A DNA stretch of 64,000 nt, from contig NZ_JAYMGZ010000001.1 in the NCBI RefSeq assembly GCF_037078405.1, positions 248,001 to 312,000 on the forward strand, in the 5' to 3' direction. Shown here piece after piece: positions 1 through 64,000 of the stretch; position 1 is the first letter of the stretch; each line of letters starts with the position of its first letter. Source of the DNA: Haloarcula sp. DT43. GTDB taxonomy: Archaea; Halobacteriota; Halobacteria; Halobacteriales; Haloarculaceae. The notes under the pieces are model-generated. The model ran no database searches and was not told the origin of the DNA. It worked only from the letters and a program-made list of their open reading frames with translations. The position numbers and the translations under genes are program-made.

Positions 1-2
1 CG

Positions 3-275
3 GTCACGTTGGAGAACTTCAGCGACATCATCCTCGCGAGCATGGTCAAGCGCGTCGACAACGCGGTGTACACGTCGGTCGAATCCGTCGTCAACGACAA
101 CTTCGAGGGTGGGGCGGTGAACACGCTCGGCCTCGAACAGAACGGCGTCGAGGCGGTGTACGGCCAGCAGCTCGGCTCGGAAATCCCACAGAGCGTCAAA
201 GACGAGGTGTCCGAGGTCCGCCAGAGCATCATCGACGGCGACATCAGCGTGCCGACCGACCCCGGCAACGTCTGA
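3..275 (+). CDS. BMP family ABC transporter substrate-binding protein (C-terminal part)
   Basis: The frame is open from the first bases of the window and ends with TGA at 273-275, so this is the last ~90 residues of a longer gene. The tail resembles the C-terminus of BMP/Med/PnrA-type lipoproteins (conserved NTLGLEQNGV segment followed by a helix ending in DGDISVP). The next three genes on the same strand encode an ATPase and two permeases of the matching importer class, which supports the assignment. In this family the protein captures nucleosides or related ligands outside the membrane. The ligand here is inferred, not shown. Confidence 0.8.
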   Translation, partial: VTLENFSDIILASMVKRVDNAVYTSVESVVNDNFEGGAVNTLGLEQNGVEAVYGQQLGSEIPQSVKDEVSEVRQSIIDGDISVPTDPGNV

Positions 276-359
276 CCGGCCGACCACGCGCGGACGCATA
301 TTTTTGCCAGACCTGTGGAACCGTGAAGTTAAAACTACGGGCAGTTAACGGCTCTGAGT

Positions 360-1916
360 ATGGAACAGGCCGTCCACCTCGATGGTATCACGAAGCGGTT
401 CCCGGGGGTCGTGGCGAACGACGACGTCGACCTGGCGGTCGAGAAGGGGACGGTTCACGCACTGCTCGGCGAGAACGGTGCGGGCAAGACTACCCTGATG
501 AACGTCCTCTACGGGCTCTACCAGCCCACGGAGGGGACGGTCAACGTACACGGCGAGGCAAAGCAGTTCGACTCGCCACGCGACGCAATCGACGAGGGCG
601 TCGGCATGATTCACCAGCACTTCATGCTGGTCGACCCGATGACCGTCACCGAGAACATCACGCTCGGCAACGAGCCCCGCAAGTGGCTGGGGCTCACTGT
701 CGACCGCGAGCAGTCCCGCCGAGAGGTCCGTGACCTGTCCGAACGGTACGGGTTCGACGTCGACCCCGACGCCCGCATCGAAGACGTCGGCGTCGGCGTC
801 CAGCAGCGCGTCGAGATTCTGAAGGCGCTGTACCGCGGCGCGGACGTCCTGATTCTGGACGAGCCGACCGCGGTGCTGACCCCGCAGGAGGTCGACGACC
901 TCTTTCGCGTCCTCGAAGAGCTGACAGACCAGGGGAAGACGATAATCTTCATCACGCACAAGCTCGGCGAGGCGATGGAGGCCGCCGACGACATCACCGT
1001 CCTGCGGGAGGGCAGAAACGTCGGGACGGTGCCGGCCGACGACATCACCCGCGAGGAACTGGCCGAGATGATGGTCGGCCGCGAGGTGTTGCTCGACCTC
1101 GACCGCGAGCCTGCCGAGCCGGGTCGGGCGGTTCTCGACGTCGAGGACCTCGTCGTGGAGGACGACCGGGGCGTCCGCGCCGTCGACGGGGTCTCGCTGG
1201 ACGTCCGGGCCGGCGAGGTGCTGGGCATCGCCGGCGTCGACGGGAACGGGCAGTCGGAGCTGGTCGAGGCGATAACCGGACTCCAGGTGCCCGACGAGGG
1301 CACCATCACGTACGACGGCGTCGACCGGACCACCGACAGCCGACGCGAGCGCATCGACGCCGGGATGGCCTACATCCCGGAGGACCGCCAGGAGCGGGGC
1401 CTGGTGATGGACTTCGACCTCGTCGAGAACGGCCTGCTGGGGAGCCAGCACGCGGCCGACTACACCTCGAACGGCCGCATCGACTGGGACTACACGCGCG
1501 ACCACGCCGAGGAGATAATCGAGGAGTACGACGTGCGGCCCCCGAACGCCGACGCCGACGCGAAGTCCTTCTCGGGCGGGAACCAGCAGAAGTTCGTCGT
1601 CGGCCGGGAGTTCGCGCGTGACCCCCGGCTCGTCGTCGCCTCCCACCCCACTCGCGGCGTCGACGTGGGGTCGATGGAGTTCATCCACGACCGCATCAAC
1701 GCCCTCCGGGAAGCGGGCCGGGCCGTGTTGCTCATCTCCTCGAACCTCGACGAGGTCCAGTCGCTCTCGGACCGCCTCGCGGTCATCTACGAGGGCGATA
1801 TCGTCGACGTCGTCGACCCCGAGCGCGTGACCGAGGAACAGCTCGGACTGCTGATGGCGGGCCAGCAACCCGACGCCGTCCCGACCATCGCGGCCGACGG
1901 GGAGGGCCACCGATGA
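360..1916 (+). CDS. ABC transporter ATP-binding protein, sugar/nucleoside type (two ATPase domains)
   Basis: 518 residues with two fused ABC ATPase domains, as in RbsA/MglA and YufO/NupO. Domain 1 (about residues 1-230) has Walker A GENGAGKTT, a signature-like VGVGVQQRVEI and Walker B LILDEPTAVL. Domain 2 (about 255-500) has a degenerate P-loop (GVDGNGQSEL) and signature FSGGNQQKFVV, the usual asymmetry of this family. It energises uptake with the two permeases that follow; the downstream permease start overlaps its stop by 4 nt (ATGA), indicating one operon with the BMP protein upstream. A TATA-like AT-rich stretch lies in the 84-nt gap before the start, so an internal promoter is possible. 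Confidence 0.93.
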   Translation: MEQAVHLDGITKRFPGVVANDDVDLAVEKGTVHALLGENGAGKTTLMNVLYGLYQPTEGTVNVHGEAKQFDSPRDAIDEGVGMIHQHFMLVDPMTVTENITLGNEPRKWLGLTVDREQSRREVRDLSERYGFDVDPDARIEDVGVGVQQRVEILKALYRGADVLILDEPTAVLTPQEVDDLFRVLEELTDQGKTIIFITHKLGEAMEAADDITVLREGRNVGTVPADDITREELAEMMVGREVLLDLDREPAEPGRAVLDVEDLVVEDDRGVRAVDGVSLDVRAGEVLGIAGVDGNGQSELVEAITGLQVPDEGTITYDGVDRTTDSRRERIDAGMAYIPEDRQERGLVMDFDLVENGLLGSQHAADYTSNGRIDWDYTRDHAEEIIEEYDVRPPNADADAKSFSGGNQQKFVVGREFARDPRLVVASHPTRGVDVGSMEFIHDRINALREAGRAVLLISSNLDEVQSLSDRLAVIYEGDIVDVVDPERVTEEQLGLLMAGQQPDAVPTIAADGEGHR

Positions 1917-3190
1917 GCGACGACGGCCCGCAGTCCGGCGGCGACGACACGACGCCGGGGTCGGACGACCGGTGGTCACAGTACCGACAGCGGCTCATCA
2001 GGCTGGGCCAGACCTCGGTCGGCGAGCGGATTCTCATCGCCGTCTCGGCGCTGTTGCTCTCTATCGTCGTCGGGACGGTCATCGTCACCGCGGCGGGCCT
2101 GCTTGCGACCTGTCGGTCCCCGGCATTGACGTTCGGCGCTACGACGCTGTGTTACGACCCCTTCTACGTGTTCAACCGGCTGTTCCTCGGCGCGCTGGGC
2201 GACCCCTTCGCCGGCGGCTGGTCGCCGCTGAACGCCCAGTTTGCGGCGACGCTCCGGGAGACGACGATTCTCGTGTTCACCGGGCTGTCGGTCGCGCTGG
2301 CGTTCCGCGCGGGCATCTTCAACATCGGGACGCAGGGCCAGCTCATCGTCGGCGCGCTGGCCACGGCGCTGACGGTGCTGTGGGCCGGCTCGCTGGTCTC
2401 CGGGACGCTCGCGCTCGTGCTCCTCATCCCGCTCGGGCTGGTCGCCGGCGCGGTCGGCGGCGGCTTCTACGGGGCGATTCCGGGGGCACTGAAGGCCTAC
2501 GCCGACGCCAACGAGGTCATCACCACTATCATGCTCAACTTCGTCGCGGTGCGGGTGACGCTGTATCTCGTCCGGAACCACTTCGCCGACCCCACGAGCC
2601 AGGCGACGCAGACGCGGACCCTCCCCGTCGAGGGCCAGTTCCCCTCGGTCCTGTTCGACCCGCGGACGGACTTCTCCCTGCTCGCGCTCCTGCTCGCGCT
2701 CGTGTTCGTCGGCGGCGTCTACTACCTGCTCGAACACACGGCCTTCGGCTACGACCTGCGGACCGCCGGCATCCAGCCCGCGGCCGCCGAGTACGGCGGC
2801 GTCAACTCCGCCCGGACCGTCCTCTCGTCGCTCACGCTGTCCGGCGCGCTGGCCGGCGTCGGCGGGGCCGTGTTCGTGATGATGACGCTGGGCAAATTCC
2901 AGACCGGCATCCCGAGCTACGGCTTCGACGGCATCACCGTCTCCATCCTCGCCGGCAACAACCCGATTGGGGCCGTCTTCGCCGCGCTCCTCTTTGGCGT
3001 CCTCAAGTCCGGCTCGAACGTGGTCGCGTTCGCCACCGACGCGCCGCCACAGCTCGTCGGCGTCCTCCGGGGGCTCATCATCCTGTTCGTCGCGATGCCG
3101 GAGTTCTTCCGCATCATCGGCCGTCGGCTCGCAACGAGCGAGCGCGACAGACAGCCCGCCGCGGCCGCCGGAGGTGGTGCCGATGACTGA
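1913..3190 (+). CDS. ABC transporter permease (YufP/NupP-like)
   Basis: 425 residues, strongly hydrophobic, of the BPD_transp_2 (branched-chain amino acid/sugar/nucleoside) permease superfamily. A short acidic cytoplasmic N-terminus precedes a first membrane segment near residues 38-60, a periplasm-facing loop, and then the conserved core with FRAGIFNIGTQGQLIVGA, characteristic of the nucleoside-type permease pair. The start ATG overlaps the ATPase stop by 4 nt. It should form the heterodimeric channel with the next gene. Substrate is inferred from family resemblance only. Confidence 0.92.
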   Translation: MSDDGPQSGGDDTTPGSDDRWSQYRQRLIRLGQTSVGERILIAVSALLLSIVVGTVIVTAAGLLATCRSPALTFGATTLCYDPFYVFNRLFLGALGDPFAGGWSPLNAQFAATLRETTILVFTGLSVALAFRAGIFNIGTQGQLIVGALATALTVLWAGSLVSGTLALVLLIPLGLVAGAVGGGFYGAIPGALKAYADANEVITTIMLNFVAVRVTLYLVRNHFADPTSQATQTRTLPVEGQFPSVLFDPRTDFSLLALLLALVFVGGVYYLLEHTAFGYDLRTAGIQPAAAEYGGVNSARTVLSSLTLSGALAGVGGAVFVMMTLGKFQTGIPSYGFDGITVSILAGNNPIGAVFAALLFGVLKSGSNVVAFATDAPPQLVGVLRGLIILFVAMPEFFRIIGRRLATSERDRQPAAAAGGGADD

Positions 3191-4247
3191 CGACGGCGTC
3201 GTGGCCAGGTTCTCCTCGGCGTCGGGGCGGCTATCCATCGCCGCCGTCGCGGTCGTCACGCTGGTCGCCCTCGCCGGCTTCGGCGTCTTCGCGCCGGCGT
3301 CGACGCCCGGCCAGATATTCTGGGTGCTGGCCTCGAAGTCGACGCTGTCCTCGACGCTGCGGCTCTCGGTTCCCATCGTGCTGGCCGCGCTGGGCGGCAT
3401 CTTCGCCGAGAAGAGCGGCATCATCAACATCGGGCTCGAGGGCCTGCTCATCATCTCCGCGTTCGCGGCCATCTTCGGGGCCGACGCGACCGGCTCGCTG
3501 TGGCTCGGCTTCCTCGTCGGCATCGTCGCTTCGACGCTGCTCGCCGGCGTGTTCGCCGCCGTCTGTATCGAGTTCCGTGCCGACCAGATAATCGCCGGGC
3601 TGGCCGTCTGGCTCATCGCGCTCGGGCTCGCTCCCTTCGCCTCGCAGGTGTTCTACGGCGGTCCCAACACCCAGAGCGTCGGCACCTTCGACACGATAAC
3701 CGTCCCGGGGCTGGCCGACCTGCCCTTCTTCGGCGCGCTGTTCGACGCCTCGCCCGCGGTGTACATCATGTTCCTCGCCGTGGCCGTCTCGTGGTACGTG
3801 CTGAACCGCACGACCTTCGGCCGCTGGGTCCGGGCCGCCGGCGAGAACCCGAAGGCGCTCGACACCGCCGGCGTCGACGTGTCCCGCGTCCGCTACGCCG
3901 CCGTCCTGCTGTCCGGCGTCTTCTCCGGGATGGGCGGGGCCGCGCTCGCCATCAACATCGGCCAGTTCACCGGCAACGGCCCGACGATGGTCAACGGCAA
4001 GGGGTTCATCGCCATCGTCGCCTACCTCTTTGGCAACTACAACCCGGTCGGGGCCCTGCTGTCGACCACGCTGTTTGCCGGCCTCGACGCCGTCCAGTTG
4101 CGCCTCCAGACGGCCGACGTCATCGCCGTCCCCGACTCGCTGGTCCAGACGATTCCGTTCGTCGCCGTCATCGTCGTCCTCGCCCTGGTGGGCCGGACCC
4201 GCCTGCCCGAAGCCGCCGGCGAGCACTACGAGTCCGGCGAGGAGTGA
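3183..4247 (+). CDS. ABC transporter permease (YufQ/NupQ-like)
   Basis: 354 residues, second BPD_transp_2 permease. The core motif EKSGIINIGLEGLLI is the partner version of the NIGTQGQL motif in the preceding gene. I chose the ATG at 3183, which overlaps the upstream stop by 8 nt; a longer open frame reaching upstream lies inside the previous gene and has atypical composition. It completes a four-gene importer: receptor, ATPase, two permeases. No other gene follows on this strand for 217 nt, so it is probably the last gene of the operon. Confidence 0.92.
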   Translation: MTDDGVVARFSSASGRLSIAAVAVVTLVALAGFGVFAPASTPGQIFWVLASKSTLSSTLRLSVPIVLAALGGIFAEKSGIINIGLEGLLIISAFAAIFGADATGSLWLGFLVGIVASTLLAGVFAAVCIEFRADQIIAGLAVWLIALGLAPFASQVFYGGPNTQSVGTFDTITVPGLADLPFFGALFDASPAVYIMFLAVAVSWYVLNRTTFGRWVRAAGENPKALDTAGVDVSRVRYAAVLLSGVFSGMGGAALAINIGQFTGNGPTMVNGKGFIAIVAYLFGNYNPVGALLSTTLFAGLDAVQLRLQTADVIAVPDSLVQTIPFVAVIVVLALVGRTRLPEAAGEHYESGEE

Positions 4248-4310
4248 GCGAGGCCTAATCTTCTCCGGACTTGCTTTTACGCAGCAGTAGAGCATGGTTA
4301 TTGAACGCGA

Positions 4311-4382
4311 ACAGCCAGAACGCCCCTTTCAGTCCTACCCGTGGATGACTACCCAAACTATGCTGGGTGGGCCTCTGGCTGT
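4311..4382. repeat. Inverted-repeat element upstream of leuS
   Basis: ACAGCCAGA at 4311-4319 is the exact reverse complement of TCTGGCTGT at 4374-4382. Just inside, GCCC (4322-4325) pairs with GGGC (4369-4372), giving an imperfect stem of about 13 pairs. A smaller hairpin, ACCCA (4351-4355) with TGGGT (4364-4368), sits in the loop. It ends 82 nt before the leuS ATG and has no convincing reading frame. It could be a structured leader of leuS, a terminator of the ABC operon or a small dispersed repeat; the sequence alone does not decide. Confidence 0.5.
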
Positions 4383-4464
4383 CCACGACCACAATCTCAC
4401 TCCGAGCCGCCACTCTTCATAGCCGAACACTGATGTGCGCGGGCGGCACACCACGAACTAGCAA

Positions 4465-7182
4465 ATGTCGCGCCGATACGACCACGCGCGGGTCCAGGAG
4501 TACTGGCAGCAGGTCTGGGAGCGGGAGGGCGTCTTCGAGTGCCCGCCCGACGCCGACGACCCGACCTACGTGCTGGGGATGTTCCCCTACACCTCCGGCT
4601 CGTTGCACATGGGACACATCCGGAACTACGCCATCACCGACGCGTACGCCCGGTATCGGCGGATGGCCGGCGACGAGGTGTTGCACCCGATGGGGTGGGA
4701 CGCCTTCGGCCTGCCGGCGGAGAACGCGGCCTACGAACGGGACACAGACCCCGAGTCCTGGACCCGGACCTGCATCGACCAGATGCGCGACGACCTCCGG
4801 GAGATGGGCTTTGGCTACGACTGGTCCCGGGAGATAACGACCTGTGACCCGGAGTACTACCAGTGGAACCAGTGGCTGTTCACGCGCTTCTACGACGAGG
4901 GGCTGGTCGAGTACGGCGCGGCGACGGTGAACTGGTGTCCGGACTGCGGGACGGTGCTCGCAGACGCGCAGGTCGAGACGCCGCCGGAAGCCGACGACGC
5001 CGGCACCGGCCACAGCCATACCCACGGTAGCGGCGTCTGCTGGCGCTGTGGCACGGGCGTCGAGCAGCGCGACCTCGACCAGTGGTTCTTCACCATCACA
5101 GACTACGCCGAGGACCTGTACGACGGGCTGGACGACCTGGAGGGGTGGCCCGACGGCGTCCGGGACAGCCAGCGCAACTGGATCGGCCGCCAGGAGGGCG
5201 CTCGCGTCACCTTCGACGTCGACCACGGCGACCACCCGACGGTCGACGCCTTCACCACCCGTCTCGACACCGCCTTCGGCGCGACGTACCTGGCGCTCTC
5301 GCCCGGTCACGACCTCGCGCGGGCGCTCGCTGCCGACGACGAGGCCGTCGCCGACTACGTGGAGTCGGTCGCCGCCACGGACGACGCCGGGATGAGCGGC
5401 GTCGAAACGGACCTCACGGCGACCCACCCCTACACCGGCGAGGAACTCCCCGTCTACGTCGCCGCGTACGTCCTCGACGACGTTGGCACGGGCGCGGTCA
5501 TGGGCGTACCGGCCCACAACGAGCAGGACCACGCCTTCGCCGCCGAACACGACCTGCCCGTCGAGCAGGCCGTCGAACCGGTCGACGGCAGCGGAACTGA
5601 CCTCCCGCACGCGCCATACAGCGACGACGGGATGCTCACGAACAGCGCCGGGTACGACGGCCTCGCCAGTTCGGCCGCCCGCGAGCGCCTGCGCGAACAC
5701 GACGCCGCCGAGTCCGCGGTGACCTACCGCCTGCGTGACTGGCTCATCTCGCGCCAGCGCTACTGGGGGACGCCCATCCCCGTCGTCCACTGCGACGACT
5801 GCGGCCACGTCCCGGTTCCCGAGGCGGACCTGCCCGTCGAACTGCCCGAGTACGTCAAGACGACGGGCAATCCGCTGGACGCCGCCGAGGAGTGGAAGCA
5901 GACGTCCTGTCCGGACTGCGGGGCCGACGCGGTGCGGGAGACGGACACGATGGACACGTTCGTCGACTCCTCGTGGTACTTCCTGCGCTACCTGTCGCCG
6001 CATGGCGAGGCCCAACAGGCCTCGGAACAGGCGAGCGGTGGAACCGCGAGCCACTTCGCGGACGCGCCCTTCGACCAGGCCACCGCCGACGAGTGGCTCC
6101 CGGTCGACGTGTACGTCGGCGGCGAGGAACACGCCGTCCTGCACCTGCTGTACATCCGCTTTTTCGCCCGCGCGCTCTCGGACATCGGCCTGCTGGACCG
6201 CGAGGAACCGGTCGAGCGGCTCATCAATCAGGGGACGGTGCTCCACGGCGGCGAGAAGATGTCCAAGTCGAAGGGCAACGACATCGCGCCCCACGAGTAC
6301 GGGGCCGAGACGACGCGGCTGTTCGTCCTCTCGGCGGCCCACCCCTCCCAGGACTTCGAGTGGACCGTCAAGGACGTCTCGACGGCCTACGACTTCCAGC
6401 AGACGCTGTACCGGCTCGTCACGGAGTACGTCGACCGAGCCGAGACCCGGACCGAGAGCGCCGACCACGACGCGTACCTGGAGCGGGAAATCGACCGGAC
6501 CATCGCGGCCGTCACCGAGGAGTACGAGCGCTTCCGGTTCCACCGCGTCGTCAGCGAGCTCCAGCGGTTCGCCCGCCTGCTGGGCCGCTATGCGGGCTAC
6601 GACCGGCCCTACCAGTTCGCCTACGGCCGGGGGCTGCGGGTGCTGGCTGGCCTGGTCGCCCCCATCGCGCCGTTCCTGGCCGAGGAGATGTGGCAACTGC
6701 TCGACGAGGACGGTCTCGTCGCCGAGAGCCGGTGGCCGGAGCCGCTGGGGGACGTCGACGACTACCGCATCGAGCGCCAGGTCGTCCGCCGGACCCTCGA
6801 CGACGTCCGCGAGATAACGGAGGTCGTCGACATCGACGCGCCGAACGAAATCGAACTGGTCGTCGCCGCCGACTGGAAGTACCGGGCCTACGGCATCGCC
6901 CGCGAGTCAGACCCCGACGACGCCATCGTCGGCGAAATCATGGCCGACGAGCGCATCAAACAGCACGGCGACGCCGCCGCCGAGTTCGCCGACCGCCTGG
7001 CCGACCGCGGCGCGGGACTCGAACCGATAATCGACGGCGCGCGCGAACTCGACGTGCTCCGGCAGGCCGCGTGGCTGTTCGAAGACGAGTTCGACTGCGA
7101 CGTGGTCGTCCGGCGGGCCGAACCCGACGACGACCTCGCGGCCAAGGCCCGGCCGAACAAGCCCGCGATTCACATCTCCTGA
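4465..7182 (+). CDS. leuS: Leucine-tRNA ligase
   Basis: 905-residue class I aminoacyl-tRNA synthetase that charges tRNA-Leu. The HIGH-box equivalent is HMGH in the N-terminal Rossmann fold (about residue 50), followed by GWDAFGLPAENAA. Cys-rich zinc-type pairs (CPDCG, CWRCG and later CDDCG, CPDCG) and the editing insertion follow. The KMSKS loop is intact as EKMSKSKGND (about residues 600-610). A DALR-type anticodon-binding domain ends the protein. Length fits LeuRS of about 860-960. The ATG at 4465 gives the conserved N-terminus. It converges on the next gene with no bases between the stops. Confidence 0.97.
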   Translation: MSRRYDHARVQEYWQQVWEREGVFECPPDADDPTYVLGMFPYTSGSLHMGHIRNYAITDAYARYRRMAGDEVLHPMGWDAFGLPAENAAYERDTDPESWTRTCIDQMRDDLREMGFGYDWSREITTCDPEYYQWNQWLFTRFYDEGLVEYGAATVNWCPDCGTVLADAQVETPPEADDAGTGHSHTHGSGVCWRCGTGVEQRDLDQWFFTITDYAEDLYDGLDDLEGWPDGVRDSQRNWIGRQEGARVTFDVDHGDHPTVDAFTTRLDTAFGATYLALSPGHDLARALAADDEAVADYVESVAATDDAGMSGVETDLTATHPYTGEELPVYVAAYVLDDVGTGAVMGVPAHNEQDHAFAAEHDLPVEQAVEPVDGSGTDLPHAPYSDDGMLTNSAGYDGLASSAARERLREHDAAESAVTYRLRDWLISRQRYWGTPIPVVHCDDCGHVPVPEADLPVELPEYVKTTGNPLDAAEEWKQTSCPDCGADAVRETDTMDTFVDSSWYFLRYLSPHGEAQQASEQASGGTASHFADAPFDQATADEWLPVDVYVGGEEHAVLHLLYIRFFARALSDIGLLDREEPVERLINQGTVLHGGEKMSKSKGNDIAPHEYGAETTRLFVLSAAHPSQDFEWTVKDVSTAYDFQQTLYRLVTEYVDRAETRTESADHDAYLEREIDRTIAAVTEEYERFRFHRVVSELQRFARLLGRYAGYDRPYQFAYGRGLRVLAGLVAPIAPFLAEEMWQLLDEDGLVAESRWPEPLGDVDDYRIERQVVRRTLDDVREITEVVDIDAPNEIELVVAADWKYRAYGIARESDPDDAIVGEIMADERIKQHGDAAAEFADRLADRGAGLEPIIDGARELDVLRQAAWLFEDEFDCDVVVRRAEPDDDLAAKARPNKPAIHIS

Positions 7183-7626
7183 CTACTCGCCTGCGGCCGT
7201 ATCGCGGGCGGCCTCGTGGGCGTCGGTCACCGCGCCGACCAGTTCCTCCCGCTGGTCGTGGTGTATCAGGTGAGACCGACAGTCACAGTCGGAACAGCCG
7301 AAGGCGTCGACGCGGTCGAACCCATCGGCCGTCGGACCGTCGACCCGCCGGGCGACGGCACACTCGACGTCGGCCTCGGTCGTGACGACCCGCTCGACGG
7401 TCGTCGCCGCGTCGCCCAGTAGGTAGTCGACGTGCCAGTGCCGGGTGTCGTTGTCGCCGGCGGCGACCGCGCGGTGGCGGTCGATGCGGCCGAACCCGCC
7501 GCTGCCCAGCGCGCTTCCGGTGTAGGCGTACCAGCCCGCCGGGAACGCGACGTCCCCGAGCGCGCCGACGGTAATGGGCCCGTCGGCGTCCCGTTCGAGC
7601 ACCAGCGTGTAGGTGCCGCCGGCCAT
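7183..7626 (-). CDS. DUF123 / GIY-YIG-like domain protein
   Basis: 147 residues. The motif GWYAYTGSALGSGGFGRIDR, followed by an RH and a HWHVDYLL segment, matches DUF123, a GIY-YIG-related domain sometimes fused to endonuclease III. A Cys cluster (CSDCDCRSH) near the C-terminus is typical of the family. Biochemical role is not established; a link to DNA repair is only suggested by those fusions. Its stop codon abuts the leuS stop, and a 6-nt gap separates its start from the small gene upstream on the same strand, suggesting a two-gene unit. Confidence 0.8.
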   Translation of the reverse strand: MAGGTYTLVLERDADGPITVGALGDVAFPAGWYAYTGSALGSGGFGRIDRHRAVAAGDNDTRHWHVDYLLGDAATTVERVVTTEADVECAVARRVDGPTADGFDRVDAFGCSDCDCRSHLIHHDQREELVGAVTDAHEAARDTAAGE

Positions 7627-7632
7627 CCCCGC

Positions 7633-7923
7633 TTACGCCCCGATGTCGGGGTCGGCCGCGAGGTCGCCGAAGCCGTCGATGCGGAACGCCCGGGAGTCGG
7701 TGCAGTCCTCGGTCTCGGCGGCGAGTTCGCCGACGACCCAGTTGAACCGGCGGCCGAACCCGTCGTAGGGCGCGGCCGCGAGCAGGTCGGTGACGCGGTC
7801 GGCTGTCAGGTCCTCGTCGTACTCCTCGGCGAAGGCGGCGACGTTCTCGGCGGCTGTCTGTGCGGTCTCGTCGTCGGTCTCGTCGGCGAACGCCGTAGCG
7901 AGCGCGTCGGTGAGTTCGGACAT
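7633..7923 (-). CDS. Small conserved haloarchaeal protein of unknown function
   Basis: 96 residues, very acidic, predicted soluble and mostly helical, with a GFGRRFNWVVGELA segment as its most distinctive stretch. The start ATG at 7923 fits the codon-bias boundary and lies 27 nt from the divergent upstream transcript region of the rhomboid gene. It is transcribed toward the DUF123 gene, 6 nt downstream. I do not recognise a function. Confidence 0.7.
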   Translation of the reverse strand: MSELTDALATAFADETDDETAQTAAENVAAFAEEYDEDLTADRVTDLLAAAPYDGFGRRFNWVVGELAAETEDCTDSRAFRIDGFGDLAADPDIGA

Positions 7924-8004
7924 ACCCGGCCTAACGCGGCGCTGCCACGTATGCGTTCTGAAACGCCGAGCGGTTCTTGTACCGCGGGCGACAACACCGA
8001 CCAG

Positions 8005-8637
8005 ATGAAGTCGCTGCGTGAAAGCCCCACCGCGGTCACGCTGGCGGTCATCCTCGCCGTGTTCCTCGTCCAGCAGGCCGTCGGCGTGGTGACTGCCCCG
8101 CGGAGCCTGTTCGCCCTCTCGCCTCCGCTTCTCGGCCGCCCGTGGACGCTCGTCACCAGCGTGTACGCACACGCCGGCCTGCCTCATCTCCTCGCCAACG
8201 CCGTCGGGCTGGCGCTGGCCGGGATCGTCATCGAACGCCGGACGACGCCGCTCCGGTTCCACGCCTTCTTCGCCTCGACCGGCGCGCTCGCCGGCGTCGC
8301 GCAGGTCTCGGTGGCTAGCCTCCTCGGCCCACTCGTCCCCGGGATGGTCAGCTACGTCTCCGTGCTCGGGGCCAGCGGGGCGGTGTTTGCCCTCTTCGGG
8401 TACCTGCTCGCCGCCAACCGCCTGACCGACACCGTCGTCGGGGGGTTCGAACTCGCGCCGCGGGTCCAGTTGGCGCTGGCCGGCGTCGTCGCCGCCGCGA
8501 TAACCCTCGCCACTGCGAACCCCGGCGTCGCGCTCGTCGCACACTTCACCGGCCTCCTGCTCGGGTTCCTCGCCGGCCGCGTCCACCTGTTGCGGCCGTC
8601 GGACTCGCCGCACACGCCCGGGACCGCGAACTACTGA
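8005..8637 (+). CDS. Rhomboid family intramembrane serine protease
   Basis: 210 residues with about six membrane helices. Rhomboid hallmarks are present: HLLANAVGLALAG (the H-x3-N element of helix 2), the serine loop SVLGASGAVFALFGYLL (catalytic Ser in GASG) and a catalytic His in ALVAHFTGLLLGF. It should cleave membrane proteins within or near the bilayer. An in-frame ATG at 7951 would add 18 residues; I prefer 8005, just before the first hydrophobic helix. Expressed divergently from the small gene at 7633-7923. Confidence 0.85.
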   Translation: MKSLRESPTAVTLAVILAVFLVQQAVGVVTAPRSLFALSPPLLGRPWTLVTSVYAHAGLPHLLANAVGLALAGIVIERRTTPLRFHAFFASTGALAGVAQVSVASLLGPLVPGMVSYVSVLGASGAVFALFGYLLAANRLTDTVVGGFELAPRVQLALAGVVAAAITLATANPGVALVAHFTGLLLGFLAGRVHLLRPSDSPHTPGTANY

Positions 8638-8716
8638 CCGGGGCGGCTGGACGCTCCAGTCGGTGGCACACAATTGGTAGATGGTATCAAATAACCCGGC
8701 CACGTACAGTCACGGG

Positions 8717-10147
8717 ATGGGACAAAGTCGCCGGGCCGCGCCGCTGGTCGTCGCGGCGCTGCTGGTGCTTGCCGGCTGTGGCGGGTTCGTCGCCGACGGT
8801 GTGGACAGCGGGTCGGCCCCGTCGACCGCCACAGAGGCGGTGCCGACGGACGCGAGTACCCCGAGCGGAGCGAACGGGACGCTGGCGGTCCACTTCATCA
8901 ACGTCGGCCAGTCGGTGGCGACCCTGCTCGTCAGTCCCGAGGGCGAGACGATGCTCATCGACTCCGGGGACTTCACAGACGACGGCGAGTACGTCCTGCA
9001 GTACCTCGACAGACTGGGCATCGAGCGCATCGACCACTTCGTCGTCTCCCACAACGACGCCGACCACATCGGCGGCAACGCGGCCGTCATCAGGCACTAC
9101 GAGACCGAGGCAGACGGCGTCGGCGCGGTGTACGACCCCGGTATCGCCGCGAGCACGCGGACCTACGAGCGATACCTCGACGCCGTCGAAACCCACGACG
9201 TGACGCTGTACGAGACCCGCGAGGGCGACCGGATTCGGTTCGCGGGCGTCGAGACGACCGTGCTCGGCCCGCCGGAGCCGTACCTCGAAAGCGCGGCCCG
9301 CAACGAGAACAGCATCGTCCTCCGAATCGAGCACGGCGAGACGAGCTTCCTCTTCACCGGCGACGCGGAAGACGACCAGGAGCGGTACCTCGTCGAGACC
9401 TACGGCTCGGAGCTCGGGGCGACGGTGCTGAAGGCCGGCCACCACGGCAGCGCGTCCAGTACGAGCGGGGCGCTGCTCGACGCCGCCGACCCCCGGACGG
9501 TCGTCGTTTCGAGCGCCTACGACTCCCAGTACGGCCACCCCAGCAACGAGACGCTCGCGCGCCTCGCGGCGCGGTCGGTGCCGACGTACTGGACCGCCAC
9601 CCACGGCGACACCGTGCTGACCAGCGACGGGACCGCCGTGACCGTCAGCACGCAACGGGCCGCGCCGACCGACCCGCTGTCGTTGCGTGCCGGCGACCCG
9701 ATTGCGCCCGGCACGACCGACCCCGTCTCGGAGCGTGCGACCTACCGCGCCGGCTCGTCGCCCCGGACCGACACGCCGGTCGTGACCGACGGCGGAACGC
9801 CCACCGGGAACACGAGCGGGGACCTGGTCGTCGACCTGATTCGCGCTGACGCCGCCGGCGACGACCGGGACAACCTCAACGACGAGTACGTCGTGTTCCG
9901 GAACGCGGGCGCGGCTCCGCTGGCGATTGGCGGCTGGACGGTCACCGACGAGTCCGGCCGCACCTACGTGTTCCCGGAGGGGGCTACCCTCGGCCCGGAC
10001 GAGACCGTCACCCTGCACACCGGCAGCGGCACCGACACGGACACCGACCGGTACTGGGGGGCCGGGCGGCCGATATGGAACAACGGCGGCGACACCGTGA
10101 CCGTGACCGACGCCGACAACGAGACCGTACTGGAACGGAGTTACTGA
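8717..10147 (+). CDS. Secreted metallo-beta-lactamase-fold lipoprotein with C-terminal lamin-tail domain (ComEC C-terminal type)
   Basis: 476 residues. An N-terminal lipobox (LLVLAGCGG, Cys about residue 17-18) indicates a lipid-anchored extracellular protein. Residues ~55-330 form a ComEC/Rec2-type metallo-beta-lactamase domain with the metal motif SHNDADHIGG and later FTGDAEDDQ and KAGHHGS. Residues ~370-476 look like a lamin-tail domain (NDEYVVFRNAG, GGWTVTDESG, GADPDETVTL-like strands). ComEC-type domains are known or suspected nucleases acting on DNA outside the cell, so an extracellular nuclease is plausible. The stop overlaps the DUF3006 start by 1 nt (TGATG). Confidence 0.85.
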   Translation: MGQSRRAAPLVVAALLVLAGCGGFVADGVDSGSAPSTATEAVPTDASTPSGANGTLAVHFINVGQSVATLLVSPEGETMLIDSGDFTDDGEYVLQYLDRLGIERIDHFVVSHNDADHIGGNAAVIRHYETEADGVGAVYDPGIAASTRTYERYLDAVETHDVTLYETREGDRIRFAGVETTVLGPPEPYLESAARNENSIVLRIEHGETSFLFTGDAEDDQERYLVETYGSELGATVLKAGHHGSASSTSGALLDAADPRTVVVSSAYDSQYGHPSNETLARLAARSVPTYWTATHGDTVLTSDGTAVTVSTQRAAPTDPLSLRAGDPIAPGTTDPVSERATYRAGSSPRTDTPVVTDGGTPTGNTSGDLVVDLIRADAAGDDRDNLNDEYVVFRNAGAAPLAIGGWTVTDESGRTYVFPEGATLGPDETVTLHTGSGTDTDTDRYWGAGRPIWNNGGDTVTVTDADNETVLERSY

Positions 10148-10422
10148 TGCTAGATGGAACCTACACCGCCGTGGTCGACCGAATCGAGGAGGGAACCGCG
10201 ACGCTCGAACTGGAGGCGGAGGGCGACCTGTACGCCCTCGAAGTCGAGGCGAGCGAACTGCCGCCAGAGGCGCGGACGCCCGACGCGGTCCTGGAGATAA
10301 CCGTCGCGGACGCGGCGCTCGCGGACGTGACCTACGAGGCGGCCGAAACCACCGACCGGGCGAGCGAGGCCCAGCGGCGGTTCGACCGGCTCTCGAAGCG
10401 GCCGCCGCGGGACGAGGAGTGA
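10147..10422 (+). CDS. DUF3006 domain protein
   Basis: 91 residues; the N-terminal LDGTYTAVVDRIEEGTATLE pattern is the DUF3006 signature, a small beta-rich domain. In many bacteria and archaea DUF3006 genes sit beside ComEC-like metallo-beta-lactamase genes, exactly as here, with a 1-nt TGATG overlap that implies translational coupling. The function is unknown; association with the upstream secreted enzyme is an inference from the pairing. No signal peptide, so it probably stays in the cytoplasm. Confidence 0.8.
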   Translation: MLDGTYTAVVDRIEEGTATLELEAEGDLYALEVEASELPPEARTPDAVLEITVADAALADVTYEAAETTDRASEAQRRFDRLSKRPPRDEE

Positions 10423-10474
10423 GACGCGCCGTAGGAGGTTGGTAACAATACGTCTAGCGTGTGTCGTTCGTCGT

Positions 10475-10642
10475 ATGTGGAACAGTGACATAGAGACGGC
10501 CGACCCACCGCTCGGGAAGTGCCCGGCCTGTGACGTGACGATTCCGGCGGCGAACCTCGTCATCGCCTACGACACGGCCGGCGACTGGCCCCGGATGCTC
10601 GCCGAGTGCCCGGACTGTGAGGGTGCCGTGAACCCGGTGTGA
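10475..10642 (+). CDS. Small zinc-ribbon protein
   Basis: 55 residues with two Cys pairs, GKCPACDV and AECPDCEGAV, about 27 residues apart, a likely four-Cys zinc site. Haloarchaea encode many such tiny zinc-finger proteins; most have no known role. ATG at 10475 follows a short spacer with an AT-containing stretch (10440-10460), consistent with its own leaderless promoter. Confidence 0.7.
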   Translation: MWNSDIETADPPLGKCPACDVTIPAANLVIAYDTAGDWPRMLAECPDCEGAVNPV

Positions 10643-10780
10643 CGCCCCGTGGCACCGACCGGAACAGTGAATACACGTAGCCGCGCCGACGCGCCGGCCT
10701 ATATGTGTAGCAACCACCGATTAGGTGCGGTATACTGTTGTTTCGACCGATGATACCGAGGCCAGACGGGGTGAGCGACG

Positions 10781-11086
10781 GTGGGGTCGTCGAACAGCGA
10801 TAACCCCTCGCTCCCCCACCAGAGGGACACCGACAGTCCCGGGGCGACGGACGCCGACCGATACCTCGACGCGCTCGCGTTCGCGGTTCGGGGCGTCTGG
10901 ACCGTGACGCTCGTCGGCGTCCGCCCGGTCGCGTTCTGGAGCGCGGTGGTACTGCCGCTTTGCTATCTCCCGTCGCTCTACGGCGTCGGTACGGACCAGG
11001 ACACGGGGCTGTTCGTCGAACTCGTCGCCTGGCACGTCGCGGCTATCCTGCTCGGGCACGGACACACGCCCTTCTGGAGCCGGTAA
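10781..11086 (+). CDS. Hypothetical membrane protein
   Basis: 101 residues starting with GTG. An acidic/polar N-terminal half (about 35 residues) is followed by hydrophobic stretches (VRPVAFWSAVVLPLCYLPSL and LVAWHVAAILLGHGH) that could make two membrane helices. No family recognised. The coding call rests on codon bias and the open frame; the start is uncertain. Confidence 0.5.
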   Translation: MGSSNSDNPSLPHQRDTDSPGATDADRYLDALAFAVRGVWTVTLVGVRPVAFWSAVVLPLCYLPSLYGVGTDQDTGLFVELVAWHVAAILLGHGHTPFWSR

Positions 11087-11162
11087 CCCACCAGTTACCA
11101 GTGGCGTCGGCTCCGCTCCACCTGAAACGATGGGGGTGTGGTGACGGTTCCCGACCGCGGTA

Positions 11163-11900
11163 TCAGCCGACGAAAACTTCCTCGTCGAGCCGCTCGGTCG
11201 CGGTTTCGGCCAGCGTCTTGAGGTTCACCGTGTCCTCCCGGTTGTACGACACCAGCGTTTCGAGTGCACCGTCCCGGCCCTGCTCGTGTTCCCGCCAGAG
11301 CCGCACCGCGTCCTGCCCCGAGATGTCCGGTCGGTCCCGCTCGATGCCGATGTCCTGCTCGACCTGTTTGAGCCCGCCCGAGAGCCCGATTTTCTTGCAG
11401 GTGTACATGAGGTCAAGGTGTGGCCGGTCGAGGTCGACGTCGAAGTTCGCTTCGAGGAAGGGCACGTCGAAGCGCTTGCCGTTGAACGTCACCAGCAGGT
11501 CCGCGCCGTCGAACGCGGCCCGGAGGTTCGCCGCGGTCAGGTCGTCGCCGGCTATCAGCGTCTCGGTGTCGCCGTCCTGGTGGAGGCTCACTGTCGTCAC
11601 CTGATTGCGGTCCTGGTCGAGCCCGGTCGTCTCGATGTCGAAGAAACAGGCCCGCTCGCGGAAGGTCTCGTACAGCCGCCAGCGCTCGCTGCTGGGAAAC
11701 GCCCGGTCGAAGTAGGCCACGTCGGTCTCGGCGACCCGCTCGCGCCCCTCGTCGATGAACTGCTGGATGCGGTCGCCGCGCTGCCCGCCGACGACGGCCG
11801 GTTCGAACTCGTCCCAGTGGGTGACGCCCCGCTCCCAGATGGACCGCTCGGTCTTCTCCCCGACGCCGTCGGTACCGATGAAACTGTTCTCGACGCGCAC
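11163..11900 (-). CDS. YprB-type RNase H-like exonuclease domain protein
   Basis: 245 residues with the RNase H-like (DEDD) fold: ACFFDIETTGLDQDRN gives the first DxE pair, LLVTFNGKRFDVPFLE the middle motif, and SYNREDTVNL the last Asp-bearing motif. This matches the YprB/RNase_H_2 group, putative 3'-5' exonucleases. I chose a GTG at 11900 (VRVENSFIG); the frame stays open farther upstream but would run over the neighbouring zinc-ribbon gene. Substrate is unknown. Confidence 0.75.
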   Translation of the reverse strand: MRVENSFIGTDGVGEKTERSIWERGVTHWDEFEPAVVGGQRGDRIQQFIDEGRERVAETDVAYFDRAFPSSERWRLYETFRERACFFDIETTGLDQDRNQVTTVSLHQDGDTETLIAGDDLTAANLRAAFDGADLLVTFNGKRFDVPFLEANFDVDLDRPHLDLMYTCKKIGLSGGLKQVEQDIGIERDRPDISGQDAVRLWREHEQGRDGALETLVSYNREDTVNLKTLAETATERLDEEVFVG

Positions 11901-11983
11901 GCTCTCGGGTACAGGTTGGGCTGTATGTAAGCCCGTCGGTGACGGCGGCCTCGGGCCGGCGGTCAGTCCCGCGCCGGACCGGC

Positions 11984-12154
11984 CTACTTCCCACACATCG
12001 CGAGGATGCTGTCGTACGCAGACTGGCTCTCGAGCGGTAGCACGACCGTGCTGCCACAGTTCGAACACGCCGTCCGCGACTGCTCGAACGTCCGCTCGCA
12101 GAACGGACAGACGTACCGCGACGTGCCGGCGGTGTCGGTTCCGGACATGGTCAT
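11984..12154 (-). CDS. Small zinc-ribbon protein
   Basis: 56 residues: YVCPFCERTFEQSRTACSNC has two CxxC pairs spaced 12 residues, a compact zinc ribbon. A later Cys lies in the C-terminal LAMCGK. An alternative start at 12148 would remove two residues. It is upstream of the exonuclease-like gene on the same strand (83-nt gap). Function unknown. Confidence 0.7.
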   Translation of the reverse strand: MTMSGTDTAGTSRYVCPFCERTFEQSRTACSNCGSTVVLPLESQSAYDSILAMCGK

Positions 12155-12326
12155 ACGCGGCGTCCCGTCCCTGAACGATTGTCCGCTACGTGCATACGAC
12201 GGCCGCGGTCCCGTCGCTATCTGTATAGCGTTCTCCGGACACTGACGCCGACTCGGGTGGGATACCACCGCCGAGGGGTCCGCCTCGCCGTCAGTTTGAT
12301 TACACGTTCACGTCGAGAGTTTGCGT

Positions 12327-13415
12327 ATGGGTATCGGTGACAATTCAGGACCGGGTCCCAGGGCCGGCCGACCACTGCTCGTCCGCCTCGCCGGCAGACT
12401 GGGTGCGTCCGGCGACCGTTCGACCGGGACGTCGGCCGTCTGGGGGCCGCTCACGTGGTTCGCCGTCGCCGTCGTCGCCGTGGAACTGGTCGGGCTGCAG
12501 GGGTATCGCCTCCTCACGGGCCAGGTGTTGACGTTCGTCCAGAACCCGCTGTGGCTGGTCAGACCGCTGGTGTTGCTCGGGGCCGCGCTTGCGACGGAGT
12601 CGCTGTACCGTCGCTACGACCGGGCGCTCGCCCGGAGCAACATCGAGGCGCGTGTCGACGACGCGTCGCGGTTCGACGGGCTGGTCCCGGACCGGCTCGT
12701 CTGGCTGCTCGTCGGCCTGGGGACCGGCTTCACGCTCGTCAACGCCGTCGTCATCCTCACCGTGCCACAGCTCTACGCCGCCGGCGGCGCGACGCGGGTG
12801 TTTCGCTTCCTCGTCGTGACGCCCTTCGGCTACGTCCCGGTGCTGGCGTCGTTTCTCGCGACCTACGTCGCCGTCGAGGTGCTGTTGCCCCGGCGAATCG
12901 CCGCGGCGGACGTGACACTCGATTACCTGGACCCGGAGCAACTGGGCGGGATGCGACCGGTCGGTGAACTGGTCAAAGTGGCCTACTACTATCTGATGGT
13001 CGGGCTCGTCGCCTACGCCGTCGCGACGTATGGCCCGCACATCCTCAGCGGGGCGCTCGGCTACAGCGCGCTGGACGCACCCGGCCTCGCGGTCAACGCC
13101 GCGTTCACGGCCGTCTGGGTCCTGTCGGTCGGCGTCATGGCCTACGGCATCTACGTCCTCCACCAGCACATGGCCCGACAGAAGCGCGAACTCCTCTACG
13201 ACCTCGACAGGCGGGCCAGGGACCACGTCGACGCGCCGTGGGACATCCGGTCGTTCGACGCGCTCAACCCCTCGGCGGAGTACCGCCGGTACCGCAAGCA
13301 GGTCGAGTTCGTCACCGCGACGAAGGAGTACCCGGCCACGTTCACGATGTGGACCCAGCTCGGCGTCGGCGTCATGCTACCGAAGGCGCTCCAGCTCCTG
13401 CTGGCGGCCGTCTGA
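12327..13415 (+). CDS. Haloarchaeal multi-pass membrane protein of unknown function
   Basis: 362 residues. Hydrophobic segments occur near residues 45-65, 75-95, 130-155, 165-195, 225-250 and 265-290, with a charged C-terminal part (residues ~290-345) carrying several Arg/Lys/Tyr, and a last short hydrophobic stretch. A TTG six bases upstream is in frame, but ATG 12327 is the better start. No family recognised. The gene ends 43 nt before the usp gene, so they may be cotranscribed. Confidence 0.7.
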   Translation: MGIGDNSGPGPRAGRPLLVRLAGRLGASGDRSTGTSAVWGPLTWFAVAVVAVELVGLQGYRLLTGQVLTFVQNPLWLVRPLVLLGAALATESLYRRYDRALARSNIEARVDDASRFDGLVPDRLVWLLVGLGTGFTLVNAVVILTVPQLYAAGGATRVFRFLVVTPFGYVPVLASFLATYVAVEVLLPRRIAAADVTLDYLDPEQLGGMRPVGELVKVAYYYLMVGLVAYAVATYGPHILSGALGYSALDAPGLAVNAAFTAVWVLSVGVMAYGIYVLHQHMARQKRELLYDLDRRARDHVDAPWDIRSFDALNPSAEYRRYRKQVEFVTATKEYPATFTMWTQLGVGVMLPKALQLLLAAV

Positions 13416-13458
13416 GCCGAGCGAAAGCCCGAAGCCGGGCGGAACCACACGATAGCTC

Positions 13459-13830
13459 ATGACGACGTTTCTGCTCGCCACCGGATCCGTCCACGTCACC
13501 GCGGCCGCCGCCGACTACCTCCAGGACCGGCTCGACCCCGCTACCGACGAAATCGTCGTGGTCGCCGTCCGCGACCCCGACGCGCCGTCGCGCGACGCGG
13601 GTGACGCCGTCAACGTCGCCCGTTCGCGGCTCGCGGCGTTCGCGCCCACGACGGAGACGCGGGCGGGAGCGCCCCTGACGGAGCTACTGGCGGCCGTCGA
13701 CGAGCACGACCCGGACGAACTCATCGTCGGCCCCCATCGCGGGACCGACGACAGCGACGGCGTCGGCTCGACGGCCGCGGCACTACTCGCCCGGGCCGAC
13801 CGCCCCGTCGTCGTCGTCCCGCTCCCCTAG
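13459..13830 (+). CDS. UspA-type universal stress protein
   Basis: 123 residues, short for a Usp domain (usually about 140-150). It shows the alternating alpha/beta pattern: an N-terminal strand FLLATGSVHV, a DELIVGPHRGT strand-loop, and a terminal RADRPVVVVPLP strand that is the family hallmark. The ATP-binding G-x2-G-x9-GS motif is only loosely matched (GPHRG...GVGSTAA). Its stop codon shares a CTAG with the stop of the convergent ParA-like gene (13827-13830). Confidence 0.75.
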   Translation: MTTFLLATGSVHVTAAAADYLQDRLDPATDEIVVVAVRDPDAPSRDAGDAVNVARSRLAAFAPTTETRAGAPLTELLAAVDEHDPDELIVGPHRGTDDSDGVGSTAAALLARADRPVVVVPLP

Positions 13831-14555
13831 CGGGAGAACAGCCCCTCGTCCTCGAAAGTCAGGCCGAGGTCGACGTCGAGCAGGTCCTCGGTCATCGCGG
13901 CGACGGCCGGCGCGACCTCGGTATCGGGGTCGGTCGCGAGCGGCCTGGGCGCGGCCGCTCCGATGTGGTCCACCGTGTGTGCCGCGTCCTCGATTGGCTC
14001 GGCGTCGTCGCCGTCCACCCGGGCCGCGACGACGGCTGTGGCCGGCGCGCCGATGTCCCGTAGCCGGCCCCGCTGTCTCGGGAGCAGGTCGCTGCCCCGC
14101 TGGCTCGCCGGCACCACTAGCGCCCGCCGCTGTGCGGTCGTGACGGCGGCGACAGCCTGGTTCGACGCGACTGGGGGCACGTCCAGCAGGACGTGGTCGA
14201 ACCGGTCGGCCACTTCCTCGATGGCTCGTTCGAATGCCTGTGCGCTCTCTGCGGTCTTCGCACGGGCGAGGCGCTCGAACGGCGCGTGGGCCGGACAGAG
14301 CGCGACCCGCCCGTCGGCGTCGAGCCCCCACTCGAACAGCGCGTCTTCGACCGGCACGTCGCCGACCGCCACCGCGGTCACGTCGGCGTCGAGCCGTCCG
14401 TCGACGTAGGTCGCCAGTCCCTGCGTCCCGAAGGCCGCGTCGACGACGGCGACGGACCGCCCGCCCCGAGCCAGCGTCGCCGCCGCCTCGACTGTCAGTC
14501 TGGTCGTGCCAGCACCACCGGTACATCCAACGAACGCGAGCGTCGGAACCCCCAT
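13827..14555 (-). CDS. ParA/MinD-like P-loop protein lacking P-loop lysines
   Basis: 242 residues with the ParA/MinD layout: an N-terminal P-loop region, a Walker A'-like VAVVDAAFGTQGLATYV, a switch strand VLLDVPPVASNQAV and C-terminal strands. In the P-loop GCTGGAGTTR (residues 10-19) the signature lysine of KGGxGKT is Thr12 and the main lysine is Thr17. ATP hydrolysis as in true ParA is therefore doubtful. It lies downstream of the HIT gene on the same strand (42-nt AT-rich gap). It may be a haloarchaeal-specific regulatory paralogue. Confidence 0.75.
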   Translation of the reverse strand: MGVPTLAFVGCTGGAGTTRLTVEAAATLARGGRSVAVVDAAFGTQGLATYVDGRLDADVTAVAVGDVPVEDALFEWGLDADGRVALCPAHAPFERLARAKTAESAQAFERAIEEVADRFDHVLLDVPPVASNQAVAAVTTAQRRALVVPASQRGSDLLPRQRGRLRDIGAPATAVVAARVDGDDAEPIEDAAHTVDHIGAAAPRPLATDPDTEVAPAVAAMTEDLLDVDLGLTFEDEGLFSR

Positions 14556-14597
14556 GCGTCGCTGTTCGACTATCTTTCGGTAAAAAGATGTGGAATT

Positions 14598-15026
14598 TTA
14601 GTCCCGTTCGGCCACGATGTCGCTCTCGATGGCGTCCAGTTCGGCGTCGGAGAGGTCGGGGCGGTCGGTGACGAGTGCGTGGATGGGGCGGCCGCCGTCC
14701 TCGGCGAACCGCGGGACGATGTGGCCGTGGACGTGAGGGACCTCCTGGCCGGCCGCCTCGCCGTTGTTGAACGCGACCGTGCTGGCGGGGGCGTCGACGG
14801 CCGCCTCAACGGCGGGGACGAGGTCGTGCAGGGTGGACATGACCGCCCCCGCTACGTCGGCGGGCGTGTCGTTCAGGCGCTCGTGGTGGGCCTTCGGGAT
14901 GACGAGCGTGTGGCCCGGCGAGAGGGGGTTGGCGTCCAGAAACGCCAGCACGGTGTCGTCCTCGTAGACGGTGCGGCTGGGGATGTCGCCGGCGACGATC
15001 TGACAGAAGATGCAGTCCTCGCTCAT
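14598..15026 (-). CDS. HIT family protein
   Basis: 142 residues. CIFCQIVAGDIPSRTVYEDD at the N-terminus and the HVHGHIVPR histidine triad near residues 95-105 define the HIT (histidine triad) nucleotide hydrolase/transferase family. The N-terminal CxxC is common in Hint/Fhit-type archaeal members and may bind zinc. Likely substrates are adenosine nucleotide conjugates. It lies 34 nt downstream of the uracil-DNA glycosylase gene on the same strand. Confidence 0.88.
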   Translation of the reverse strand: MSEDCIFCQIVAGDIPSRTVYEDDTVLAFLDANPLSPGHTLVIPKAHHERLNDTPADVAGAVMSTLHDLVPAVEAAVDAPASTVAFNNGEAAGQEVPHVHGHIVPRFAEDGGRPIHALVTDRPDLSDAELDAIESDIVAERD

Positions 15027-15060
15027 GGTCGCCCCTGCGTCCGGCGGTCACATGAAGGTT

Positions 15061-15684
15061 CTAGGTGTCGGCGACGCCGGCCACCGTCTCGGCGATGGCG
15101 TCGACGTACCCCGCACGGTCGTAGCCCAGCCGCGAGAGCCACACCTCCTGGTACGAGGGGTGGAGCAGCGGGACGACGGGCACCCCCAGCGCCTCGCTCC
15201 GGCGGGGGTCGAGCACGCTGTCGAGGAAGCCGTCCAGGGGGGCGTCGTCGAGGGCCAGCACCGTCTCCGTGGCGTGCCTCCCGGTGGTCACGACGGCCGC
15301 CGGGTCGACCGCCTCGACCTCCCTGACGAGGTAAGGCCGACAGTTCGCCAGTTCCTCGGCCGTCGGGTCGCGGTTCCCCGGCGGGTGGCACTTCACCGCG
15401 TTCGTGAAGTAGCAGGCGCCGTGGCCGTAGCCGGCGTCGGCGAGCAGGTCGCGGATCTTCCGGCCGGAGCGCCGCGACGTGTAGGCCATGCCGGTCAGGT
15501 TGCCGCCGCGCCACCGCTCGGCCTCGGGGTCGCCGTCGGCCGGGGCCTCGCCGACGACCACGAGAGCGGCGTCGAGCGAGCCGTTGCCCCACGAGATGCA
15601 GGTCCGGCTCTCGGCGAGGTCGGGGCAGCGCTGGCAGTCCGCGGCGAGGGCGTGTCTCGCGTCGTCGTCGGGGAACTCGGGCAC
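15061..15684 (-). CDS. Uracil-DNA glycosylase, Fe-S type (family 4/5)
   Basis: 207 residues with a GTG start at 15684 (VPEFPDDD...). CQRCPDLAESRTC gives an N-terminal Cys group for a 4Fe-4S cluster; VVVGEAPADGDPE carries the uracil-pocket motif; YFTNAVKCHPPGNRDP holds the next conserved Cys and Asn; LLHPSYQ is the active-site C-terminal motif. It removes uracil from DNA and starts base excision repair. The longer open frame upstream is rejected because it runs across the divergent DUF4177 gene. Confidence 0.88.
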   Translation of the reverse strand: MPEFPDDDARHALAADCQRCPDLAESRTCISWGNGSLDAALVVVGEAPADGDPEAERWRGGNLTGMAYTSRRSGRKIRDLLADAGYGHGACYFTNAVKCHPPGNRDPTAEELANCRPYLVREVEAVDPAAVVTTGRHATETVLALDDAPLDGFLDSVLDPRRSEALGVPVVPLLHPSYQEVWLSRLGYDRAGYVDAIAETVAGVADT

Positions 15685-15768
15685 ACGCGAGGGCAGGGCC
15701 GTCGGCGGCAAAGCGGTGGCGGTCGCTACCACAAGACGTTTGCCGCTGGTGGCCGCCACGGCGCGTGT

Positions 15769-15939
15769 ATGCCCTCCTACGAGTACAAGACGCTCGACGT
15801 CGACACCGGCATGTTCGGCGGCAGCAGCGTCCCGCTCGACGAACTGAACGACCTCGGTGCCGACGGCTGGGACGTCGTCGCACCGATAACCGAAAACAGC
15901 GGCCAGACCGCCGGCCTCCTCCTCAAGCGCGAGCGCTGA
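15769..15939 (+). CDS. DUF4177-like small protein
   Basis: 56 residues. The pattern YEYKTLDVD...LDELNDLGADGWDVVAPI followed by LLLKRE matches DUF4177, a small alpha/beta domain found alone in many prokaryotes. Function unknown. It diverges from the glycosylase gene with 84 nt between start codons, enough for two promoters. Confidence 0.78.
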   Translation: MPSYEYKTLDVDTGMFGGSSVPLDELNDLGADGWDVVAPITENSGQTAGLLLKRER

Positions 15940-16025
15940 CCGCGCCACGAGGTCGCCGGCCCCGCCGTCTGAACGGCACACGCACAATCGATTGTCCTTT
16001 ATTGCCGGCGGCGGATGGAACGGGT

Positions 16026-19000
16026 ATGGAACGTTTCGCCGCTGTCGACGACCAGTACGACCCCGAGGATGTCGAGGAAGGGGTCTTTTCCTACTGGGAC
16101 GACGTCGACGCCTACGAGCAGACGAAGGCCTACCGGGCCGACGGCGAGGACTACTTCTTCGTCGACGGGCCGCCCTACACCTCCGGCGCGGCTCACATGG
16201 GGACGACGTGGAACAAGACCCTGAAGGACTGCTACATCCGCTACCTGCGGATGCAGGGCTACGACGTCACCGACCGGCCGGGCTACGACATGCACGGCCT
16301 CCCCATCGAGACGAAAGTCGAGGAGCGCCTGGACTTCGAGAACAAGAAGGACATCGAGCGCTTCGGCGAGGAGAACTTCATCGAGGAGTGCAAGGACTTC
16401 GCCGAGGAGCAACTGGAGGGCCTCCAGTCTGACTTCCAGGACTTCGGCGTCTGGATGGACTGGGACGACCCGTACAAGACAGTGAACCCCGAGTACATGG
16501 AGGCCGCCTGGTGGGGCTTCCAGCGCGCCCACGAGCGCGGCCTCGTCGAGCAGGGCCAGCGCTCCATCAATCAGTGCCCTCGGTGTGAGACCGGCATCGC
16601 CAACAACGAGGTCGAGTATCACGACGTGGGCAAACCGTCGATTTACGTGAAGTTCGACCTCGCGGACCGCGAGGGCAGCCTGGTCATCTGGACGACGACC
16701 CCGTGGACCATCGTCGCCAACACCTTCGTCGCCGTCGACGGCGACCTCGACTACGTCGGCGTCGACGCCGAGAAAGACGGTGAGACCGAGCGCCTCTACG
16801 TCGCCGCGGCCTGCGTCGAGGACGTGCTGAAGGCCGGTCGCTACGACGACTACGAGGTCGTCGAGGAACTCACCGGCGAGGAGATGGTCGGCTGGGCGTA
16901 CGACCACCCGCTGGCCGAGGAAGTGCCGGACCACGCCCAGGGCGAGGGCTCCGGGCAGGTGTACACCGCCGACTACGTCGAGGCCGACCGCACGGGTCTG
17001 GTCCACTCCGCGCCCGGCCACGGTGAGGAGGACTTCGAGCGCGGACAGGAACTCGGCCTCGAAATCTTCTGTCCGGTCGGCTCCGACGGTGTCTACACCG
17101 AGGACGCGGGCACGTACGCCGGGACCTTCGTCCGCGACGCCAACGACGCGGTCATCGCGGACCTCGACGACAACGGCGTCCTGCTCTCCAGCGAGTCCGG
17201 CCACACCGTCCGCGAGGGGCAGTGCTGGCGCTGTGACACCGACATCGTCCGCATCGTCACCGACCAGTGGTTCATCACGGTCACCGACATCAAGGACGAA
17301 CTGCTCGACAACATCGAGGACAGCGAGTGGTACCCCCAGTGGGCCCGCGACAACCGCTTCCGCGACTTCGTCGAGGACGCTCCGGACTGGAACGTCTCGC
17401 GACAGCGCTACTGGGGCATCCCGATCCCGATCTGGCTGCCCGAGGACTGGGGCGGATCGATGGACGACGCAATCGTGATCGGCGACCGCGAGGAACTGGC
17501 CGAGCGCGTCGACCAGGACGTCGACCCCGAGACGGTGGACCTCCACAAGGGCACCGTCGACGACCTCACCATCACCGCGGACGGCACGACCTACACCCGC
17601 GTCGGCGACGTCTTCGACGTGTGGCTCGACTCCTCCGTCGCGACGTGGGGGACCGTCGACTACCCCGAGGAGACCGAGGCCTTCGAGGAACTGTGGCCCG
17701 CCGACCTCATCATGGAGGCCCACGACCAGACCCGCGGGTGGTTCTGGTCGCAACTGGGCATGAGCACCGCCGCGACCGGCGAGATTCCCTACAAGCAGGT
17801 GCTGATGCACGGCTACGCCAACATGCCCGACGGGCGCGGGATGTCCAAGTCCAAGGGCATCCTGGTCGACCCCCACGAGGTCATCGACGAGCACGGCCGC
17901 GACCCGATGCGGCTGTTCCTCCTCTCCCAGACCGCACAGGGCGTCGACATGAACTTCTCGTGGGACGAGACCGCCGAGATGCAGCGGCGACTCAACATCC
18001 TCTGGAACGTCGCGCGCTTCCCGCTGCCGTACATGCGGGCCGACGACTTCGATCCCGAAGAGACTACCGTCGAGGACGTGCGCGACGACCTCGAACTCGT
18101 CGACGAGTGGGTCCTCTCCCGGCTCCAGAGCGTGACCGAGGCGATGACCGAGTCGATGGACGACTTCGAGAACGACAAGGCGGTCGACGAACTGCTGGAG
18201 TTCGTCGTCGAGGACGTTTCCCGGTTCTACATCCAGGTCGTCCGCGAGCGGATGTGGGAGGAGGAAGACAGCGACTCCAAGCAGGCCGCCTACGCCACGC
18301 TGTACCGCGTGCTCGAATCCGTGGCCGCGCTGTTTGCCCCGTTCACGCCCTTCGTCGCCGAGCAGGTGTACGGCGCGCTCACCGGAGAGTCGGGCCACCC
18401 GACGGTCCACATGTGCGACTGGCCGGAGGTCGACGCCGACCTGCACGACCCCGTACTCGAACGCGAAATCGAGGTCGTCCGCGAGGTCGAAGAAGCGGGG
18501 TCGAACGCCCGCCAGCAGGCCGAGCGGAAACTGCGCTGGCCCGTCACTCGCATCGTCGTCGACGCCGACAGCGACGACGTGGCCGACGCCGTCCGCGCAC
18601 AGGAGGCCATCGTCGCCGACCGCCTGAACGCCCGCGCCGTCGAGGTCGTCGGCGCTGACGACGAGTGGGGCGAACTCCGGTACTCCGCCGAGGCCGACAT
18701 GAGCGAACTCGGCCCGGCCTTCGGCGACGACGCCGGCCGCGTCATGAACGCGCTCAACGAGGCCCGCGTCGACGAGCGGTCACTCGATACCCTCGAAGGA
18801 ACAGTGTCGGCGGCGCTCGGCGAAGACATCGACCTCACCGAGGCGATGGTCGAGTTCCGCCGCGAGACGCCCGACAGCGTCACCGGGACTGAGTTCACCG
18901 CGCTCGACGGCGGCGGCGTGGTCTACGTCGACACCGCGCTCACCGAGGACATCGAGAGCGAGGGGTACGCCCGCGAGGTCATCCGCCGCGTCCAGGAGAT

Positions 19001-19229
19001 GCGAAAGGACCTCGAACTGGACATCGAGGCGCGCATCGTCGTGGATCTCGACATAGATGATGAGAGGGTCTCCGAACTGGTTCGGAGACATGAAGACTTC
19101 ATCAAAAACGAGGTTCGCGCTGACGAGCTAGACGGCGTCGAAGATGGCCATCGAAAAACCTGGGAGGTTGAGGGCGTAGAAATGGATATTGCGATTGCGC
19201 CGGTGGCGGCTGCGGAAGCGTCCGATTAG
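16026..19229 (+). CDS. ileS: Isoleucine-tRNA ligase
   Basis: 1067-residue class I synthetase. The HIGH region is PPYTSGAAHMGTTWNK, the CP1 editing domain follows (WTTTPWTIVANT), then QRYWGIPIPIW, and the KMSKS loop is RGMSKSKGILVDP. A long C-terminal anticodon-binding and junction domain ends the protein. The length fits archaeal/eukaryotic-type IleRS (about 1050). Odd feature: the last ~58 codons (from about 19050) switch to A/T-ending codons including AGG and AGA, unlike the rest of the gene (see findings). The reading frame itself is intact. Confidence 0.97.
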   Translation: MERFAAVDDQYDPEDVEEGVFSYWDDVDAYEQTKAYRADGEDYFFVDGPPYTSGAAHMGTTWNKTLKDCYIRYLRMQGYDVTDRPGYDMHGLPIETKVEERLDFENKKDIERFGEENFIEECKDFAEEQLEGLQSDFQDFGVWMDWDDPYKTVNPEYMEAAWWGFQRAHERGLVEQGQRSINQCPRCETGIANNEVEYHDVGKPSIYVKFDLADREGSLVIWTTTPWTIVANTFVAVDGDLDYVGVDAEKDGETERLYVAAACVEDVLKAGRYDDYEVVEELTGEEMVGWAYDHPLAEEVPDHAQGEGSGQVYTADYVEADRTGLVHSAPGHGEEDFERGQELGLEIFCPVGSDGVYTEDAGTYAGTFVRDANDAVIADLDDNGVLLSSESGHTVREGQCWRCDTDIVRIVTDQWFITVTDIKDELLDNIEDSEWYPQWARDNRFRDFVEDAPDWNVSRQRYWGIPIPIWLPEDWGGSMDDAIVIGDREELAERVDQDVDPETVDLHKGTVDDLTITADGTTYTRVGDVFDVWLDSSVATWGTVDYPEETEAFEELWPADLIMEAHDQTRGWFWSQLGMSTAATGEIPYKQVLMHGYANMPDGRGMSKSKGILVDPHEVIDEHGRDPMRLFLLSQTAQGVDMNFSWDETAEMQRRLNILWNVARFPLPYMRADDFDPEETTVEDVRDDLELVDEWVLSRLQSVTEAMTESMDDFENDKAVDELLEFVVEDVSRFYIQVVRERMWEEEDSDSKQAAYATLYRVLESVAALFAPFTPFVAEQVYGALTGESGHPTVHMCDWPEVDADLHDPVLEREIEVVREVEEAGSNARQQAERKLRWPVTRIVVDADSDDVADAVRAQEAIVADRLNARAVEVVGADDEWGELRYSAEADMSELGPAFGDDAGRVMNALNEARVDERSLDTLEGTVSAALGEDIDLTEAMVEFRRETPDSVTGTEFTALDGGGVVYVDTALTEDIESEGYAREVIRRVQEMRKDLELDIEARIVVDLDIDDERVSELVRRHEDFIKNEVRADELDGVEDGHRKTWEVEGVEMDIAIAPVAAAEASD

Positions 19230-19259
19230 GACAGCGCGCGACCACGGGGAGCGTGTTGC

Positions 19260-19264
19260 TTTTT
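19260..19264 (+). terminator. Oligo-T stretch after ileS, possible terminator
   Basis: Five T in an otherwise G/C-rich spacer, 31 nt after the ileS stop. Archaeal termination commonly occurs at oligo-T runs without a strong hairpin, so this is a candidate only. Confidence 0.3.
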
Positions 19265-19365
19265 CGCGCCGGATTGGCGTCTTCGACAGCGGTCGGTCAA
19301 GCGCGCCCGAGGCGAAGCGGGGTGAATCGAAAGCGGTTAGACAGTGACTCGCCTGCGCCGACACA

Positions 19366-20619
19366 GTGACCGAGTCCCGCGAACTGTACGCGCTGTATTT
19401 CACCCGCTTTGCGAACTCCTTCGGCATCGTGACGCTGCTGACGCTGCTGCCGACCTACATCGACCTGCTGGACCCGCAGGGTTTCGTCCTCGGGATGTTC
19501 GCGACGGGGCTGACGCTGGCCCAGGCGGGGACGGTCGTCCCGGTCTCGTACCTGGGCGACCGCTTCGACAAGCGCTCGATTCTCGTCGGCGGCCTCGTCC
19601 TGGCCGCGCTAGTGTACGGCCTCTTTCCGCTGGTCGATTCGAGCTGGGAGTTCGTGTTCGTTCGGGGCCTCCAGGGCGTCGCGGCAACGGTCGCGGGCCT
19701 CCTCGGTCTCGCGCTCGTGGGCCAGCTGGCCCGCGACAGCGAGCGGGGCACCACTATCGGCACGTCGAACGCCTGGCGGTTCGCCGCGGCTATCGGCGGG
19801 TCGCTGTCGGCCGGCGCGCTGTACGACCGGTTCGGCTTCGACGCCGTGTTCGGGCTGTTGCTGGTCATCTGCAGCGCCGCCGCGCTCGCGGTCTGGCTGT
19901 GGGTCGACCCGGACGAGACCACGACCGAGGGCTTCGCCTTCGCCGACCTGGCGATGAACCGCCGCATTCTCACTATCACGAGCTTCCGCGCCCAGTACGC
20001 CGTCGCGGTGACGCTGGTGCGGACGTGGGTCCCCATCTTCGCCGGCGTCGCCGCCGCGAAGGGCGGCCTCGGCTACAACGCGGCGATAAACGGCGTGACG
20101 GCGGTCGCGGTGGTACTGGCCGCCGAGAAGTTCACGAACATGCTCGCACAGCCCTACACCGGGTCGCTCTCGGACCGCTTCGGGCGCGCGCGGTTCGTCT
20201 TCGTCGGCGGCCTGTGCTACGGCGCGGTCGCGCTGGCGGTCCCGTTCACGCCGGCCGTCGGTGCGGCGCTGGGCCTGCCCGAGAGCTACCCGTTCTTCGG
20301 GTCGCTGTCGGCCGCGTTCCTCCCGCTGGTCGTCCTGAACGCCCTCCTCGGTGTCGCCGACTCCATCCGCGAGCCGGCGAGCATGGCGCTGTTCGCCGAC
20401 GAGGGGTCCGGTAGCGGCGTCGCGTCCAGTTTCGGCGTCCGCTCGCTGGTGTGGCGGCCCGGGTCGGTGCTCGCGCCGCTGGCCGGGGGCTGGCTGACGA
20501 CGAACGCGGGGATGGAGTGGGTGTTCTACCTCGGCGCGGCCGCGGCCTTCACCGGCGTCGCGGCCTTCATCGGCATCCTCACCTACCAGCACGGGCGGGG
20601 CGGGCTGGCGGAGTGGTGA
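19366..20619 (+). CDS. MFS transporter
   Basis: 417 residues starting with GTG, with about 12 hydrophobic helices. The loop between helices 2 and 3 has VSYLGDRFDKRSILVGG, the major facilitator signature, repeated in weaker form in the second half (GSLSDRFGRARFVFVGG). Substrate unknown; overall look is of the drug:proton antiporter group (DHA1-like). It converges with prs, the two stop codons being directly adjacent (20619/20620). Confidence 0.88.
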   Translation: MTESRELYALYFTRFANSFGIVTLLTLLPTYIDLLDPQGFVLGMFATGLTLAQAGTVVPVSYLGDRFDKRSILVGGLVLAALVYGLFPLVDSSWEFVFVRGLQGVAATVAGLLGLALVGQLARDSERGTTIGTSNAWRFAAAIGGSLSAGALYDRFGFDAVFGLLLVICSAAALAVWLWVDPDETTTEGFAFADLAMNRRILTITSFRAQYAVAVTLVRTWVPIFAGVAAAKGGLGYNAAINGVTAVAVVLAAEKFTNMLAQPYTGSLSDRFGRARFVFVGGLCYGAVALAVPFTPAVGAALGLPESYPFFGSLSAAFLPLVVLNALLGVADSIREPASMALFADEGSGSGVASSFGVRSLVWRPGSVLAPLAGGWLTTNAGMEWVFYLGAAAAFTGVAAFIGILTYQHGRGGLAEW

Positions 20620-21474
20620 CTACAGTTCCTCGGCGACGACCGGCGCGGCGCTGACGACGCTGGCGGCGCGTTCGAGCGTGTCCGTCCCGTAGACGGCCTC
20701 GACGCCGGCGCTGTTGAGCTTCGTCAGCGCGTTGCTCGCCAGCATCGGATGGACGCAGGTAACGAACACCCGCTGGGCGTTCCGGTCGTCGAGGACGCCC
20801 ACGGACTCGCTCATCGTCGACCCCGTGGCGATGATGTCGTCGACCAGCACCACGTCGCGGCCGTCGACCGGCGCGTCGCTGGGGCGGATGTCGATGTCGC
20901 CGGTGTCGTAATCGCGCTCCTTCTCGAAGAAGTCGGTCCCGCCCTCGCCGTAGGCGTCCCGGACCGTCTCGGCGAGGTCGATTGCGCCCTCGTCGGGCGA
21001 GAGGAAGAGCGGGTCGTCCAGGGCGTCCGGGAGCGGGTCGGCGAGGACGCTCGCGACGTCGACGTGGGCGGCCGGCACGTCGAAGAAGTCACAGACGGCC
21101 GGCTCGTGGGGGTTCACCGTCACCACGCGGTCGGTGCCGGTCGAGATAGCGCGGGCCACTGCCCGCGAAGAAACCGGCTCGCCGGGCTTGAACGCCTCGT
21201 CCTGGCGGGCGTAGCCCATGTACGGGAGGACGGTGACGACCTCGCTCGCGCCGGCCTCGCGGACCGCGTCCTGCAACTGGAGCACCTGTACGTGCGCGTC
21301 GCTGTCGACGGTCGAGGCGACGACGACGGCCCGCTCGCCCGAGACCGTCTCGGGGACCCGGACGACGTGCTCGCCGTCGGGGAACCGCTCGTACTCGACC
21401 CGCCCCAGCCGCTCGCCGGTCGCCTCGGCGAGGGCCGCTGCGAACGCTTGCGTGTCAGCCCCGGGGATAATCAT
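20620..21474 (-). CDS. prs: Ribose-phosphate diphosphokinase
   Basis: 284 residues. It makes PRPP from ribose 5-phosphate and ATP for nucleotide, histidine and tryptophan synthesis. The N-terminal domain shows FPDGEHVVRVPE and LPYMGYARQDEAFKPGEP; the PRPP-binding loop is VVLVDDIIATGSTM (about residues 205-220). Length is near the archaeal class (about 285). The start ATG at 21474 begins with MIIPGADTQ. Confidence 0.93.
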   Translation of the reverse strand: MIIPGADTQAFAAALAEATGERLGRVEYERFPDGEHVVRVPETVSGERAVVVASTVDSDAHVQVLQLQDAVREAGASEVVTVLPYMGYARQDEAFKPGEPVSSRAVARAISTGTDRVVTVNPHEPAVCDFFDVPAAHVDVASVLADPLPDALDDPLFLSPDEGAIDLAETVRDAYGEGGTDFFEKERDYDTGDIDIRPSDAPVDGRDVVLVDDIIATGSTMSESVGVLDDRNAQRVFVTCVHPMLASNALTKLNSAGVEAVYGTDTLERAASVVSAAPVVAEEL

Positions 21475-21555
21475 GTGCGGTGGGTGGCTGTCCGGGCTAA
21501 ACCCTGTTTCGGTTCCGCAACAGCGTCCGACGAGACGTCCCGCGGCCGCACCCCA

Positions 21556-22356
21556 TCAGGCCACGGCGACGCCGACGACGTCGGGGACGCCCAGCGAGCG
21601 CTGCCGCCAGCCGCCCTGGCCGTCCGCCGTCGCCTCGGCCACGGTCGCCACGAGGAAGGTCCCGTCCTCGGTGATGGCGTAGGTGTCGTCGCCGTGAACC
21701 ACGTCGACCACGCGCTCGTCGACGGGGAGGGCACACGGCTCCCACGCCCCGTCGGTCCGTTCGTAGAGCCCGTCCGCCGCGGCGGCGTGGACGCGGTCGC
21801 CGTCGGCGGCGACGGCCCGGTGGCTCCCCGAACGGACCTCTGTCCAGTCGTCGCCCGCGCGGCGGTAGAGCCCGCTCTCGGTCGCGGCGTAGCCGGCGGC
21901 CACGTCGGTCACGTCGGCCAGCCCCAGCCGGTCCAGCGAGGGAAGGGCGTACACGCCGTCGGCCGCGGCGAGCAGGCCGCCGTCGATGGCGCGCACGCCG
22001 TCGACGGCTCCGAGGGCAGTCCACTCGCCGTCGGCGTAGCGGGCGACGCGGCCGTCGCCGGCCGCGAGCAGTCCGTCGCCGTCGTAGCCGACCGCGGTGG
22101 CCGGGCCGAACCCGGTCGGGACGAAGCCGTCGTCGGTCGAGACGAGCACGTCCTCGTCGGTGGCGACCGCGACCTCGCCGCTCGCGCCGGCCACGTCGCG
22201 GGCGGTACAGCGCTCGCTCAGGCTGAACCGGCCTATCTGGCCGCCGGCGGTCTCGACGCGGGTGACGCCCAGCCCCGACGCGACGTACGCGTGGGTCTCC
22301 GGGCGCTTCTCCCCGTACATCCGCTTCTCCGACAGCGCGATGTCGTCGTCGCTCAC
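21556..22356 (-). CDS. Haloarchaeal beta-propeller-like protein
   Basis: 266 residues from a GTG at 22356. The sequence is a run of short degenerate beta repeats with recurring patterns such as ATESGLYRRAGDDW, AADGLYERTDGAW and ITEDGTFLVATV, roughly 40 residues apart, as in a beta-propeller. I think it belongs to the group named after Haloferax HVO_0234, but from memory only. The start lies 1 nt after the hemL stop, so it is probably cotranscribed with hemL. Function unknown. Confidence 0.72.
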   Translation of the reverse strand: MSDDDIALSEKRMYGEKRPETHAYVASGLGVTRVETAGGQIGRFSLSERCTARDVAGASGEVAVATDEDVLVSTDDGFVPTGFGPATAVGYDGDGLLAAGDGRVARYADGEWTALGAVDGVRAIDGGLLAAADGVYALPSLDRLGLADVTDVAAGYAATESGLYRRAGDDWTEVRSGSHRAVAADGDRVHAAAADGLYERTDGAWEPCALPVDERVVDVVHGDDTYAITEDGTFLVATVAEATADGQGGWRQRSLGVPDVVGVAVA

Positions 22357-22357
22357 T

Positions 22358-23695
22358 TCATATCGCCTCTTTGTACGCTTCGAGCGCATTCTCTATGTCT
22401 TCACCTGTGTGGGCATCACAGATGAACTGTGACTCGAACTGGTTCGCCGTGAGGAACACGCCCTGCTCTTTCATCGCGGGCCAGAACAGCCGCTCCCACC
22501 GCTCGGTCTCGGCCTGTGTCACGTCGTGGCCGGTCTTCGGGCAGTAGTCGAAGCGGGGGCAGGACTCCCGCTGCTGACAGCCGGCCTCGCAGTGGCCGTC
22601 GAAGGAGTCCGGCCCGTCGCGGGTGAAGATGACCTTGAACATCGAGTCGCGGCCGACGACGGTGTACTCGGGGGCCTGGTCTTCGAGGATGTCCTGCAGG
22701 CCCGACCGGAGGCGTTCGCCCAGCGCGTTGACGTGGTCGTATACGTCGTGTTCAGCCGCATACCGTAGCGTCTCCAGTCCGGCGGCCATCGTGACGGGGT
22801 GGCCGGAGAACGTGCCGGACTGGAACACGTCGCCGGCGGGCGTGAACTGCTCGATGATTTCGCTCTTGCCGCCGATTGCGCCCACGGGGAAGCCACCGCC
22901 GACGATTTTCCCGAAGGTAGTGATGTCGGGGTCGATGCCGAACGCGCCCTGGGCGCACTGCAGGCCGCCGACGCGGAAGCCGGTGATGACCTCGTCGAAG
23001 ACCAGCAGGGAGCCGTGGTCGTCACACAGTTCGCGCAGGGTCTCGTGGTAGCCCTCGACCGGGTGGACGATGCCGTAGTTCCCGAGGATAGGTTCGGTAA
23101 GGACTGCGGCGATGTCGTCGCCGTGTTCCTCGAACACTTCGCGGGCGGCTTCCTCGTCGTTGAACGGCACGGTCAGCGTGTGCTCGGCGAAGCTCTCGGG
23201 GATGCCGGGGCTGGAGGGTGCGGTGTGGTCGCCCTCGCCCTCGACCAGCGTCGACTCCTGTGCGCCGTGGTAGCCGCTCTGCATGACGACGATTTTGTCC
23301 CGTCCGGTGTAGCCACGAGCGAGTCGGACCGCCGAGACAGTCGCCTCGGTCCCGCTGTTGACGAACCGCAGCATCTCGACGCTGGGGACGTGCCGGGTGA
23401 CGAACTCGGCCAGTTCGACCTCGACCTCGGTGGGCGCGCCGTACATCGGCCCCTCGGCGGCGTGTCGCTGGATGGCCGACTGGACCTGGTCGGGCAAGCT
23501 GTGTCCCAGCAGCAGCGGCCCGTAGCCCATGACGAAGTCGATGTAGCGGTTGCCGTCGGCGTCGACGACGTGCCCGCCGTCCCCCTTCTCGACGAAGAAC
23601 GGGTAGGGCCGTGTCGCCCGCACGGAGGAGTTGACGCCGCCCGCCAGCACCGACAGGGCGCGGTCGTACAGCGCTCGTGACTGCTCGTGGTTCAT
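22358..23695 (-). CDS. hemL: Glutamate-1-semialdehyde 2,1-aminomutase
   Basis: 445-residue PLP enzyme of class III aminotransferases that converts glutamate 1-semialdehyde to 5-aminolevulinate in the C5 route to heme. Motifs: GGVNSSVRA near the N-terminus, [31 protein letters not shown], and [18 protein letters not shown] with the PLP lysine. A Cys-rich insertion ([17 protein letters not shown]) near residue 365-385 may hold a metal; such an insert is not in most bacterial HemL. The last ~20 codons use unusually many A/T-ending codons. Confidence 0.95.
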
Positions 23696-23942
23696 ACGCG
23701 GCCGTTTGACCGCTGCCAGAAAGAAACTGTTGTTAGCCGTCTGTGCGATTCTGCCGAGCGGACCGGGTGCCAGCGAGGCGGGCTGAACGGATGTCCGGAT
23801 TCTCTCGGAAAGAAACGCTTTCGTAAAGAGTTACTGTTTTACACTGCGTGTTCATCTACATAGCTAACAGAATGCTAGCCGAATGTGCTGGAATACCGTG
23901 TATGAGTGGACGGACGGGCGTCTTTGTGGCGCGTGATTCGCT

Positions 23943-26009
23943 GTGAGCGACTGGGTCCCGACCACCTGCATGCGCTGTGCCGTCGGCTGCGGGCACATGC
24001 ACCGGGCCGCGGACGTGGGGTACGGCATCGACACGGCCCGCGGCGACGCGGCGCACCCGGTCAGTCAGGGGCTGGCGTGCTCCCGCGGCATCAGCGAGAG
24101 CCAGGACCCCGACGGCGAGTGGCTCTCGCGGCCGATGGTCCGCAGCGACGGCGAACTCCGCCAGACCACGTGGGACGTGGCGCTGGCCCGCGCCGTCGAG
24201 GGGCTCCAGGCCGTCCACTCGCGCGACCCGGATTCCGTGGCGATACTCGGAAGTGGGCAACAGACCAACGAGGCCGCCTACGCGCTCGGGAAGGTCGCCC
24301 GCGGCGGCTTCGGCACGCGCAACTACGACGCGAACACGACGCTGTGCATGGCCAGCGCCGTCACCGCCTACTACCAGGCGTTCGGCAGCGACGCGCCGCC
24401 GTGTACCTACGCCGACATCGGCGAGGCCGACCGCCACGTCGTCTGGGGCGCGAACCCCGCCGTCGCCCACCCCGTGATGTTCCGCTGGATTCGCCAGGCC
24501 GCCGACGAGGACGACGTGGAGATAGTCGTCGTCGACCCCGTCCGCTCCGAGACGGCCGAGAACTCCGAGCACCACGTCGCACCCGACCCCGGGAAGGACC
24601 TCGCGCTGGCCCGGGCCGTGCTCGCCCGCATCGTCGAGACCGAGCGGGTCGACCGCGAGTTCGTCGCCGAGGCGACCGAGGGCTTCGAGGACCTGCTGGC
24701 CTCGCTTCCGGATGCCGCGGTTGCGGCCGACGAGGCCGGCGTCGAGATGGCCGACGTGGACCTGCTGGCCGAGGCGCTCGACCAGCGGGCGCTGGTCTAC
24801 TGGGGCATGGGCATCAATCAGCACGTCCAGGGGACCGAGACCGCGCGCGCGCTCATCGACCTGACGCTGGCGACGGGGAACCTCCGGCCCGGCGGCGGGC
24901 CGTTCTCACTGACCGGCCAGGCCAACTCCATGGGGACCCGCATCTGCTCCTCGAAGGGCTCCTGGCCCGGTCAGCGCGCCTTCGAGGACCCCGACCACCG
25001 CCGCGTCGTCGCCGACCACTGGGACGTGCCGGTCGACCGCCTGCCGGACGACTCCGGTCCCGGGCCGGTCGGGATGCTCGAAGACGGCCCCGAGGCCGTC
25101 TGGACGGTGGCGACGAACCCCGTCGCCGGGATGCCCGAGGCCGAGAGCGTTCGTGAGACGCTCGACGACGCCTTCCTCGTCGTGCAGGACGCCTTCCACA
25201 CGGAGACCGTCGAGGTCGCGGACGTGGTGTTGCCCGCGGCGACGTGGGGCGAGAGCGAGGGGACGACGACGAACATGGAGCGGACCATCTCCCGGGTGCG
25301 AGCGGCGACCGACGTGCCGAGCGGCGTCAAGCCGGACCTCGACATCATCGCCACCATCGGCTCGCGGCTGTTCCCCGGCCTGTTCCACGACGACACGTCC
25401 CCGGACCCGGAGGCGATATTCGACGAGTTCACGGCGCTGACCGAAGGCACCGTCGCGGACTGCTCGGGCATCACCTACGACCGGCTCGACGACGTGCACG
25501 CGGTGAGGTGGCCCGCGCCCGACGAGGACAGCGTCGGCGGCTACCGCTACTACGACGACGGCGAGACGTGGTCGTTCCCCACCGGCACTGGCCGCGCCAA
25601 ATTCTCGACGGGCCGCCAGGGCGCGCTTCCGGAACCGACCGACGAGGAGTACCCGCTGACCCTTACCACCGCCCGCGAGGCCGACGGCTACAACACTGGC
25701 GTCCGGTCCCGCGGCGGCGAGGCCGGGCCGCTGGTGGCCCGCATCAACCCCGAGACGGTCGAGGACCACAGCGGGCTCGTCACCGACGGGACCCTGACCG
25801 TCGAAACGCGCCGCGGCTCCGCGACGGTCGCCATCGACCGGGACGAGGGCGTCCCCCGCGGGATGGTGTGGTTGCCGATTCACCACCCGGCGACGAACCG
25901 GCTGACGCTCTCGGACCGGGACCCCCAGTCCGACGAGCCGAACTTCAAGCAGTGTGCCGCCCGTCTCGTCGCCCCCGAGGCCGAACTGCCGCCGGCCGCG
26001 GCCGACTGA
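23943..26009 (+). CDS. nasA: Assimilatory nitrate reductase, catalytic subunit (paralogue 1)
   Basis: 688 residues with a GTG start, a molybdopterin oxidoreductase of the Nas/Nap group reducing nitrate to nitrite in the cytoplasm. C9, C12, C16 and C46 form the N-terminal 4Fe-4S site (TTCMRCAVGCG...GLACSRG). C135 in NTTLCMASAV is the expected Mo ligand. Later MGINQHVQGTE and the C-terminal molydopterin-dinucleotide binding domain (about 560-680) are present. No Tat signal. Over the first 140 residues it aligns without gaps to the paralogue at 26097-28214 with 87 identities. Tail-to-tail with it, 87 nt apart. Confidence 0.9.
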   Translation: MSDWVPTTCMRCAVGCGHMHRAADVGYGIDTARGDAAHPVSQGLACSRGISESQDPDGEWLSRPMVRSDGELRQTTWDVALARAVEGLQAVHSRDPDSVAILGSGQQTNEAAYALGKVARGGFGTRNYDANTTLCMASAVTAYYQAFGSDAPPCTYADIGEADRHVVWGANPAVAHPVMFRWIRQAADEDDVEIVVVDPVRSETAENSEHHVAPDPGKDLALARAVLARIVETERVDREFVAEATEGFEDLLASLPDAAVAADEAGVEMADVDLLAEALDQRALVYWGMGINQHVQGTETARALIDLTLATGNLRPGGGPFSLTGQANSMGTRICSSKGSWPGQRAFEDPDHRRVVADHWDVPVDRLPDDSGPGPVGMLEDGPEAVWTVATNPVAGMPEAESVRETLDDAFLVVQDAFHTETVEVADVVLPAATWGESEGTTTNMERTISRVRAATDVPSGVKPDLDIIATIGSRLFPGLFHDDTSPDPEAIFDEFTALTEGTVADCSGITYDRLDDVHAVRWPAPDEDSVGGYRYYDDGETWSFPTGTGRAKFSTGRQGALPEPTDEEYPLTLTTAREADGYNTGVRSRGGEAGPLVARINPETVEDHSGLVTDGTLTVETRRGSATVAIDRDEGVPRGMVWLPIHHPATNRLTLSDRDPQSDEPNFKQCAARLVAPEAELPPAAAD

Positions 26010-26096
26010 CCGTTCGGTTTCAGTGTTCGCCGACCGCACGAACCGCGCGGTCGCAGCGCTCGTCGCCCCAGCGCGTAGAAAAGTCGAAGCCGCGTC

Positions 26097-28214
26097 TCAG
26101 TCGCTCCCGAGCGTGCCGCTCCGCGGGAGCCCGTTGCGAGTCACCGTCGACGAGGTGTCGGGCGTCGCCAGTCGGACGGCGCACTGTTTGTAGTTCGGCT
26201 CGTTGGACTCGGGGTCGACGGCCGGCAGCGTCAGCTCGTTGACGGCGGTGTTGTGGATGTCCATCCAGATGGTCCCCGGGGGGACGGCGTCGTCCGGCGC
26301 GAGGTCGACGGTCACGCTGCCCCGCCGCGACTCGACGACGGTCCGGCCACGGTCGAACAGCTGGACGTACTGGCCGGCCGTCTCGGGGTGGATGCGGGCC
26401 GTCGGGATGTCGTCGTTCGCTCCCTCCGCCCTGACGTCCGTGTTGTACGCCTCCGCGCGCCGCCCGGTCGTCAGCGTCAGCGGATAGGTCGCGTCGGTCG
26501 GCTCGGGCAGCCCCTTGTACGTCGGCTCCGTGAACTGCGCCAGCCCGGAGTCCGTCGGGAACGACCACGTCTCGCCGTCGTCCGCGTTGGGGTCGTAGTA
26601 GCGGTACCCGCCTTCCGTGGACTCGTCGGGCGCGGGCCAGCGGACGGCCAGTTCCGCGTCGAGGCGGTCGTAGGTGATGCCCGAGCAGTCGGCGACGGTG
26701 CCCTCGGTCAGCGCCGCGAACTCGTCGAAGACGGTCTCCGGGTCGATTGGCGGGTCGTCGAACAGCGTCTCGTCGAGGCGGTTCCCGATGGCGGCGATGA
26801 TGTCGAGGTCCTGCCGGACGCTGTCGACCGTCTCGGTCACGGCGCTGACCTTCGAGACGCGCCGTTCCATGTTCATCGTCGTGCCCTCGCTCTCGCCCCA
26901 CGTCGCCGCGGGCAGGACCACGTCGGCGTACTCGACGGTTTCCGAGTGGAACGCGTCCTGCACGACGAGGAAGACGTCGTCGAGCGACCGCCTGACGTTC
27001 GTGGCGTCGGGCATCCCGACGACGGGGTTGGTGGCGACGGCCCAGACGGCGTCGATGTGGCCGCGGTTGATTTCGTCGACGATGCCGACCGGGCCGGGGC
27101 CGGGCGACGCCGGCAGCCGGTCCAGCGGCACGTCCCAGTGGTCGGCGACTGCCGTCCTGTGGTCGTCGTCGGTGAACGGGCGGTGCCCGGGCCAGGCCTC
27201 CTTCGAGGAGACGACCCGTGCGCCCATGGAGTTGGCCTGGCCGGTCAGCGAGAACGGGCCGCTTCCGGGCCCCATGTTCCCCGTCGCCAGACACAGATTG
27301 ATGAGCGACCGCGCGGCGTCGGTGCCGTTCGTGCTCTGGTTGACGCCCATGCCCCAGTAGACCAGCGTCCGGTCTTCGAAGGCGTCGGCCAGCGCGTCGA
27401 CGGTCTCGACGGGGACGCCGGCCGTCTCGGCGGCGCACTCGACCGGCGGGAGCGAGGCACGGAGGTCCTCGTAGCCGTCGGTGTAGTCCTCGACGAACGC
27501 GCGGTCGACCCGCCCGGTCTCGACCAGCCGCGCGAGGACGGCGCGTGCGAGCTCCACGTCCGTCCCGGCTTCGAGCTGGACGCACAGGTCGGCGTCGGTG
27601 GCGGTCTCGCTTCGCACCGGGTCGACGACGACGAGACGGCTGTCCGGCTCGCTCGCGCTGTCGAGAATCCAGCGGTAGAGGACGGGGTGTGCCGCGGCCG
27701 GGTTCGCACCCCAGACGAGATGCGTCTCCGCTTTCGGGATGTCGTCGTAGGTACACGGCGGCGCGTCGCTACCGAAGGCGTCGTAGTAGGCGGTGACGGC
27801 GCTGGCCATGCACAACGTCGTGTTCGCGTCGAAGTACTCGGTCCCGATGCCGGCGCGGGCGACCTTCCCGAGCGCGTAGGCGGCCTCGTTGGTCTGTTGC
27901 CCGCTTCCGAGGACTGCGATTCTGTTCGGGTCCTCCGCGATGGTCTGGATGAACTCCGAGGCGACGATGCCCAGTGCCGTCCGCCAGGATGTCGGCTTGA
28001 GTGTGTCCCCGCGCCGGACCAGCGGCTCGGTGAGCCACTCCCCGTCCGGGTTCTCGGTTTCCCTGATACCGCGCTCGCAGGCGAGCCCGTTCGAGACGGG
28101 GTGGTTCCGGTTCCCGCGAACTGTGTCGATGCCGTACCCCTCGTCGACGCCACGCTGTTGCTGTCCACAGCCCACGGCACACCGCATGCAGGTGGTTGGC
28201 TTCCAGTAGTTCAT
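26097..28214 (-). CDS. nasA: Assimilatory nitrate reductase, catalytic subunit (paralogue 2)
   Basis: 705 residues from ATG 28214. Same architecture as its paralogue: 4Fe-4S cysteines C9, C12, C16, C46, Mo-ligand C135, and C-terminal molydopterin-binding domain; no Tat signal. It faces the transporter gene across a 688-nt spacer, like the nasA side of the nas cluster described in Haloferax mediterranei, so this is the better candidate for the main NasA. Electrons probably come from ferredoxin, as in haloarchaeal Nas. Function by family; which copy works in vivo is unknown. Confidence 0.92.
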   Translation of the reverse strand: MNYWKPTTCMRCAVGCGQQQRGVDEGYGIDTVRGNRNHPVSNGLACERGIRETENPDGEWLTEPLVRRGDTLKPTSWRTALGIVASEFIQTIAEDPNRIAVLGSGQQTNEAAYALGKVARAGIGTEYFDANTTLCMASAVTAYYDAFGSDAPPCTYDDIPKAETHLVWGANPAAAHPVLYRWILDSASEPDSRLVVVDPVRSETATDADLCVQLEAGTDVELARAVLARLVETGRVDRAFVEDYTDGYEDLRASLPPVECAAETAGVPVETVDALADAFEDRTLVYWGMGVNQSTNGTDAARSLINLCLATGNMGPGSGPFSLTGQANSMGARVVSSKEAWPGHRPFTDDDHRTAVADHWDVPLDRLPASPGPGPVGIVDEINRGHIDAVWAVATNPVVGMPDATNVRRSLDDVFLVVQDAFHSETVEYADVVLPAATWGESEGTTMNMERRVSKVSAVTETVDSVRQDLDIIAAIGNRLDETLFDDPPIDPETVFDEFAALTEGTVADCSGITYDRLDAELAVRWPAPDESTEGGYRYYDPNADDGETWSFPTDSGLAQFTEPTYKGLPEPTDATYPLTLTTGRRAEAYNTDVRAEGANDDIPTARIHPETAGQYVQLFDRGRTVVESRRGSVTVDLAPDDAVPPGTIWMDIHNTAVNELTLPAVDPESNEPNYKQCAVRLATPDTSSTVTRNGLPRSGTLGSD

Positions 28215-28389
28215 CTGTCGGAACAGTTCGCCGTCGGGACGGCACGCTGATTTCGGGTAACGAAGCGCGTTCGGCCGCTGGCCGGCGGGTTCCGGACCAG
28301 ACCGCGCGAACGCGAGTCGTTCCGTCGTTCGTCTCTCATTGTGATGGTGGACAGGTACGCATCTCGCGTTCGTTCACGATACTGCCCTG

Positions 28390-28395
28390 TATATA
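28390..28395 (-). promoter_or_regulatory. Candidate TATA box of nasA
   Basis: TATATA, within the minus-strand context CCCCTATATACAGGG. If used, transcription would begin near 28365 and leave a leader of about 150 nt before the nasA ATG at 28214. Confidence 0.35.
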
Positions 28396-28426
28396 GGGGA
28401 TATTCATATGAGCAGCCGAATAACAC

Positions 28427-28441
28427 TTTCGTTGAACGAAA
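28427..28441. promoter_or_regulatory. Perfect palindrome, candidate operator of the nas genes
   Basis: TTTCGTT-G-AACGAAA, a 7-1-7 perfect inverted repeat about 32 nt upstream of the candidate nasA TATA box. Position and symmetry fit a dimeric regulator site; no regulator is identified. Confidence 0.4.
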
Positions 28442-28890
28442 ATATTGGAAAAATCACGACAACTGGTCACACGGAATCGGTCGCCGCGCAGGTCGCACCC
28501 GCTCGGACGAGGTCCGTCGGGACGGTCACGAGCACTCCGCTGTCAGACTGAACGGGAGCTTCAGTCCCTCTGGACCGAATATTCCACCGTCTGCGGTGCG
28601 AACACTCCAACCAGTGTCGCGTCAGACGAGCCCGATTGACGATTACACACTCGAATCGGCGACTTCGTTGACGTTCGTAAGAATCGCTCGCCCGGCCGGG
28701 ACAGAAACGGCTGGATTGACGGGATGTCTGAATAGGCTCTAAATATTCCGATTTTGTAAACGAACATCGTTATAATCCTCTGTTCGATAGCATATACTGA
28801 GTCAATGTGTTCGAACGTAGTGGAAAATCGGCGCAAAGATGGCAGATTTCAACTAATGATCGGTAACAATTGCCGCTCGACGACGGTCAC

Positions 28891-28897
28891 GGAGGTG
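28891..28897 (+). promoter_or_regulatory. Shine-Dalgarno site of the nitrate transporter gene
   Basis: GGAGGTG, five bases before the ATG at 28903. It fixes that ATG as the start and shows the transcript has a leader, unlike most haloarchaeal genes. Confidence 0.7.
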
Positions 28898-28902
28898 TCA
28901 CG

Positions 28903-30225
28903 ATGGGACTGATCAAGATGACGAAGTATCGGACGCTGTTGCTGGCGACCATCGGGTTCAACTTCTCCTTTCTCATCTGGTTCTCGTTCGCGCCGTTCAC
29001 GGGACCGATTGCCGACGAGTTCGGGCTGACGACGGCCGAAATCGGCATCCTCGCCAGTTCGGCCATCTGGATGGCTCCCTTCGGCCGGATGCTGACCGGC
29101 TGGCTCTCGGATAAGTTCGGCGCGCCGGCAATCTTCGCTATCGTGCTGGCGTACGTCGGCGTGTTCTCGATTGCGAGCGCGTTCGCGCAGGACTACTCTC
29201 TGTTCTTCGTGACGCGGCTCATCGTGGCGACGGCGGGCATCACGTTCGTCATCGGCATCCAGCACGTCGCCGAGTGGTTCGAAGAGGAGAACCTCGGACT
29301 GGCCGAGGGCATCTACGCCGGCGTCGGCAACGCCGGTGCGGCGGGCGGCGCGCTCGTCCTCCCGCGCGTCTTCGGCACGGGCTGGAGCGGGCCGCTGTTC
29401 GCTACGAGCTGGCGGGCCGCCTTCTTCTACACCGGTATCGTCTCCATCGTCCTGGCCGTCGCGTACTACACGCTCGGCGAGGCCGCGAAGACCGCGGAGA
29501 AGCGCCAGGCCACCAAGGACAACGCGAGCTTCAAGGACTGGGTCCACACGGCGACCCGTTACGGGACCGTCGTCCTCGCGCTGGCGTACGTGATGTCGTT
29601 CGGCCTCGAACTCTCGATGAACGGCTGGCTCGCCACCTACTACCGCGAGGCGTTCAATCAGGACAACCTCGTCGTCGCGAGCACGTTCGCCGCGACGTTC
29701 TCCGTCGCCGCCGGCCTCCTGCGCCCCATCGGCGGCTACGTCAGCGACGTACTCGCCCGCAAGGAGAAGGACATCCTGCCGTTCTTCACGGGCCGCTACC
29801 GCGAGCAGTGGACGTTCGTCACGCTGTGTTTCATCGTCGTGACGATGTTCGCGATGACGCTCGCCGGGCTCTCGGGCGTGCTGATGAACGCCGTCGTCAT
29901 CGGCTTCCTCGTCGGCACGGCCTGTGCCTTCGCCGAGGGCTCCATCTTCGCGATGGTCCCCTCGATGTTCCCCAACAGCTCCGGCGCGGTCGCGGGCGTC
30001 GTCGGCGGCGTCGGCACCGTCGGCGGAATCATCTACCCGCTGATCTACTCCGCCCCGTGGCTGGCGAACCTCCACCTCGGCTACTCCATCGTCGCGGCCT
30101 CGATGATTCCCATCGTGTTGCTCGCGGCGTGGGTGTTCCAGCCGGAAATCGCGCAGGTCGCCAACACCGCCGGCTTCGTCGGCGGGTCGGGCAGCACGGA
30201 GACGGTTCCGTCCGGGGACGACTGA
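28903..30225 (+). CDS. nasB: Nitrate/nitrite MFS transporter (NarK/NasB-like)
   Basis: 440 residues with about 12 membrane helices. [20 protein letters not shown] is the nitrate/nitrite-porter version of the MFS loop, and [17 protein letters not shown] contains the Gly-rich nitrate signature region; a second appears in the C-terminal half ([20 protein letters not shown]). It imports nitrate for the cytoplasmic NasA. The MobA-like gene overlaps its stop by 1 nt (TGATG). The gene order transporter-MobA-nitrite reductase resembles the nas region of Haloferax mediterranei, whose nasB name I use. Confidence 0.88.
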
Positions 30226-30809
30226 TGCGCTCGGCAGTGGTCCTCGCGGGCGGGCACTCGACACGCGCTAGCGAGACCGGCGGGGCGACCGCCGATTTCG
30301 ACGGCGAGCCGATGATTCGCCACGTCGTGGCCGGGGTCAGCGACGCCGTCGACGAGGTGGTCGTCAACTGCCGCGACGACCAGCGCGCGGCCATCGAGGC
30401 GGCGCTGTCCGGACTGGACGTGCGGTTCGCCTTCGACCCGGTCCCCGACGGCGGCCCGGTCGCGGGCATCCGAACCGGCTGCCGGGTCGCGCGCGGCGAG
30501 TGGACGTTCGTCACGCCCTGCGACCGGCCGTCCGTCTCCACCGCGCTCCCCCAGCAACTGTTCGAGGCCGCGGCCGGCGACGGCGCGGTCCCCCTCGTCG
30601 GCGGCAGCCCGCGCCCGCTCTCGGCCGTCTACGACACGCGGGCGGCCATCGAAGCCTGCGAGACGACCATCGGGCTCGGCTCGCCGGCCGTCTCGGACTT
30701 CCTCGCGCGGCTCTCGCCGGTCACCGTTGCGGACCCGGTTCCCGAGCACGCGTTCGACGGGTTCGACACGCCAACCGCGCTCCGTGTCTCCAGGGACCGG
30801 TCCGCGTAA
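30225..30809 (+). CDS. MobA-like molybdenum cofactor guanylyltransferase (divergent)
   Basis: 194 residues. The fold matches MobA-type nucleotidyltransferases: N-terminal VVLAGGHSTR, DGEPMIRHVV, and a metal-binding Asp in TPCDRPSVS. MobA adds GMP to molybdopterin to give the MGD cofactor needed by nitrate reductase. The usual RxG...K after the Gly loop reads RASETGG here, so the conserved Gly and Lys are replaced. Translationally coupled to the transporter (TGATG). It corresponds in position to nasC of Haloferax mediterranei. Confidence 0.75.
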   Translation: MRSAVVLAGGHSTRASETGGATADFDGEPMIRHVVAGVSDAVDEVVVNCRDDQRAAIEAALSGLDVRFAFDPVPDGGPVAGIRTGCRVARGEWTFVTPCDRPSVSTALPQQLFEAAAGDGAVPLVGGSPRPLSAVYDTRAAIEACETTIGLGSPAVSDFLARLSPVTVADPVPEHAFDGFDTPTALRVSRDRSA

Positions 30810-31139
30810 CCGGTCGACACGGCCGTCTGACCGCGCCGCCGTCCGTCGGTTTTCTCGCCTGTGCAGGCCCCGGGAGCGACGCCTCGCTCGCCGCCGAACA
30901 CTTCTGGACACTCGTCCGCCCGAGCGGGCCTGACCGGTCGTTCGTCAAACGCCCCGCTTTATCACCGCCGTCTCGGCGCCCTTCTTGACGGTCGTTCGCT
31001 AACGCGACCCTACGTCCGTCTTTGTCAACGAATAGGGTTTTACCCCTCCGAATAAAACGTTCAGCCGTAAATTAGCGGACATTCGAACATATATGAGCGA
31101 TAAAATAATACGCACTTTCGAAACGGGAGGGCACTGACG
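30810..31139. other. Gene-free region upstream of nitrite reductase
   Basis: The first ~200 bases are G/C-rich with no recognisable gene. From about 31000 the sequence becomes A/T-rich (TATA-like stretches near 31088-31094 and 31100-31110) and ends with a Shine-Dalgarno site, so this holds the promoter and leader of the nitrite reductase gene. Confidence 0.6.
31125..31131 (+). promoter_or_regulatory. Shine-Dalgarno site of nitrite reductase gene
   Basis: GGGAGGG with 8 bases to the ATG at 31140; decides that start. Confidence 0.65.
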
Positions 31140-32906
31140 ATGCCACACAAGAAAGAAGAGATAAAGGGCGAACTGTACGGCGACGCCGTCCGGGAGAAGC
31201 TCGAGGAGTTCGCCGAACAGGGCTGGGAGTCGATTCCCGAGGACGAGCGCGAGGAGTGGTTCTCGCGGTTCAAGTTCTGGGGCGTGTTCCACCACCGCGG
31301 CGGTCAGGAGTCGTACTTCATGATGCGGCTGACAAACTGCGGAGGAATCCTCGAACCCGACCAGCTCCGGGCCATCGGTGAGGTCGCCCGCGACTACGCC
31401 AAGGGCCCCGCCGAGAATCCCGAGTTCGGCAACGGCTGGATAGACCTCACGACGCGCCAGTCCATCCAGCTCCACTGGCTCAAGCTCGAGGACATCCCCG
31501 AGATATGGGAGAAGCTCGAAGCGGTCGGCGTCTCCTCGCGCTCGGCGGGCGGGGACACGATGCGCAACATCTCCGGCTGTCCCGTCGCCGGCAAGGCCGA
31601 GGAGTACGTCGAGTCCCGCCCCATCTTAGACGAGATTCAGGAGACCATCCGGGAAGACGACGACCTCTGTAACATGCCCCGGAAGTTCAACATCTCCGTG
31701 TCGGGGTGTCGCCAGGGGTGTGCCCAGGATAGTATCAACGACATCGGGCTGGAACCGGCCCACAAGTTCGTCGACGGCGAGGAGGTCGAGGGGTTCAACG
31801 TCCGCGTCGGCGGCGGCCTCGGCGGCCGCGAACCGCGCGAGGCCCGCCCGCTCGACCTGTTCGTCCGCCCGGAACACGCCGTCGAGACCGTCCGGGCGTT
31901 CGTCGAGTACTACCACGAGGAGGGCAACCGCCAGAACCGCTCGAAGAACCGCGCGCGCTTCTTCGTTGACGAGCACGGCACCGACGCCATCCGGGAGGCA
32001 CTCGACGAGCGGCTGGACTTCGAGTTCGAGACCGCCGGCACGGACTTCCGTGGGGAGTACACGTACAACGCCGGCAAGCCCATCGAGTACGGTGCCCACG
32101 ACCACGTCGGCGTCTACGACCAGGAGGACGGGAAGAACTACGTCGGCCTCTCGGTCCCCGTGGGCCGGCTCTCTGCCGAGGACGCAATCGAGCTAGCGGA
32201 CCTCGCCGACGCCTACGGCTCGGGCGAGGTGCGGCTGACCCGCCGGCAGAATCCGCTCGTCATGGACGTGCCCGACGACAAGCTCTCGAACCTGCTCAAC
32301 GAGCCGCTGCTGGACAAGCACTCGCCCGAGCCCAACCCCTTCGTCCAGGGCGCGATGGCCTGTACCGGGACGGAGTTCTGCTCGCTGGCGCTGACCGAGA
32401 CGAAGGCCCGGATGGCCCGCCTGCTCCGCTGGCTCGGCGACAACGTCGACGTGCCCGACGACGTGGACCGAATCAAGATGCACTTCTCGGGCTGTACGGC
32501 CGACTGCGGGCAGGCGATGACGGCCGACATCGGCCTGCAGGGGATGCGCGCCCGCAAGGACGGCCAGATGGTCGAGGCCGTCGACGTGGGCGTCGGCGGC
32601 GGCATCGGCGAGAACCCGTCGTTCATCGAGTGGGTCCGCCAGCGCGTGCCCGCCGACGAAGCGCCGGGCATGATAAAGAACATCGTCGAGGCCTACGCGG
32701 CGCTGCGCTCGGAGGGCCAGACATTCCAGGAGTGGGTCGACGCCACTGGTCACGAGACCATCGTGGAACTGGCTGAACCCCACGAGGTCGAGGGGTACAC
32801 CGACCCCTGCCTGACCGACGGCAAGCAGTCCTGGTACCCCTTCGACGACGGCGAGAGCCCCGCCCCGACCGACGCCGAGGGCCAACCCATCTCGGCGGAC
32901 GACTGA
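31140..32906 (+). CDS. nasD: Ferredoxin-nitrite reductase
   Basis: 588-residue siroheme and 4Fe-4S enzyme reducing nitrite to ammonium with ferredoxin as donor. The cluster/siroheme cysteines are C408 and C414 (CTGTEFC) and C452 and C456 (CTADC), the standard C-x5-C...C-x3-C arrangement. Two ferredoxin-like half repeats are visible (NISGCPVAGKAEE region and VPVGRLSAEDAIELADLADA region). Cytoplasmic; works after NasA. Preceded by its own promoter and Shine-Dalgarno site. It is the NirA family; in Haloferax mediterranei the gene is called nasD. Confidence 0.94.
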   Translation: MPHKKEEIKGELYGDAVREKLEEFAEQGWESIPEDEREEWFSRFKFWGVFHHRGGQESYFMMRLTNCGGILEPDQLRAIGEVARDYAKGPAENPEFGNGWIDLTTRQSIQLHWLKLEDIPEIWEKLEAVGVSSRSAGGDTMRNISGCPVAGKAEEYVESRPILDEIQETIREDDDLCNMPRKFNISVSGCRQGCAQDSINDIGLEPAHKFVDGEEVEGFNVRVGGGLGGREPREARPLDLFVRPEHAVETVRAFVEYYHEEGNRQNRSKNRARFFVDEHGTDAIREALDERLDFEFETAGTDFRGEYTYNAGKPIEYGAHDHVGVYDQEDGKNYVGLSVPVGRLSAEDAIELADLADAYGSGEVRLTRRQNPLVMDVPDDKLSNLLNEPLLDKHSPEPNPFVQGAMACTGTEFCSLALTETKARMARLLRWLGDNVDVPDDVDRIKMHFSGCTADCGQAMTADIGLQGMRARKDGQMVEAVDVGVGGGIGENPSFIEWVRQRVPADEAPGMIKNIVEAYAALRSEGQTFQEWVDATGHETIVELAEPHEVEGYTDPCLTDGKQSWYPFDDGESPAPTDAEGQPISADD

Positions 32907-32908
32907 CC

Positions 32909-33007
32909 ATGCCGGACAGTTCGACCGACGGCGACGGGGCGTCCGACCCGTCGGAATCCGCGGTCCAGGGGGTGGCATACGACGTCGCACCGGAGCTACT
33001 GGAGTAA
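32909..33007 (+). CDS. Possible 32-residue acidic protein downstream of nitrite reductase
   Basis: ATG lies 2 nt after the nitrite reductase stop and the frame ends with TAA. The product is 32 residues, acidic and Ser-rich at the N-terminus, ending in VQGVAYDVAPELLE. The tight spacing and G/C-ending codons suggest a real small gene in the same transcript, but it could also be chance. No family recognised. Confidence 0.45.
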   Translation: MPDSSTDGDGASDPSESAVQGVAYDVAPELLE

Positions 33008-33097
33008 CGCGGCCCCGGCTCCGAGAGCCGGTCCAGGGACGTGACACGCCCGGCGTGTCCGTCTCTTCTCGGGGACTGCTCGTGTCCACGTCCCCGC

Positions 33098-33102
33098 TTT
33101 TT
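33098..33102 (+). terminator. Oligo-T stretch after the nitrite reductase unit
   Basis: Five T in a G/C-rich spacer, 91 nt after the small downstream gene. Candidate transcription end; no other evidence. Confidence 0.3.
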
Positions 33103-33150
33103 CCGTCGACGGTAAAACTGTCGAGCCGCCGGCTCTCGGCGAAAGCGCGC

Positions 33151-33795
33151 TCAGTCGAGAATGTCGCTGGCTTCGGTGTCGACCGCCACGTCGGTGTCGA
33201 GGTCGATGTCCTGAATGAGCGCCACCAGGTCCTCCAGTTCGGGGAACGTGTACACGGTCATCCCGAGGTCGCCGTCGTCGACGGTGATGCGCGAGTCGAC
33301 GACGAACACCAGGTCCGAGTCCGGCCAGCCACCCATCTTGTCGACGATGCCGTCGGCCGGCCCGAACACGAAGTTCGGCGTCCCCATGTCGATGGTCGTC
33401 TCCAGCACGTTGGCCCAGCCGTCGATGAACGCCGAGGTCATGATGTTGCCGATTTCCTGCATCGCCGACCGCTCCATATCGGAGAACTCCTCGCCGTCGC
33501 TCGGGTCGCCCATCCCGCCCATCATCGCGCCGGCCAGCCGCTTGCTGTCGGCCGGGTCAAGCAGGAACAGGACGTAGCCGTACGGCGGTTCGTTCAGTTC
33601 GACGTAGATGCCGACGCTCCTGTCGTCGCCGATGTGCGTTTCGACGTCTTCGATGTCGAGAAAATTAATCTGTGAGGTCCGAACCGTCGCGTCGAGCCCG
33701 GTCAACTGACCGAGGTTCTCGGCGACCGTCCCCGACCCCTCCTTTGCCATCTGATTGAAAAGGTCCAGTTTCCGCACGTCGACTTTCAAGCCCAT
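33151..33795 (-). CDS. cheC: CheC family chemotaxis protein
   Basis: 214 residues. Of the two CheC phosphatase helices, the second is intact (SDMERSAMQEIGNIMTSAF, the S/D-x3-E-x2-N pattern), while the first (LFNQMAKEGSGTVAENLG) lacks the Glu and Asn in the expected places. CheC proteins remove phosphate from CheY and, with CheD, adjust receptor adaptation; haloarchaea carry several copies. This one stands apart from a che cluster, beside nitrogen genes and the transducer at 36588. The AT-containing region 33796-33964 upstream holds no gene. Confidence 0.85.
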   Translation of the reverse strand: MGLKVDVRKLDLFNQMAKEGSGTVAENLGQLTGLDATVRTSQINFLDIEDVETHIGDDRSVGIYVELNEPPYGYVLFLLDPADSKRLAGAMMGGMGDPSDGEEFSDMERSAMQEIGNIMTSAFIDGWANVLETTIDMGTPNFVFGPADGIVDKMGGWPDSDLVFVVDSRITVDDGDLGMTVYTFPELEDLVALIQDIDLDTDVAVDTEASDILD

Positions 33796-33964
33796 ACCTA
33801 CCCGAGCGTCGCAAGCGGCTTAACGCCACCGCTGGGTACCGCTTTCGCCAGCGCTCGGGACTCTGGCCGTCTGTCGCGCCCCTCAATCTTCGCCTATTGG
33901 ACCGGCCGCTCGACGGACTAGCCGGTGTCCGTTACGGCGACGAAAAACAGAACCGCAGGCGCGT

Positions 33965-34423
33965 TCAGGCGTCAGTCCCGTCGACCGGGAACTGCTCGTG
34001 TTCACAGACCGTGTTCAACACGACTGACGTCGAGGCAGAGCGGATGTCCTCGTCGGTCAGCAGCGTCTTTATCCGCTCGTTCATCGACTGCGTGTCGGTG
34101 AACTTCCCGACGGCCACGATGTCGTGGTCGCCGGTCACTTCGTAGACCGCGATCATCTCGCGGCGGTTACGTAACTGCTCCACCACCCGTCCGAGCCCGT
34201 CGCCCTCGACGGAGAGCTGGAACACGGCGGTCACGTCGTACCCCAGCGCCCCGTAATCGATGTCGACGGTGTATTCGTCGATCACACCGGTCGCCTCCAG
34301 GTCGTCCATCCGGCGCGAGACCGTGGTCGCCGCGATGCCGGTCGCCGCGGCGACGTCACGGGCGCTCGCACGGCCGTCCTGGAGCAGTGCGTTCACCACC
34401 TGCCTGTCGGTATCATCGACCAT
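33965..34423 (-). CDS. Lrp/AsnC family transcriptional regulator
   Basis: 152 residues: an N-terminal winged helix-turn-helix (DTDRQVVNALLQDGRASARD, then GIAATTVSRRMDDLE) and a RAM-type ligand-binding domain (VTAVFQLSVEGDG, EVTGDHDIVAVGKF). Starts 9 nt after the glnK stop on the same strand, so amt-glnK-lrp form one unit. It may sense an amino acid such as glutamine and control the unit itself; that is inference from position. A C-terminal CEHEQFP tail is unusual. Confidence 0.88.
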   Translation of the reverse strand: MVDDTDRQVVNALLQDGRASARDVAAATGIAATTVSRRMDDLEATGVIDEYTVDIDYGALGYDVTAVFQLSVEGDGLGRVVEQLRNRREMIAVYEVTGDHDIVAVGKFTDTQSMNERIKTLLTDEDIRSASTSVVLNTVCEHEQFPVDGTDA

Positions 34424-34432
34424 TTCGTCCGC

Positions 34433-34798
34433 TCAGACTGCCTCGGGGCCTTCTTTACCGGTCCTGACCTGGTAGGCGTTGTCCACGGGGAGGACGAATA
34501 TCTTGCCGTCTCCTTTCTCGCCGGTGTGGGCACCGTCGGCGATGGCCTCGACCACGTCGTCGGCGGGGATGTCCGCGACGACTGTCTCGACTTTGACCTT
34601 CTGGTGGAGGTCGACGACGTACTCCTCGCCGCGCCACTGCCCCTTCTTCGCGGGCTGTGAGCCGCGGCCGGAGACGTTCGTCACTGTCAGCGACGGGGCA
34701 CCGACTTCGGCGAGCGCCTTCTTCACGTCGCCCAGTTTGTCCGGTCGAACCATTGCCACTATCATCTTGATCTCGGTTTCGTCGTTTTCTTCAGTCAT
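34433..34798 (-). CDS. glnK: PII nitrogen regulatory protein
   Basis: 121 residues, PII fold. The T-loop is [14 protein letters not shown] with Tyr60, equivalent to the uridylylated Tyr51 of bacterial PII; the C-terminal loop [19 protein letters not shown] is intact. A 9-residue acidic extension precedes the canonical start of the fold. It binds ATP/ADP and 2-oxoglutarate and regulates Amt and often glutamine synthetase. Its start overlaps the amt stop by 8 nt, the near-universal amt-glnK pairing. Confidence 0.95.
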
Positions 34799-36122
34799 CG
34801 CTGGAACCTCCGTCAGTCCGCACGTCCGTGCTCACTTCGCCACCGTCGGCGACGACGCTCTCGCCGCCACCGAACTCGGGGTAGGTCTCGACGCCGTGCT
34901 CGCTGACGTCCAGCCCTTCCTGTTCGTGTTCGGGCGTGACCCGAGCCTCGCCCATGGCCTTCAGAGCGTACCAGATGATCCCGGTCGTAACGACGGTCCA
35001 GACCGTGATAACGGCGACGCCGACTACCTGCGAGATGAACGCGGTCACGACCGAGCCGACCGAACCGGACGTGGCGACGAACGGGAACAGCAGGGTGCCG
35101 AGTACGCCGGCGCTCCCGTGGACCGGGAAGACGGCACAGACGTCGTCGATCTTCAGGCGCTTCTCGACGAAGCCGAAGACGACGGGGAGCTGTGCGCCGG
35201 CGAGGCCGCCGACCACGAACGCGCCCCACCAAGTGGTGGTGTCCGGGATGGCCGTGATGCCGACCAGGCCGGCCAGCAGGCCGTTCGCGACGTAGAGCGT
35301 GTCGACTTTGCCGGTCTTCGCCCACGCGGCGAGTCCAGCGCCCATCGCACCACACGCCATCGCGATGGTCGTCGTCATGGCGACGCGGCCGACGTAGCTG
35401 AACGCACCGAGCGCGAGCGTCCCTTCCTCGGTCACCGTGAACACGGACGCGGCGGTGCCGACGTTGAAGCCGTACCAGCCGAACGCGAGGATGAGCGTCC
35501 CGAGCACGGCGAAGGTCAGGGAGTGGCCCGGAATGACGTTCGCGGAGCCGTCTTCGTTGTACCGACCCATGCGCGGACCGAGGACGTACGCCGCGGTCAG
35601 GCCGGCGATACCGCCCATGCCGTGAACGATCATGCCGCCCGCGAAGTCCTTGAACACCGCGCCACCGAAGCTGAGGTGCGATCCGGCCCACGTGAGACCG
35701 GTGACGACCGGGTAGATGACCGCGGCCAGCAGGATCGTGTACGTGATGTACGCGCGGAGTTTCGCGCGACCGGCCACCGCGCCGGAGACGATCGTCGCCG
35801 CCGTCATCGCGAAGACGGCGCCGAACAGCCACCCGACGTAGTCGTTGGCCGCCGACGCCCCAAAGGCGGGGGCGAAGGAGCCGGAGCCGACCAGGGAGCT
35901 GATGCCCGACCCGATGAGGAAGAACACCGTCACCCCGACCGACCAGGTCAGGAGGTTCTTCGTCAGCTGGTTCGCGACGTTCTTCGAACGCACCTGGCCC
36001 GCTTCGAGCATGGCGAAGCCCGCGTGCATGAAGAAAATCAGGAACGATACCACCAGTACCCACAGTAGGTTAACCCCCTCTGCGAGTACGCTTGGGTCCA
36101 CCTGTAGTGCTGTGTAGCTCAT
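34791..36122 (-). CDS. amt: Ammonium transporter
   Basis: 443 residues with about 11 membrane helices. Conserved Amt motifs include [19 protein letters not shown] near the N-terminus, [20 protein letters not shown] (contains the first pore His), and [14 protein letters not shown] (second pore His). The C-terminal tail ([20 protein letters not shown]) is the region gated by GlnK. First gene of amt-glnK-lrp. A Shine-Dalgarno site (AGGTG, minus strand of 36131-36135) precedes the ATG. Confidence 0.96.
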
Positions 36123-36587
36123 TTCTAGTTCACCTGTTTCGTTTTCTTATCTGCAGGCGTCTGCATGTCCAACTTTGCCCCACTCTTGCTCAACTTCTTC
36201 AACTCTTTCACGAGAAATGGTCTGGTAACACCACTACATAAGGTTTGCCTTTATGAATGCGGAAATTGGAGGGGATGCGGTAGACGACCGTCCAGATTAT
36301 GGTATGATATTATGGATATAAGGTTGTTCTCCGTCAAGAAAGTCCGTATATGCACACTGGAATTCTGGACGTTTGTCGACCCCAGTTCCGGCCTGAGGCG
36401 GCCAAATAGGCCGTTTTCGCTTGCGCGCGCCGTCTGGCCGGCGGGTGTTGCCAGCGACAACAGGATTATAGTTCGGGGCGATAGATTCGGATTCAGCATA
36501 AATGGTCGGACAAGAGTGGGGATTTGTTGCACAGTGTCTCGACACGGTGGACGATTCGACGGTCTTCCGGGAGGGACGTTGCTGAGT
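36123..36587. other. Gene-free divergent regulatory region between amt and the transducer gene
   Basis: 465 bases without a convincing gene; A/T-rich around 36225-36350 and 36460-36500. It should hold the amt promoter (a TATA-like ACTACATAAGG near 36231-36241, read leftward as CCTTATGTAGT) and the transducer promoter. A 14-base near-perfect palindrome is at 36152-36165, in the likely amt leader. Confidence 0.6.
36131..36135 (-). promoter_or_regulatory. Shine-Dalgarno site of amt
   Basis: Minus-strand AGGTG, 8 bases before the ATG at 36122; indicates a leadered transcript. Confidence 0.5.
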
Positions 36588-38198
36588 ATGGCTTCGGACC
36601 ACCACCCGTCCGTTCCGGACCAGTCGACGGCCGTGACAGAGGAGCGGGCCGTCGCGAACGCACAGGGCGCGCTGGATGTCGTGCAGGCGGCCTCGGAGAC
36701 CGTCGGCGAGCAGCTCGCAGCCATCGACGACCGCGCGACGGCACAGGCGTCCGACGCCCAGTGGATCGCCGACGAGGTCTCGTCGCTCTCGGCCACAATC
36801 GAGGAAATCGCCGCGACCGCGACCGAAGTCAGCGACCAGAGCCAGCGGGCGACGGACGCGGCGAACGACGGCCGAGAGGCCGCGGCCGACGCAATCGACT
36901 CGATGGACGAGGTCCGCGAGCTGGGCCAGGCAGTCGCCGAGGAGGTGGCCGCTCTCCAGGACCGGGTCGACCGCATCGCGGACGCGCTGGCCGGCATCGA
37001 CCGCATCGCCGACCAGACGAACATGCTCGCGCTGAACGCCTCCATCGAGGCCGCGCGGGCGGGCGACACCACTGACACGGACGGGTTCGCCGTCGTCGCC
37101 GACGAAATCAAGGGCCTCGCCGAGGAGTCCCAGCAGCAGGCCGAGGAAATCGACACGACGCTTGCGGCGGTGCGCGACGCCACGGACGACACCGTCGAAC
37201 AGCTCGACGCGGCCATCGACGGCATCGACGCCGGGGCCGAGCAGGTCACCACGGCGATGGCGCGCCTCGACGACGTGGCCGACACCGTCGCGGAGACGGC
37301 CGACGGCATCGCGTCCGTCTCGGCGGCGACCGACGAGCAGGCGACGACGAGCGAAGCGGTCGCCCAGCGGTGTGAGACCGTCTCGGACCGCGCCGCCGCC
37401 ATCGAGGACGACCTCTCGGAGATACGCGCCGCCCGCGCCGAACAGACCGCCATGCTCGACGAAATCGAGGGCGTGCTCGCCGCCGCCGAGGCCGACCGGC
37501 AGGACCGACTGGCGGACGCGCCGACGGTCCCGACCGGCATCGACGGTCTCGACGACCTCTGTGGCGGCGGACTCGTCATGGGTGGCCAGGCCGTGATTCG
37601 GTACGCCGACGGGGCGGCTGTCGACGGTACCGTCGCCCAGCTGTGTGCGACCGCCGTCGCCGCCGACCGGGCGGTCTCGCTGACGCCGCCCCCCTCCCTG
37701 GACCGGTCGACGCTGGCCGCCGCGTTCGCGGCCACCGACCGCTCGCTCGATGACGCACTGGCGGACGACGACCTGTTCGTCCTGGACCCGTTCGGGCACT
37801 GGGACGCCGGGTACAACGTGTTCGACCTCGAACGGACGTCCCTCGCCGACGCCAACGAGACGACGGCCGCCAGGCGGGACGCCCCGCTGGTCATCGTGGG
37901 CAACATCCAGGGGGAGATTCGGATGATGGGCGAACAGGCCGCCAGGGAGGCGAGATACGAGAACGACGACGGCGTCTTCGAACCCCGTGACACCGTGGTC
38001 AACGTCATCAACGACGACGCGGTCCCGGCGACACTCGCGGCGTTTTACTCCGGCGCGGCCGACCAGGAACTCGCGCTGTCCCGGACCGACGGCCGCGAGT
38101 CCCTGACCCTCGCCGCCTCGCCGCGCGGCACCGTCGGTGAGACACGGCCGGTATCGCACCTGTCGGGGCCGCCCTTCCTCCGCGTCCGAGACGACTGA
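36588..38198 (+). CDS. Soluble chemotaxis-type transducer fused to a degenerate KaiC/RecA-like domain
   Basis: 536 residues without a membrane helix. Residues ~60-310 are a methyl-accepting chemotaxis signalling domain: long heptad coiled coil with the hairpin tip DRIADQTNMLALNASIEAAR and GFAVVADEIKGLAEES. Residues ~315-520 begin with PTGIDGLDDLCGGGLVMGGQ, as in KaiC-type ATPases (GxxxLDxLLGGGL), but the Walker A that should follow reads AVIRYADG, with no GKT. APLVIVGNIQGEIR is the Walker B-like strand. It would signal to CheA/CheW from the cytoplasm. Coupled by TGATG to the kinase that follows. In-frame ATG further upstream is rejected because composition changes there. Confidence 0.85.
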   Translation: MASDHHPSVPDQSTAVTEERAVANAQGALDVVQAASETVGEQLAAIDDRATAQASDAQWIADEVSSLSATIEEIAATATEVSDQSQRATDAANDGREAAADAIDSMDEVRELGQAVAEEVAALQDRVDRIADALAGIDRIADQTNMLALNASIEAARAGDTTDTDGFAVVADEIKGLAEESQQQAEEIDTTLAAVRDATDDTVEQLDAAIDGIDAGAEQVTTAMARLDDVADTVAETADGIASVSAATDEQATTSEAVAQRCETVSDRAAAIEDDLSEIRAARAEQTAMLDEIEGVLAAAEADRQDRLADAPTVPTGIDGLDDLCGGGLVMGGQAVIRYADGAAVDGTVAQLCATAVAADRAVSLTPPPSLDRSTLAAAFAATDRSLDDALADDDLFVLDPFGHWDAGYNVFDLERTSLADANETTAARRDAPLVIVGNIQGEIRMMGEQAAREARYENDDGVFEPRDTVVNVINDDAVPATLAAFYSGAADQELALSRTDGRESLTLAASPRGTVGETRPVSHLSGPPFLRVRDD

Positions 38199-39535
38199 TG
38201 TTCGGCATCGACGACACTGGTCGGTTCACGTTCGCGACGGACGAGTTTGCCGCGCTGCTGGACCGGACGCCCGACGACCTGGTCGGCACGCCCGCCGCGG
38301 CGGTGGTCGCACCCGAAGACCGCGAGACGCTGGCCGCGGCCAGAGCGGCCGTCGGCGACGCGTCCGACCGGGTGACTCGAACCTGTCATGTCACGCTCCC
38401 GCAAAGCGACCTCCCCGGTCCGGCGACGATAGAGCTCGCGACCGCGGGAGACGGGGGCGTCGTCGGCTCGCTCTGTCGCGCGGCCGAGGCGTCCGACCCG
38501 TTCCGGTACCTGTTCGACCTCATCCAAGACGCGGCCGTCGGCTTCGAAATCGTCAATTACGTCCCGATTGTGCGCACGGTCAACCCCTCGTTCGTCGAAA
38601 CCTTCGGATACGACCGCGAGACCATCGTCGGCGAACCGCTCAACGACTACATCGTCCCCGGCGACCGCGTCGAGGAGGCGGTCAACTACGACCAGCGGAC
38701 CGCCGCCGGCGACATCAACTACGCCGTCGTCTCGCGGAAGACGGCCGACGGCTGCCGTGAGTTCATCTACCGCGGAGTCCCGTACGACACGGCCGACGGC
38801 CGGCGCTGCGGGTTCGCGATGTACACGGACGTGACCGACAGCAGGCGGCAAAAGCGGCGGCTCCGCGTGCTCCACCGCGTCCTGCGGCACAACCTCCGCA
38901 ACGAACTCTCCGTCGTGTTCGGGATGTCCGAGTACGTCCGTGCGAACGCGGCCGAGTCGGCCGTCTCGCTGGCCGCGTCCCGCGCTCTCGACGCGGCCGA
39001 CCGCCTCGCCGCCGTCAGCGAGAAGGCCCGCAACGTCGAGACCGCGCTCGACGGCGACACCAGCCAGTCGGTCGACGCCGCGGCTATCTCCCGGTCCGTC
39101 GCCGACTGCTACCCCGACGCGGCGGTCGAGACGGCCCTGCCGGAGACGCTCCCGGTCACCGGCGGGACGGCCGTCTACGACGCCGTCGACAACCTCGTCG
39201 AGAACGCGCTCGAACACACGCCCGACGGGACGACCGTCCGCATCGTGGCCGAGCGGGCCGACCAGGACGCGTTCGTCCGTGTTCTCGACGACGGCCCCGG
39301 CATCCCGGCCGTCGAACGGGCCGTCGTCTTCGACGACGAGGACATCACCAACCTCCAGCACGGGAGCGGGCTCGGCATCTGGCTCGCCCGGTGGGTCGCC
39401 GAGGCGGCCGGCGGCGGCATCGAGTACGAGCGGACCGACGGGTGGACGACCGTCTCGCTCAGACTTCCGGTCTCCGACGCCGACGACGTGCTCACGCTGG
39501 CCGACGCCATCGGTACCGAACCGACGCGGCGGTGA
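38198..39535 (+). CDS. PAS domain sensor histidine kinase
   Basis: 445 residues, soluble. A divergent PAS-like stretch (residues ~1-95) precedes a PAS domain (about 105-220: FDLIQDAAVGFEIVNYVPIV, FETFGYDRETIVG). The H-box is RVLRHNLRNELSVV with His about 231, of the HNLRN type common in haloarchaea. The ATPase domain has NLVENALEHTP, DDGPGIP and GSGLGIWLARWVAEA. It shares a 1-nt overlap with the transducer gene, so both are made together. No response regulator is adjacent. It converges with the DUF7519-type gene, stops directly adjacent. Confidence 0.92.
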   Translation: MFGIDDTGRFTFATDEFAALLDRTPDDLVGTPAAAVVAPEDRETLAAARAAVGDASDRVTRTCHVTLPQSDLPGPATIELATAGDGGVVGSLCRAAEASDPFRYLFDLIQDAAVGFEIVNYVPIVRTVNPSFVETFGYDRETIVGEPLNDYIVPGDRVEEAVNYDQRTAAGDINYAVVSRKTADGCREFIYRGVPYDTADGRRCGFAMYTDVTDSRRQKRRLRVLHRVLRHNLRNELSVVFGMSEYVRANAAESAVSLAASRALDAADRLAAVSEKARNVETALDGDTSQSVDAAAISRSVADCYPDAAVETALPETLPVTGGTAVYDAVDNLVENALEHTPDGTTVRIVAERADQDAFVRVLDDGPGIPAVERAVVFDDEDITNLQHGSGLGIWLARWVAEAAGGGIEYERTDGWTTVSLRLPVSDADDVLTLADAIGTEPTRR

Positions 39536-40018
39536 CTACCGCCTGAGCGCCGCGGTCAGTGCGATTGCGCCCAGCACGACGCTTGCGAGCGCCAGCGGCG
39601 ACAGCGCCGGGACGTCCAGCTGAAACAGCAGGGTCGTCACGACGACGCTGCCCCCGACCAGCCCCGTCGTCCCCGCGACGTGTGCCAACTCGACGGGCGT
39701 CCCGGGCGCTGTCCCCAGGTCCGCGTAGAGGTCGATGGCCGCGTGTGCGAACGTCCAGGCCAGCACCGTCGCGCCGCCGGCGACCAGCACCGTCGTCGTC
39801 GTTGCTCCCTGGAGCCCGGCCACCAGTAGCGCCAGGAACAGCGCCGCGCTGGCGAGGTCCACCAGCCGGCCGGACTGCACCAGCTGCCCGCCGGCGAGCA
39901 ACACCACGCCGACGAGGGCGGCGGCCGTCGAGGCGGCGCTGATACCGGCGGTAAACAGCGTCACGACCCCCGCCGCAAGCGCCGCGCCGCCACAGACGAG
40001 CCCGGTTCGGGTCGTCAT
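39536..40018 (-). CDS. Small haloarchaeal membrane protein of the DUF58/DUF4129 operon
   Basis: 160 residues, nearly all hydrophobic, with about five helices and a short R-rich end. I recall such proteins as DUF7519-like, last gene of haloarchaeal DUF58 operons, but the name is from memory. It overlaps the DUF58 gene by 4 nt (start at 40018, DUF58 stop at 40015). Function unknown. Confidence 0.7.
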   Translation of the reverse strand: MTTRTGLVCGGAALAAGVVTLFTAGISAASTAAALVGVVLLAGGQLVQSGRLVDLASAALFLALLVAGLQGATTTTVLVAGGATVLAWTFAHAAIDLYADLGTAPGTPVELAHVAGTTGLVGGSVVVTTLLFQLDVPALSPLALASVVLGAIALTAALRR

Positions 40019-41271
40019 CGGCCACCTCGCCAGGCCCGCTCGGTGACCCGTGCCAGCGGCTCCGTCGCGCCCCAGTCGTGGACGGTGACGCCGGCCGCCC
40101 GCAGCCGACGGAGTCGTTCGCGGCGTTCGAGCCGCGCCAGCCGGTGTCCCGCGGTGTCCGTCGCCGTCGGGTCGGGACTCAGGACCGTCACCGGGTGCCC
40201 GCGGGCGGCGAGCCGGCGGACCACCGCCTCGCTGTCGTCGTCACACAGCGGGCCGAGGAAGACGACGTTCGCCGCCGCCGGCAGCTGCGCGACGAGTTTC
40301 GCCGTGTCCGGCGTCCGGGTGACCGCCGTCGCGGCGAAGGCGCGGTCGGTCCTGAGCAGGTCCCGAGCCCGTCGCTGGTGGGCGGCGCTCGTCCCCGGTG
40401 GGAGCCACGCCCCCTCCGGCGAGTACGCCGCGACGCCGACCTCGTGGCCGTCCTCCGGGAGCCCCTCGACGAGGGCGACGGCGGCCATCGTCGACCGCTC
40501 GATGGCCGTCTCGGCGTCCGGCCGCGGGGCCAGCGCGGCGGCCGCCCTGGCGTCGACGACGACCACCACCGTCGCGGACTGCTCGCGGCGGAACTCGACG
40601 GTCCGAAGGTCGCCGGTGCGGGCGTACTGGTTCCAGTCGACTCGGGAGAGCGGGTCGTTCGAGCGGTGCTCCCTGACCGCGTAGAAGGACAGTCCCTCGC
40701 CGCCCTCGTCGACGGGGACCGTCCCGGGGCGGCGGGCCACCGCCGGGACCAGCGGCAACAGCGCCGACCCCGCCGGTCGCTCCCAGGTGACGGTGTCGGG
40801 CTCGGCCGTGACGCGGGTCCGCCGCGCGACCACGCCGACCACGTCCCTGACGACGACCGTCGCCGGGTCGAACACGCAGCGGTCGGTCCCGCCGGTAATC
40901 TCGTAGGTTACCGTCGTCGACGCGCCGGGTCGCAGCGCCGTCCCCAGCGACGCCGACCCCTCGACCACCCGAACGGAGTCGGGCACGCCGTCGGCGACCC
41001 GGAGGTCGGGAATCGTCCGCGAGCCGTCGTTGCGGACGGTCAGGGCGACGGTCACTCGCTCGCCAAGCGCCGGCTCCGTCGGGGTGAGAGAGCGCTGTAT
41101 CGACACGTTGGCGGCCGGCGGGACGGCGACGCGGTCGTACGCGCTCAGCGTGACGCCGAGCCCGCCCAGCAACACGAGCGCGGGGACCTGCCCCACCAGC
41201 CCGACGCCGACGGCGACAAGCGCGGCCCCGGCCAGCCCGAACCAGCGCCCGGTGCGGTGGGTCTCGCTCAT
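40015..41271 (-). CDS. DUF58 domain protein
   Basis: 418 residues. Two membrane helices near the N-terminus (LAGAALVAVGVGLVGQVPAL and following) anchor an extracytoplasmic-type beta domain, then the DUF58/vWA-like region. The DUF58 motif is VREHRSNDPLSRVDWNQYAR followed by GDLRTVEFRRE. DUF58 proteins usually work with MoxR AAA ATPases in cell-surface or complex assembly functions; no MoxR is seen here. Start overlaps the preceding gene (41268) by 4 nt. Confidence 0.86.
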   Translation of the reverse strand: MSETHRTGRWFGLAGAALVAVGVGLVGQVPALVLLGGLGVTLSAYDRVAVPPAANVSIQRSLTPTEPALGERVTVALTVRNDGSRTIPDLRVADGVPDSVRVVEGSASLGTALRPGASTTVTYEITGGTDRCVFDPATVVVRDVVGVVARRTRVTAEPDTVTWERPAGSALLPLVPAVARRPGTVPVDEGGEGLSFYAVREHRSNDPLSRVDWNQYARTGDLRTVEFRREQSATVVVVVDARAAAALAPRPDAETAIERSTMAAVALVEGLPEDGHEVGVAAYSPEGAWLPPGTSAAHQRRARDLLRTDRAFAATAVTRTPDTAKLVAQLPAAANVVFLGPLCDDDSEAVVRRLAARGHPVTVLSPDPTATDTAGHRLARLERRERLRRLRAAGVTVHDWGATEPLARVTERAWRGGR

Positions 41272-41795
41272 CGCTCCTCGTCGCGCCGCTGGAGTTCGGC
41301 CGTCGCGTGCGCGACCCGCCGCTTGAACGGGTCGACCCCCGAGAGCCATCCGGACAGCCGCGCCCGGAGCGATATCGTCGTCCCGTCGAACAGCTCTCGC
41401 GCCGGCCCGCTGTCGGCCCACGCGCCCGAGCGCAGCGCCGACGTCGCTTCCTCGGGCGACAGCCCGTCGCGTTCGAGGACGGTGACCGCCACCGCTTCGA
41501 CGCGTTGCCGGACGGCTTCCCGTCGCGCCCCGGCGTCGAGCGCGTCGTCGATGTCGTCGCCGGGGACCGTCACGTACTGGCTGTCGGTGTCTGGGAGCGC
41601 TACCTCGGGCTCGGTGTCGAGGGAGCGAACGAGCAGCGCGAGCAGCGCGACGCCGCCGGCGAAGACGGCCGCGGCGAGTATCGGGAGGTCCGAGACGGCT
41701 CCGGCGGGCAACAGCGGCGCGCCGAGTACGGCGAGCCCGACACCGACGGCCGTCGCGGCCAGGCCGACCGCGAGCGGGACCCGGCGCAGCGTCAC
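41268..41795 (-). CDS. Membrane-anchored protein of the DUF58 operon
   Basis: 175 residues from GTG 41795. Two membrane helices (VPLAVGLAATAVGVGLAVLG and LPILAAAVFAGGVALLALLV) then a soluble region with DDIDDALDAGARREAVRQRV and an alpha-helical tail. The GTG start overlaps the upstream stop by 4 nt. Of the family found in haloarchaeal DUF58 operons; function unknown. Confidence 0.75.
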   Translation of the reverse strand: MTLRRVPLAVGLAATAVGVGLAVLGAPLLPAGAVSDLPILAAAVFAGGVALLALLVRSLDTEPEVALPDTDSQYVTVPGDDIDDALDAGARREAVRQRVEAVAVTVLERDGLSPEEATSALRSGAWADSGPARELFDGTTISLRARLSGWLSGVDPFKRRVAHATAELQRRDEER

Positions 41796-42463
41796 GGCTC
41801 GCCCCCCTCGGCGTCGAGGTCGTCGGGACTGGCCGCGATGTCGGCCCGCTCCAGCGCCTCGCGGGCCCGGCTCTCCAGGTCGTCGTCGGGCCGCTCGCGG
41901 CCGTAGCGGACCCGCTCGAACAGCGACCGTAGCGACGCGACGGCGTCGGGGTCGGCACCGGCCGCGGTCGCGTCCGCTTCGACCTCGCCCGGCGTCGACG
42001 CGCCGCCGTCCGCCGTCACCGCGTCTTCGAGGGCGGCCCACGCGCGGTACACGTCGTTGGTCAGGGGCACGTCGATTTCGGCGGGGCCGCGAGAAGGGGG
42101 CTCCGCGACGTCGGCGGTTGCGACGCCCGGGGTCTCGCCGCCGGTCTCGTCGATGGTCCGGCTCCGGCCGGCCAGCCGCCAGAGGACGGCCAGCCCGACG
42201 GCGAGGCCGACCGCGAGCGCGCCGACTGCCGGAGCGGGGACGCTCGGCAACAGCGCGCGAGCGCCGCCGTCGCTCTCGGGCGGGTCGATGCTACCCGGCG
42301 GGTCGCCGAGCCCCTGTCCGTCGGGGTTGTCGATTTCGCTGTCGTCCCGGGTCATCTCCGCCCGGTCGGACCCGGTTGCGGCGTCGAGGCTCGCGGCCCC
42401 GACGCTGAACGACAGCAGCGCAATCGCGGCGACGACCGCCACGAGGAGGGACTGTCGCTGCAT
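41792..42463 (-). CDS. DUF4129 domain protein
   Basis: 223 residues. N-terminal signal-like helix (SLLVAVVAAIALLSFSVGAA), an acidic Gly/Pro-rich linker, a second helix (AVGALAVGLAVGLAVLWRLA), and a cytoplasmic DUF4129 segment with VYRAWAALEDAV and the C-terminal VRYGRERPDDD. First gene of the four-gene unit. DUF4129 is often fused to transglutaminase domains; here it is separate. Confidence 0.78.
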   Translation of the reverse strand: MQRQSLLVAVVAAIALLSFSVGAASLDAATGSDRAEMTRDDSEIDNPDGQGLGDPPGSIDPPESDGGARALLPSVPAPAVGALAVGLAVGLAVLWRLAGRSRTIDETGGETPGVATADVAEPPSRGPAEIDVPLTNDVYRAWAALEDAVTADGGASTPGEVEADATAAGADPDAVASLRSLFERVRYGRERPDDDLESRAREALERADIAASPDDLDAEGGEP

Positions 42464-42553
42464 ACCGCCACTCCGCCCCTGGCACATGAATAGGTTGGGG
42501 ACCTGTCGCTCGCTGCGACTCTCCACGGATGCGACAGGCACCGCCGGCCCCGC

Positions 42554-43534
42554 TCAGAGCCGGTCCGCGAGGTCCTCGGCGAAGTAGGTAAGAATCAGGT
42601 CCGCGCCGGCGCGCTTGATGGACAGCAGCGACTCGTGGGCGACCGATTCGAGGTCGAGCCACCCCTTCTCGGCGGCCGCGTGCAACATCGCGTACTCGCC
42701 GGAGACGTTGTAGGCGGCGACGGGGTGGTCGTACGATTCCCGGACCGCCCGGACGATGTCTAGGTACGGGAGGGCGGGCTTGACCATCAGCACGTCCGCG
42801 CCTTGCTCGACGTCGAGGGCGACCTCGCGGCGCGCTTCGCGCGCGTTCGCGGGGTCCATCTGGTAGTGCCGCCGGTCGCCGAACTCGGGTGCGCCGTCGG
42901 CGGCGTCCCGGAACGGGCCGTAGAACGCCGACTCGTACTTCGCGGCGTAGCTCATAATCGGCACGTCGTCGAAGCCGTCGGCGTCGAGGGCCGCACGAAT
43001 CGCGCCCACCATCCCGTCTATCATGCCCGAGGGCGCGACCATGTCGGCCCCGGCGGCCGCGTGGCTCGTCGCAATCCGCCGTAGCAGGTCGAGCGTCTCG
43101 TCGTTGCGCACCGTCAGCCGAGGGTCCTCGGCGGCGTCGGCTTCGAGGACGCCGCAGTGACCGTGGTCGGTGTACTCACAGAGGCACACGTCCGTGATGA
43201 CGTAGGCGTCCGTCTGGCTCGTGATGCGGCGCGTGGCCTCCTGGACGACGCCGTCATCGGCCCAGGCGCGGGTGCCCTTCGGGTCCTTCGACTCGGGGAT
43301 GCCGAACAGCATCACCGCCTCGACGCCCGTCTCGCGGACCTCCTCGACGCGCTCGACGGCCTGGTCGACGGGGACGCGCTCGTGACCCGGCATCGTCTCG
43401 ATGGGGACGCGCTCGTCGGTCGTCGCGTCGACGAACACCGGGGCGATGAGGTCCGCCGCCGAGAGGTCCGTCTCGCGCACCAGCGGGCGAACGCCGTCGG
43501 TCCGCAGTCGGCGCGGGCGCTGTGTCATGTCCAT
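42554..43534 (-). CDS. hemB: Delta-aminolevulinic acid dehydratase (porphobilinogen synthase)
   Basis: 326 residues. It condenses two 5-aminolevulinates to porphobilinogen, the step after HemL. The zinc-site cysteines DVCLCEYTDHGHC are present, as in the Zn-dependent class. The Schiff-base lysines lie in SYAAKYESAFYGPFRDAA and ADVLMVKPALPYLD. I start at ATG 43534 (MDMTQRPRRL); alternatives at 43561 and 43528 change 2-9 residues. Length near 325-330 fits. Confidence 0.95.
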   Translation of the reverse strand: MDMTQRPRRLRTDGVRPLVRETDLSAADLIAPVFVDATTDERVPIETMPGHERVPVDQAVERVEEVRETGVEAVMLFGIPESKDPKGTRAWADDGVVQEATRRITSQTDAYVITDVCLCEYTDHGHCGVLEADAAEDPRLTVRNDETLDLLRRIATSHAAAGADMVAPSGMIDGMVGAIRAALDADGFDDVPIMSYAAKYESAFYGPFRDAADGAPEFGDRRHYQMDPANAREARREVALDVEQGADVLMVKPALPYLDIVRAVRESYDHPVAAYNVSGEYAMLHAAAEKGWLDLESVAHESLLSIKRAGADLILTYFAEDLADRL

Positions 43535-43619
43535 ACTGGTGGCTCCGGTCGTCTGGGGCATGAACCCACCGCTTGCGACGGCGACCGTGCCGTCGACGGC
43601 GCGGGCGGCGGGCCGTGAG

Positions 43620-44357
43620 TCACTCGCCGTCGACCGTCTCGATTCGCTCGCGGAGCCACGCCGCGGCCTCGGTGACGGCGGCCGCGTCCTCGCCGGTCAC
43701 TTTCACCCGGCCGGGCGTGTCGTCCTTGCGGGGGTAGCTCCCGACGGCGACGCCGAACCGCTCGCGGGCCTCGGTGACGCGGCTGACCAGCGCCCCTTCT
43801 GGCGCAGGCGTACGCAGCGTCTCCGTCGTCCGGTCGCCGTCGAAGTCGTCGGCGACGGTCTCGTACATCGCCTGCAGTTCCTCGGGGATGCCCGGCATGA
43901 CGTATACGCCGTCGACGACACAGCCGGCGGCGAAGCTCTCGTCGGTCAGCAGGGGCTGGCCGCCCTCGGGGACGGACGCCCACGCGTCGAGGTCCAGGTC
44001 CATGTCGTAGCGGTCCACCATCTCGGGGTTGTCGGCCGCGAACTGCTCGGCCTTCGCTTCGAGGTGTGCCCGCACGTCGTCGGGAACGACGAGTTCGCGG
44101 CCGAACGCCCGCGCCACGCCCGCCTTCGTGACGTCGTCGGGCGTCCCGCCGATGCCGCCGGTGACGATGACCGCGTCGAAGGTGTCGTGGTACCGGGCGA
44201 CGGCGTCGGCGATGACCGCCTCGTCGTCAGGCACGGTCAGGACGCGAGCGACGCTCGCGCCGGCCGCCGTGAGTTGACGGCCCAGCCACGACGCGTTCGT
44301 GTTCTCCGTGTCGCCAGCGAGCAGTTCGTCACCGACAGTGAGCAGTGCGACCTCCAT
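43620..44357 (-). CDS. CinA N-terminal / MoaB-type molybdopterin-binding domain protein
   Basis: 245 residues. MEVALLTVGDELLAGDTENTN is the CinA-like opening, DAVIVTGGIGGTPDDVT the molybdopterin-binding strand-loop, and VYVMPGIPEELQAM the later conserved motif. It lacks the C-terminal nicotinamide-nucleotide amidase (PncC) domain of full CinA, as in many archaea. Role unclear; a nucleotide or molybdopterin link is inferred. An alternative ATG adds one Met (44360). Confidence 0.85.
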   Translation of the reverse strand: MEVALLTVGDELLAGDTENTNASWLGRQLTAAGASVARVLTVPDDEAVIADAVARYHDTFDAVIVTGGIGGTPDDVTKAGVARAFGRELVVPDDVRAHLEAKAEQFAADNPEMVDRYDMDLDLDAWASVPEGGQPLLTDESFAAGCVVDGVYVMPGIPEELQAMYETVADDFDGDRTTETLRTPAPEGALVSRVTEARERFGVAVGSYPRKDDTPGRVKVTGEDAAAVTEAAAWLRERIETVDGE

Positions 44358-44511
44358 CATCTCGCTGTGAGTGTCTGTCGGCGTTAAGGGTTTGGCCGGC
44401 AAGCAACCGTGGGGCGGACCCTGAATATATATTAATGGTATATTATGCCATTAGCTCTAGTCTAGCCATATTTCGGTAACATACATATGGCAGGTCCGCC
44501 AACCCCGAGGT

Positions 44512-44649
44512 ATGGTACTTGTCACCAATTGTGCCGACTGCGTCAAACGGGTCTACCCGAACCGCAACCGCGCGCCGAGTACGGACCGCGACGACACCAC
44601 GCCGGCCGAGGAAGCGTCCACACCGACCGCCGAGACGCTGACAGACTGA
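44512..44649 (+). CDS. Small CxxC protein
   Basis: 45 residues: an N-terminal NCADCVKRVYPNR with one CxxC, then an acidic Thr-rich tail. Such half-zinc-finger peptides are common in haloarchaea and may dimerise round a metal. The ATG lies after an A/T-rich stretch (44425-44490) that looks like a promoter. No known family. Confidence 0.5.
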   Translation: MVLVTNCADCVKRVYPNRNRAPSTDRDDTTPAEEASTPTAETLTD

Positions 44650-44767
44650 CACCGCCGTCCCCTGTCAGTCAGGCAGCGACAGCAATGGAACGCAGCCGAC
44701 AGCAGTCCGGACCCGGGTCGTTGCTCCGGCCGCTCTCGACACCGGTGTTCGCGCCCGTGACGCCGGG

Positions 44768-44974
44768 TCAGTCCTCCTCAGATAACTCGGACTCCAGCGC
44801 TTCGACGCGGCGTTCGAGTTCGGAAACCCGCTTCTCGTAGCCGCGCTTGCCGTCGAGAACGTTGTAGACGAGAACCATGCCGGCGACCGGCAGTCCGACG
44901 TACACCGCCAGTACCACGACCATGACGACGAGTTCCGTTGCACCGGGCAATCCTGCGACTACGGGGAGGGCCAT
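44768..44974 (-). CDS. Small single-helix membrane protein with coiled coil
   Basis: 68 residues: a hydrophobic N-terminal half (TELVVMVVVLAVYVGLPVAG and following) that can cross the membrane once or twice, and a C-terminal heptad run (RVSELERRVEALESELSEED). Might be a small scaffold protein; the function is unknown. It lies 46 nt from the stop of the larger Fe-S gene on the same strand but is downstream of it. Confidence 0.65.
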   Translation of the reverse strand: MALPVVAGLPGATELVVMVVVLAVYVGLPVAGMVLVYNVLDGKRGYEKRVSELERRVEALESELSEED

Positions 44975-45020
44975 AGCGGTCGTTTCCCGCTCACGCACTT
45001 GGGAATTCGTATTCGAGCGG

Positions 45021-47108
45021 TCACGTTCCGGCGTCCCCGACCGCCTCGGCCAGCAGTTCCGTCACGCCGACGATGTCGAGGTCGTCCTCGTAGCCGCCGG
45101 TCTTGCGGCCGTCCTCGTACATCGTCATGCACATCGGGCAGGCGACGACGAACTTCTCGACGGCGTCGCCGGCCTCGGTGTCCTCTATGGCCTCGCGCAG
45201 GCGCTCCTCGCTCGGTTTGGTCTCCTCCTCGAAGTCCATCCAGAGGCCGCCCCCGCCCCCGCCACAGCAGAACGAGTCGTCGCGGTTGCGCGGCATCTCG
45301 TAGAGGTCGGCCCCGGTCGCCCGGACGAGGTTCCGCGGGGCCTCAAACTCGCCGTTGTACCGCCCGAGGTGGCAGGGGTCGTGGTAGGTGACGGTGTAGT
45401 CGAGTTCGGTGCCGGAGAGGCCGAGCGCGCCCGACGCCGCGAGGTCCGCGACGACCTGCGTGTAGTGGAACACGTCGTCCTCGCCCCACCCGCAGGCCTC
45501 GAACTCGGGGTACTCGTTCGTGAAGGTGTTGTAGGCGTGGGGGTCCGTCGTGACGATTGCCTCGAACTCACAGTCGGTGATGGCGGCGGCGTTGTCCTCG
45601 ACGAGCATCTCGTAGAGGCCCTCCTCACCGACGCGGCGCACGTCGTTGCCGTCGGTCTGCTCGGCCTCGTAGAGGATGCCGTAGTCGACGCCGGCGGCCT
45701 CGAAGACGCGTGCCAGCGCACGCGCTATCTTCTGATTGCGCTCGTCGTAGCTGGGGTAGTCGCCGACGTACCAGAGGTACTCGACCGGGTCGTCGCGGGC
45801 GTCCGGCACCTCGAAGTCGAGGCCCTCGGTCCAGTCCGGTCGGGCGCGCTCGGGGTCGCCGAAGGTGTTGCCGTGCTGGAACACGTTCATCATCGCGTCC
45901 TGGACGTGCTCGTCCATCTCGCCGGCCTCGGTCAGCCGGCGGTTCATCTCGGTGAACTGCGTGACGTGTTCGATGTCGACCGGGCAGGCGTCCATGCAGG
46001 CCATGCAAGACATGCAGGACTCCATGGTGTGGGCGTCGATGACCGAGGTGCCCCCGTCGGCGACGATGGGCACGTCCTCGCCGCCGGCGTCTCGCTCCTC
46101 GCGGTAGCGTTTCAGGTCGAGGATGACGTTGCGCGGGTCGAGCGGTCGGCCCGCCTCCTTCGCGGGACAGACCGACGAACACCGGCCGCACTTCGTGCAG
46201 GCGTCGTGGTCGAGCAGCTGCTTCCAGGAGAAGTCGTCGATGTCGCTGGGGCCGATGTCCTCGGGGGCGGCGTCGCTCGGCACGCCCGGGAGTCGGACGC
46301 CCGCCTTCTCGTCGCGGGCGACGAGGTTGGCGAACGAGGAGAGCATGTGGAACGGCTTGGCGTAGGGAATCCAGGCGACGAACCACAGCGCCACGAGCGC
46401 GTGGCTCCACCAGACGAACGGGTACGCGCCCGCCGCCATCACGGGCGTCATCCCAGCCGCGGCGAGCAGTTCCTTGACCGACCAGCCGACGAAGCTCACC
46501 GTCTCGAAGGACACGTCCCGGACCGCCGACGTGCCGAGGATGCGGACGCCCTCGGTGAGGTAGCCGCCGACGCCCAGCACGAACAGCGCGCCGAGAAAGA
46601 GGTCGTCCTCGCGGGCGGTGTGGCGGTCGTGGAGCCGCTCTAGCCGGCGGCCGTAGCGTCGCCACAGCGCCACGCCGACGCCGACGACGAACAGCAGCCC
46701 CATCGCGTCCATCACGAACGAGTAGGAGAGGTAGAACCGCCCGACGAAGAAGGACTCGCCGGTCAGCGGCCGGTAGAGGTCCATGTCGATGCCCAGTATC
46801 GTCGTCCCGACGAGCAGCGTCAGGAAGCCCCAGACGACGAAGGCGTGCATCACGCCGGCGACGGTGTCCCGGTCCAGTTGCTTCCGGTTCGAGAGCGCGA
46901 GTCGCGCCGCCGCGAGCGTCCGGCCGGGCAGGTCGTCCAGCCGCTCGAACGGGTCGTCGCTCCCCCGAGCGTAGCGGCTGACGCGCTCGTAGACGCCGTA
47001 CAGGAAGACGAGGACAGCGAGCGCCGCCAGATAGTAGAAGACGGCCTTCCCCACGTCGCCGACCCGCCAGAACGTCGGGCGCGTGGTCGTCTGGAGTATC
47101 GATGACAT
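45021..47108 (-). CDS. Membrane-anchored heterodisulfide reductase-like Fe-S oxidoreductase
   Basis: 695 residues. Residues ~15-280 contain about six membrane helices and His residues like cytochrome b-type NarI/HdrE modules. Two 4Fe-4S motifs follow: CTKCGRCSSVCP (about 304-315) and CMSCMACMDACP (about 364-375). Two CCG-type cysteine-rich domains end the protein (CHLGRYNGEF region and CCGGGGGGLW near residue 615, then CPMC). This is the HdrD/GlpC-like layout of a membrane electron carrier passing electrons between the quinone pool and a soluble thiol or flavoprotein partner. Partner unknown here. An upstream in-frame extension is rejected because ATG 47108 follows the gene's own promoter-like sequence. 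Confidence 0.88.
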   Translation of the reverse strand: MSSILQTTTRPTFWRVGDVGKAVFYYLAALAVLVFLYGVYERVSRYARGSDDPFERLDDLPGRTLAAARLALSNRKQLDRDTVAGVMHAFVVWGFLTLLVGTTILGIDMDLYRPLTGESFFVGRFYLSYSFVMDAMGLLFVVGVGVALWRRYGRRLERLHDRHTAREDDLFLGALFVLGVGGYLTEGVRILGTSAVRDVSFETVSFVGWSVKELLAAAGMTPVMAAGAYPFVWWSHALVALWFVAWIPYAKPFHMLSSFANLVARDEKAGVRLPGVPSDAAPEDIGPSDIDDFSWKQLLDHDACTKCGRCSSVCPAKEAGRPLDPRNVILDLKRYREERDAGGEDVPIVADGGTSVIDAHTMESCMSCMACMDACPVDIEHVTQFTEMNRRLTEAGEMDEHVQDAMMNVFQHGNTFGDPERARPDWTEGLDFEVPDARDDPVEYLWYVGDYPSYDERNQKIARALARVFEAAGVDYGILYEAEQTDGNDVRRVGEEGLYEMLVEDNAAAITDCEFEAIVTTDPHAYNTFTNEYPEFEACGWGEDDVFHYTQVVADLAASGALGLSGTELDYTVTYHDPCHLGRYNGEFEAPRNLVRATGADLYEMPRNRDDSFCCGGGGGGLWMDFEEETKPSEERLREAIEDTEAGDAVEKFVVACPMCMTMYEDGRKTGGYEDDLDIVGVTELLAEAVGDAGT

Positions 47109-47250
47109 ACGGTAACACGTGTTTCGTGCCTGCTTAAATCTTGCCACGCCCCGTCGCCGTCCTGCGAGAATTCGAGCGCCGTTGAAAGTTTCTCCAGTTA
47201 CGTTGCCCAGCCGACAGATATATGCCGCCCGAGACGTAGTCTCAAGTTCG

Positions 47251-47871
47251 ATGGACGAGAAGACCGAAGAACTCCGTGACATCTTCATGGACGTCTCCGG
47301 CGAGGAGGCCGTGACGGAGTCTCAGGAGGCGTCGAGAGGGTCCCTGGCCGACACTGACGAGGCCGGCGTCGCGGACCGACTCGGGAACGTCGTCGCGCGG
47401 ATGCGGGACCGCTACGACTTCCGGACCGACCTCCCCGACGATGCCCTCGTGACAGTCGTCAGACTGTTCTACGAGGGGAGCGACGACGCGGCCATCGCGG
47501 CCGAGGTCGGTGCGGACGAGCCCGACGCCGTCGAGGCTCGGCTCGACCTGCATCTCCTCCGCGACGAGGACACGGAGGCACCGTTCGACCTGGCCGAGTT
47601 CCGCCGCCGTGTCGCCAACGACGACCCGTCCGTCGCCGAACTCGCCGCCGAGTTCGACATCGACGAGTCCTGGGCCGCCCACTACCGGCGCGTCGTCGCC
47701 GCACAGGACGCCGCCCGGCGGGTGTCCCACCGCTTCCAGAGCGAGTTCGAGGACGTGCTCACCGACGCCGGGCTGTCGACACAGCACGCCGCCGCCCTCC
47801 GCGAGGACGGCCTCGACGAGGCCACCGAGGACATCGACTCGCTCGACTCCGACGCCGACGTGTCGATGTGA
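47251..47871 (+). CDS. Conditioned-medium-induced protein 4-like (Cmi4) protein
   Basis: 206 residues, strongly acidic, beginning MDEKTEELRDIFMDVSGEEA. No membrane helix. I recognise this pattern as the haloarchaeal protein called conditioned medium-induced protein 4, based on memory of its N-terminus; function is unknown. Residues ~75-150 could form helix-turn-helix-like repeats (DDAAIAAEVGADEPDAVEAR, DPSVAELAAEFDIDESWAAHY), so DNA binding is possible. Divergent from the Fe-S gene. Confidence 0.68.
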   Translation: MDEKTEELRDIFMDVSGEEAVTESQEASRGSLADTDEAGVADRLGNVVARMRDRYDFRTDLPDDALVTVVRLFYEGSDDAAIAAEVGADEPDAVEARLDLHLLRDEDTEAPFDLAEFRRRVANDDPSVAELAAEFDIDESWAAHYRRVVAAQDAARRVSHRFQSEFEDVLTDAGLSTQHAAALREDGLDEATEDIDSLDSDADVSM

Positions 47872-47938
47872 CACCAGCCGTCGTACCCCGCTCCCGACAG
47901 ACGAACCTTTTTGACCGAAAACGCGGCCATCCGGAGCC

Positions 47939-48601
47939 ATGCCGACCCACACGTTCAGAGAACTGGAGACGGCCGCCTACTGCCCGCGGAAGCTCTACTA
48001 CCGCCGCCGCGACGGGGCGACCGAGGTGCCCGACGGGATAGACGCGGTCCGGCGGCTCGCCCGCGAGTACGAACGGCTCTTGACCGACGACGCCGCCCTG
48101 CTGGCCGCCCCAATCGAGGTGGGGCCGGACGAGTACCGCGACCGGATTCGGGGGCTCCGGGACCGACTGGCCGACTGGGACGCGCTGGTCGCGCCGGCGG
48201 CGACCGACGCGTACCTCGAAGGAAAAGACGCCCGGGGCATCGCGCACAAACTCGTCGCCGGGCAGGACGGCCCGGCCCCGTCGCTCGTCTTCGCCGGTCG
48301 GCCGCCCGAAACGGGCGTCTGGGAGCCCCAGACCGTGCGGCTGGTCGCCGCCGCGAAGGCGCTGTCCTGGGAGCGCGAGCGCGACGTCGACCACGCCTTC
48401 GCGGAGTATCCGGCCTACGGCGTGATTCGACGCGTCGACGTGAACGCGCGGCGGGCCGGCGTCTACCGCCGGGCCGTCAGGACCGCCGACAGCATCGATG
48501 GACCGCCGGGTCGGGTGCGCAACGACGCGAAGTGCGAGCCCTGTGAGTTCGGCGACGACTGCGGGGTGAAGACGCGGTCGCTCCGGTCGATGCTGCGGTG
48601 A
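47939..48601 (+). CDS. Cas4-like Fe-S protein, apparently without nuclease motif
   Basis: 220 residues. Cysteine layout of Cas4/RecB-type Fe-S nucleases: C15 in AAYCPRKLYYRR, then C199, C202, C208 in CEPCEFGDDC. Between them, the place where GxxD...ExK should lie reads GRPPETGVWEPQTVRLVAAA, so the Asp and Glu-x-Lys of the nuclease site are not seen. No CRISPR or cas genes nearby. It may be a haloarchaeal, DNA-related Fe-S protein that has lost cutting ability. It starts 67 nt after the Cmi4-like stop, so may be cotranscribed. Confidence 0.75.
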   Translation: MPTHTFRELETAAYCPRKLYYRRRDGATEVPDGIDAVRRLAREYERLLTDDAALLAAPIEVGPDEYRDRIRGLRDRLADWDALVAPAATDAYLEGKDARGIAHKLVAGQDGPAPSLVFAGRPPETGVWEPQTVRLVAAAKALSWERERDVDHAFAEYPAYGVIRRVDVNARRAGVYRRAVRTADSIDGPPGRVRNDAKCEPCEFGDDCGVKTRSLRSMLR

Positions 48602-48624
48602 GGCGGCCGGCACCGTCCCGGTTG

Positions 48625-49209
48625 TCAGTTCCGGGCTTCGAGCCACGACTCGACGGCGTCGGCGCGTGCGCCGCGGCGGTGTATCGTCCCGGCAGCCACG
48701 TCCACGACCGTCGAGCCGGTCCCGCCGTCGGTCTCGCCGGCGTCGAGCACGACGGCGGCGCGTTCCCGGATTGCGTCGAGGTCGTCGACGGTTCGGGCGC
48801 TGGGACTGCCGGAGATGTTTGCGCTCGTGGCGGTCAACGGCCCGGTCTCGGCGAGCAGTTCGAGCGCCAGCGCGTGGTCGGGGACCCGCACGCCGACGCG
48901 GTCCCGGCCGGCGACGAGCACGTCCGGCACCGCGTCGCGGCGCTCGACGACGACCGTGACCGGGCCGGGGAGGAACTCGCGCATGAACGCCAGTTCGCGG
49001 TCGCTCGGGCGCGTGTACTCCCGCGCCGTCTCGACGTCCGGGACCGCCATCGAAACCGGCTTGTCCCGGTCGCGGCCCTTCGCCTCGAAGACGCGCTCGA
49101 CGGCGGCACCGCTCAGGGCGTCCGCGCCGAGGCCGTAGACCGTCTCCGTCGGGTAGACGACGAGCTCGCCGGCCCGGACCGCCGCCGCGGCCTCGTCGAC
49201 CGTCGCCAT
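48625..49209 (-). CDS. L-threonylcarbamoyladenylate synthase (Sua5/YrdC/TsaC)
   Basis: 194 residues, single YrdC domain: VVYPTETVYGLGADALS, KGRDRDKPVSMAV, FLPGPVTVVVE and TATSANISGSPSA. It makes threonylcarbamoyl-AMP for the t6A37 modification of tRNAs decoding ANN codons. It lacks the C-terminal Sua5 domain of longer archaeal forms. Start MATVDEAA at 49209; 2 nt separate it from the redoxin stop, so it is the last gene of the three-gene unit. Confidence 0.9.
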   Translation of the reverse strand: MATVDEAAAAVRAGELVVYPTETVYGLGADALSGAAVERVFEAKGRDRDKPVSMAVPDVETAREYTRPSDRELAFMREFLPGPVTVVVERRDAVPDVLVAGRDRVGVRVPDHALALELLAETGPLTATSANISGSPSARTVDDLDAIRERAAVVLDAGETDGGTGSTVVDVAAGTIHRRGARADAVESWLEARN

Positions 49210-49211
49210 CG

Positions 49212-49721
49212 TCAGAGCTGGGCTTCGACCGCGTCGTAGTCGGGGAAGTCGGGCCACTCCGCGGCGACCCAGGCGTACTCGACGGTCCGGTCGCTATCGA
49301 GGACGAACACCGACGGGCGCGGCTCCTCGATGCCGGTCATCCCGTCGAGGTCCATGGCGATGCCGTACTCCCGGGCGACGCCGTTGGCCGGGTCCGAGAA
49401 CAGCCGGTAGTCCCCTTCGATGTCGCGCTCTTCGAGCAGTTGCTTGTGCTCGTAGGGCGTCGAGATGGAGACGCCGACGACGGTGGCCTGCTCGTGCCAC
49501 CCGCGGTCCCGAATCTCGTTCCAGATGTACGTGGCCGGGAACGCGCCGTCCATCGCGTGAAACACGAGCACGACCCGGTCGCTGTCGGCACACAGCGACG
49601 AGAGCGACTCGTCTTCCCAGAACTCGTCGTTGACCAGCGGGCGCGTGAAATCCGGCGCTGTGTCGCCTTCTTCGGGGTGGTCGGACGGGTCGAGGTCGAC
49701 GACGTCGAACCCGAGGTCCAT
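49212..49721 (-). CDS. Redoxin/peroxiredoxin-like protein without the usual catalytic Cys
   Basis: 169 residues with the thioredoxin-like AhpC/TSA fold: GDTAPDFTRPLVNDEFWEDE, VVLVFHAMDGAFPATYIW, and GVSISTPYEHKQLLEERDI. In active peroxiredoxins the strand after VLVF reads with P-x3-T/S-x2-C; here Ala-Thr-Tyr-Ile-Trp replaces it and there is no Cys there. So peroxidase activity is doubtful. The start overlaps the glutaredoxin-like stop by 1 nt. Confidence 0.78.
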   Translation of the reverse strand: MDLGFDVVDLDPSDHPEEGDTAPDFTRPLVNDEFWEDESLSSLCADSDRVVLVFHAMDGAFPATYIWNEIRDRGWHEQATVVGVSISTPYEHKQLLEERDIEGDYRLFSDPANGVAREYGIAMDLDGMTGIEEPRPSVFVLDSDRTVEYAWVAAEWPDFPDYDAVEAQL

Positions 49722-49987
49722 CAGGCCGCACCCCCCGCGTCGCCGTACGTCCGCTCCAGATACGCGACGATGTTCGCGCTCTCGGACATCGTGACGCCAG
49801 TGTTCTCGTCGACGATGGCCGGGACGGTCCGTTTCCCGGACAGCCGCTTGACCACGTCGCGGTCCGAGTGCATCGGCTCGACGAACCGCGACTGGTAGTC
49901 GAGGCCGTACTCGTTCAGTTTCCGGACGACGCGCTCGCAGAACGGACACGCCTGCAGCCGGTACAGCGTGATGTCGGACTCGCTCAT
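49721..49987 (-). CDS. Glutaredoxin / GST N-terminal domain protein
   Basis: 88 residues. CPFC (residues 14-17 region, YRLQACPFCERVVRKL) is the redox dithiol, KRTVPAIVD the conserved cis-Pro loop, and GVTMSESANIVAYLE the C-terminal motif. A small thiol-disulphide oxidoreductase, perhaps using gamma-glutamylcysteine, the haloarchaeal thiol. First gene of the unit with the redoxin and Sua5. Confidence 0.85.
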   Translation of the reverse strand: MSESDITLYRLQACPFCERVVRKLNEYGLDYQSRFVEPMHSDRDVVKRLSGKRTVPAIVDENTGVTMSESANIVAYLERTYGDAGGAA

Positions 49988-50084
49988 ACTCTGTGGGGGA
50001 TACGCGCGAAGGCCGGGTAAGGGCTTCGCTGGCGGCCGCTCCATGACAAGCCTTAATCCCCGCCCATTACAACTTCGACCGTTG

Positions 50085-51470
50085 ATGGCCCTGGACCCAC
50101 CTGCGCCGTTTGAGCTGTCTACAGCGACGTTGCAGGCTATCGAATACGCCGGCGTCACGATTCCCGAAACCGTGGTGCTGGTCGGTGGCGTCGCTACTAT
50201 CGTCCTTCTCATCGTTCTCTCGGCGTTCTTCTCGTCCTCGGAGATAGCGATGTTCTCGCTGCCGGCCCACCGGACGGAGGCCCTCGTCGAGGACGGCGTC
50301 CCGGGCGCGAGGACGCTCAAGCGACTCAAGGCGGACCCCCATCGCCTGCTCGTGACCATCCTGGTCGGGAACAACCTCGTCAACATCGCGATGTCCTCCA
50401 TCGCGACGGGGCTGCTGGCGATGTACCTCTCTCAGGGACAGGCCGTCGCCGTCGCCACGTTCGGTATCACCGCCATCGTGTTGCTGTTCGGCGAGAGCGC
50501 CCCCAAGAGCTACGCCGTCGAGAACACCGAGTCGTGGGCGCTGCGCATCTCCAGGCCGCTGAAGTTCGCCGAGAAGGTACTGCTCCCGCTCATTCTCCTC
50601 TTCGACTATCTCACCCGCGTCGTCAACAAGATAACTGGCGGCCGGTCGGCCATCGAGACTTCCTACGTCACCCGCGAGGAGATACAGGACATCATCGAGA
50701 CGGGCGAGCGCGAGGGCGTCCTGGACGAGGACGAACGCGAGATGCTCCAGCGCACCCTGCGGTTCAACGACACCATCGCCAAGGAGGTGATGACCCCGCG
50801 GCTGGACATGACCGCCGTCGCCAAGGAGGCCTCCGTCGAGGAGGCCCTGGAGACGTGTATCCAGAGCGGCCACGCCCGCATCCCCGTCTACGAGGGGAGC
50901 CTGGACAACGTCATCGGCGTCATCCACATCCGCGACCTCGTCCGGGACCTCAACTACGGCGAGGCGCTGGCCCGCGACATGGAACTCGAGGACCTCATCG
51001 AGCCGACCCTGCACGTCCCCGAGTCGAAGAACGTCGACGACCTGTTGACCGAGATGCGGGCCGAGCGTCTGCACATGGTCATCGTCATCGACGAGTTCGG
51101 GACCACCGAGGGGCTGGTGACGATGGAGGACCTGACCGAGGAAATCGTCGGCGAGATACTCGAAGGGGAGGAGGAAGAGCCCATCGAGTACGTCGACGAC
51201 GACACCGTGACGGTCAAAGGCGAGGTCAACATCGAGGAGGTCAACGAGGCGCTGGACCTGGACCTCCCCGAGGGCGAGGAGTTCGAGACCATCGCCGGCT
51301 TCATCTTCAACCGTGCGGGCCGGTTGGTCGAGGAGGGCGAGACCATCACCTACGACGGCGTCGAAATCCGCGTCGAGCAGGTCGAAAACACGCGCATCAT
51401 GAAGGCCCGCGTCGTCCGCCTGGAGACCGACGAGACGGAGTCGGTCGACGCCGAAGAGGCCACGGACTGA
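50085..51470 (+). CDS. CNNM/CorC-type membrane protein with CBS domains
   Basis: 461 residues: DUF21/CNNM membrane domain (about residues 20-190, starting VGGVATIVLLIVLSAFFSSS), two CBS repeats (about 200-330, MTPRLDMTAVAKEAS, HMVIVIDEFGTTEGLVT) and a CorC_HlyC domain (about 345-440). The family includes magnesium/cobalt efflux and hemolysin-like proteins. ATG 50085 is preferred; an in-frame ATG at 50043 adds 14 residues. Divergent from the glutaredoxin gene. Confidence 0.9.
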   Translation: MALDPPAPFELSTATLQAIEYAGVTIPETVVLVGGVATIVLLIVLSAFFSSSEIAMFSLPAHRTEALVEDGVPGARTLKRLKADPHRLLVTILVGNNLVNIAMSSIATGLLAMYLSQGQAVAVATFGITAIVLLFGESAPKSYAVENTESWALRISRPLKFAEKVLLPLILLFDYLTRVVNKITGGRSAIETSYVTREEIQDIIETGEREGVLDEDEREMLQRTLRFNDTIAKEVMTPRLDMTAVAKEASVEEALETCIQSGHARIPVYEGSLDNVIGVIHIRDLVRDLNYGEALARDMELEDLIEPTLHVPESKNVDDLLTEMRAERLHMVIVIDEFGTTEGLVTMEDLTEEIVGEILEGEEEEPIEYVDDDTVTVKGEVNIEEVNEALDLDLPEGEEFETIAGFIFNRAGRLVEEGETITYDGVEIRVEQVENTRIMKARVVRLETDETESVDAEEATD

Positions 51471-51515
51471 GGCCGTAGCAGTCGTTTTACGTCGGTCGCC
51501 CACGACACCGGTAGC

Positions 51516-51887
51516 ATGGGGTACCACCATATCTCCGTCGACGACATCGAACCGACGCCGGACCGACCCAGCGTCCAGCGGTCGATAAGCGACGCGGCCG
51601 ACCTCGAAAACGTGGCCGTGAACCGCTACGAGGTCGCCCCCGGCGAGGACATCCCGCTCGCGTACCACTACCACGACGACCAGGAGGAACTGTTCTACGT
51701 CCTCTCGGGCACGCTGGCCGTCGAGACACCGGAGGGAACCTACGAGGTCGGCGAAGACGAGGTGTTCGTCGTCGAACCAGACAGCCCCCAGCGGGCACAC
51801 AACCCCGAGTCGGCGACCGACCCGGTTCGGGCCCTCGCAATCGGGGCCCCTGCGGTGGATGACGCCCACCCCTACGAGCAGGAGTAA
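51516..51887 (+). CDS. Cupin domain protein
   Basis: 123 residues, one cupin barrel. Motif 1 is YHYHDDQEELFYVLSGTLAV with the metal-binding His-x-His and Glu, and motif 2 is DEVFVVEPDSPQRAHN with the last His. Small-molecule binding or isomerase roles are common in the superfamily; the specific function is unknown. Confidence 0.85.
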   Translation: MGYHHISVDDIEPTPDRPSVQRSISDAADLENVAVNRYEVAPGEDIPLAYHYHDDQEELFYVLSGTLAVETPEGTYEVGEDEVFVVEPDSPQRAHNPESATDPVRALAIGAPAVDDAHPYEQE

Positions 51888-51903
51888 GCCCGTCTCGGGG
51901 GCG

Positions 51904-52116
51904 CTACTGCAGCGTGATGGCGTAGGTCAGCGCGAACAGCAGTATCGCGCCCGTCGCGACGTTGATGGCCGTCAGCTCCGCCGCCCCGATGACGCTCAGC
52001 CCCCAGACGAGAGTGGCCGCAAACGCCGTCGAGAGCACGACGTTCATCGCGATGAGCACCTGCGGGTCGCCCTGTGACCCACTTGCCCCCTCCTCGAACC
52101 CGCTCGCGTCGCTCAT
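51904..52116 (-). CDS. Small membrane protein
   Basis: 70 residues, with a short Ser/Gly-rich acidic start and two hydrophobic segments (VLIAMNVVLSTAFAATLVWG and ELTAINVATGAILLFALTYA). No family recognised. It converges on the cupin gene with 16 nt between stops. Confidence 0.6.
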   Translation of the reverse strand: MSDASGFEEGASGSQGDPQVLIAMNVVLSTAFAATLVWGLSVIGAAELTAINVATGAILLFALTYAITLQ

Positions 52117-52175
52117 GCCCACGACCACGGACGGGACGCCCCTTAGCTCTTTGGCACGGGGGCCGAAAACGGCGT

Positions 52176-52490
52176 ATGGACGTTCGGAACCGCGACGGGG
52201 ACCCGGTCGACCCGGTCCCGTTTCTCGTCTGCACCGCGATGGCGGTGATGCTGCTGTTTTCGGTCGGCCCGCTGTACGGCCTCGCCTACGGGCTCCCGGT
52301 GTGGGCCGGTCTGGTAGTCGCGACAGCCGGTTCCGTCGCCGTCGCCGCCGTCGCGTACCATCGGCTGGTCTGGACTGCCTCGCCGCCCTGGGTCCGGATA
52401 GCGCCGGGACTCCGGTTTCAGCGCCTCGTCTACATCGGCGTCGGCTTCGCCCTCCTGTTGCTCGCCGTCTCCGTCCCGCTGGCCCTGTGA
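52176..52490 (+). CDS. Small membrane protein
   Basis: 104 residues. Three hydrophobic helices: VPFLVCTAMAVMLLFSVGPL, VWAGLVVATAGSVAVAAVAY and LVYIGVGFALLLLAVSVPLA. No recognised family. Divergent from the previous small membrane gene. Confidence 0.62.
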   Translation: MDVRNRDGDPVDPVPFLVCTAMAVMLLFSVGPLYGLAYGLPVWAGLVVATAGSVAVAAVAYHRLVWTASPPWVRIAPGLRFQRLVYIGVGFALLLLAVSVPLAL

Positions 52491-52520
52491 TTTACCACCC
52501 CGGTGTGCATGTGGACTGGT

Positions 52521-52934
52521 ATGCGCGAGGTCGAACGCTCTCGGTTCGTGATGGCGCGGCCGCCGGCTGTCCACCGCACGCTCTCCCCGGAGGCAGTCGT
52601 CGCGGCCGAGGGGACGTTCACGGTGTCGACCGTCGAGGAGACCGACACGGGCACGGTGGTCACCGCGGCCGGCCCGGGGATGTCGGTGCCGCTCCGGTTC
52701 GAGACCCGGGACGACGGGCTCCGGTACACCGCCGAGGGCGAGGTCGGGCCGTTCGACCACCTGGAGACCGAACTCACGGTCACGCCGGAGGGGAACGGCT
52801 CCCGTCTCACGATGCGTTCGACCGTCTCCCTGAACCTCCCGCTGCCCTTCGCCGACCGCATCGCCGCCTGGAAGCGCGGCAACGAACTGGAGCGAGCGCT
52901 CGACGAACTGGCGGCCGACGTGCCCGGGGCGTGA
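52521..52934 (+). CDS. SRPBCC/START-like domain protein
   Basis: 137 residues with the SRPBCC pattern: an N-terminal strand MREVERSRFVMARPPAVHRT, VTAAGPGMSVPLRFETRDDG, a middle sheet and a C-terminal helix (RIAAWKRGNELERALDELAA). Ligand-binding grease-bowl folds of this kind bind lipids or polyketides; specific role unknown. Starts 30 nt after the membrane protein, so may be cotranscribed. Confidence 0.72.
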   Translation: MREVERSRFVMARPPAVHRTLSPEAVVAAEGTFTVSTVEETDTGTVVTAAGPGMSVPLRFETRDDGLRYTAEGEVGPFDHLETELTVTPEGNGSRLTMRSTVSLNLPLPFADRIAAWKRGNELERALDELAADVPGA

Positions 52935-53025
52935 GCCGGCGACGGCACAGCCCGCTCGTCGCGGTCCGTGAGACGACCGCGCACAACCACGGCACGTTTA
53001 GGAGCTGGAACCTACATGCACGACC

Positions 53026-53232
53026 ATGAGCATCCTCGATAGCGTCAAGGAGGCACTCACGTCACAGTCGGACGCGAAGTCCCGCCCCGACGACGGCTCA
53101 CAGGGCGCGTACTGGTGTGACGACTGTGGCGTCCGCATCCGGGACGTCGACCTGGAAGGCGAGCCGGTCTGTCCGGACTGCGGCGCGGAGATGCGCTTCG
53201 AGCGCGCGGCCGGCCGCGACTGTGCCTGCTAG
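53026..53232 (+). CDS. Small zinc-ribbon protein
   Basis: 68 residues with WCDDCG and VCPDCG pairs about 17 residues apart and a terminal CAC. A likely zinc ribbon. Its stop TAG shares a CTAG with the stop of the convergent CobW gene (53229-53232). Confidence 0.75.
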   Translation: MSILDSVKEALTSQSDAKSRPDDGSQGAYWCDDCGVRIRDVDLEGEPVCPDCGAEMRFERAAGRDCAC

Positions 53233-54476
53233 GGTCTCCGAATCACCGTCTCCTCGCCCTGTTCCGCCGGGAACGGCCCCCTCGACGGGTCGCCGCCACC
53301 CCACTCCTCGTCGGTGACGAGCGCGTCGTCGAGCGCCGCCCGGAGGGCATCTTCGCCGTAGTCCGTTCCGATGAACACCAGTTCCGTCCGGCGGTCGCCG
53401 TGCTCGTCGTGCCAGTCGAGGTCCGGCCGGTTCGAGCGGTACATGTCCCGCTCTATTTCGGGGAGGCTCGCAATCCAGGGGCCCTGGGCCTCGGCCCGTA
53501 TCGACGGGCCGGCCTGCCCGACGACGACGCGGCAGTCGGTGCCCGCCAGCCAGACGGTCCCCTTCGAGCGGACGACGCTCGCCGGCAGGTCCCGCAGCGT
53601 CTCGGCGAGCCGCTCGGGGTGGAACGGCCGGCGGCGGCGGTAGGTGAAGGAGGTGACGCCGTACACTTCCTCGGGATGGTGGTGGTCGTGGCCGTCTCCC
53701 TCGTGTGTGGCGTCCCCGTGGCCGCTATCGGCCAGCGCCCGTTTCCAGCCCGGCAGGTCGGCAATCTCGTCGGGGTCGAACAGCCCGCGGTCGAACAGTC
53801 GGTCGGGGTCGACCCGGGAGAAGGTCGTCCGAACCGTCTCGGCGTCGGGCTGGAGCGCCCCCACCAGTTCCTCGGCCTCGTCGAGTTCCGCGTCGGAACA
53901 GAGGTCCGCCTTGTTCAGCACGACGAGGTTCGAGAGTTCGACCTGTTCGACCATCAAATCCGAGAGCGGGCGGTCGGCGTCGCCGGCCGCCGTGTCGTCG
54001 CCGTCTCCATCGGCGTTTGCGTCCACTGCCCCTTGGCGTTCGGGTGTCTCGCCGGCGAAGGCGTCGAGGAACAGCCTGGTGTCGAGCACCGTCACGAGCG
54101 TGTCGACCCGATAGAGCGCCGCCACTCGGGATTCGGTGGTGAACAGCCGCGCGACCGGTGCCGGCTCGGAGATGCCCGACGATTCGACGACGAGCGCGTC
54201 GAAGTCCCGATTGTTCGCCAGCCGGACGACCGCGGTTTCGAGGTCGTCCTGTAGCTCACAGCAGATACAGCCGTTCGACAGCTCCGCGACCCCGTCGTCG
54301 ACGTCGAGTTCGGACCCCTCCGCGATGAGTTCGGCGTCGACGTTGACCGTCCCCATGTCGTTGACGAGGACGGCGATGTCGCGGTCGCCGGCTTCCGTCA
54401 GCAGGTGGTTCAGGAGCGTCGTCTTCCCGGCCCCGAGGCTGCCCGAGAGAATCGTGACGGGAATCGTGTCGCGCAT
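53229..54476 (-). CDS. CobW/G3E family GTPase
   Basis: 415 residues. P-loop GSLGAGKTTLLNHLL, the metal-site CxCC in NGCICCEL, DALVVESSGISEP as the Mg/switch motif, and NLVVLNKADL as the guanine-specificity NKxD. A His-rich stretch (GHGDATHEGDGHDHHHPEE) near residue 255-275 fits metal chaperoning. The CobW C-terminal domain (residues ~275-400) follows. Likely delivers zinc, cobalt or another metal to client enzymes. Confidence 0.92.
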   Translation of the reverse strand: MRDTIPVTILSGSLGAGKTTLLNHLLTEAGDRDIAVLVNDMGTVNVDAELIAEGSELDVDDGVAELSNGCICCELQDDLETAVVRLANNRDFDALVVESSGISEPAPVARLFTTESRVAALYRVDTLVTVLDTRLFLDAFAGETPERQGAVDANADGDGDDTAAGDADRPLSDLMVEQVELSNLVVLNKADLCSDAELDEAEELVGALQPDAETVRTTFSRVDPDRLFDRGLFDPDEIADLPGWKRALADSGHGDATHEGDGHDHHHPEEVYGVTSFTYRRRRPFHPERLAETLRDLPASVVRSKGTVWLAGTDCRVVVGQAGPSIRAEAQGPWIASLPEIERDMYRSNRPDLDWHDEHGDRRTELVFIGTDYGEDALRAALDDALVTDEEWGGGDPSRGPFPAEQGEETVIRRP

Positions 54477-54616
54477 ACCCTCCGTTGTGGACCGGCTCCC
54501 TTCAAATCGCGCCTCGCTTCCGGCGGCCGGACACGACCGCCGTCGCGGCGCGTGGGCGCTGTCGACGGGGAACTGCGACAGGTTTTACTCCGTGCCTCTC
54601 GCACACACCACCCACG

Positions 54617-54913
54617 ATGGAACTGGCCGACCGAATCGAGCGCTTTCGCCGGACGTTACGGGAGTGGGCGCGCGGGCTGTACCACGGCATGATAACGCAT
54701 CCGGCCTACGAGAAGATCGAGAAGGAGGCCGAGGACATCGAGGACGCGTTCATGCTGGCCTGTTTCCCCGACGCCTTCGGCATCCCGTCGCCGGTGTCGT
54801 ACTACACCGCCGAACTGCTGCCGTACCTCGAAGACACCTTCGAGGCCTGGGAGCGGCGGCTGTGGGACCGCGGGTCGTACATCGAACGCAAGGGCCAGCA
54901 GTACCACTTCTGA
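54617..54913 (+). CDS. Small protein coupled to ArsA/Get3 ATPase
   Basis: 98 residues, helical and amphipathic, with MELADRIERFRRTLREWARG at the start and SPVSYYTAELLPYLEDTFEA in the middle. No membrane helix and no known family recognised. The stop overlaps the ArsA start by 1 nt (TGATG), so the two proteins are made together and may interact. Confidence 0.65.
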   Translation: MELADRIERFRRTLREWARGLYHGMITHPAYEKIEKEAEDIEDAFMLACFPDAFGIPSPVSYYTAELLPYLEDTFEAWERRLWDRGSYIERKGQQYHF

Positions 54914-55887
54914 TGGAGCCGTTCGTCTTCTTCGGCGGCAAGGGCGGGGTCGGCAAGACCACCGTCTCCTGTGCCTACGGCATCAAGTCCGCACGTGCGG
55001 GCCTCGACACGCTCGTCGTCTCGACGGACCCGGCCCACTCCGTCACCGACGTGTTCGACCAGGAGTTCGGCGACGAGCCGGCCCCCGTCGAGGGCATCGA
55101 CGGCCTCGACGCGCTGGAAATCGACCCCGAGACAGAGAGCCAGCGCCACCTCGACGGCATCCGGAACGACCTCTCCGAGCAGGTGTCGGCGGCGATGGTC
55201 AACGAGATAAACCAGCAACTGGAGATGGCCCACCAGACTCCCGGGGCCTACGAGTCGGCGCTGTTCGACCGCTTCGTCGACGTGATGCGCAACGCCGACC
55301 CGTACGACCGTGTGGTCTTCGACACCTCGCCGACCGGCAGCACGCTTCGCCTGCTCGGCCTGCCGGAGTTCCTCGAAGGGTGGATAGACCGGCTGATGCA
55401 CAAACGCGAGAAGAGCATCGACCTCTTCGAGAAGGCCGCCATCGGCAACAACGAGCCCCGCCGTGTGATGAACGGCGACCCGGTGCTGGCCCGCCTACAG
55501 GACCGCAAGGAGTTCTTCGAGTTCGCCGGCGGCGCGCTCCAGGCCGACGCCGCCTTCTTCCTCGTGCTCAACCCCGACCAGCTCTCGGTCAACGAGACGC
55601 GACGCGCCATCGACGAGATGCGGGAGCGCGACCTCTCGGTCCGGGGCCTCGTGGCGAACAAGCTCACGCCCGAACCGAACCCCGACGAGAACGGCCGCGG
55701 GGCCCGATACCTCCGGGACCGCGTCGCCACCGAGAGCGAGCGGCTCCGCGAGGTCCGGGAGACGCTCGACCCGCCGCTGGTCGCGGAAATCACGACCCGG
55801 ACGGCGGAGGTGAAAGGCGACCTGCTCGATGACGTGGCCGCCGAACTCGACGTCGAGACGGCCGCCGAGACACCGACGTTCGTCTGA
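54913..55887 (+). CDS. ArsA/Get3 family ATPase
   Basis: 324 residues, a single ArsA ATPase domain with deviant Walker A FGGKGGVGKTT, the switch I DPAHSVTDVF and later TSPTGSTLRLL. Contains NKLTPEPNPDENGRGARYLR in the adenine-binding end. Archaeal members resemble Get3, a targeting factor for tail-anchored proteins, more than arsenite pumps; no ars genes are near. Methionine-rich or CxxC elements of eukaryotic Get3 are not seen. Confidence 0.9.
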   Translation: MEPFVFFGGKGGVGKTTVSCAYGIKSARAGLDTLVVSTDPAHSVTDVFDQEFGDEPAPVEGIDGLDALEIDPETESQRHLDGIRNDLSEQVSAAMVNEINQQLEMAHQTPGAYESALFDRFVDVMRNADPYDRVVFDTSPTGSTLRLLGLPEFLEGWIDRLMHKREKSIDLFEKAAIGNNEPRRVMNGDPVLARLQDRKEFFEFAGGALQADAAFFLVLNPDQLSVNETRRAIDEMRERDLSVRGLVANKLTPEPNPDENGRGARYLRDRVATESERLREVRETLDPPLVAEITTRTAEVKGDLLDDVAAELDVETAAETPTFV

Positions 55888-56051
55888 CCCGCTCATGTGG
55901 CGGCCGTGCACGACCGATAAGTAATCAGATATTGGATTTTTAATTGACAATCGAAGCGGCGTGTCAGAGTCGGTTTTGACGGCCTCCGTAAGTATAAGAA
56001 ATATATAATAACTATTAATAGGCCAATCTTGGTTAATATTCATGCACACCT

Positions 56052-57947
56052 ATGACTCAAGTAATCTGGATCGTACTGGCCGTACTGGTGACGTTCAGCG
56101 TGGGGTATCTGGGGTACTCGAAGTACCTCGCACGGTTCCTCGAACTCGACGACGACAACGAGACACCGGCGCACAAATACGAGGATGGGCAGGAGTACGT
56201 CCCGTCGAAGAAACCAGTGTTGCTGGGTCACCACTACTCCAGTATCGCGGGTGGCGCGCCCATCGTTGGTCCGATTACGGCGGGCGCGGTGTGGGGGTGG
56301 GTTCCCGCCCTGCTGTGGATAGCCATCGGGAACCCGCTGATGGGCAGCGTCCACGACTTCGTCTCGCTGTCCGGTTCGCTCAGACACGAGGGGAAGTCCA
56401 TCGGCTACATCATCGGCGAGTACATCGGCGAGGGAGGCAAGAACATGCTGCTGTGGTTCGCCTTCCTCACCATCATCCTCGTCGTCGCGGTGTTCGCGCT
56501 GGTGGTCGCCATCGTGTTCGACGCGTTCCCGCAGGTGACGACCGCGAGCTTCGTCTACATCGCGCTGGCCTTCTTGCTGGGGGTGTACCTCTACCAGCTG
56601 AACGGGCCGTTCCTCCCCGGGACCGTCGTGTTCGTGACGCTGGTGTTCGCCGGCGTGTACGCGGGCATCCAGTACCCGTTCGCGCTGTTCCCGGCGGTCG
56701 GCGACGCGAGCTACCCCGCCGGGACGCTCGTCCTCGCGGACGTGCTGAACCTGGGCACCGGGCAGTGGATACCCGGGTCCTCCGCGACGGCGATGAACCC
56801 CAACCGTGCGGCGTGGGTGCCGATAATCATGGTGTACGCGGGCATCGCGAGCGCGCTCCCGGTGTGGGTGCTGCTCCAGCCGCGTGACTACCTGTCGTCG
56901 TTCCTGCTGTACGCCGGCGTCGGCGGCGCGCTCGTGGCCGTCATCGTCGGTACGATATTCGGCACGGCCGCCACCGACAGCGGCTCGCTGGTCATCGCGG
57001 ACTCGATGGGTGCGTTCAACGGCTTCTGGGGCGTCGAGGGCGCGGGCCTCGCGCCGCTGTTCCCGCTGCTGTTTATCACCATCGCCTGCGGGACAATCAG
57101 TGGCTTCCACTCGCTGGTGTCCTCCGGGACGACGGCGAAACAGTTGAACAAGGAGACCGACGCCCGCCTCATCGGGTACGGCGGGATGCTCGGCGAGGGG
57201 CTGCTGGCCGCCGTCGCGCTGTCGACGCTCGCCGTGGCCGGCTTCGCCGACCCCGCCGGTGGCATCGGCGCGGCGCTCCCGAACTTCGCGACCGGCGGCG
57301 GCATCATCTTCACCAGCCTCGGTATCCCTCAGACCTTCGGCGCGCCGTTCATGGCGCTCGTGCTGGTGAGCTTCCTGCTGACCTCGACTGACACGGCCGT
57401 CCGACTCGGCCGGTACATGATGGAGGAAATCGTCGGGCTCCGGGCGGGCGAGACGGCCTCCGGCTTCGAGGTCGGCGGCGGCCTCCGCTCGACGCTCGGC
57501 GAAATCGGCCGGGGCCGCTACACGAACCCGGTTGTCCAGGCCATCCCGGCCTACCTGATGGTCATCTCCGGCGAGTGGCTCACGCTATGGGCCCTGTTCG
57601 GCGGCGCGAACCAGCTGCTGGCCGCGCTGGCGCTGCTGACCGCGACCGTCTGGCTCGCTAACTGGGACGACAGCAAGCAGCTGTACTCCACTGGCGTGCC
57701 GATGGCTATCATGACGACTATCACCATCCTGGGGCTGTCCTGGCTGGCGTTCTACAGCAACCTCTACCAGAACCTCATCCAGGGCGGTGCCGAGGGCACC
57801 GCGGCAATCGCCTCCTCGACCGTCCAGATGGTGCTGGCGCTGGTCCTCATCGGCCTCGCGCTGGCGCTGGTAAAGAAGGGCTACGACAACATCAGTACGG
57901 TCCGCGAGAACTACGGTGGCGGCGTCGCCGAGCCGAGCGACGACTGA
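56052..57947 (+). CDS. cstA: Carbon starvation protein CstA family transporter
   Basis: 631 residues with about 15-17 membrane helices. Conserved CstA features include an N-terminal GYLGYSKYLA, LLGHHYSSIAGGAPIVGPI, and GAFNGFWGVEGAGL. Members take up peptides or pyruvate under starvation; substrate here is unknown. A 164-nt A/T-rich region upstream (with ATATATAATA at 56001-56010) is probably the promoter. Confidence 0.9.
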   Translation: MTQVIWIVLAVLVTFSVGYLGYSKYLARFLELDDDNETPAHKYEDGQEYVPSKKPVLLGHHYSSIAGGAPIVGPITAGAVWGWVPALLWIAIGNPLMGSVHDFVSLSGSLRHEGKSIGYIIGEYIGEGGKNMLLWFAFLTIILVVAVFALVVAIVFDAFPQVTTASFVYIALAFLLGVYLYQLNGPFLPGTVVFVTLVFAGVYAGIQYPFALFPAVGDASYPAGTLVLADVLNLGTGQWIPGSSATAMNPNRAAWVPIIMVYAGIASALPVWVLLQPRDYLSSFLLYAGVGGALVAVIVGTIFGTAATDSGSLVIADSMGAFNGFWGVEGAGLAPLFPLLFITIACGTISGFHSLVSSGTTAKQLNKETDARLIGYGGMLGEGLLAAVALSTLAVAGFADPAGGIGAALPNFATGGGIIFTSLGIPQTFGAPFMALVLVSFLLTSTDTAVRLGRYMMEEIVGLRAGETASGFEVGGGLRSTLGEIGRGRYTNPVVQAIPAYLMVISGEWLTLWALFGGANQLLAALALLTATVWLANWDDSKQLYSTGVPMAIMTTITILGLSWLAFYSNLYQNLIQGGAEGTAAIASSTVQMVLALVLIGLALALVKKGYDNISTVRENYGGGVAEPSDD

Positions 57948-57982
57948 CACCGCGACTCTTTCTCCGCGTTTCGCGCCGCCAG

Positions 57983-58207
57983 CTACGCGTCCCGCGTCAC
58001 CGCGTCGAACGGCGGCGTGGTGTCGGCCGCGGTCGTCGCTATCGCCGTCACCGCGTCCTCTCCGGCACGGACCCGAACGCGGGCGAGCGGCCGCTCCGTG
58101 CCGTCGACCGTCGCTGTCGCCGTCGTCCGCGTCGTTTCGGTCCCGAGCAGCGTCGCCGACCCGCGCTCGGCCCACTTCGAGACGACGAAGCCGCGCTGGG
58201 TCGTCAT
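57983..58207 (-). CDS. Small hypothetical protein
   Basis: 74 residues, Thr/Ala-rich, with beta-rich TATATVDGTERPLARVRVRA. Overlaps the start of the upstream gene's end by 4 nt (58204-58207), so it is the second gene of a pair. No family recognised. Confidence 0.55.
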   Translation of the reverse strand: MTTQRGFVVSKWAERGSATLLGTETTRTTATATVDGTERPLARVRVRAGEDAVTAIATTAADTTPPFDAVTRDA

Positions 58208-58887
58208 TTCCAGAACCGCTTTGCGAGCCGCGACAACACCCCTTCCTCGGGCTGGGTCACGTCCTCCCAGAGGACGAACGCCTCGACCACGTCGGCGGCC
58301 TCGCCGGCGACGGCCACCTGCTCGTCGGGAACAACGACGCCCAGATTCACCTCGTAGTGGCCGTAGTAGCCGAACTTCAACAGCGTGCGCTCGCGCTGGT
58401 CCTCGACGAACGACCGGACTTCCTCTGGCAGTTCGTCGGCGACCAGGACGAACGTGAAGTCGGTGCGGTAGTGCTCCTCGTTGCCGGTCACGCGCTCGTC
58501 GGCCAGGTCGTGGCCCAGTTCGACCAGCCGCTCCAGTTCGCCGACCGTCGGCCGGTCGACCCGCCGGGCGTAGAGGTACTCCTCGGACTCGTGGTCGCCG
58601 TAGGACAGCGCCGGGTGGAAGAACTGCTTCTGGTTCAGCACCCGCATCTCGCCGTAGAGGTCCCAGCGCTCGCCCCGGAGCCGGTGGTCCCGCTCCAGCG
58701 TGTAGTTGTACATCAGGCGGTCGCTCACCCGGTCGAAGTACGGGTCGTCCGTCCAGTGTGGGACCTCCTCGACGATTTCCTCGGGCAGTTCCGACTTCGG
58801 GACCGCACCGGTGACCGGGTCCTCCCAGCCGTCCGCACCGTAGTCGGTCGGGTCCTCGCCCGACCGGGACTCGGAGTCCTCGCTCAT
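58204..58887 (-). CDS. Haloarchaeal conserved hypothetical protein
   Basis: 227 residues, very acidic N-terminus, no membrane segment. A central region (DRLMYNYTLERDHRLRGERW) and a TDFTFVLVADELPEEVRSFV strand-helix are the most regular parts; YEVNLGVVVPDEQV follows. I do not recognise the family. Coupled to the small downstream gene by a 4-nt overlap. Confidence 0.7.
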   Translation of the reverse strand: MSEDSESRSGEDPTDYGADGWEDPVTGAVPKSELPEEIVEEVPHWTDDPYFDRVSDRLMYNYTLERDHRLRGERWDLYGEMRVLNQKQFFHPALSYGDHESEEYLYARRVDRPTVGELERLVELGHDLADERVTGNEEHYRTDFTFVLVADELPEEVRSFVEDQRERTLLKFGYYGHYEVNLGVVVPDEQVAVAGEAADVVEAFVLWEDVTQPEEGVLSRLAKRFWK

Positions 58888-59062
58888 CGTGTCGAATCGG
58901 GCGAGCGCTCAGTTCGTACCGGTCCCCTGCCGCGGTAGCTCATACCATGGCGATGCCGTGTCGGACGCTTAAGCCCGTCGGTCAGGCGAGGTCGTTCACG
59001 GGCCGTACACGACCGCCTCGGCAGGTTTTTGATGCTGGGCTATCAATTAATCACTGACAATC

Positions 59063-59278
59063 ATGTCGAAAGACACCGAGGCCTGCGGCCGCTGTTCGAT
59101 GAGCGTCGTCGTCGACGCCGTCGACGAGAACGCGGGCGACCGGCCTCACGACCCCTTCGGCGACGACCGCATCGAAGTCGACCGGCGGGCCATCGAGCGC
59201 GTCTCGCCCGAGGCCTGGATGGGGCGACTGTCCTCGCGGGTCAACGCGGCCGTGAGCCGCTACGTCTGGGGCCGGTAG
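59063..59278 (+). CDS. Small hypothetical protein with one CxxC
   Basis: 71 residues: EACGRCSMSVVVDAV near the N-terminus contains CxxC, then an acidic loop, and ends with RVNAAVSRYVWGR. No family recognised. An A/T-rich stretch (TTTTTGATGCTGGGCTATCA region) precedes the ATG. Confidence 0.55.
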   Translation: MSKDTEACGRCSMSVVVDAVDENAGDRPHDPFGDDRIEVDRRAIERVSPEAWMGRLSSRVNAAVSRYVWGR

Positions 59279-59280
59279 GG

Positions 59281-60480
59281 TCACAGCGCCGCGTCGATGG
59301 CCCAGAAGAGCCCGTAGCTCAGCCCGAAGGCCAGCGCGAGCGACCCGACCCAGGCCAGCACCGTCTTGCCCATCTTCTCCCGACTGACCTCGCCGCCGCC
59401 GGCGGCCGCCCCGGAGCCGACGATGGCGGAGACGATAATCTCGTTGAACGACACCGGAATGCCGAAGAAGACGGCCGCCTGCGCGATGATGAAGCTCGGA
59501 ATCAACGCGCCGATGGACCGCCGCGGGCCCAGCGAGGAGTAGTCCTGTGCCAGCGCCTTTATCATCCGCGGCGCGCCCGTCCACGAGCCGACGAGGAGGC
59601 CGAGGCCGCCGAACAGCAGGACCCCGGTGATGGGAATGGCGGCCGTCGGCCCCTCGCCGAGCAGGGGCACCAGCGGCCCGAGCGCCAGGCCGACCTGGCT
59701 CCCGCCGGCGGAGAAGGCCACGAGACCACCCATCACCAGCAGGAAGTGGCGCTGTCCGGCGGCCGCGTCCGACCTGATGTCCAGATACAGCAGGCCCGCC
59801 GCGACAGCGCCGACCAGTAGCGTGACGGCGACCATCGACGGGAGTCCCGGCGTTCCGGCCGCCCGCACGACGGCCCGGGCCACCGACGCCTGTTCGCTGC
59901 CCGGCGCGAGGAGGACGAACTCGATGTTCGCCAGAATCATCCCGACGAGTCCGGCCAGCAGCGGCACGAGCCGCTCCTCGGTGGTGGCCTCGTGCCGGAG
60001 CGACCACGCCGTTCCGAAGGCGATACCCCCGCCGACGAAGGGGGTCAGGACCCACAGCGAGACGATTTCGATGTACTTGGCCGTCGCCGGCTGGCCGCCC
60101 ATCGCCAGCCCGACGCCGACGACCGCGCCGGTGACGGTAAACGCCGTCGCGATGGGGTAGCCGGTGAAGATGCCGACGGCGACCAGCGCCGCCGCCGTCA
60201 GCAACGCGACGATGGCGGCGATAGCCGAGAGACCGCCGCCGCTCGGGAACACGACGAGTTCGCTGCCGACGGCCTGCGTGACGTTGGCCCCCTGGAGCAC
60301 TGCGCCGGCCAGTCCGAGGAGCCCGACGAAGAACCCGGCCCGCATCACCGAAATCGCGTTCGCGCCGACGGCCGGCGCGAACGGCGTGGACCCGGACGAG
60401 CCGGCACCGATGGCCCAGGCCATGAACAGACTCGCGGCTGACGCGACAACAAGCGTCGCAATCGTACTCGTCGCGACCAT
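59281..60480 (-). CDS. PiT family inorganic phosphate transporter
   Basis: 399 residues with about 10-11 membrane helices. The PiT duplicated motif is seen as GAGSSGSTPFAPAVGANAIS near the N-terminus and as a weaker repeat in the second half (SVSFNEIIVSAIVGSGAAAG). Transports phosphate with a cation. Start ATG 60480 begins MVATSTIAT. Converges on the CxxC gene with 2 nt between stops. Confidence 0.88.
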   Translation of the reverse strand: MVATSTIATLVVASAASLFMAWAIGAGSSGSTPFAPAVGANAISVMRAGFFVGLLGLAGAVLQGANVTQAVGSELVVFPSGGGLSAIAAIVALLTAAALVAVGIFTGYPIATAFTVTGAVVGVGLAMGGQPATAKYIEIVSLWVLTPFVGGGIAFGTAWSLRHEATTEERLVPLLAGLVGMILANIEFVLLAPGSEQASVARAVVRAAGTPGLPSMVAVTLLVGAVAAGLLYLDIRSDAAAGQRHFLLVMGGLVAFSAGGSQVGLALGPLVPLLGEGPTAAIPITGVLLFGGLGLLVGSWTGAPRMIKALAQDYSSLGPRRSIGALIPSFIIAQAAVFFGIPVSFNEIIVSAIVGSGAAAGGGEVSREKMGKTVLAWVGSLALAFGLSYGLFWAIDAAL

Positions 60481-60589
60481 CTGTCACGGCGTTTGCCCCG
60501 CCCTGCAATGAGCCTACCGTTCGCACGCCCGTCCTGGGCCGACGCACGGCGGGCGAACCTTCAGGTGCTAGCGCGTGGTTCGGTCCCGT

Positions 60590-60871
60590 ATGTCCGCCAC
60601 TGAAGAGACTGTCCGTGTCTGGCTGGTCGAACGGACCTACTCCGACGACGAGCAGAACCTCATCATCCTCACGTACGCGACGCCCGACGGCGAACGGTAC
60701 TTCCGCAAGGAGCGCGCCCTGACCTCGTTTTCCGACGTGCGGGACACGACCGCCGCCGTCGACGCCGACCCCGACAACCTCGGGTCCGTCGACGACGAGG
60801 GCCTCCGGGCGCAGTACGCCGCCGAAGCGACGCGGATGGCCGAACAGCACGACCCCGACGACGTTATCTAA
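60590..60871 (+). CDS. Small hypothetical protein
   Basis: 93 residues, acidic, with an N-terminal beta-rich part (TVRVWLVERTYSDDEQNLII) and a helical C-terminus. An in-frame ATG 15 bases upstream would add five residues. Divergent from the PiT gene. No recognised family. Confidence 0.65.
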   Translation: MSATEETVRVWLVERTYSDDEQNLIILTYATPDGERYFRKERALTSFSDVRDTTAAVDADPDNLGSVDDEGLRAQYAAEATRMAEQHDPDDVI

Positions 60872-60930
60872 CACCGTTCGTCTTCGCTCTCGGACGCAGA
60901 ACCGCTGCCGGCGACACGGCGGCCGCCTCA

Positions 60931-61060
60931 GTTCGTCTTCGCGTCGACGATGCTGGAAGACGACGCCGCTCGCACTCCGGCGAGCTTAGTTCGTTTTCGC
61001 GTCGACGATGCTGGAAGACGACGCCGCTCGCACTCCGGCGAGCTTAGTTCGTCTTCGCAT
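60931..61060. repeat. 58-bp tandem repeat at the end of the DUF5828-like gene
   Basis: Two direct copies, 60931-60988 and 60989-61046, start with GTTCGTCTTCGCGTCGACGA (the second has one T for C) and are near-identical; a third, partial copy starts at 61047 inside the coding region. Each copy contains the inverted repeat GCTCGC...GCGAGC. The partial copy encodes the last residues of the gene on the minus strand, so the unit arose by tandem duplication of the gene end. Confidence 0.9.
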
Positions 61061-61742
61061 CGGTCTCCTCCCCCGGCTCCGTCGCGTCCACGCCCTCCGC
61101 GGCCTCGACGGCCTCGGTGACCTTCTCGGTGTCGACGTGCCAGCGGTCGACGGTCTGCTCGAAGTCGGCGAGCTTGTTCGAGACGCGCATCTTCAGGTCG
61201 TCGTCGTTGACGTTGACCTCGAAGACGTACTCGGGGCGCTCTTCGTCGCCGACGCGCCGGAGGTTCGCGCTGATGAGGTCGTTGTCGAAGTAGTACGGCG
61301 CTATCTGGGTCATCACGTTGCGGTAGACGGTGTCCTCGACCTTCCGCAGGGCCTTCCGGCTGGCCGAGTCGGCCGCGCGGGCCACGTAGTCGACCGACTC
61401 GCTCCAGCGCTCCATCGCCTCGTCGGGCTCGTCGAGGTTCTCGTAGGACTCGCTGAGCTTCTCGCCGGCGGTCTGGAGGTCCTCGTCGGGCCCCTTGCCA
61501 GCCTGTTCCCCCTTGCCCTCGGCGACGCTCGCCTGGTCGGCGGTCTTCTCGTTTACGTCCTCGTCGAGTCGCTCGTGGCTCTTGGGCCGCCACTCGTCGA
61601 ACTCGCCGAGGGCGTCCTCGTCGACGGGCTCGCCCGATGCGATGTCTTTCAGCGCCTGCGTGATGCGCTCGCCGTGTTCGACGATGTCGACCCAGCCGCC
61701 CTTCGTCTTGAATCCCGAAACGCTCTCTTCGATGTCTGCCAT
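61044..61742 (-). CDS. DUF5828-like haloarchaeal protein
   Basis: 232 residues, acidic and soluble, with MADIEESVSGFKTKGGWVDI at the start and a central SESYENLDEPDEAMERWSES helix region; a C-terminal ETDAKTN ends at TAA. I recall this type as DUF5828, from memory. Function unknown. The 58-bp tandem repeat lies directly after the stop. Confidence 0.72.
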   Translation of the reverse strand: MADIEESVSGFKTKGGWVDIVEHGERITQALKDIASGEPVDEDALGEFDEWRPKSHERLDEDVNEKTADQASVAEGKGEQAGKGPDEDLQTAGEKLSESYENLDEPDEAMERWSESVDYVARAADSASRKALRKVEDTVYRNVMTQIAPYYFDNDLISANLRRVGDEERPEYVFEVNVNDDDLKMRVSNKLADFEQTVDRWHVDTEKVTEAVEAAEGVDATEPGEETDAKTN

Positions 61743-61930
61743 GGTATAATAGTCGGTCTACGACAGCCGCGTGGCCTGCTTCGGTGGGCTGTCCATCTGT
61801 ACACTCCGGATTGCTGCTCAGTGGGGTTAAACGTTTCCGCCGTGGTGATACGTTCCGGACGCGACGGTGGGCCCCGCTCCGGTGGCACGCGGACCGCTCG
61901 CGGCTCGCTTCGCCCACCACCGAACGACCG

Positions 61931-61939
61931 CTTATAAGG
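61931..61939 (+). promoter_or_regulatory. TATA-like promoter element of the DJ-1/PfpI gene
   Basis: CTTATAAGG, about 23 bases before the ATG at 61962, the spacing expected for a haloarchaeal leaderless gene. Confidence 0.65.
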
Positions 61940-61961
61940 ATTGCGCGCGAACGAACGGTCG

Positions 61962-62654
61962 ATGTCATCCGCACTGTTCGTGGTAAGCGAGCACGGCTAC
62001 TGGGGCGAAGAGTGTATCGAACCGCTGACGACGCTCACCGACGCCGGCCTGGATATCACGGTGGCGACGCCGACCGGCGAGCCGCCGGTGCTCGACGAGC
62101 GCTCCGTCGACCCCGAGGACGTTGGCGAGGAACTGGCGGCACACGTCCGGGAGGTCCACGAGACCGACGAGCGGCTGAACGACCCAATTGCGCTGGCCCA
62201 GGCCGACGCCGACGACTACGACACCGTCGTGTTCCCCGGCGGTCACGGCGCGGAGTGGGACGTCACGCAGGACACACACGCCCGTGCACTGCTGCGTGAG
62301 ACCGTCGCCGGCGACGACGGCACGGCCCTCGTCGTCTGTCACACCGTCGGGATTCTGGCCTTCACCCGCGACAGCGACGGCGCGTTCCTCGTCGACGGCC
62401 GCTCGGTCACCGGCTTCCCGAACGCCTGGGAGGAGGGCATCGTCGACGAGAACGACCTGCTCCCCGACGGCCGGAAGCTCCCGTACTGGGTCGAAGACGA
62501 GGTGAAAGCCGCCGGCGCGGACTGGGACGCCGAGCTCGACGCCGACACCAGCGTCACCGTCGACGGCGACCTTATCACGGCCCGCGGCCCGTCCTCCTCG
62601 GCCGAGGCCGCCCGGACGCTGCTGGACGAACTCGGCATCGAGACGCCCGCCTAG
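61962..62654 (+). CDS. DJ-1/PfpI family protein (Hsp31-like)
   Basis: 230 residues. The nucleophile elbow is ALVVCHTVGIL with the catalytic Cys at about residue 126, and VVFPGGHGAEWD is the conserved strand. SVTGFPNAWEEG is typical of the Hsp31/HchA-related, class I glutamine amidotransferase-like group, which includes glyoxalases, chaperones and deglycases. Exact activity unknown. Its TATA box lies just upstream. Confidence 0.87.
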   Translation: MSSALFVVSEHGYWGEECIEPLTTLTDAGLDITVATPTGEPPVLDERSVDPEDVGEELAAHVREVHETDERLNDPIALAQADADDYDTVVFPGGHGAEWDVTQDTHARALLRETVAGDDGTALVVCHTVGILAFTRDSDGAFLVDGRSVTGFPNAWEEGIVDENDLLPDGRKLPYWVEDEVKAAGADWDAELDADTSVTVDGDLITARGPSSSAEAARTLLDELGIETPA

Positions 62655-62851
62655 AGGGCCGTCGTGACGATACGTTGGAAGTATAGATTGCAGTGAATGT
62701 GTCGAAAAGTATTATTTCTCACCTCGCCGCCTTTTCACGTTCGGGCCCCGTCCGGTGAATCACTCTGTCACACGCTATCGAACAATATAGTCAAATAGCG
62801 ACTGTATACTAGCTAACATTCTTGAATACCCCGTGCAATGTAGACATACGT

Positions 62852-63898
62852 ATGACTAACAACTCCACGCGTAGGCGGTTCCTCAAGACAGCGGGCGTCG
62901 CAGGTGTTGCGGCTCTCGCCGGCTGTGGCGGTGGCGGCGACGGTGGCGACGGTGGCGACGGTGGCGACGGCGGCATGACCGAGACGGAAGGCGACGGTGG
63001 CGACGGTGGCGACGGTGGCATGACCGAGACGGAAGCCGAGGTAGACACTCGCCTCTCGTGGCACGCCGGCGGCACCGGCGGGACCTACTTCCCGCTCTCG
63101 AACGAGTTCAAGACCATCGTCGAGGACAACACGGACTTCACGCTGAACGTTCAGTCGACCGGTGCGAGCGTCGAGAACGTCGGCAGCCTCGCCAGCGGCG
63201 ACGCCGACTTCGCGCTCATCCAGAACGACATCGCGTACTTCGCGAAGAACGGGACCGGCATCGACGCCTTCCAGGACAACGCCATCGAGAACCTGCGCGG
63301 CGTCGCCACGCTGTACCCCGAGACCATCACCGTCGTCACGCTCGGTGACACCGATATCACCCAGCTCTCGGACCTCTCCGGTGCGACGATAAACACCGGC
63401 GACCTCGGCAGCGGTACCCAGGTCAACGCGAACCAGATACTCGAGGCGGTCGGCATCACCGACTTCACCGAGCAGAACGCCTCGTTCTCTCAGGCCGCCG
63501 ACCAGCTCCGGAACGGCGACATCGACGCCGCGTTCGTCGTCGGCGGCTGGCCGGTCGGCGCTATCGAGGACCTCGCCAACACCAACGACCTCGTCATCGT
63601 CCCCATCGAGGGCGACAACCGCGAGGCCGTCAAGGACGCCGCCTCGTGGTTCGCCGACGACACTATCCCGTCGGGTACGTACACGGGCGTCGACAGCGCC
63701 ACGGAGACCGTCGCCGTTCAGGCGATGATTGCGACGAACGCCGAACAGCCCGAACAGACGGTCGAGACAGTCACCGGCGCTATCTTCGACAACGTCGACG
63801 ACCTGTCCATCAAGACGGACTTCATCAGCGCGGACTCCGCACAGGACGGGATGTCCATCGAACTCCACCCCGGCGCGGCGGCCTACTTCGACGCGTAA
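62852..63898 (+). CDS. TAXI-type TRAP transporter substrate-binding lipoprotein
   Basis: 348 residues. RRRFLKTAG gives a Tat twin-arginine signal and LAGCGG the lipobox. A Gly-Asp linker with two copies of a GDGGDGG...MTETE unit follows. The TAXI receptor domain starts with SWHAGGTGGTYFPLSNEF (glycine-rich ligand loop) and goes on to SGDADFALIQNDI. Extracytoplasmic receptor for a tripartite importer, probably for organic acids. The permease is expected just outside the window. Confidence 0.9.
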   Translation: MTNNSTRRRFLKTAGVAGVAALAGCGGGGDGGDGGDGGDGGMTETEGDGGDGGDGGMTETEAEVDTRLSWHAGGTGGTYFPLSNEFKTIVEDNTDFTLNVQSTGASVENVGSLASGDADFALIQNDIAYFAKNGTGIDAFQDNAIENLRGVATLYPETITVVTLGDTDITQLSDLSGATINTGDLGSGTQVNANQILEAVGITDFTEQNASFSQAADQLRNGDIDAAFVVGGWPVGAIEDLANTNDLVIVPIEGDNREAVKDAASWFADDTIPSGTYTGVDSATETVAVQAMIATNAEQPEQTVETVTGAIFDNVDDLSIKTDFISADSAQDGMSIELHPGAAAYFDA

Positions 63899-63955
63899 CG
63901 CCGCCTGCCGCCACCCGTATTGCCCGCTAACCGTTTTCTATCACCCAAAACCGGA

Positions 63956-64000
63956 ATGAGACGACGATACGCCGCCGTCGCAGTGCTCGTCGCGCTCCTC
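63956..64000 (+). CDS. Start of a downstream gene, cut by the window end
   Basis: Only the first 15 residues, MRRRYAAVAVLVALL, are visible: a short basic start and hydrophobic run, as in a signal or membrane anchor. It lies 57 nt after the TAXI receptor. In other haloarchaea TAXI receptors are often followed by DUF1850 and permease genes, so a DUF1850 protein is a guess. Confidence 0.45.
   Translation, partial: MRRRYAAVAVLVALL

Follow-up and report, generated by a model that had tools for sequence, protein, structure and literature searches.

Paired assimilatory nitrate reductases in a Haloarcula nas locus: a genus-wide copy and a probable accessory copy of an old lineage

The nas locus of Haloarcula sp. 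DT43 possesses two intact genes for assimilatory nitrate reductase (NasA), and the pair is probably made up of the primary NasA of the genus (nasA-A, here A) and a NasA from an old accessory lineage (nasA-B, here B). The finding is real and is partly explained by such a combination of an ordinary genus NasA with an accessory NasA of an old mobile lineage. B belongs to a clade that occurs across several haloarchaeal families, almost always in addition to another NasA, and within Haloarcula it has entered or left the locus several times. Here we describe the two genes, the phylogeny and distribution of B, its movement and its putative regulation, and weigh the different models for the role of a second copy.

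Two intact NasA genes in one locus

The window, that is, the whole stretch of 64 kb analysed here, contains the following genes at the nas locus.

22358..23695, minus strand: hemL, glutamate-1-semialdehyde aminomutase, next to nasA-A on its upstream side
23943..26009, plus strand: nasA-A, 688 aa, GTG start, genus-wide assimilatory nitrate reductase and probable primary copy; NF041323 1222 bits
26097..28214, minus strand: nasA-B, 705 aa, ATG start, second assimilatory nitrate reductase, member of the probable accessory clade; NF041323 1167 bits
28870..30225, plus strand: narK, nitrate/nitrite MFS transporter, divergent from nasA-B; TIGR00886 196 bits (below the cut-off of 312), Pfam MFS_1
31140..32906, plus strand: nirA, ferredoxin-nitrite reductase; best model PRK09566 427 bits (below the cut-off of 594), NIR_SIR domains
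33965..36122, minus strand: lrp, glnK-type P-II gene and amt, for nitrogen regulation and ammonium uptake, adjoining the nas cluster

The two reading frames of 688 and 705 residues are full-length and convergent exactly as the first-pass annotation had described them, with 87 nt from stop codon to stop codon, and its ungapped count of 87 identities over residues 1–140 came out the same on recount. Over their full length A and B are identical at 428 of 687 positions (62%, with nine gap columns). The cysteine ligands it had listed (C9, C12, C16, C46 and C135) are found in both proteins and are conserved in all 222 aligned NasA. Its assignment of both to the NasA type is also correct, as each scores above the curated 1000-bit cut-off of NF041323 NasA_Halo, and both carry the Molybdopterin, Molydop_binding and Fe4S4 domains. 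In the genome (3.75 Mb, 19 contigs) two proteins, A and B, exceed this cut-off and there is no third NasA; three further, weaker molybdoenzyme matches lie under it. The observation of paired intact NasA is thus confirmed and far beyond chance. The pair is flanked by hemL on one side and by narK, nirA, a CheC-like gene, lrp, the P-II gene and amt on the other, so that a nitrate transporter and a ferredoxin-nitrite reductase gene are linked to it (28870–32906). A search for RNA families over the whole window returned zero at the gathering threshold.

Matches below 500 bits to A or B were taken as other molybdoenzymes. Neither copy is a formate dehydrogenase. Formate dehydrogenase alpha has a Sec/Cys-His pair at its molybdenum site; in A and B the residue following C135 is Met, not His, and the two reach only 372 and 406 bits with the corresponding model (TIGR01591, cut-off 666 bits). 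With the NapA model (TIGR01706, cut-off 931 bits) they score only 248 and 257 bits, and with arsenite oxidase models they fall far under the cut-offs. For both predicted models (pLDDT 86.1 for A, 86.6 for B) the nearest solved structure is a periplasmic nitrate reductase (TM 0.90). On the basis of models, residues and predicted fold we reject B as a formate dehydrogenase or a different molybdoenzyme, and the phylogeny, which had been proposed as a check on whether one copy would fall into another family, leaves both among NasA.

Origin of the second copy

Two trees were built, a FastTree phylogeny of 222 distinct NasA with four outgroup molybdoenzymes, and an IQ-TREE phylogeny of 70 rows out of that set under a mixture model; nine fragments shorter than 550 aa were left out and identical sequences merged. 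A is nested inside a Haloarcula-wide NasA clade. B is placed apart from A, in a clade that comprises 46 distinct proteins, has an SH support of 99, was recovered in both trees and kept its size once 84 more rows were added. This clade consists of the Haloarcula B proteins, two MAGs and Salinadaptatus, and it also takes the second NasA of Halorubrum, Halonotius, Haloquadratum, Salinigranum, Halogeometricum, Halohasta and Natronomonas. Clade C, made up of the first copies of the tandem pairs, is sister to it. A tree constrained to hold A and the Haloarcula B proteins as one clade is rejected with a loss of 283 lnL units (p-AU about 2e-41), a very large margin for a group that was named after inspection of the tree. 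Because B stands outside the A clade and the one-clade tree is rejected, the pair is not a Haloarcula duplication. The earlier statement that B is not a recent copy is therefore borne out, and the choice it left between an old duplication and a second acquisition is better replaced by both in sequence: the trees favour an old paralogue lineage that would have originated outside Haloarcula and was later acquired as B.

Distribution and gene order

In a class sample of 391 genomes, with NasA called at E 1e-200 or better and genomes tallied by hand, 186 possess NasA. A single copy is found in 151 of these, as the first-pass annotation had assumed to be usual, and 35 have at least two, making NasA pairs a recurrent minority in haloarchaea. 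B is present in 32 of the 35 multi-copy genomes (the exceptions are G038, G348 and G353). Among the single-copy NasA of the class sample placed in the trees there is one B, from MAG G103 (88% complete), and a second case of B without a partner, MAG G145 (78% complete), came from the family search. For 44 of the 46 distinct B proteins another NasA is present in the genome, within 5 kb for 39 and elsewhere for five, and the remaining two are the MAGs; as for narK, 44 of 46 have it no more than 1 kb away. In a hand tally, all 35 B-carrying genomes counted as at least 90% complete have a second NasA, and in the window genome B is accompanied by A. NasA lineages other than B often stand alone. B's lineage thus occurs across several haloarchaeal families almost only in addition to another NasA, a pattern that could partly stem from its place in the nas cluster, if B simply moves together with the cluster. 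In the literature searched, from which subscription journals were mostly out of reach so that absence is unproven, paired NasA in haloarchaea are not mentioned.

Haloarcula genomes with B show the order A, B (convergent), narK, nirA, and those without B the order A, narK, nirA. In two genomes nirA is placed between A and B (G011 and G020), and two others have rearranged nas loci (G027 and G028). Halorubrum and Halonotius have C-B-narK with nirA divergent, while Haloquadratum and some Halorubrum have B-narK with another NasA and nirA divergent. The tail-to-tail layout highlighted by the first-pass annotation is thus real, but it is one of several pair layouts and nothing special, and this variety suggests that the convergent arrangement is incidental. 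The gap between nasA and narK in 15 B-less Haloarcula loci was searched by tblastn with A and B for a remnant of B, and no match was found; one 24-nt DNA match in the gap of G016 was discarded as a remnant since its orientation is wrong. In G013 and G017 this gap contains a transporter-like reading frame, judged from its translation.

Movement of B among haloarchaea

The narK beside B in most Haloarcula and the narK of most B-less Haloarcula lie on different branches, with G021 and a few others crossing between the two. One genome, G025, is mosaic: from B to the narK-nirA gap it is about 85–93% identical to the window, whereas the same stretch is 70–89% identical to B-less relatives or unalignable with them, and its nasA-A, nirA and outer regions are closer to the B-less relatives in most 500-nt steps. 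This mosaic identity indicates that the B-narK block was swapped by recombination. On the A tree of 28 rows, which served for the species relationships and is itself open to transfer, B is missing from 15 rows and there are at least five changes in B presence, four of which are required by well-supported branches. A Haloarcula-type A and B pair occurs in two genomes of genus g10, and a Halorubrum-type pair in Natronomonas LN261, so NasA pairs also travel as units. B therefore moves as part of a block that includes narK or the partner NasA, with several entries or losses at the nas locus, at least one of which took place via recombination in the nas genes on either side. According to PMC4500145, haloarchaeal genera frequently recombine with one another.

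A shared promoter box

A box of 22 nt with a TATA-like GTTWT at its end lies before each of the four nas genes of the window.

23819..23840, plus strand: nas promoter box of nasA-A, starting 124 nt before the start codon; top match of a matrix trained on other genomes
28420..28441, minus strand: nas promoter box of nasA-B, starting 227 nt before the start codon; includes a 15-nt palindrome
28752..28773, plus strand: nas promoter box of narK, among the top four in every leave-one-out scan
31020..31041, plus strand: nas promoter box of nirA, likewise among the top four in every leave-one-out scan

It is found upstream of A in 26 of 27 loci, of narK in 27 of 28, of nirA in 23 of 23 and of B in 11 of 12. 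In most Haloarcula loci the distance from the start of the box to the start codon is 110–124 nt for A, narK and nirA (with one narK outlier at 213) and 165–227 nt for B. The training sites were picked for their likeness to the box of the window; in leave-one-gene-out scans of the 64 kb the four best sites were always the promoters of A, B, narK and nirA, and with B promoters excluded from training the B box scored 15.2 bits and the next site 7.5. Since B is always among these top-ranked promoters, it most likely belongs to the same regulon as A, narK and nirA, with a longer leader. An exact-pattern search for the box in the genome matched at the narK promoter and at one further site, on contig C5 (83582). 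According to PMC8143581, the nasABC genes of Haloferax mediterranei are active with nitrate or under nitrogen starvation and silent in the presence of ammonium, and their promoter is bound by an Lrp/AsnC protein; from this we infer that the lrp gene beside the nas cluster is a candidate regulator.

Catalytic residues and selection

All 222 NasA have R333, Q326, N292 and H176, and 221 have M136; these five and C135 are identical in A and B. Aligned to the NapA of Desulfovibrio desulfuricans, R333 corresponds to R354 and Q326 to Q346, which we take to line the active site. The conserved catalytic residues, being the same in both, give no support to the suggestion that the copies may differ in substrate; the two full-length, non-recent copies and the usual single nasA of the earlier interpretation are upheld. 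In 12 species pairs dN/dS is 0.09–0.21 for A and 0.12–0.26 for B, higher for B in 10 of 12, the ratios of the widest pairs being rough as their synonymous distance reaches 0.74. Both copies are thus under purifying selection, slightly looser in B. At 261 positions that are at least 95% conserved in non-B NasA, the B proteins have a median of 11 departures, and in 30 held-out non-B clades (12–60 rows) the median does not exceed seven. The B of the window has 18, two of which (339 and 350) lie shortly past R333. Such departures may reflect a real functional change rather than simple extra capacity, and as far as altered kinetics are concerned they are a lead and no more.

Models for the role of the second copy

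In the most likely model B is an accessory nitrate reductase of the assimilatory type that is mobile and induced along with A. A and B would both be cytoplasmic ferredoxin-dependent enzymes, induced together in the absence of ammonium; nitrate taken up via NarK would be reduced to nitrite by A and B, and nitrite to ammonium by NirA. As B seems confined to genomes that also have an ordinary copy, it probably does something that A does not do, or does insufficiently, and it may add capacity or cover a range (nitrate level, donor, salt, oxygen) poorly served by A. We propose that B does not replace A, and that this is the reason why B alone is absent from near-complete genomes. A stricter version, which we regard as rather unlikely, is that B has become an obligate accessory, no longer able to sustain growth on nitrate by itself and dependent on a partner NasA, in the role of a specialised second enzyme (donor, affinity or salt range) or of a partner chain; it would spread as a B-narK cassette.

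Whether B has any special role at all can be questioned, for the same catalytic residues and promoter box in A and B, and the 15 of 28 A-clade rows that manage without B, are what would be expected of an equivalent isoenzyme picked up in passing, giving dosage or drifting out. Plain redundancy of this kind is possible but has a low probability, as B is under purifying selection, several other NasA lineages form pairs with it, in differing layouts, and it is never alone in near-complete genomes as those other lineages often are. A hetero-oligomer with A and B as its subunits would account for the missing lone B in genomes at least 90% complete and for the two transfers of NasA pairs as units; we hold it improbable, since the partners of B are very different NasA types, five of 46 B are unlinked from theirs, and the B of G025 adjoins an A of another branch. 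To our knowledge, moreover, characterised NasA are single catalytic chains. It is similarly improbable that B reduces another oxyanion or has another molybdoenzyme role: its clade does depart at family-wide conserved positions, including G339 and P350 just past the catalytic R333, but every signature nitrate-reductase residue is retained, B adjoins narK and usually lies near nirA, and it scores far below the formate dehydrogenase, NapA and arsenite oxidase cut-offs. An old duplication within Haloarcula followed by divergence of both copies, as adjacency and 62% identity might suggest, is very improbable indeed when B clusters with second copies from other families, not with A, and the forced Haloarcula clade is so costly in likelihood.

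If B is only ever an addition, as in the accessory reading that we prefer, the pair offers a natural experiment on the benefit of having a second assimilatory nitrate reductase. The material is at hand: closely related Haloarcula that carry or lack B, a single natural recombinant and several partner types. The nas locus is also a case in which gene content has been reshaped through recombination between species.

Comparison with known systems

Both A and B share their ligands with the nasA product of Hfx. mediterranei (HFX_2002) of the NF041323 family. The curated model of this family names both copies alike, and the second lineage is thus invisible in annotation. According to PMC8143581, the only nasA of Hfx. 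mediterranei is part of a nasABC operon, together with narK and a MobA-like gene; narK and nirA, known there as nasB and nasD, likewise lie near the nasA pair here. Unlike that operon, the present locus has two convergent nasA genes with separate promoter boxes, and a search of the neighbouring genes showed no mobA. The NapA of D. desulfuricans (2nap, 2v45) has the same fold (TM 0.90) at 30–32% identity to A and B, and shares with them the Cys-Met at the molybdenum site and the conserved Arg; unlike NapA, A and B are without an N-terminal export extension ahead of the Fe-S motif and score under the NapA cut-offs. The closest parallels are the pairs of Halorubrum, Halonotius, Haloquadratum and Salinigranum, which likewise have a B orthologue beside narK and a non-B NasA in the genome, arranged as a tandem C-B-narK with nirA divergent or as a NasA with nirA divergent from B-narK, where A and B of Haloarcula are convergent.

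Gene content around nasA-A

The interval between nasA-A, the primary NasA gene of the genus, and the transporter gene narK looks like a place of recurrent gene exchange in Haloarcula. It is filled by an additional transporter-like (MFS-like) reading frame in two Haloarcula genomes lacking the second NasA gene, nasA-B (locus L065 of G017 and locus L067 of G013), at the position that is occupied by nasA-B in other members of the genus. An HVO_0234-like beta-propeller gene is retained next to nasA-A across many Haloarcula loci, and is represented in the window by the following feature:

21556-22389, HVO_0234-like beta-propeller protein, flanked by prs and hemL

NasA pairs without a B-clade member are also found: in genus g43 (L257 of G353 and L258 of G348) a pair of another type is arranged around narK and nirA; G038 and G044 (L048-L051) each carry two unlinked NasA genes on different contigs, both outside the B clade.

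Leaders and promoter pattern

The nasA-B leader, from promoter box to start codon, lies within window positions 28215-28441, and the leaders of nasA-A, narK and nirA are shorter and less variable. The sole further exact match to the narK-type promoter pattern in the window's own genome is located at G000:C5:83582-83594.

Follow-up and report, generated by a model that had tools for sequence, protein, structure and literature searches.

KaiC-like proteins have reportedly been proposed as signalling hubs of the archaea, with little known of their mechanism. Fusions of inactivated KaiC domains with two-component proteins have been described: the iKaiC, MEDS and DUF835 domains of archaeal two-component proteins are joined to REC, HK or HalOD1 domains, and MEDS, which is known to serve archaeal kinases as a sensor domain, is itself listed as an inactivated KaiC (PMC5847659). 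The best known pairing of a KaiC fold with a histidine kinase is that of the cyanobacteria, where KaiC is an ATPase/kinase ring and SasA binds it through a thioredoxin-like domain; the complex of SasA with the KaiC CI ring is, going by its title, a solved structure (6x61). Among the chemoreceptors, TlpD is fully cytosolic and has an established C-terminal input, a zinc-binding helical bundle (CZB) that follows a soluble MCP hairpin, and it carries in addition an N-terminal PAS domain (PMC12871147). The soluble haloarchaeal transducers Car/Htr11, Htr13 and Htr15 of Halobacterium salinarum bind CheW2 more than CheW1, and Htr15 (OE2392R/VNG0958G), which shows this preference, is without transmembrane helices (PMC3579733). 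A full-text literature search returned no description of a chemoreceptor with an iKaiC domain, a weak negative, since the 2017 survey of KaiC hubs by Makarova, Galperin and Koonin (mBio) lay outside the search.

The locus described here lies in a window of 64,000 nucleotides from Haloarcula sp. DT43 (Table 1). It encodes a soluble transducer of the same general kind as the haloarchaeal ones above. Like TlpD, the transducer has an MCP hairpin followed by a C-terminal domain, but this domain has the KaiC fold and is not a zinc-binding bundle. As in the cyanobacterial system, a KaiC fold is paired with a histidine kinase; here, however, the KaiC fold has lost its P-loop and sits on a chemoreceptor, and the kinase has PAS domains in place of the thioredoxin-like domain of SasA.

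Table 1. Features of the transducer-kinase locus and its neighbourhood (positions in the window)
Feature	Position	Strand	Details and basis
Soluble transducer, MCP signalling hairpin with C-terminal iKaiC (inactivated KaiC-like) domain	36588..38198	+	536 aa; Pfam, profile, AlphaFold
Two long antiparallel helices, residues 12-157 and 165-308	36621..37511	+	~145 residues each; AF2 full-length model
MCPsignal match, residues 82-266	36831-37385	+	Pfam, E 3.2e-35
Hairpin-tip motif NMLALNASIEAARA, residues 145-158	within 36621..37511	+	conserved tip
iKaiC domain, residues 310-536, KaiC/RecA fold, Walker A lost	37515..38195	+	profile, AF2, Foldseek, VIA-align, alignment
Stop/start overlap TGATG, 1 nt in common	38196..38201	+	sequence
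Cytosolic PAS-PAS histidine kinase without receiver domain	38198..39535	+	445 aa; translation, Pfam
Kinase H-box region VLHRVLRHNLRNELSVV	38856..38910	+	read from translation
HATPase_c of kinase, residues 325-425	39170..39472	+	Pfam, E 1.4e-16
Transducer-kinase module, replaced by ~35 bp in G055 and G083	36431..39539	.	syntenic locus alignment
amt (ammonium transporter), neighbouring divergent gene, not counted with the system	34791..36122	-	Pfam, E 4.8e-97
glnK	34433-34798	-	Pfam
lrp	33965-34423	-	Pfam
cheC-like gene	33151-33795	-	Pfam
Strongly conserved non-coding block between amt and transducer	36228..36345	.	conservation

The reading frame of the transducer ends with a stop codon at 38196-38198. 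An in-frame ATG further upstream, at 36165, which would give a protein of 677 aa, was rejected as the start since it is not conserved among relatives; the frames of the relatives open near 36588, which is therefore the likely start. The receptor half belongs to the methyl-accepting chemotaxis proteins by its MCPsignal domain (PF00015), which scores 121.9 bits against a curated cut-off of 34.6, and by the conserved tip of its hairpin, in which N145 and L147-I153 are invariant in both clades of the fusion alignment. In the full-length AlphaFold model (25 sequences; mean pLDDT 78, with most block means of the C-terminal domain above 80), the second helix runs directly into the compact iKaiC domain, and no N-terminal sensor domain is present in the model. 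The C-terminal domain is therefore the only candidate for the input. The host genome contains 13 MCP matches over the cut-off together with genes for CheA, CheB, CheR and CheW. Two other loci of this genome have a CheW gene immediately in front of a KaiC-family gene (L119, G000:C1:613034-614210; L118, 1864-3803 of G000:C3); at the latter, the CheW frame, a short one of 112 aa, and the KaiC frame overlap.

The iKaiC domain begins at VPTGIDGLDDLCGGGL, at about residue 310, and GKT/GKS is absent from it. Taken as a single sequence, it matches KaiC weakly (10.9 bits with Pfam PF06745, for which the cut-off is 26.6; E 5e-4 with KaiC of the PDB). The profile of its family of 38 sequences finds KaiC of the PDB with an E value of 5e-16, and the domain is modelled with high confidence (pLDDT 95.1, pTM 0.92). 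The structures nearest to the model are KaiC and archaeal KaiC-like proteins (Foldseek, E 4e-12 for KaiC), and VIA-align superimposes it on KaiC with Z of 19-21 over about 200 residues at 11-16% identity. The family profile and the predicted fold together rule out a chance KaiC-like motif. The Walker A pattern [GA]xxxxGK[ST] is absent from all 22 transducer fusions examined. The C-terminal domain of the transducer is thus a KaiC-fold domain that lost its P-loop: by fold and profile relation it is a member of the KaiC superfamily, without the Walker A P-loop that marks the active KaiC ATPases of PF06745 and, being a single degenerate domain, without the two P-loop ATPase domains and the active double ring of the circadian clock KaiC. 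With MEDS (PF14417), the domain of the window is below the cut-off and gives no match, eight of the 38 family members match weakly, and one homologous domain, the second domain of a two-domain KaiC relative (L069), is above the cut-off (37.8 against 29.8 bits). The initial annotation had recognised a transducer with a KaiC-like domain devoid of GKT, had taken this altered nucleotide-binding domain for the likely input, and had proposed a profile search and structure prediction as a check; both confirm the KaiC relation, and the architecture of the receptor supports the proposed input.

The nearest relatives of iKaiC outside the transducers are haloarchaeal two-domain KaiC proteins of about 500 residues. 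Their first domain retains the P-loop in 17 of 17 cases. Their second domain is degenerate and can be aligned over its whole length to the transducer iKaiC, at about 30% identity (profile E 8e-42), whereas the first domain aligns over 30 columns only. The two kinds of protein differ in that iKaiC stands on the chemoreceptor alone, with no active KaiC domain at its side. Because the match is to the degenerate domain, iKaiC most likely came from a KaiC domain that was already dead and did not die on the receptor. Two-domain proteins of this kind, in which a live domain is joined to a dead one (L053-L069), are found widely among haloarchaea.

The iKaiC domain of the window is 85-87% identical to that of its Haloarcula relatives, and dN/dS against other Haloarcula is 0.16-0.36. 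About 30 of its residues are invariant across both deep clades of fusions, among them D400, W405, N410, N423, R430, E443, G448-E449, R453, N459-D460, D468, N472, F486-Y487 and A490-A491-D492, whereas R456 and F412 are specific to one clade (clade A below). Judged from these sequences, iKaiC is under purifying selection and is maintained, not decaying, because dN/dS is low and the same residues are fixed in both clades. In one clade the C-terminal tail of iKaiC is lost. The transducer of Halovenus carboxidivorans (L081/L039) has an in-frame TAG within iKaiC after LLVGGQSVI, and is a pseudogene, a sequencing error or a truncated receptor.

The kinase gene follows the transducer without a gap, its ATG using the A of the transducer TGA stop, an overlap that suggests translational coupling of the two. 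Two PAS regions and a HATPase_c domain (61.3 bits, Pfam) are present, and the H-box RHNLRNELSVV, the N-box NLVENALEH and the G-boxes are intact as read from the translation, which makes the product a two-component histidine kinase. Pfam finds no receiver in the protein, and no response regulator was recognised among the immediate neighbours.

The search for the domain in 242 Halobacteria genomes (E <= 0.001) found it in 56. The matches that were opened fall into transducer fusions, at the higher identities, and two-domain KaiC proteins, at about 30% identity. Among the families with fusions are Haloarculaceae, Haloferacaceae and Natrialbaceae. Placed in a tree, 43 fusions divide into clade A, with 27 members, and clade B, with 16, the latter from Halorubrum, Halonotius, Natrialbaceae and their kin. 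Transducers of Halobellus, Haloferax and the f2 family branch among those of the Haloarculaceae, which suggests that the transducer module was moved horizontally between lineages; the plasmid records searched gave no match.

The kinase adjoins the transducer in 25 of the 27 members of clade A and in none of the 16 of clade B. In clade A the overlap takes the 1-nt form TGATG in Haloarcula and Haloferax and the 4-nt form ATGA in Halorientalis, Salinibaculum and Halorhabdus. The kinase is convergent at one locus of this clade (L041) and divergent at two (L034/L035), where it is adjacent but 44-46% identical and of uncertain orthology. In two Haloarcula genomes (G055 and G083) the transducer is absent, there is no close match to the kinase, and the flanks of the short replacement align at 85-91%. 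Since both genes are missing there as one clean 3.1-kb stretch, transducer and kinase behave as one module. On gene content and order, the PAS kinase is a real partner of the transducer. Kinases of the same subfamily also occur without the transducer (Haloferax L122-L125, G165 and G198), including four other Haloferax-type genomes with the kinase at the same locus, so that the kinase has a function independent of the transducer. Conversely, 16 of the 43 transducers are without an adjacent kinase, which is therefore not required by every iKaiC receptor. The hisC-kinase-tpiA locus of Haloferax, found with the transducer (L037/L038) and without it (L122-L125), offers a natural comparison of presence and absence. 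The 1-nt overlap with a PAS histidine kinase and the link between chemoreceptor and kinase, both claimed in the initial annotation, are borne out by the adjacency in clade A, by the overlaps in several genera and by the joint absence. One correction is that the arrangement is not a one-off, given the several families in which the fusions occur.

On the other side of the transducer, the divergent amt-glnK-lrp and the cheC gene beyond them are as first annotated, all on the minus strand and assigned by Pfam. Adjacency to amt-glnK is confined to the Haloarculaceae, to loci of Haloarcula, Halomicroarcula, Halosimplex, Halovenus and Salinibaculum, and most of these also keep hemB as the neighbour on the far side. 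This retention of hemB explains the adjacency as an old gene order that the loci share. Haloferax, Halorientalis and Halorhabdus carry the transducer-kinase pair at a distance from amt, and amt-glnK-lrp-cheC is intact in genomes from which the pair is missing. The neighbourhood survey of homologues thus upheld one half of the proposed association, the kinase, in one of the two clades; the association with nitrogen genes mostly did not hold, and a specific coupling to nitrogen is not supported. The conserved intergenic block includes CACTACATAAGGTTTGCCTTTAT as well as GGTAGACGACCGTCCA...TATGATATTATGGATATAAGGTTGTTCTCCGTCAAGAAA, which show near identity across nine Haloarcula-type genomes; a search of the block against Rfam gave no match. 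It was rejected as a promoter of the transducer or an RNA. Because it is retained where the transducer is missing, it belongs most likely to amt and is probably its regulatory region. At two Halosimplex loci (L036 and L078) and at L128 of G198, two successive amt-glnK units lie beside the module, and one amt of each pair is only about 50% identical to that of the window.

The reading that we prefer, with about even confidence, is that of a cytoplasmic chemoreceptor with a pseudo-KaiC input or docking domain, which forms a pair with a PAS histidine kinase dedicated to it. Through its MCP hairpin the receptor would enter the common CheW/CheA arrays. From its place at the hairpin base, where the second helix ends, iKaiC would be positioned to push on the signalling helices. 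As it is unable to use ATP in the way of KaiC, it would serve for binding, and whether it is occupied or empty would set the output of the receptor and, we infer, its control of CheA. The kinase, made from the same coupled message, would most likely dock on iKaiC, by analogy with SasA on the CI ring of KaiC. The signal might then flow from the state sensed by the PAS domains to taxis, or one cytoplasmic signal might serve taxis and a two-component output alike. The best candidate partner in clade A would be the dedicated kinase; in clade B another ligand or partner would have to serve. A more specific form of the proposal, in which the pseudo-KaiC is a physical plug by which the PAS histidine kinase enters the array of chemoreceptors, the docking of a kinase on KaiC as in the cyanobacterial clock being reused in archaea to steer swimming, is put forward tentatively, as rather doubtful.

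Less probable than the preferred reading, and still to be taken seriously, is a domain that binds a small cytoplasmic ligand directly, in the manner proposed for domains of the MEDS/DcmR type, and reports it to CheA; the kinase would be only co-expressed and would answer the same stimulus by its own transcriptional branch. The MEDS matches of the family and of the one homologous domain over the cut-off agree with this, as do the invariant polar residues (D400, N410, N423, R430, E443, E449, R453, N459, D460, D468 and N472), which the kinase-free clade of 16 receptors keeps along with iKaiC. The gene overlap and the joint absence with the kinase in clade A imply a cooperation closer than that of parallel branches. 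We think it quite unlikely that iKaiC has an active member of the KaiC family, such as CirA or a two-domain KaiC, as its docking partner and so couples cell-state or clock-like signalling to taxis. Such docking would fit the homology of iKaiC to the second domain of the two-domain proteins, and KaiC domains are known to assemble with one another. The CheW genes upstream of KaiC-family genes in the host genome point the same way, as does the altered motility of Haloferax volcanii on deletion of cirA (hypermotile) or cirD (non-motile) (PMC13286277). Against it, the host genome holds no relative of iKaiC besides the transducer itself at E <= 10.

A nitrogen role of the transducer-kinase pair is possible from gene position. 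That the transducer is a sensor for nitrogen or energy taxis acting with Amt-GlnK is nonetheless very unlikely: the divergent amt-glnK of the five Haloarculaceae genera and the kinase that remains beside amt-glnK in G198 although the transducer is missing would favour it, but the retained hemB accounts for the adjacency by ancestral gene order, other genera carry the pair elsewhere, and the amt locus stands intact without the pair. Moreover, the universal loss of Walker A from the fusions makes energy-state sensing by KaiC-type ATP binding, as first suggested, unlikely. Least probable, and by our estimate very nearly negligible, is a functionless iKaiC, a decaying remnant on a transducer that signals without it. 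The loss of Walker A, the in-frame TAG of Halovenus carboxidivorans and the tail lost in one clade could be read in this way, but they are set against the low dN/dS, the residues fixed over two deep clades and a confidently predicted full fold.

Many haloarchaeal transducers are still without an assigned signal. A receptor with a dead KaiC domain as its only candidate input, together with its kinase, would allow a direct assay, through CheA activity or swimming, of what an inactivated KaiC binds. The group that carries the pair is genetically tractable, and some Haloferax species have both the transducer and the kinase.
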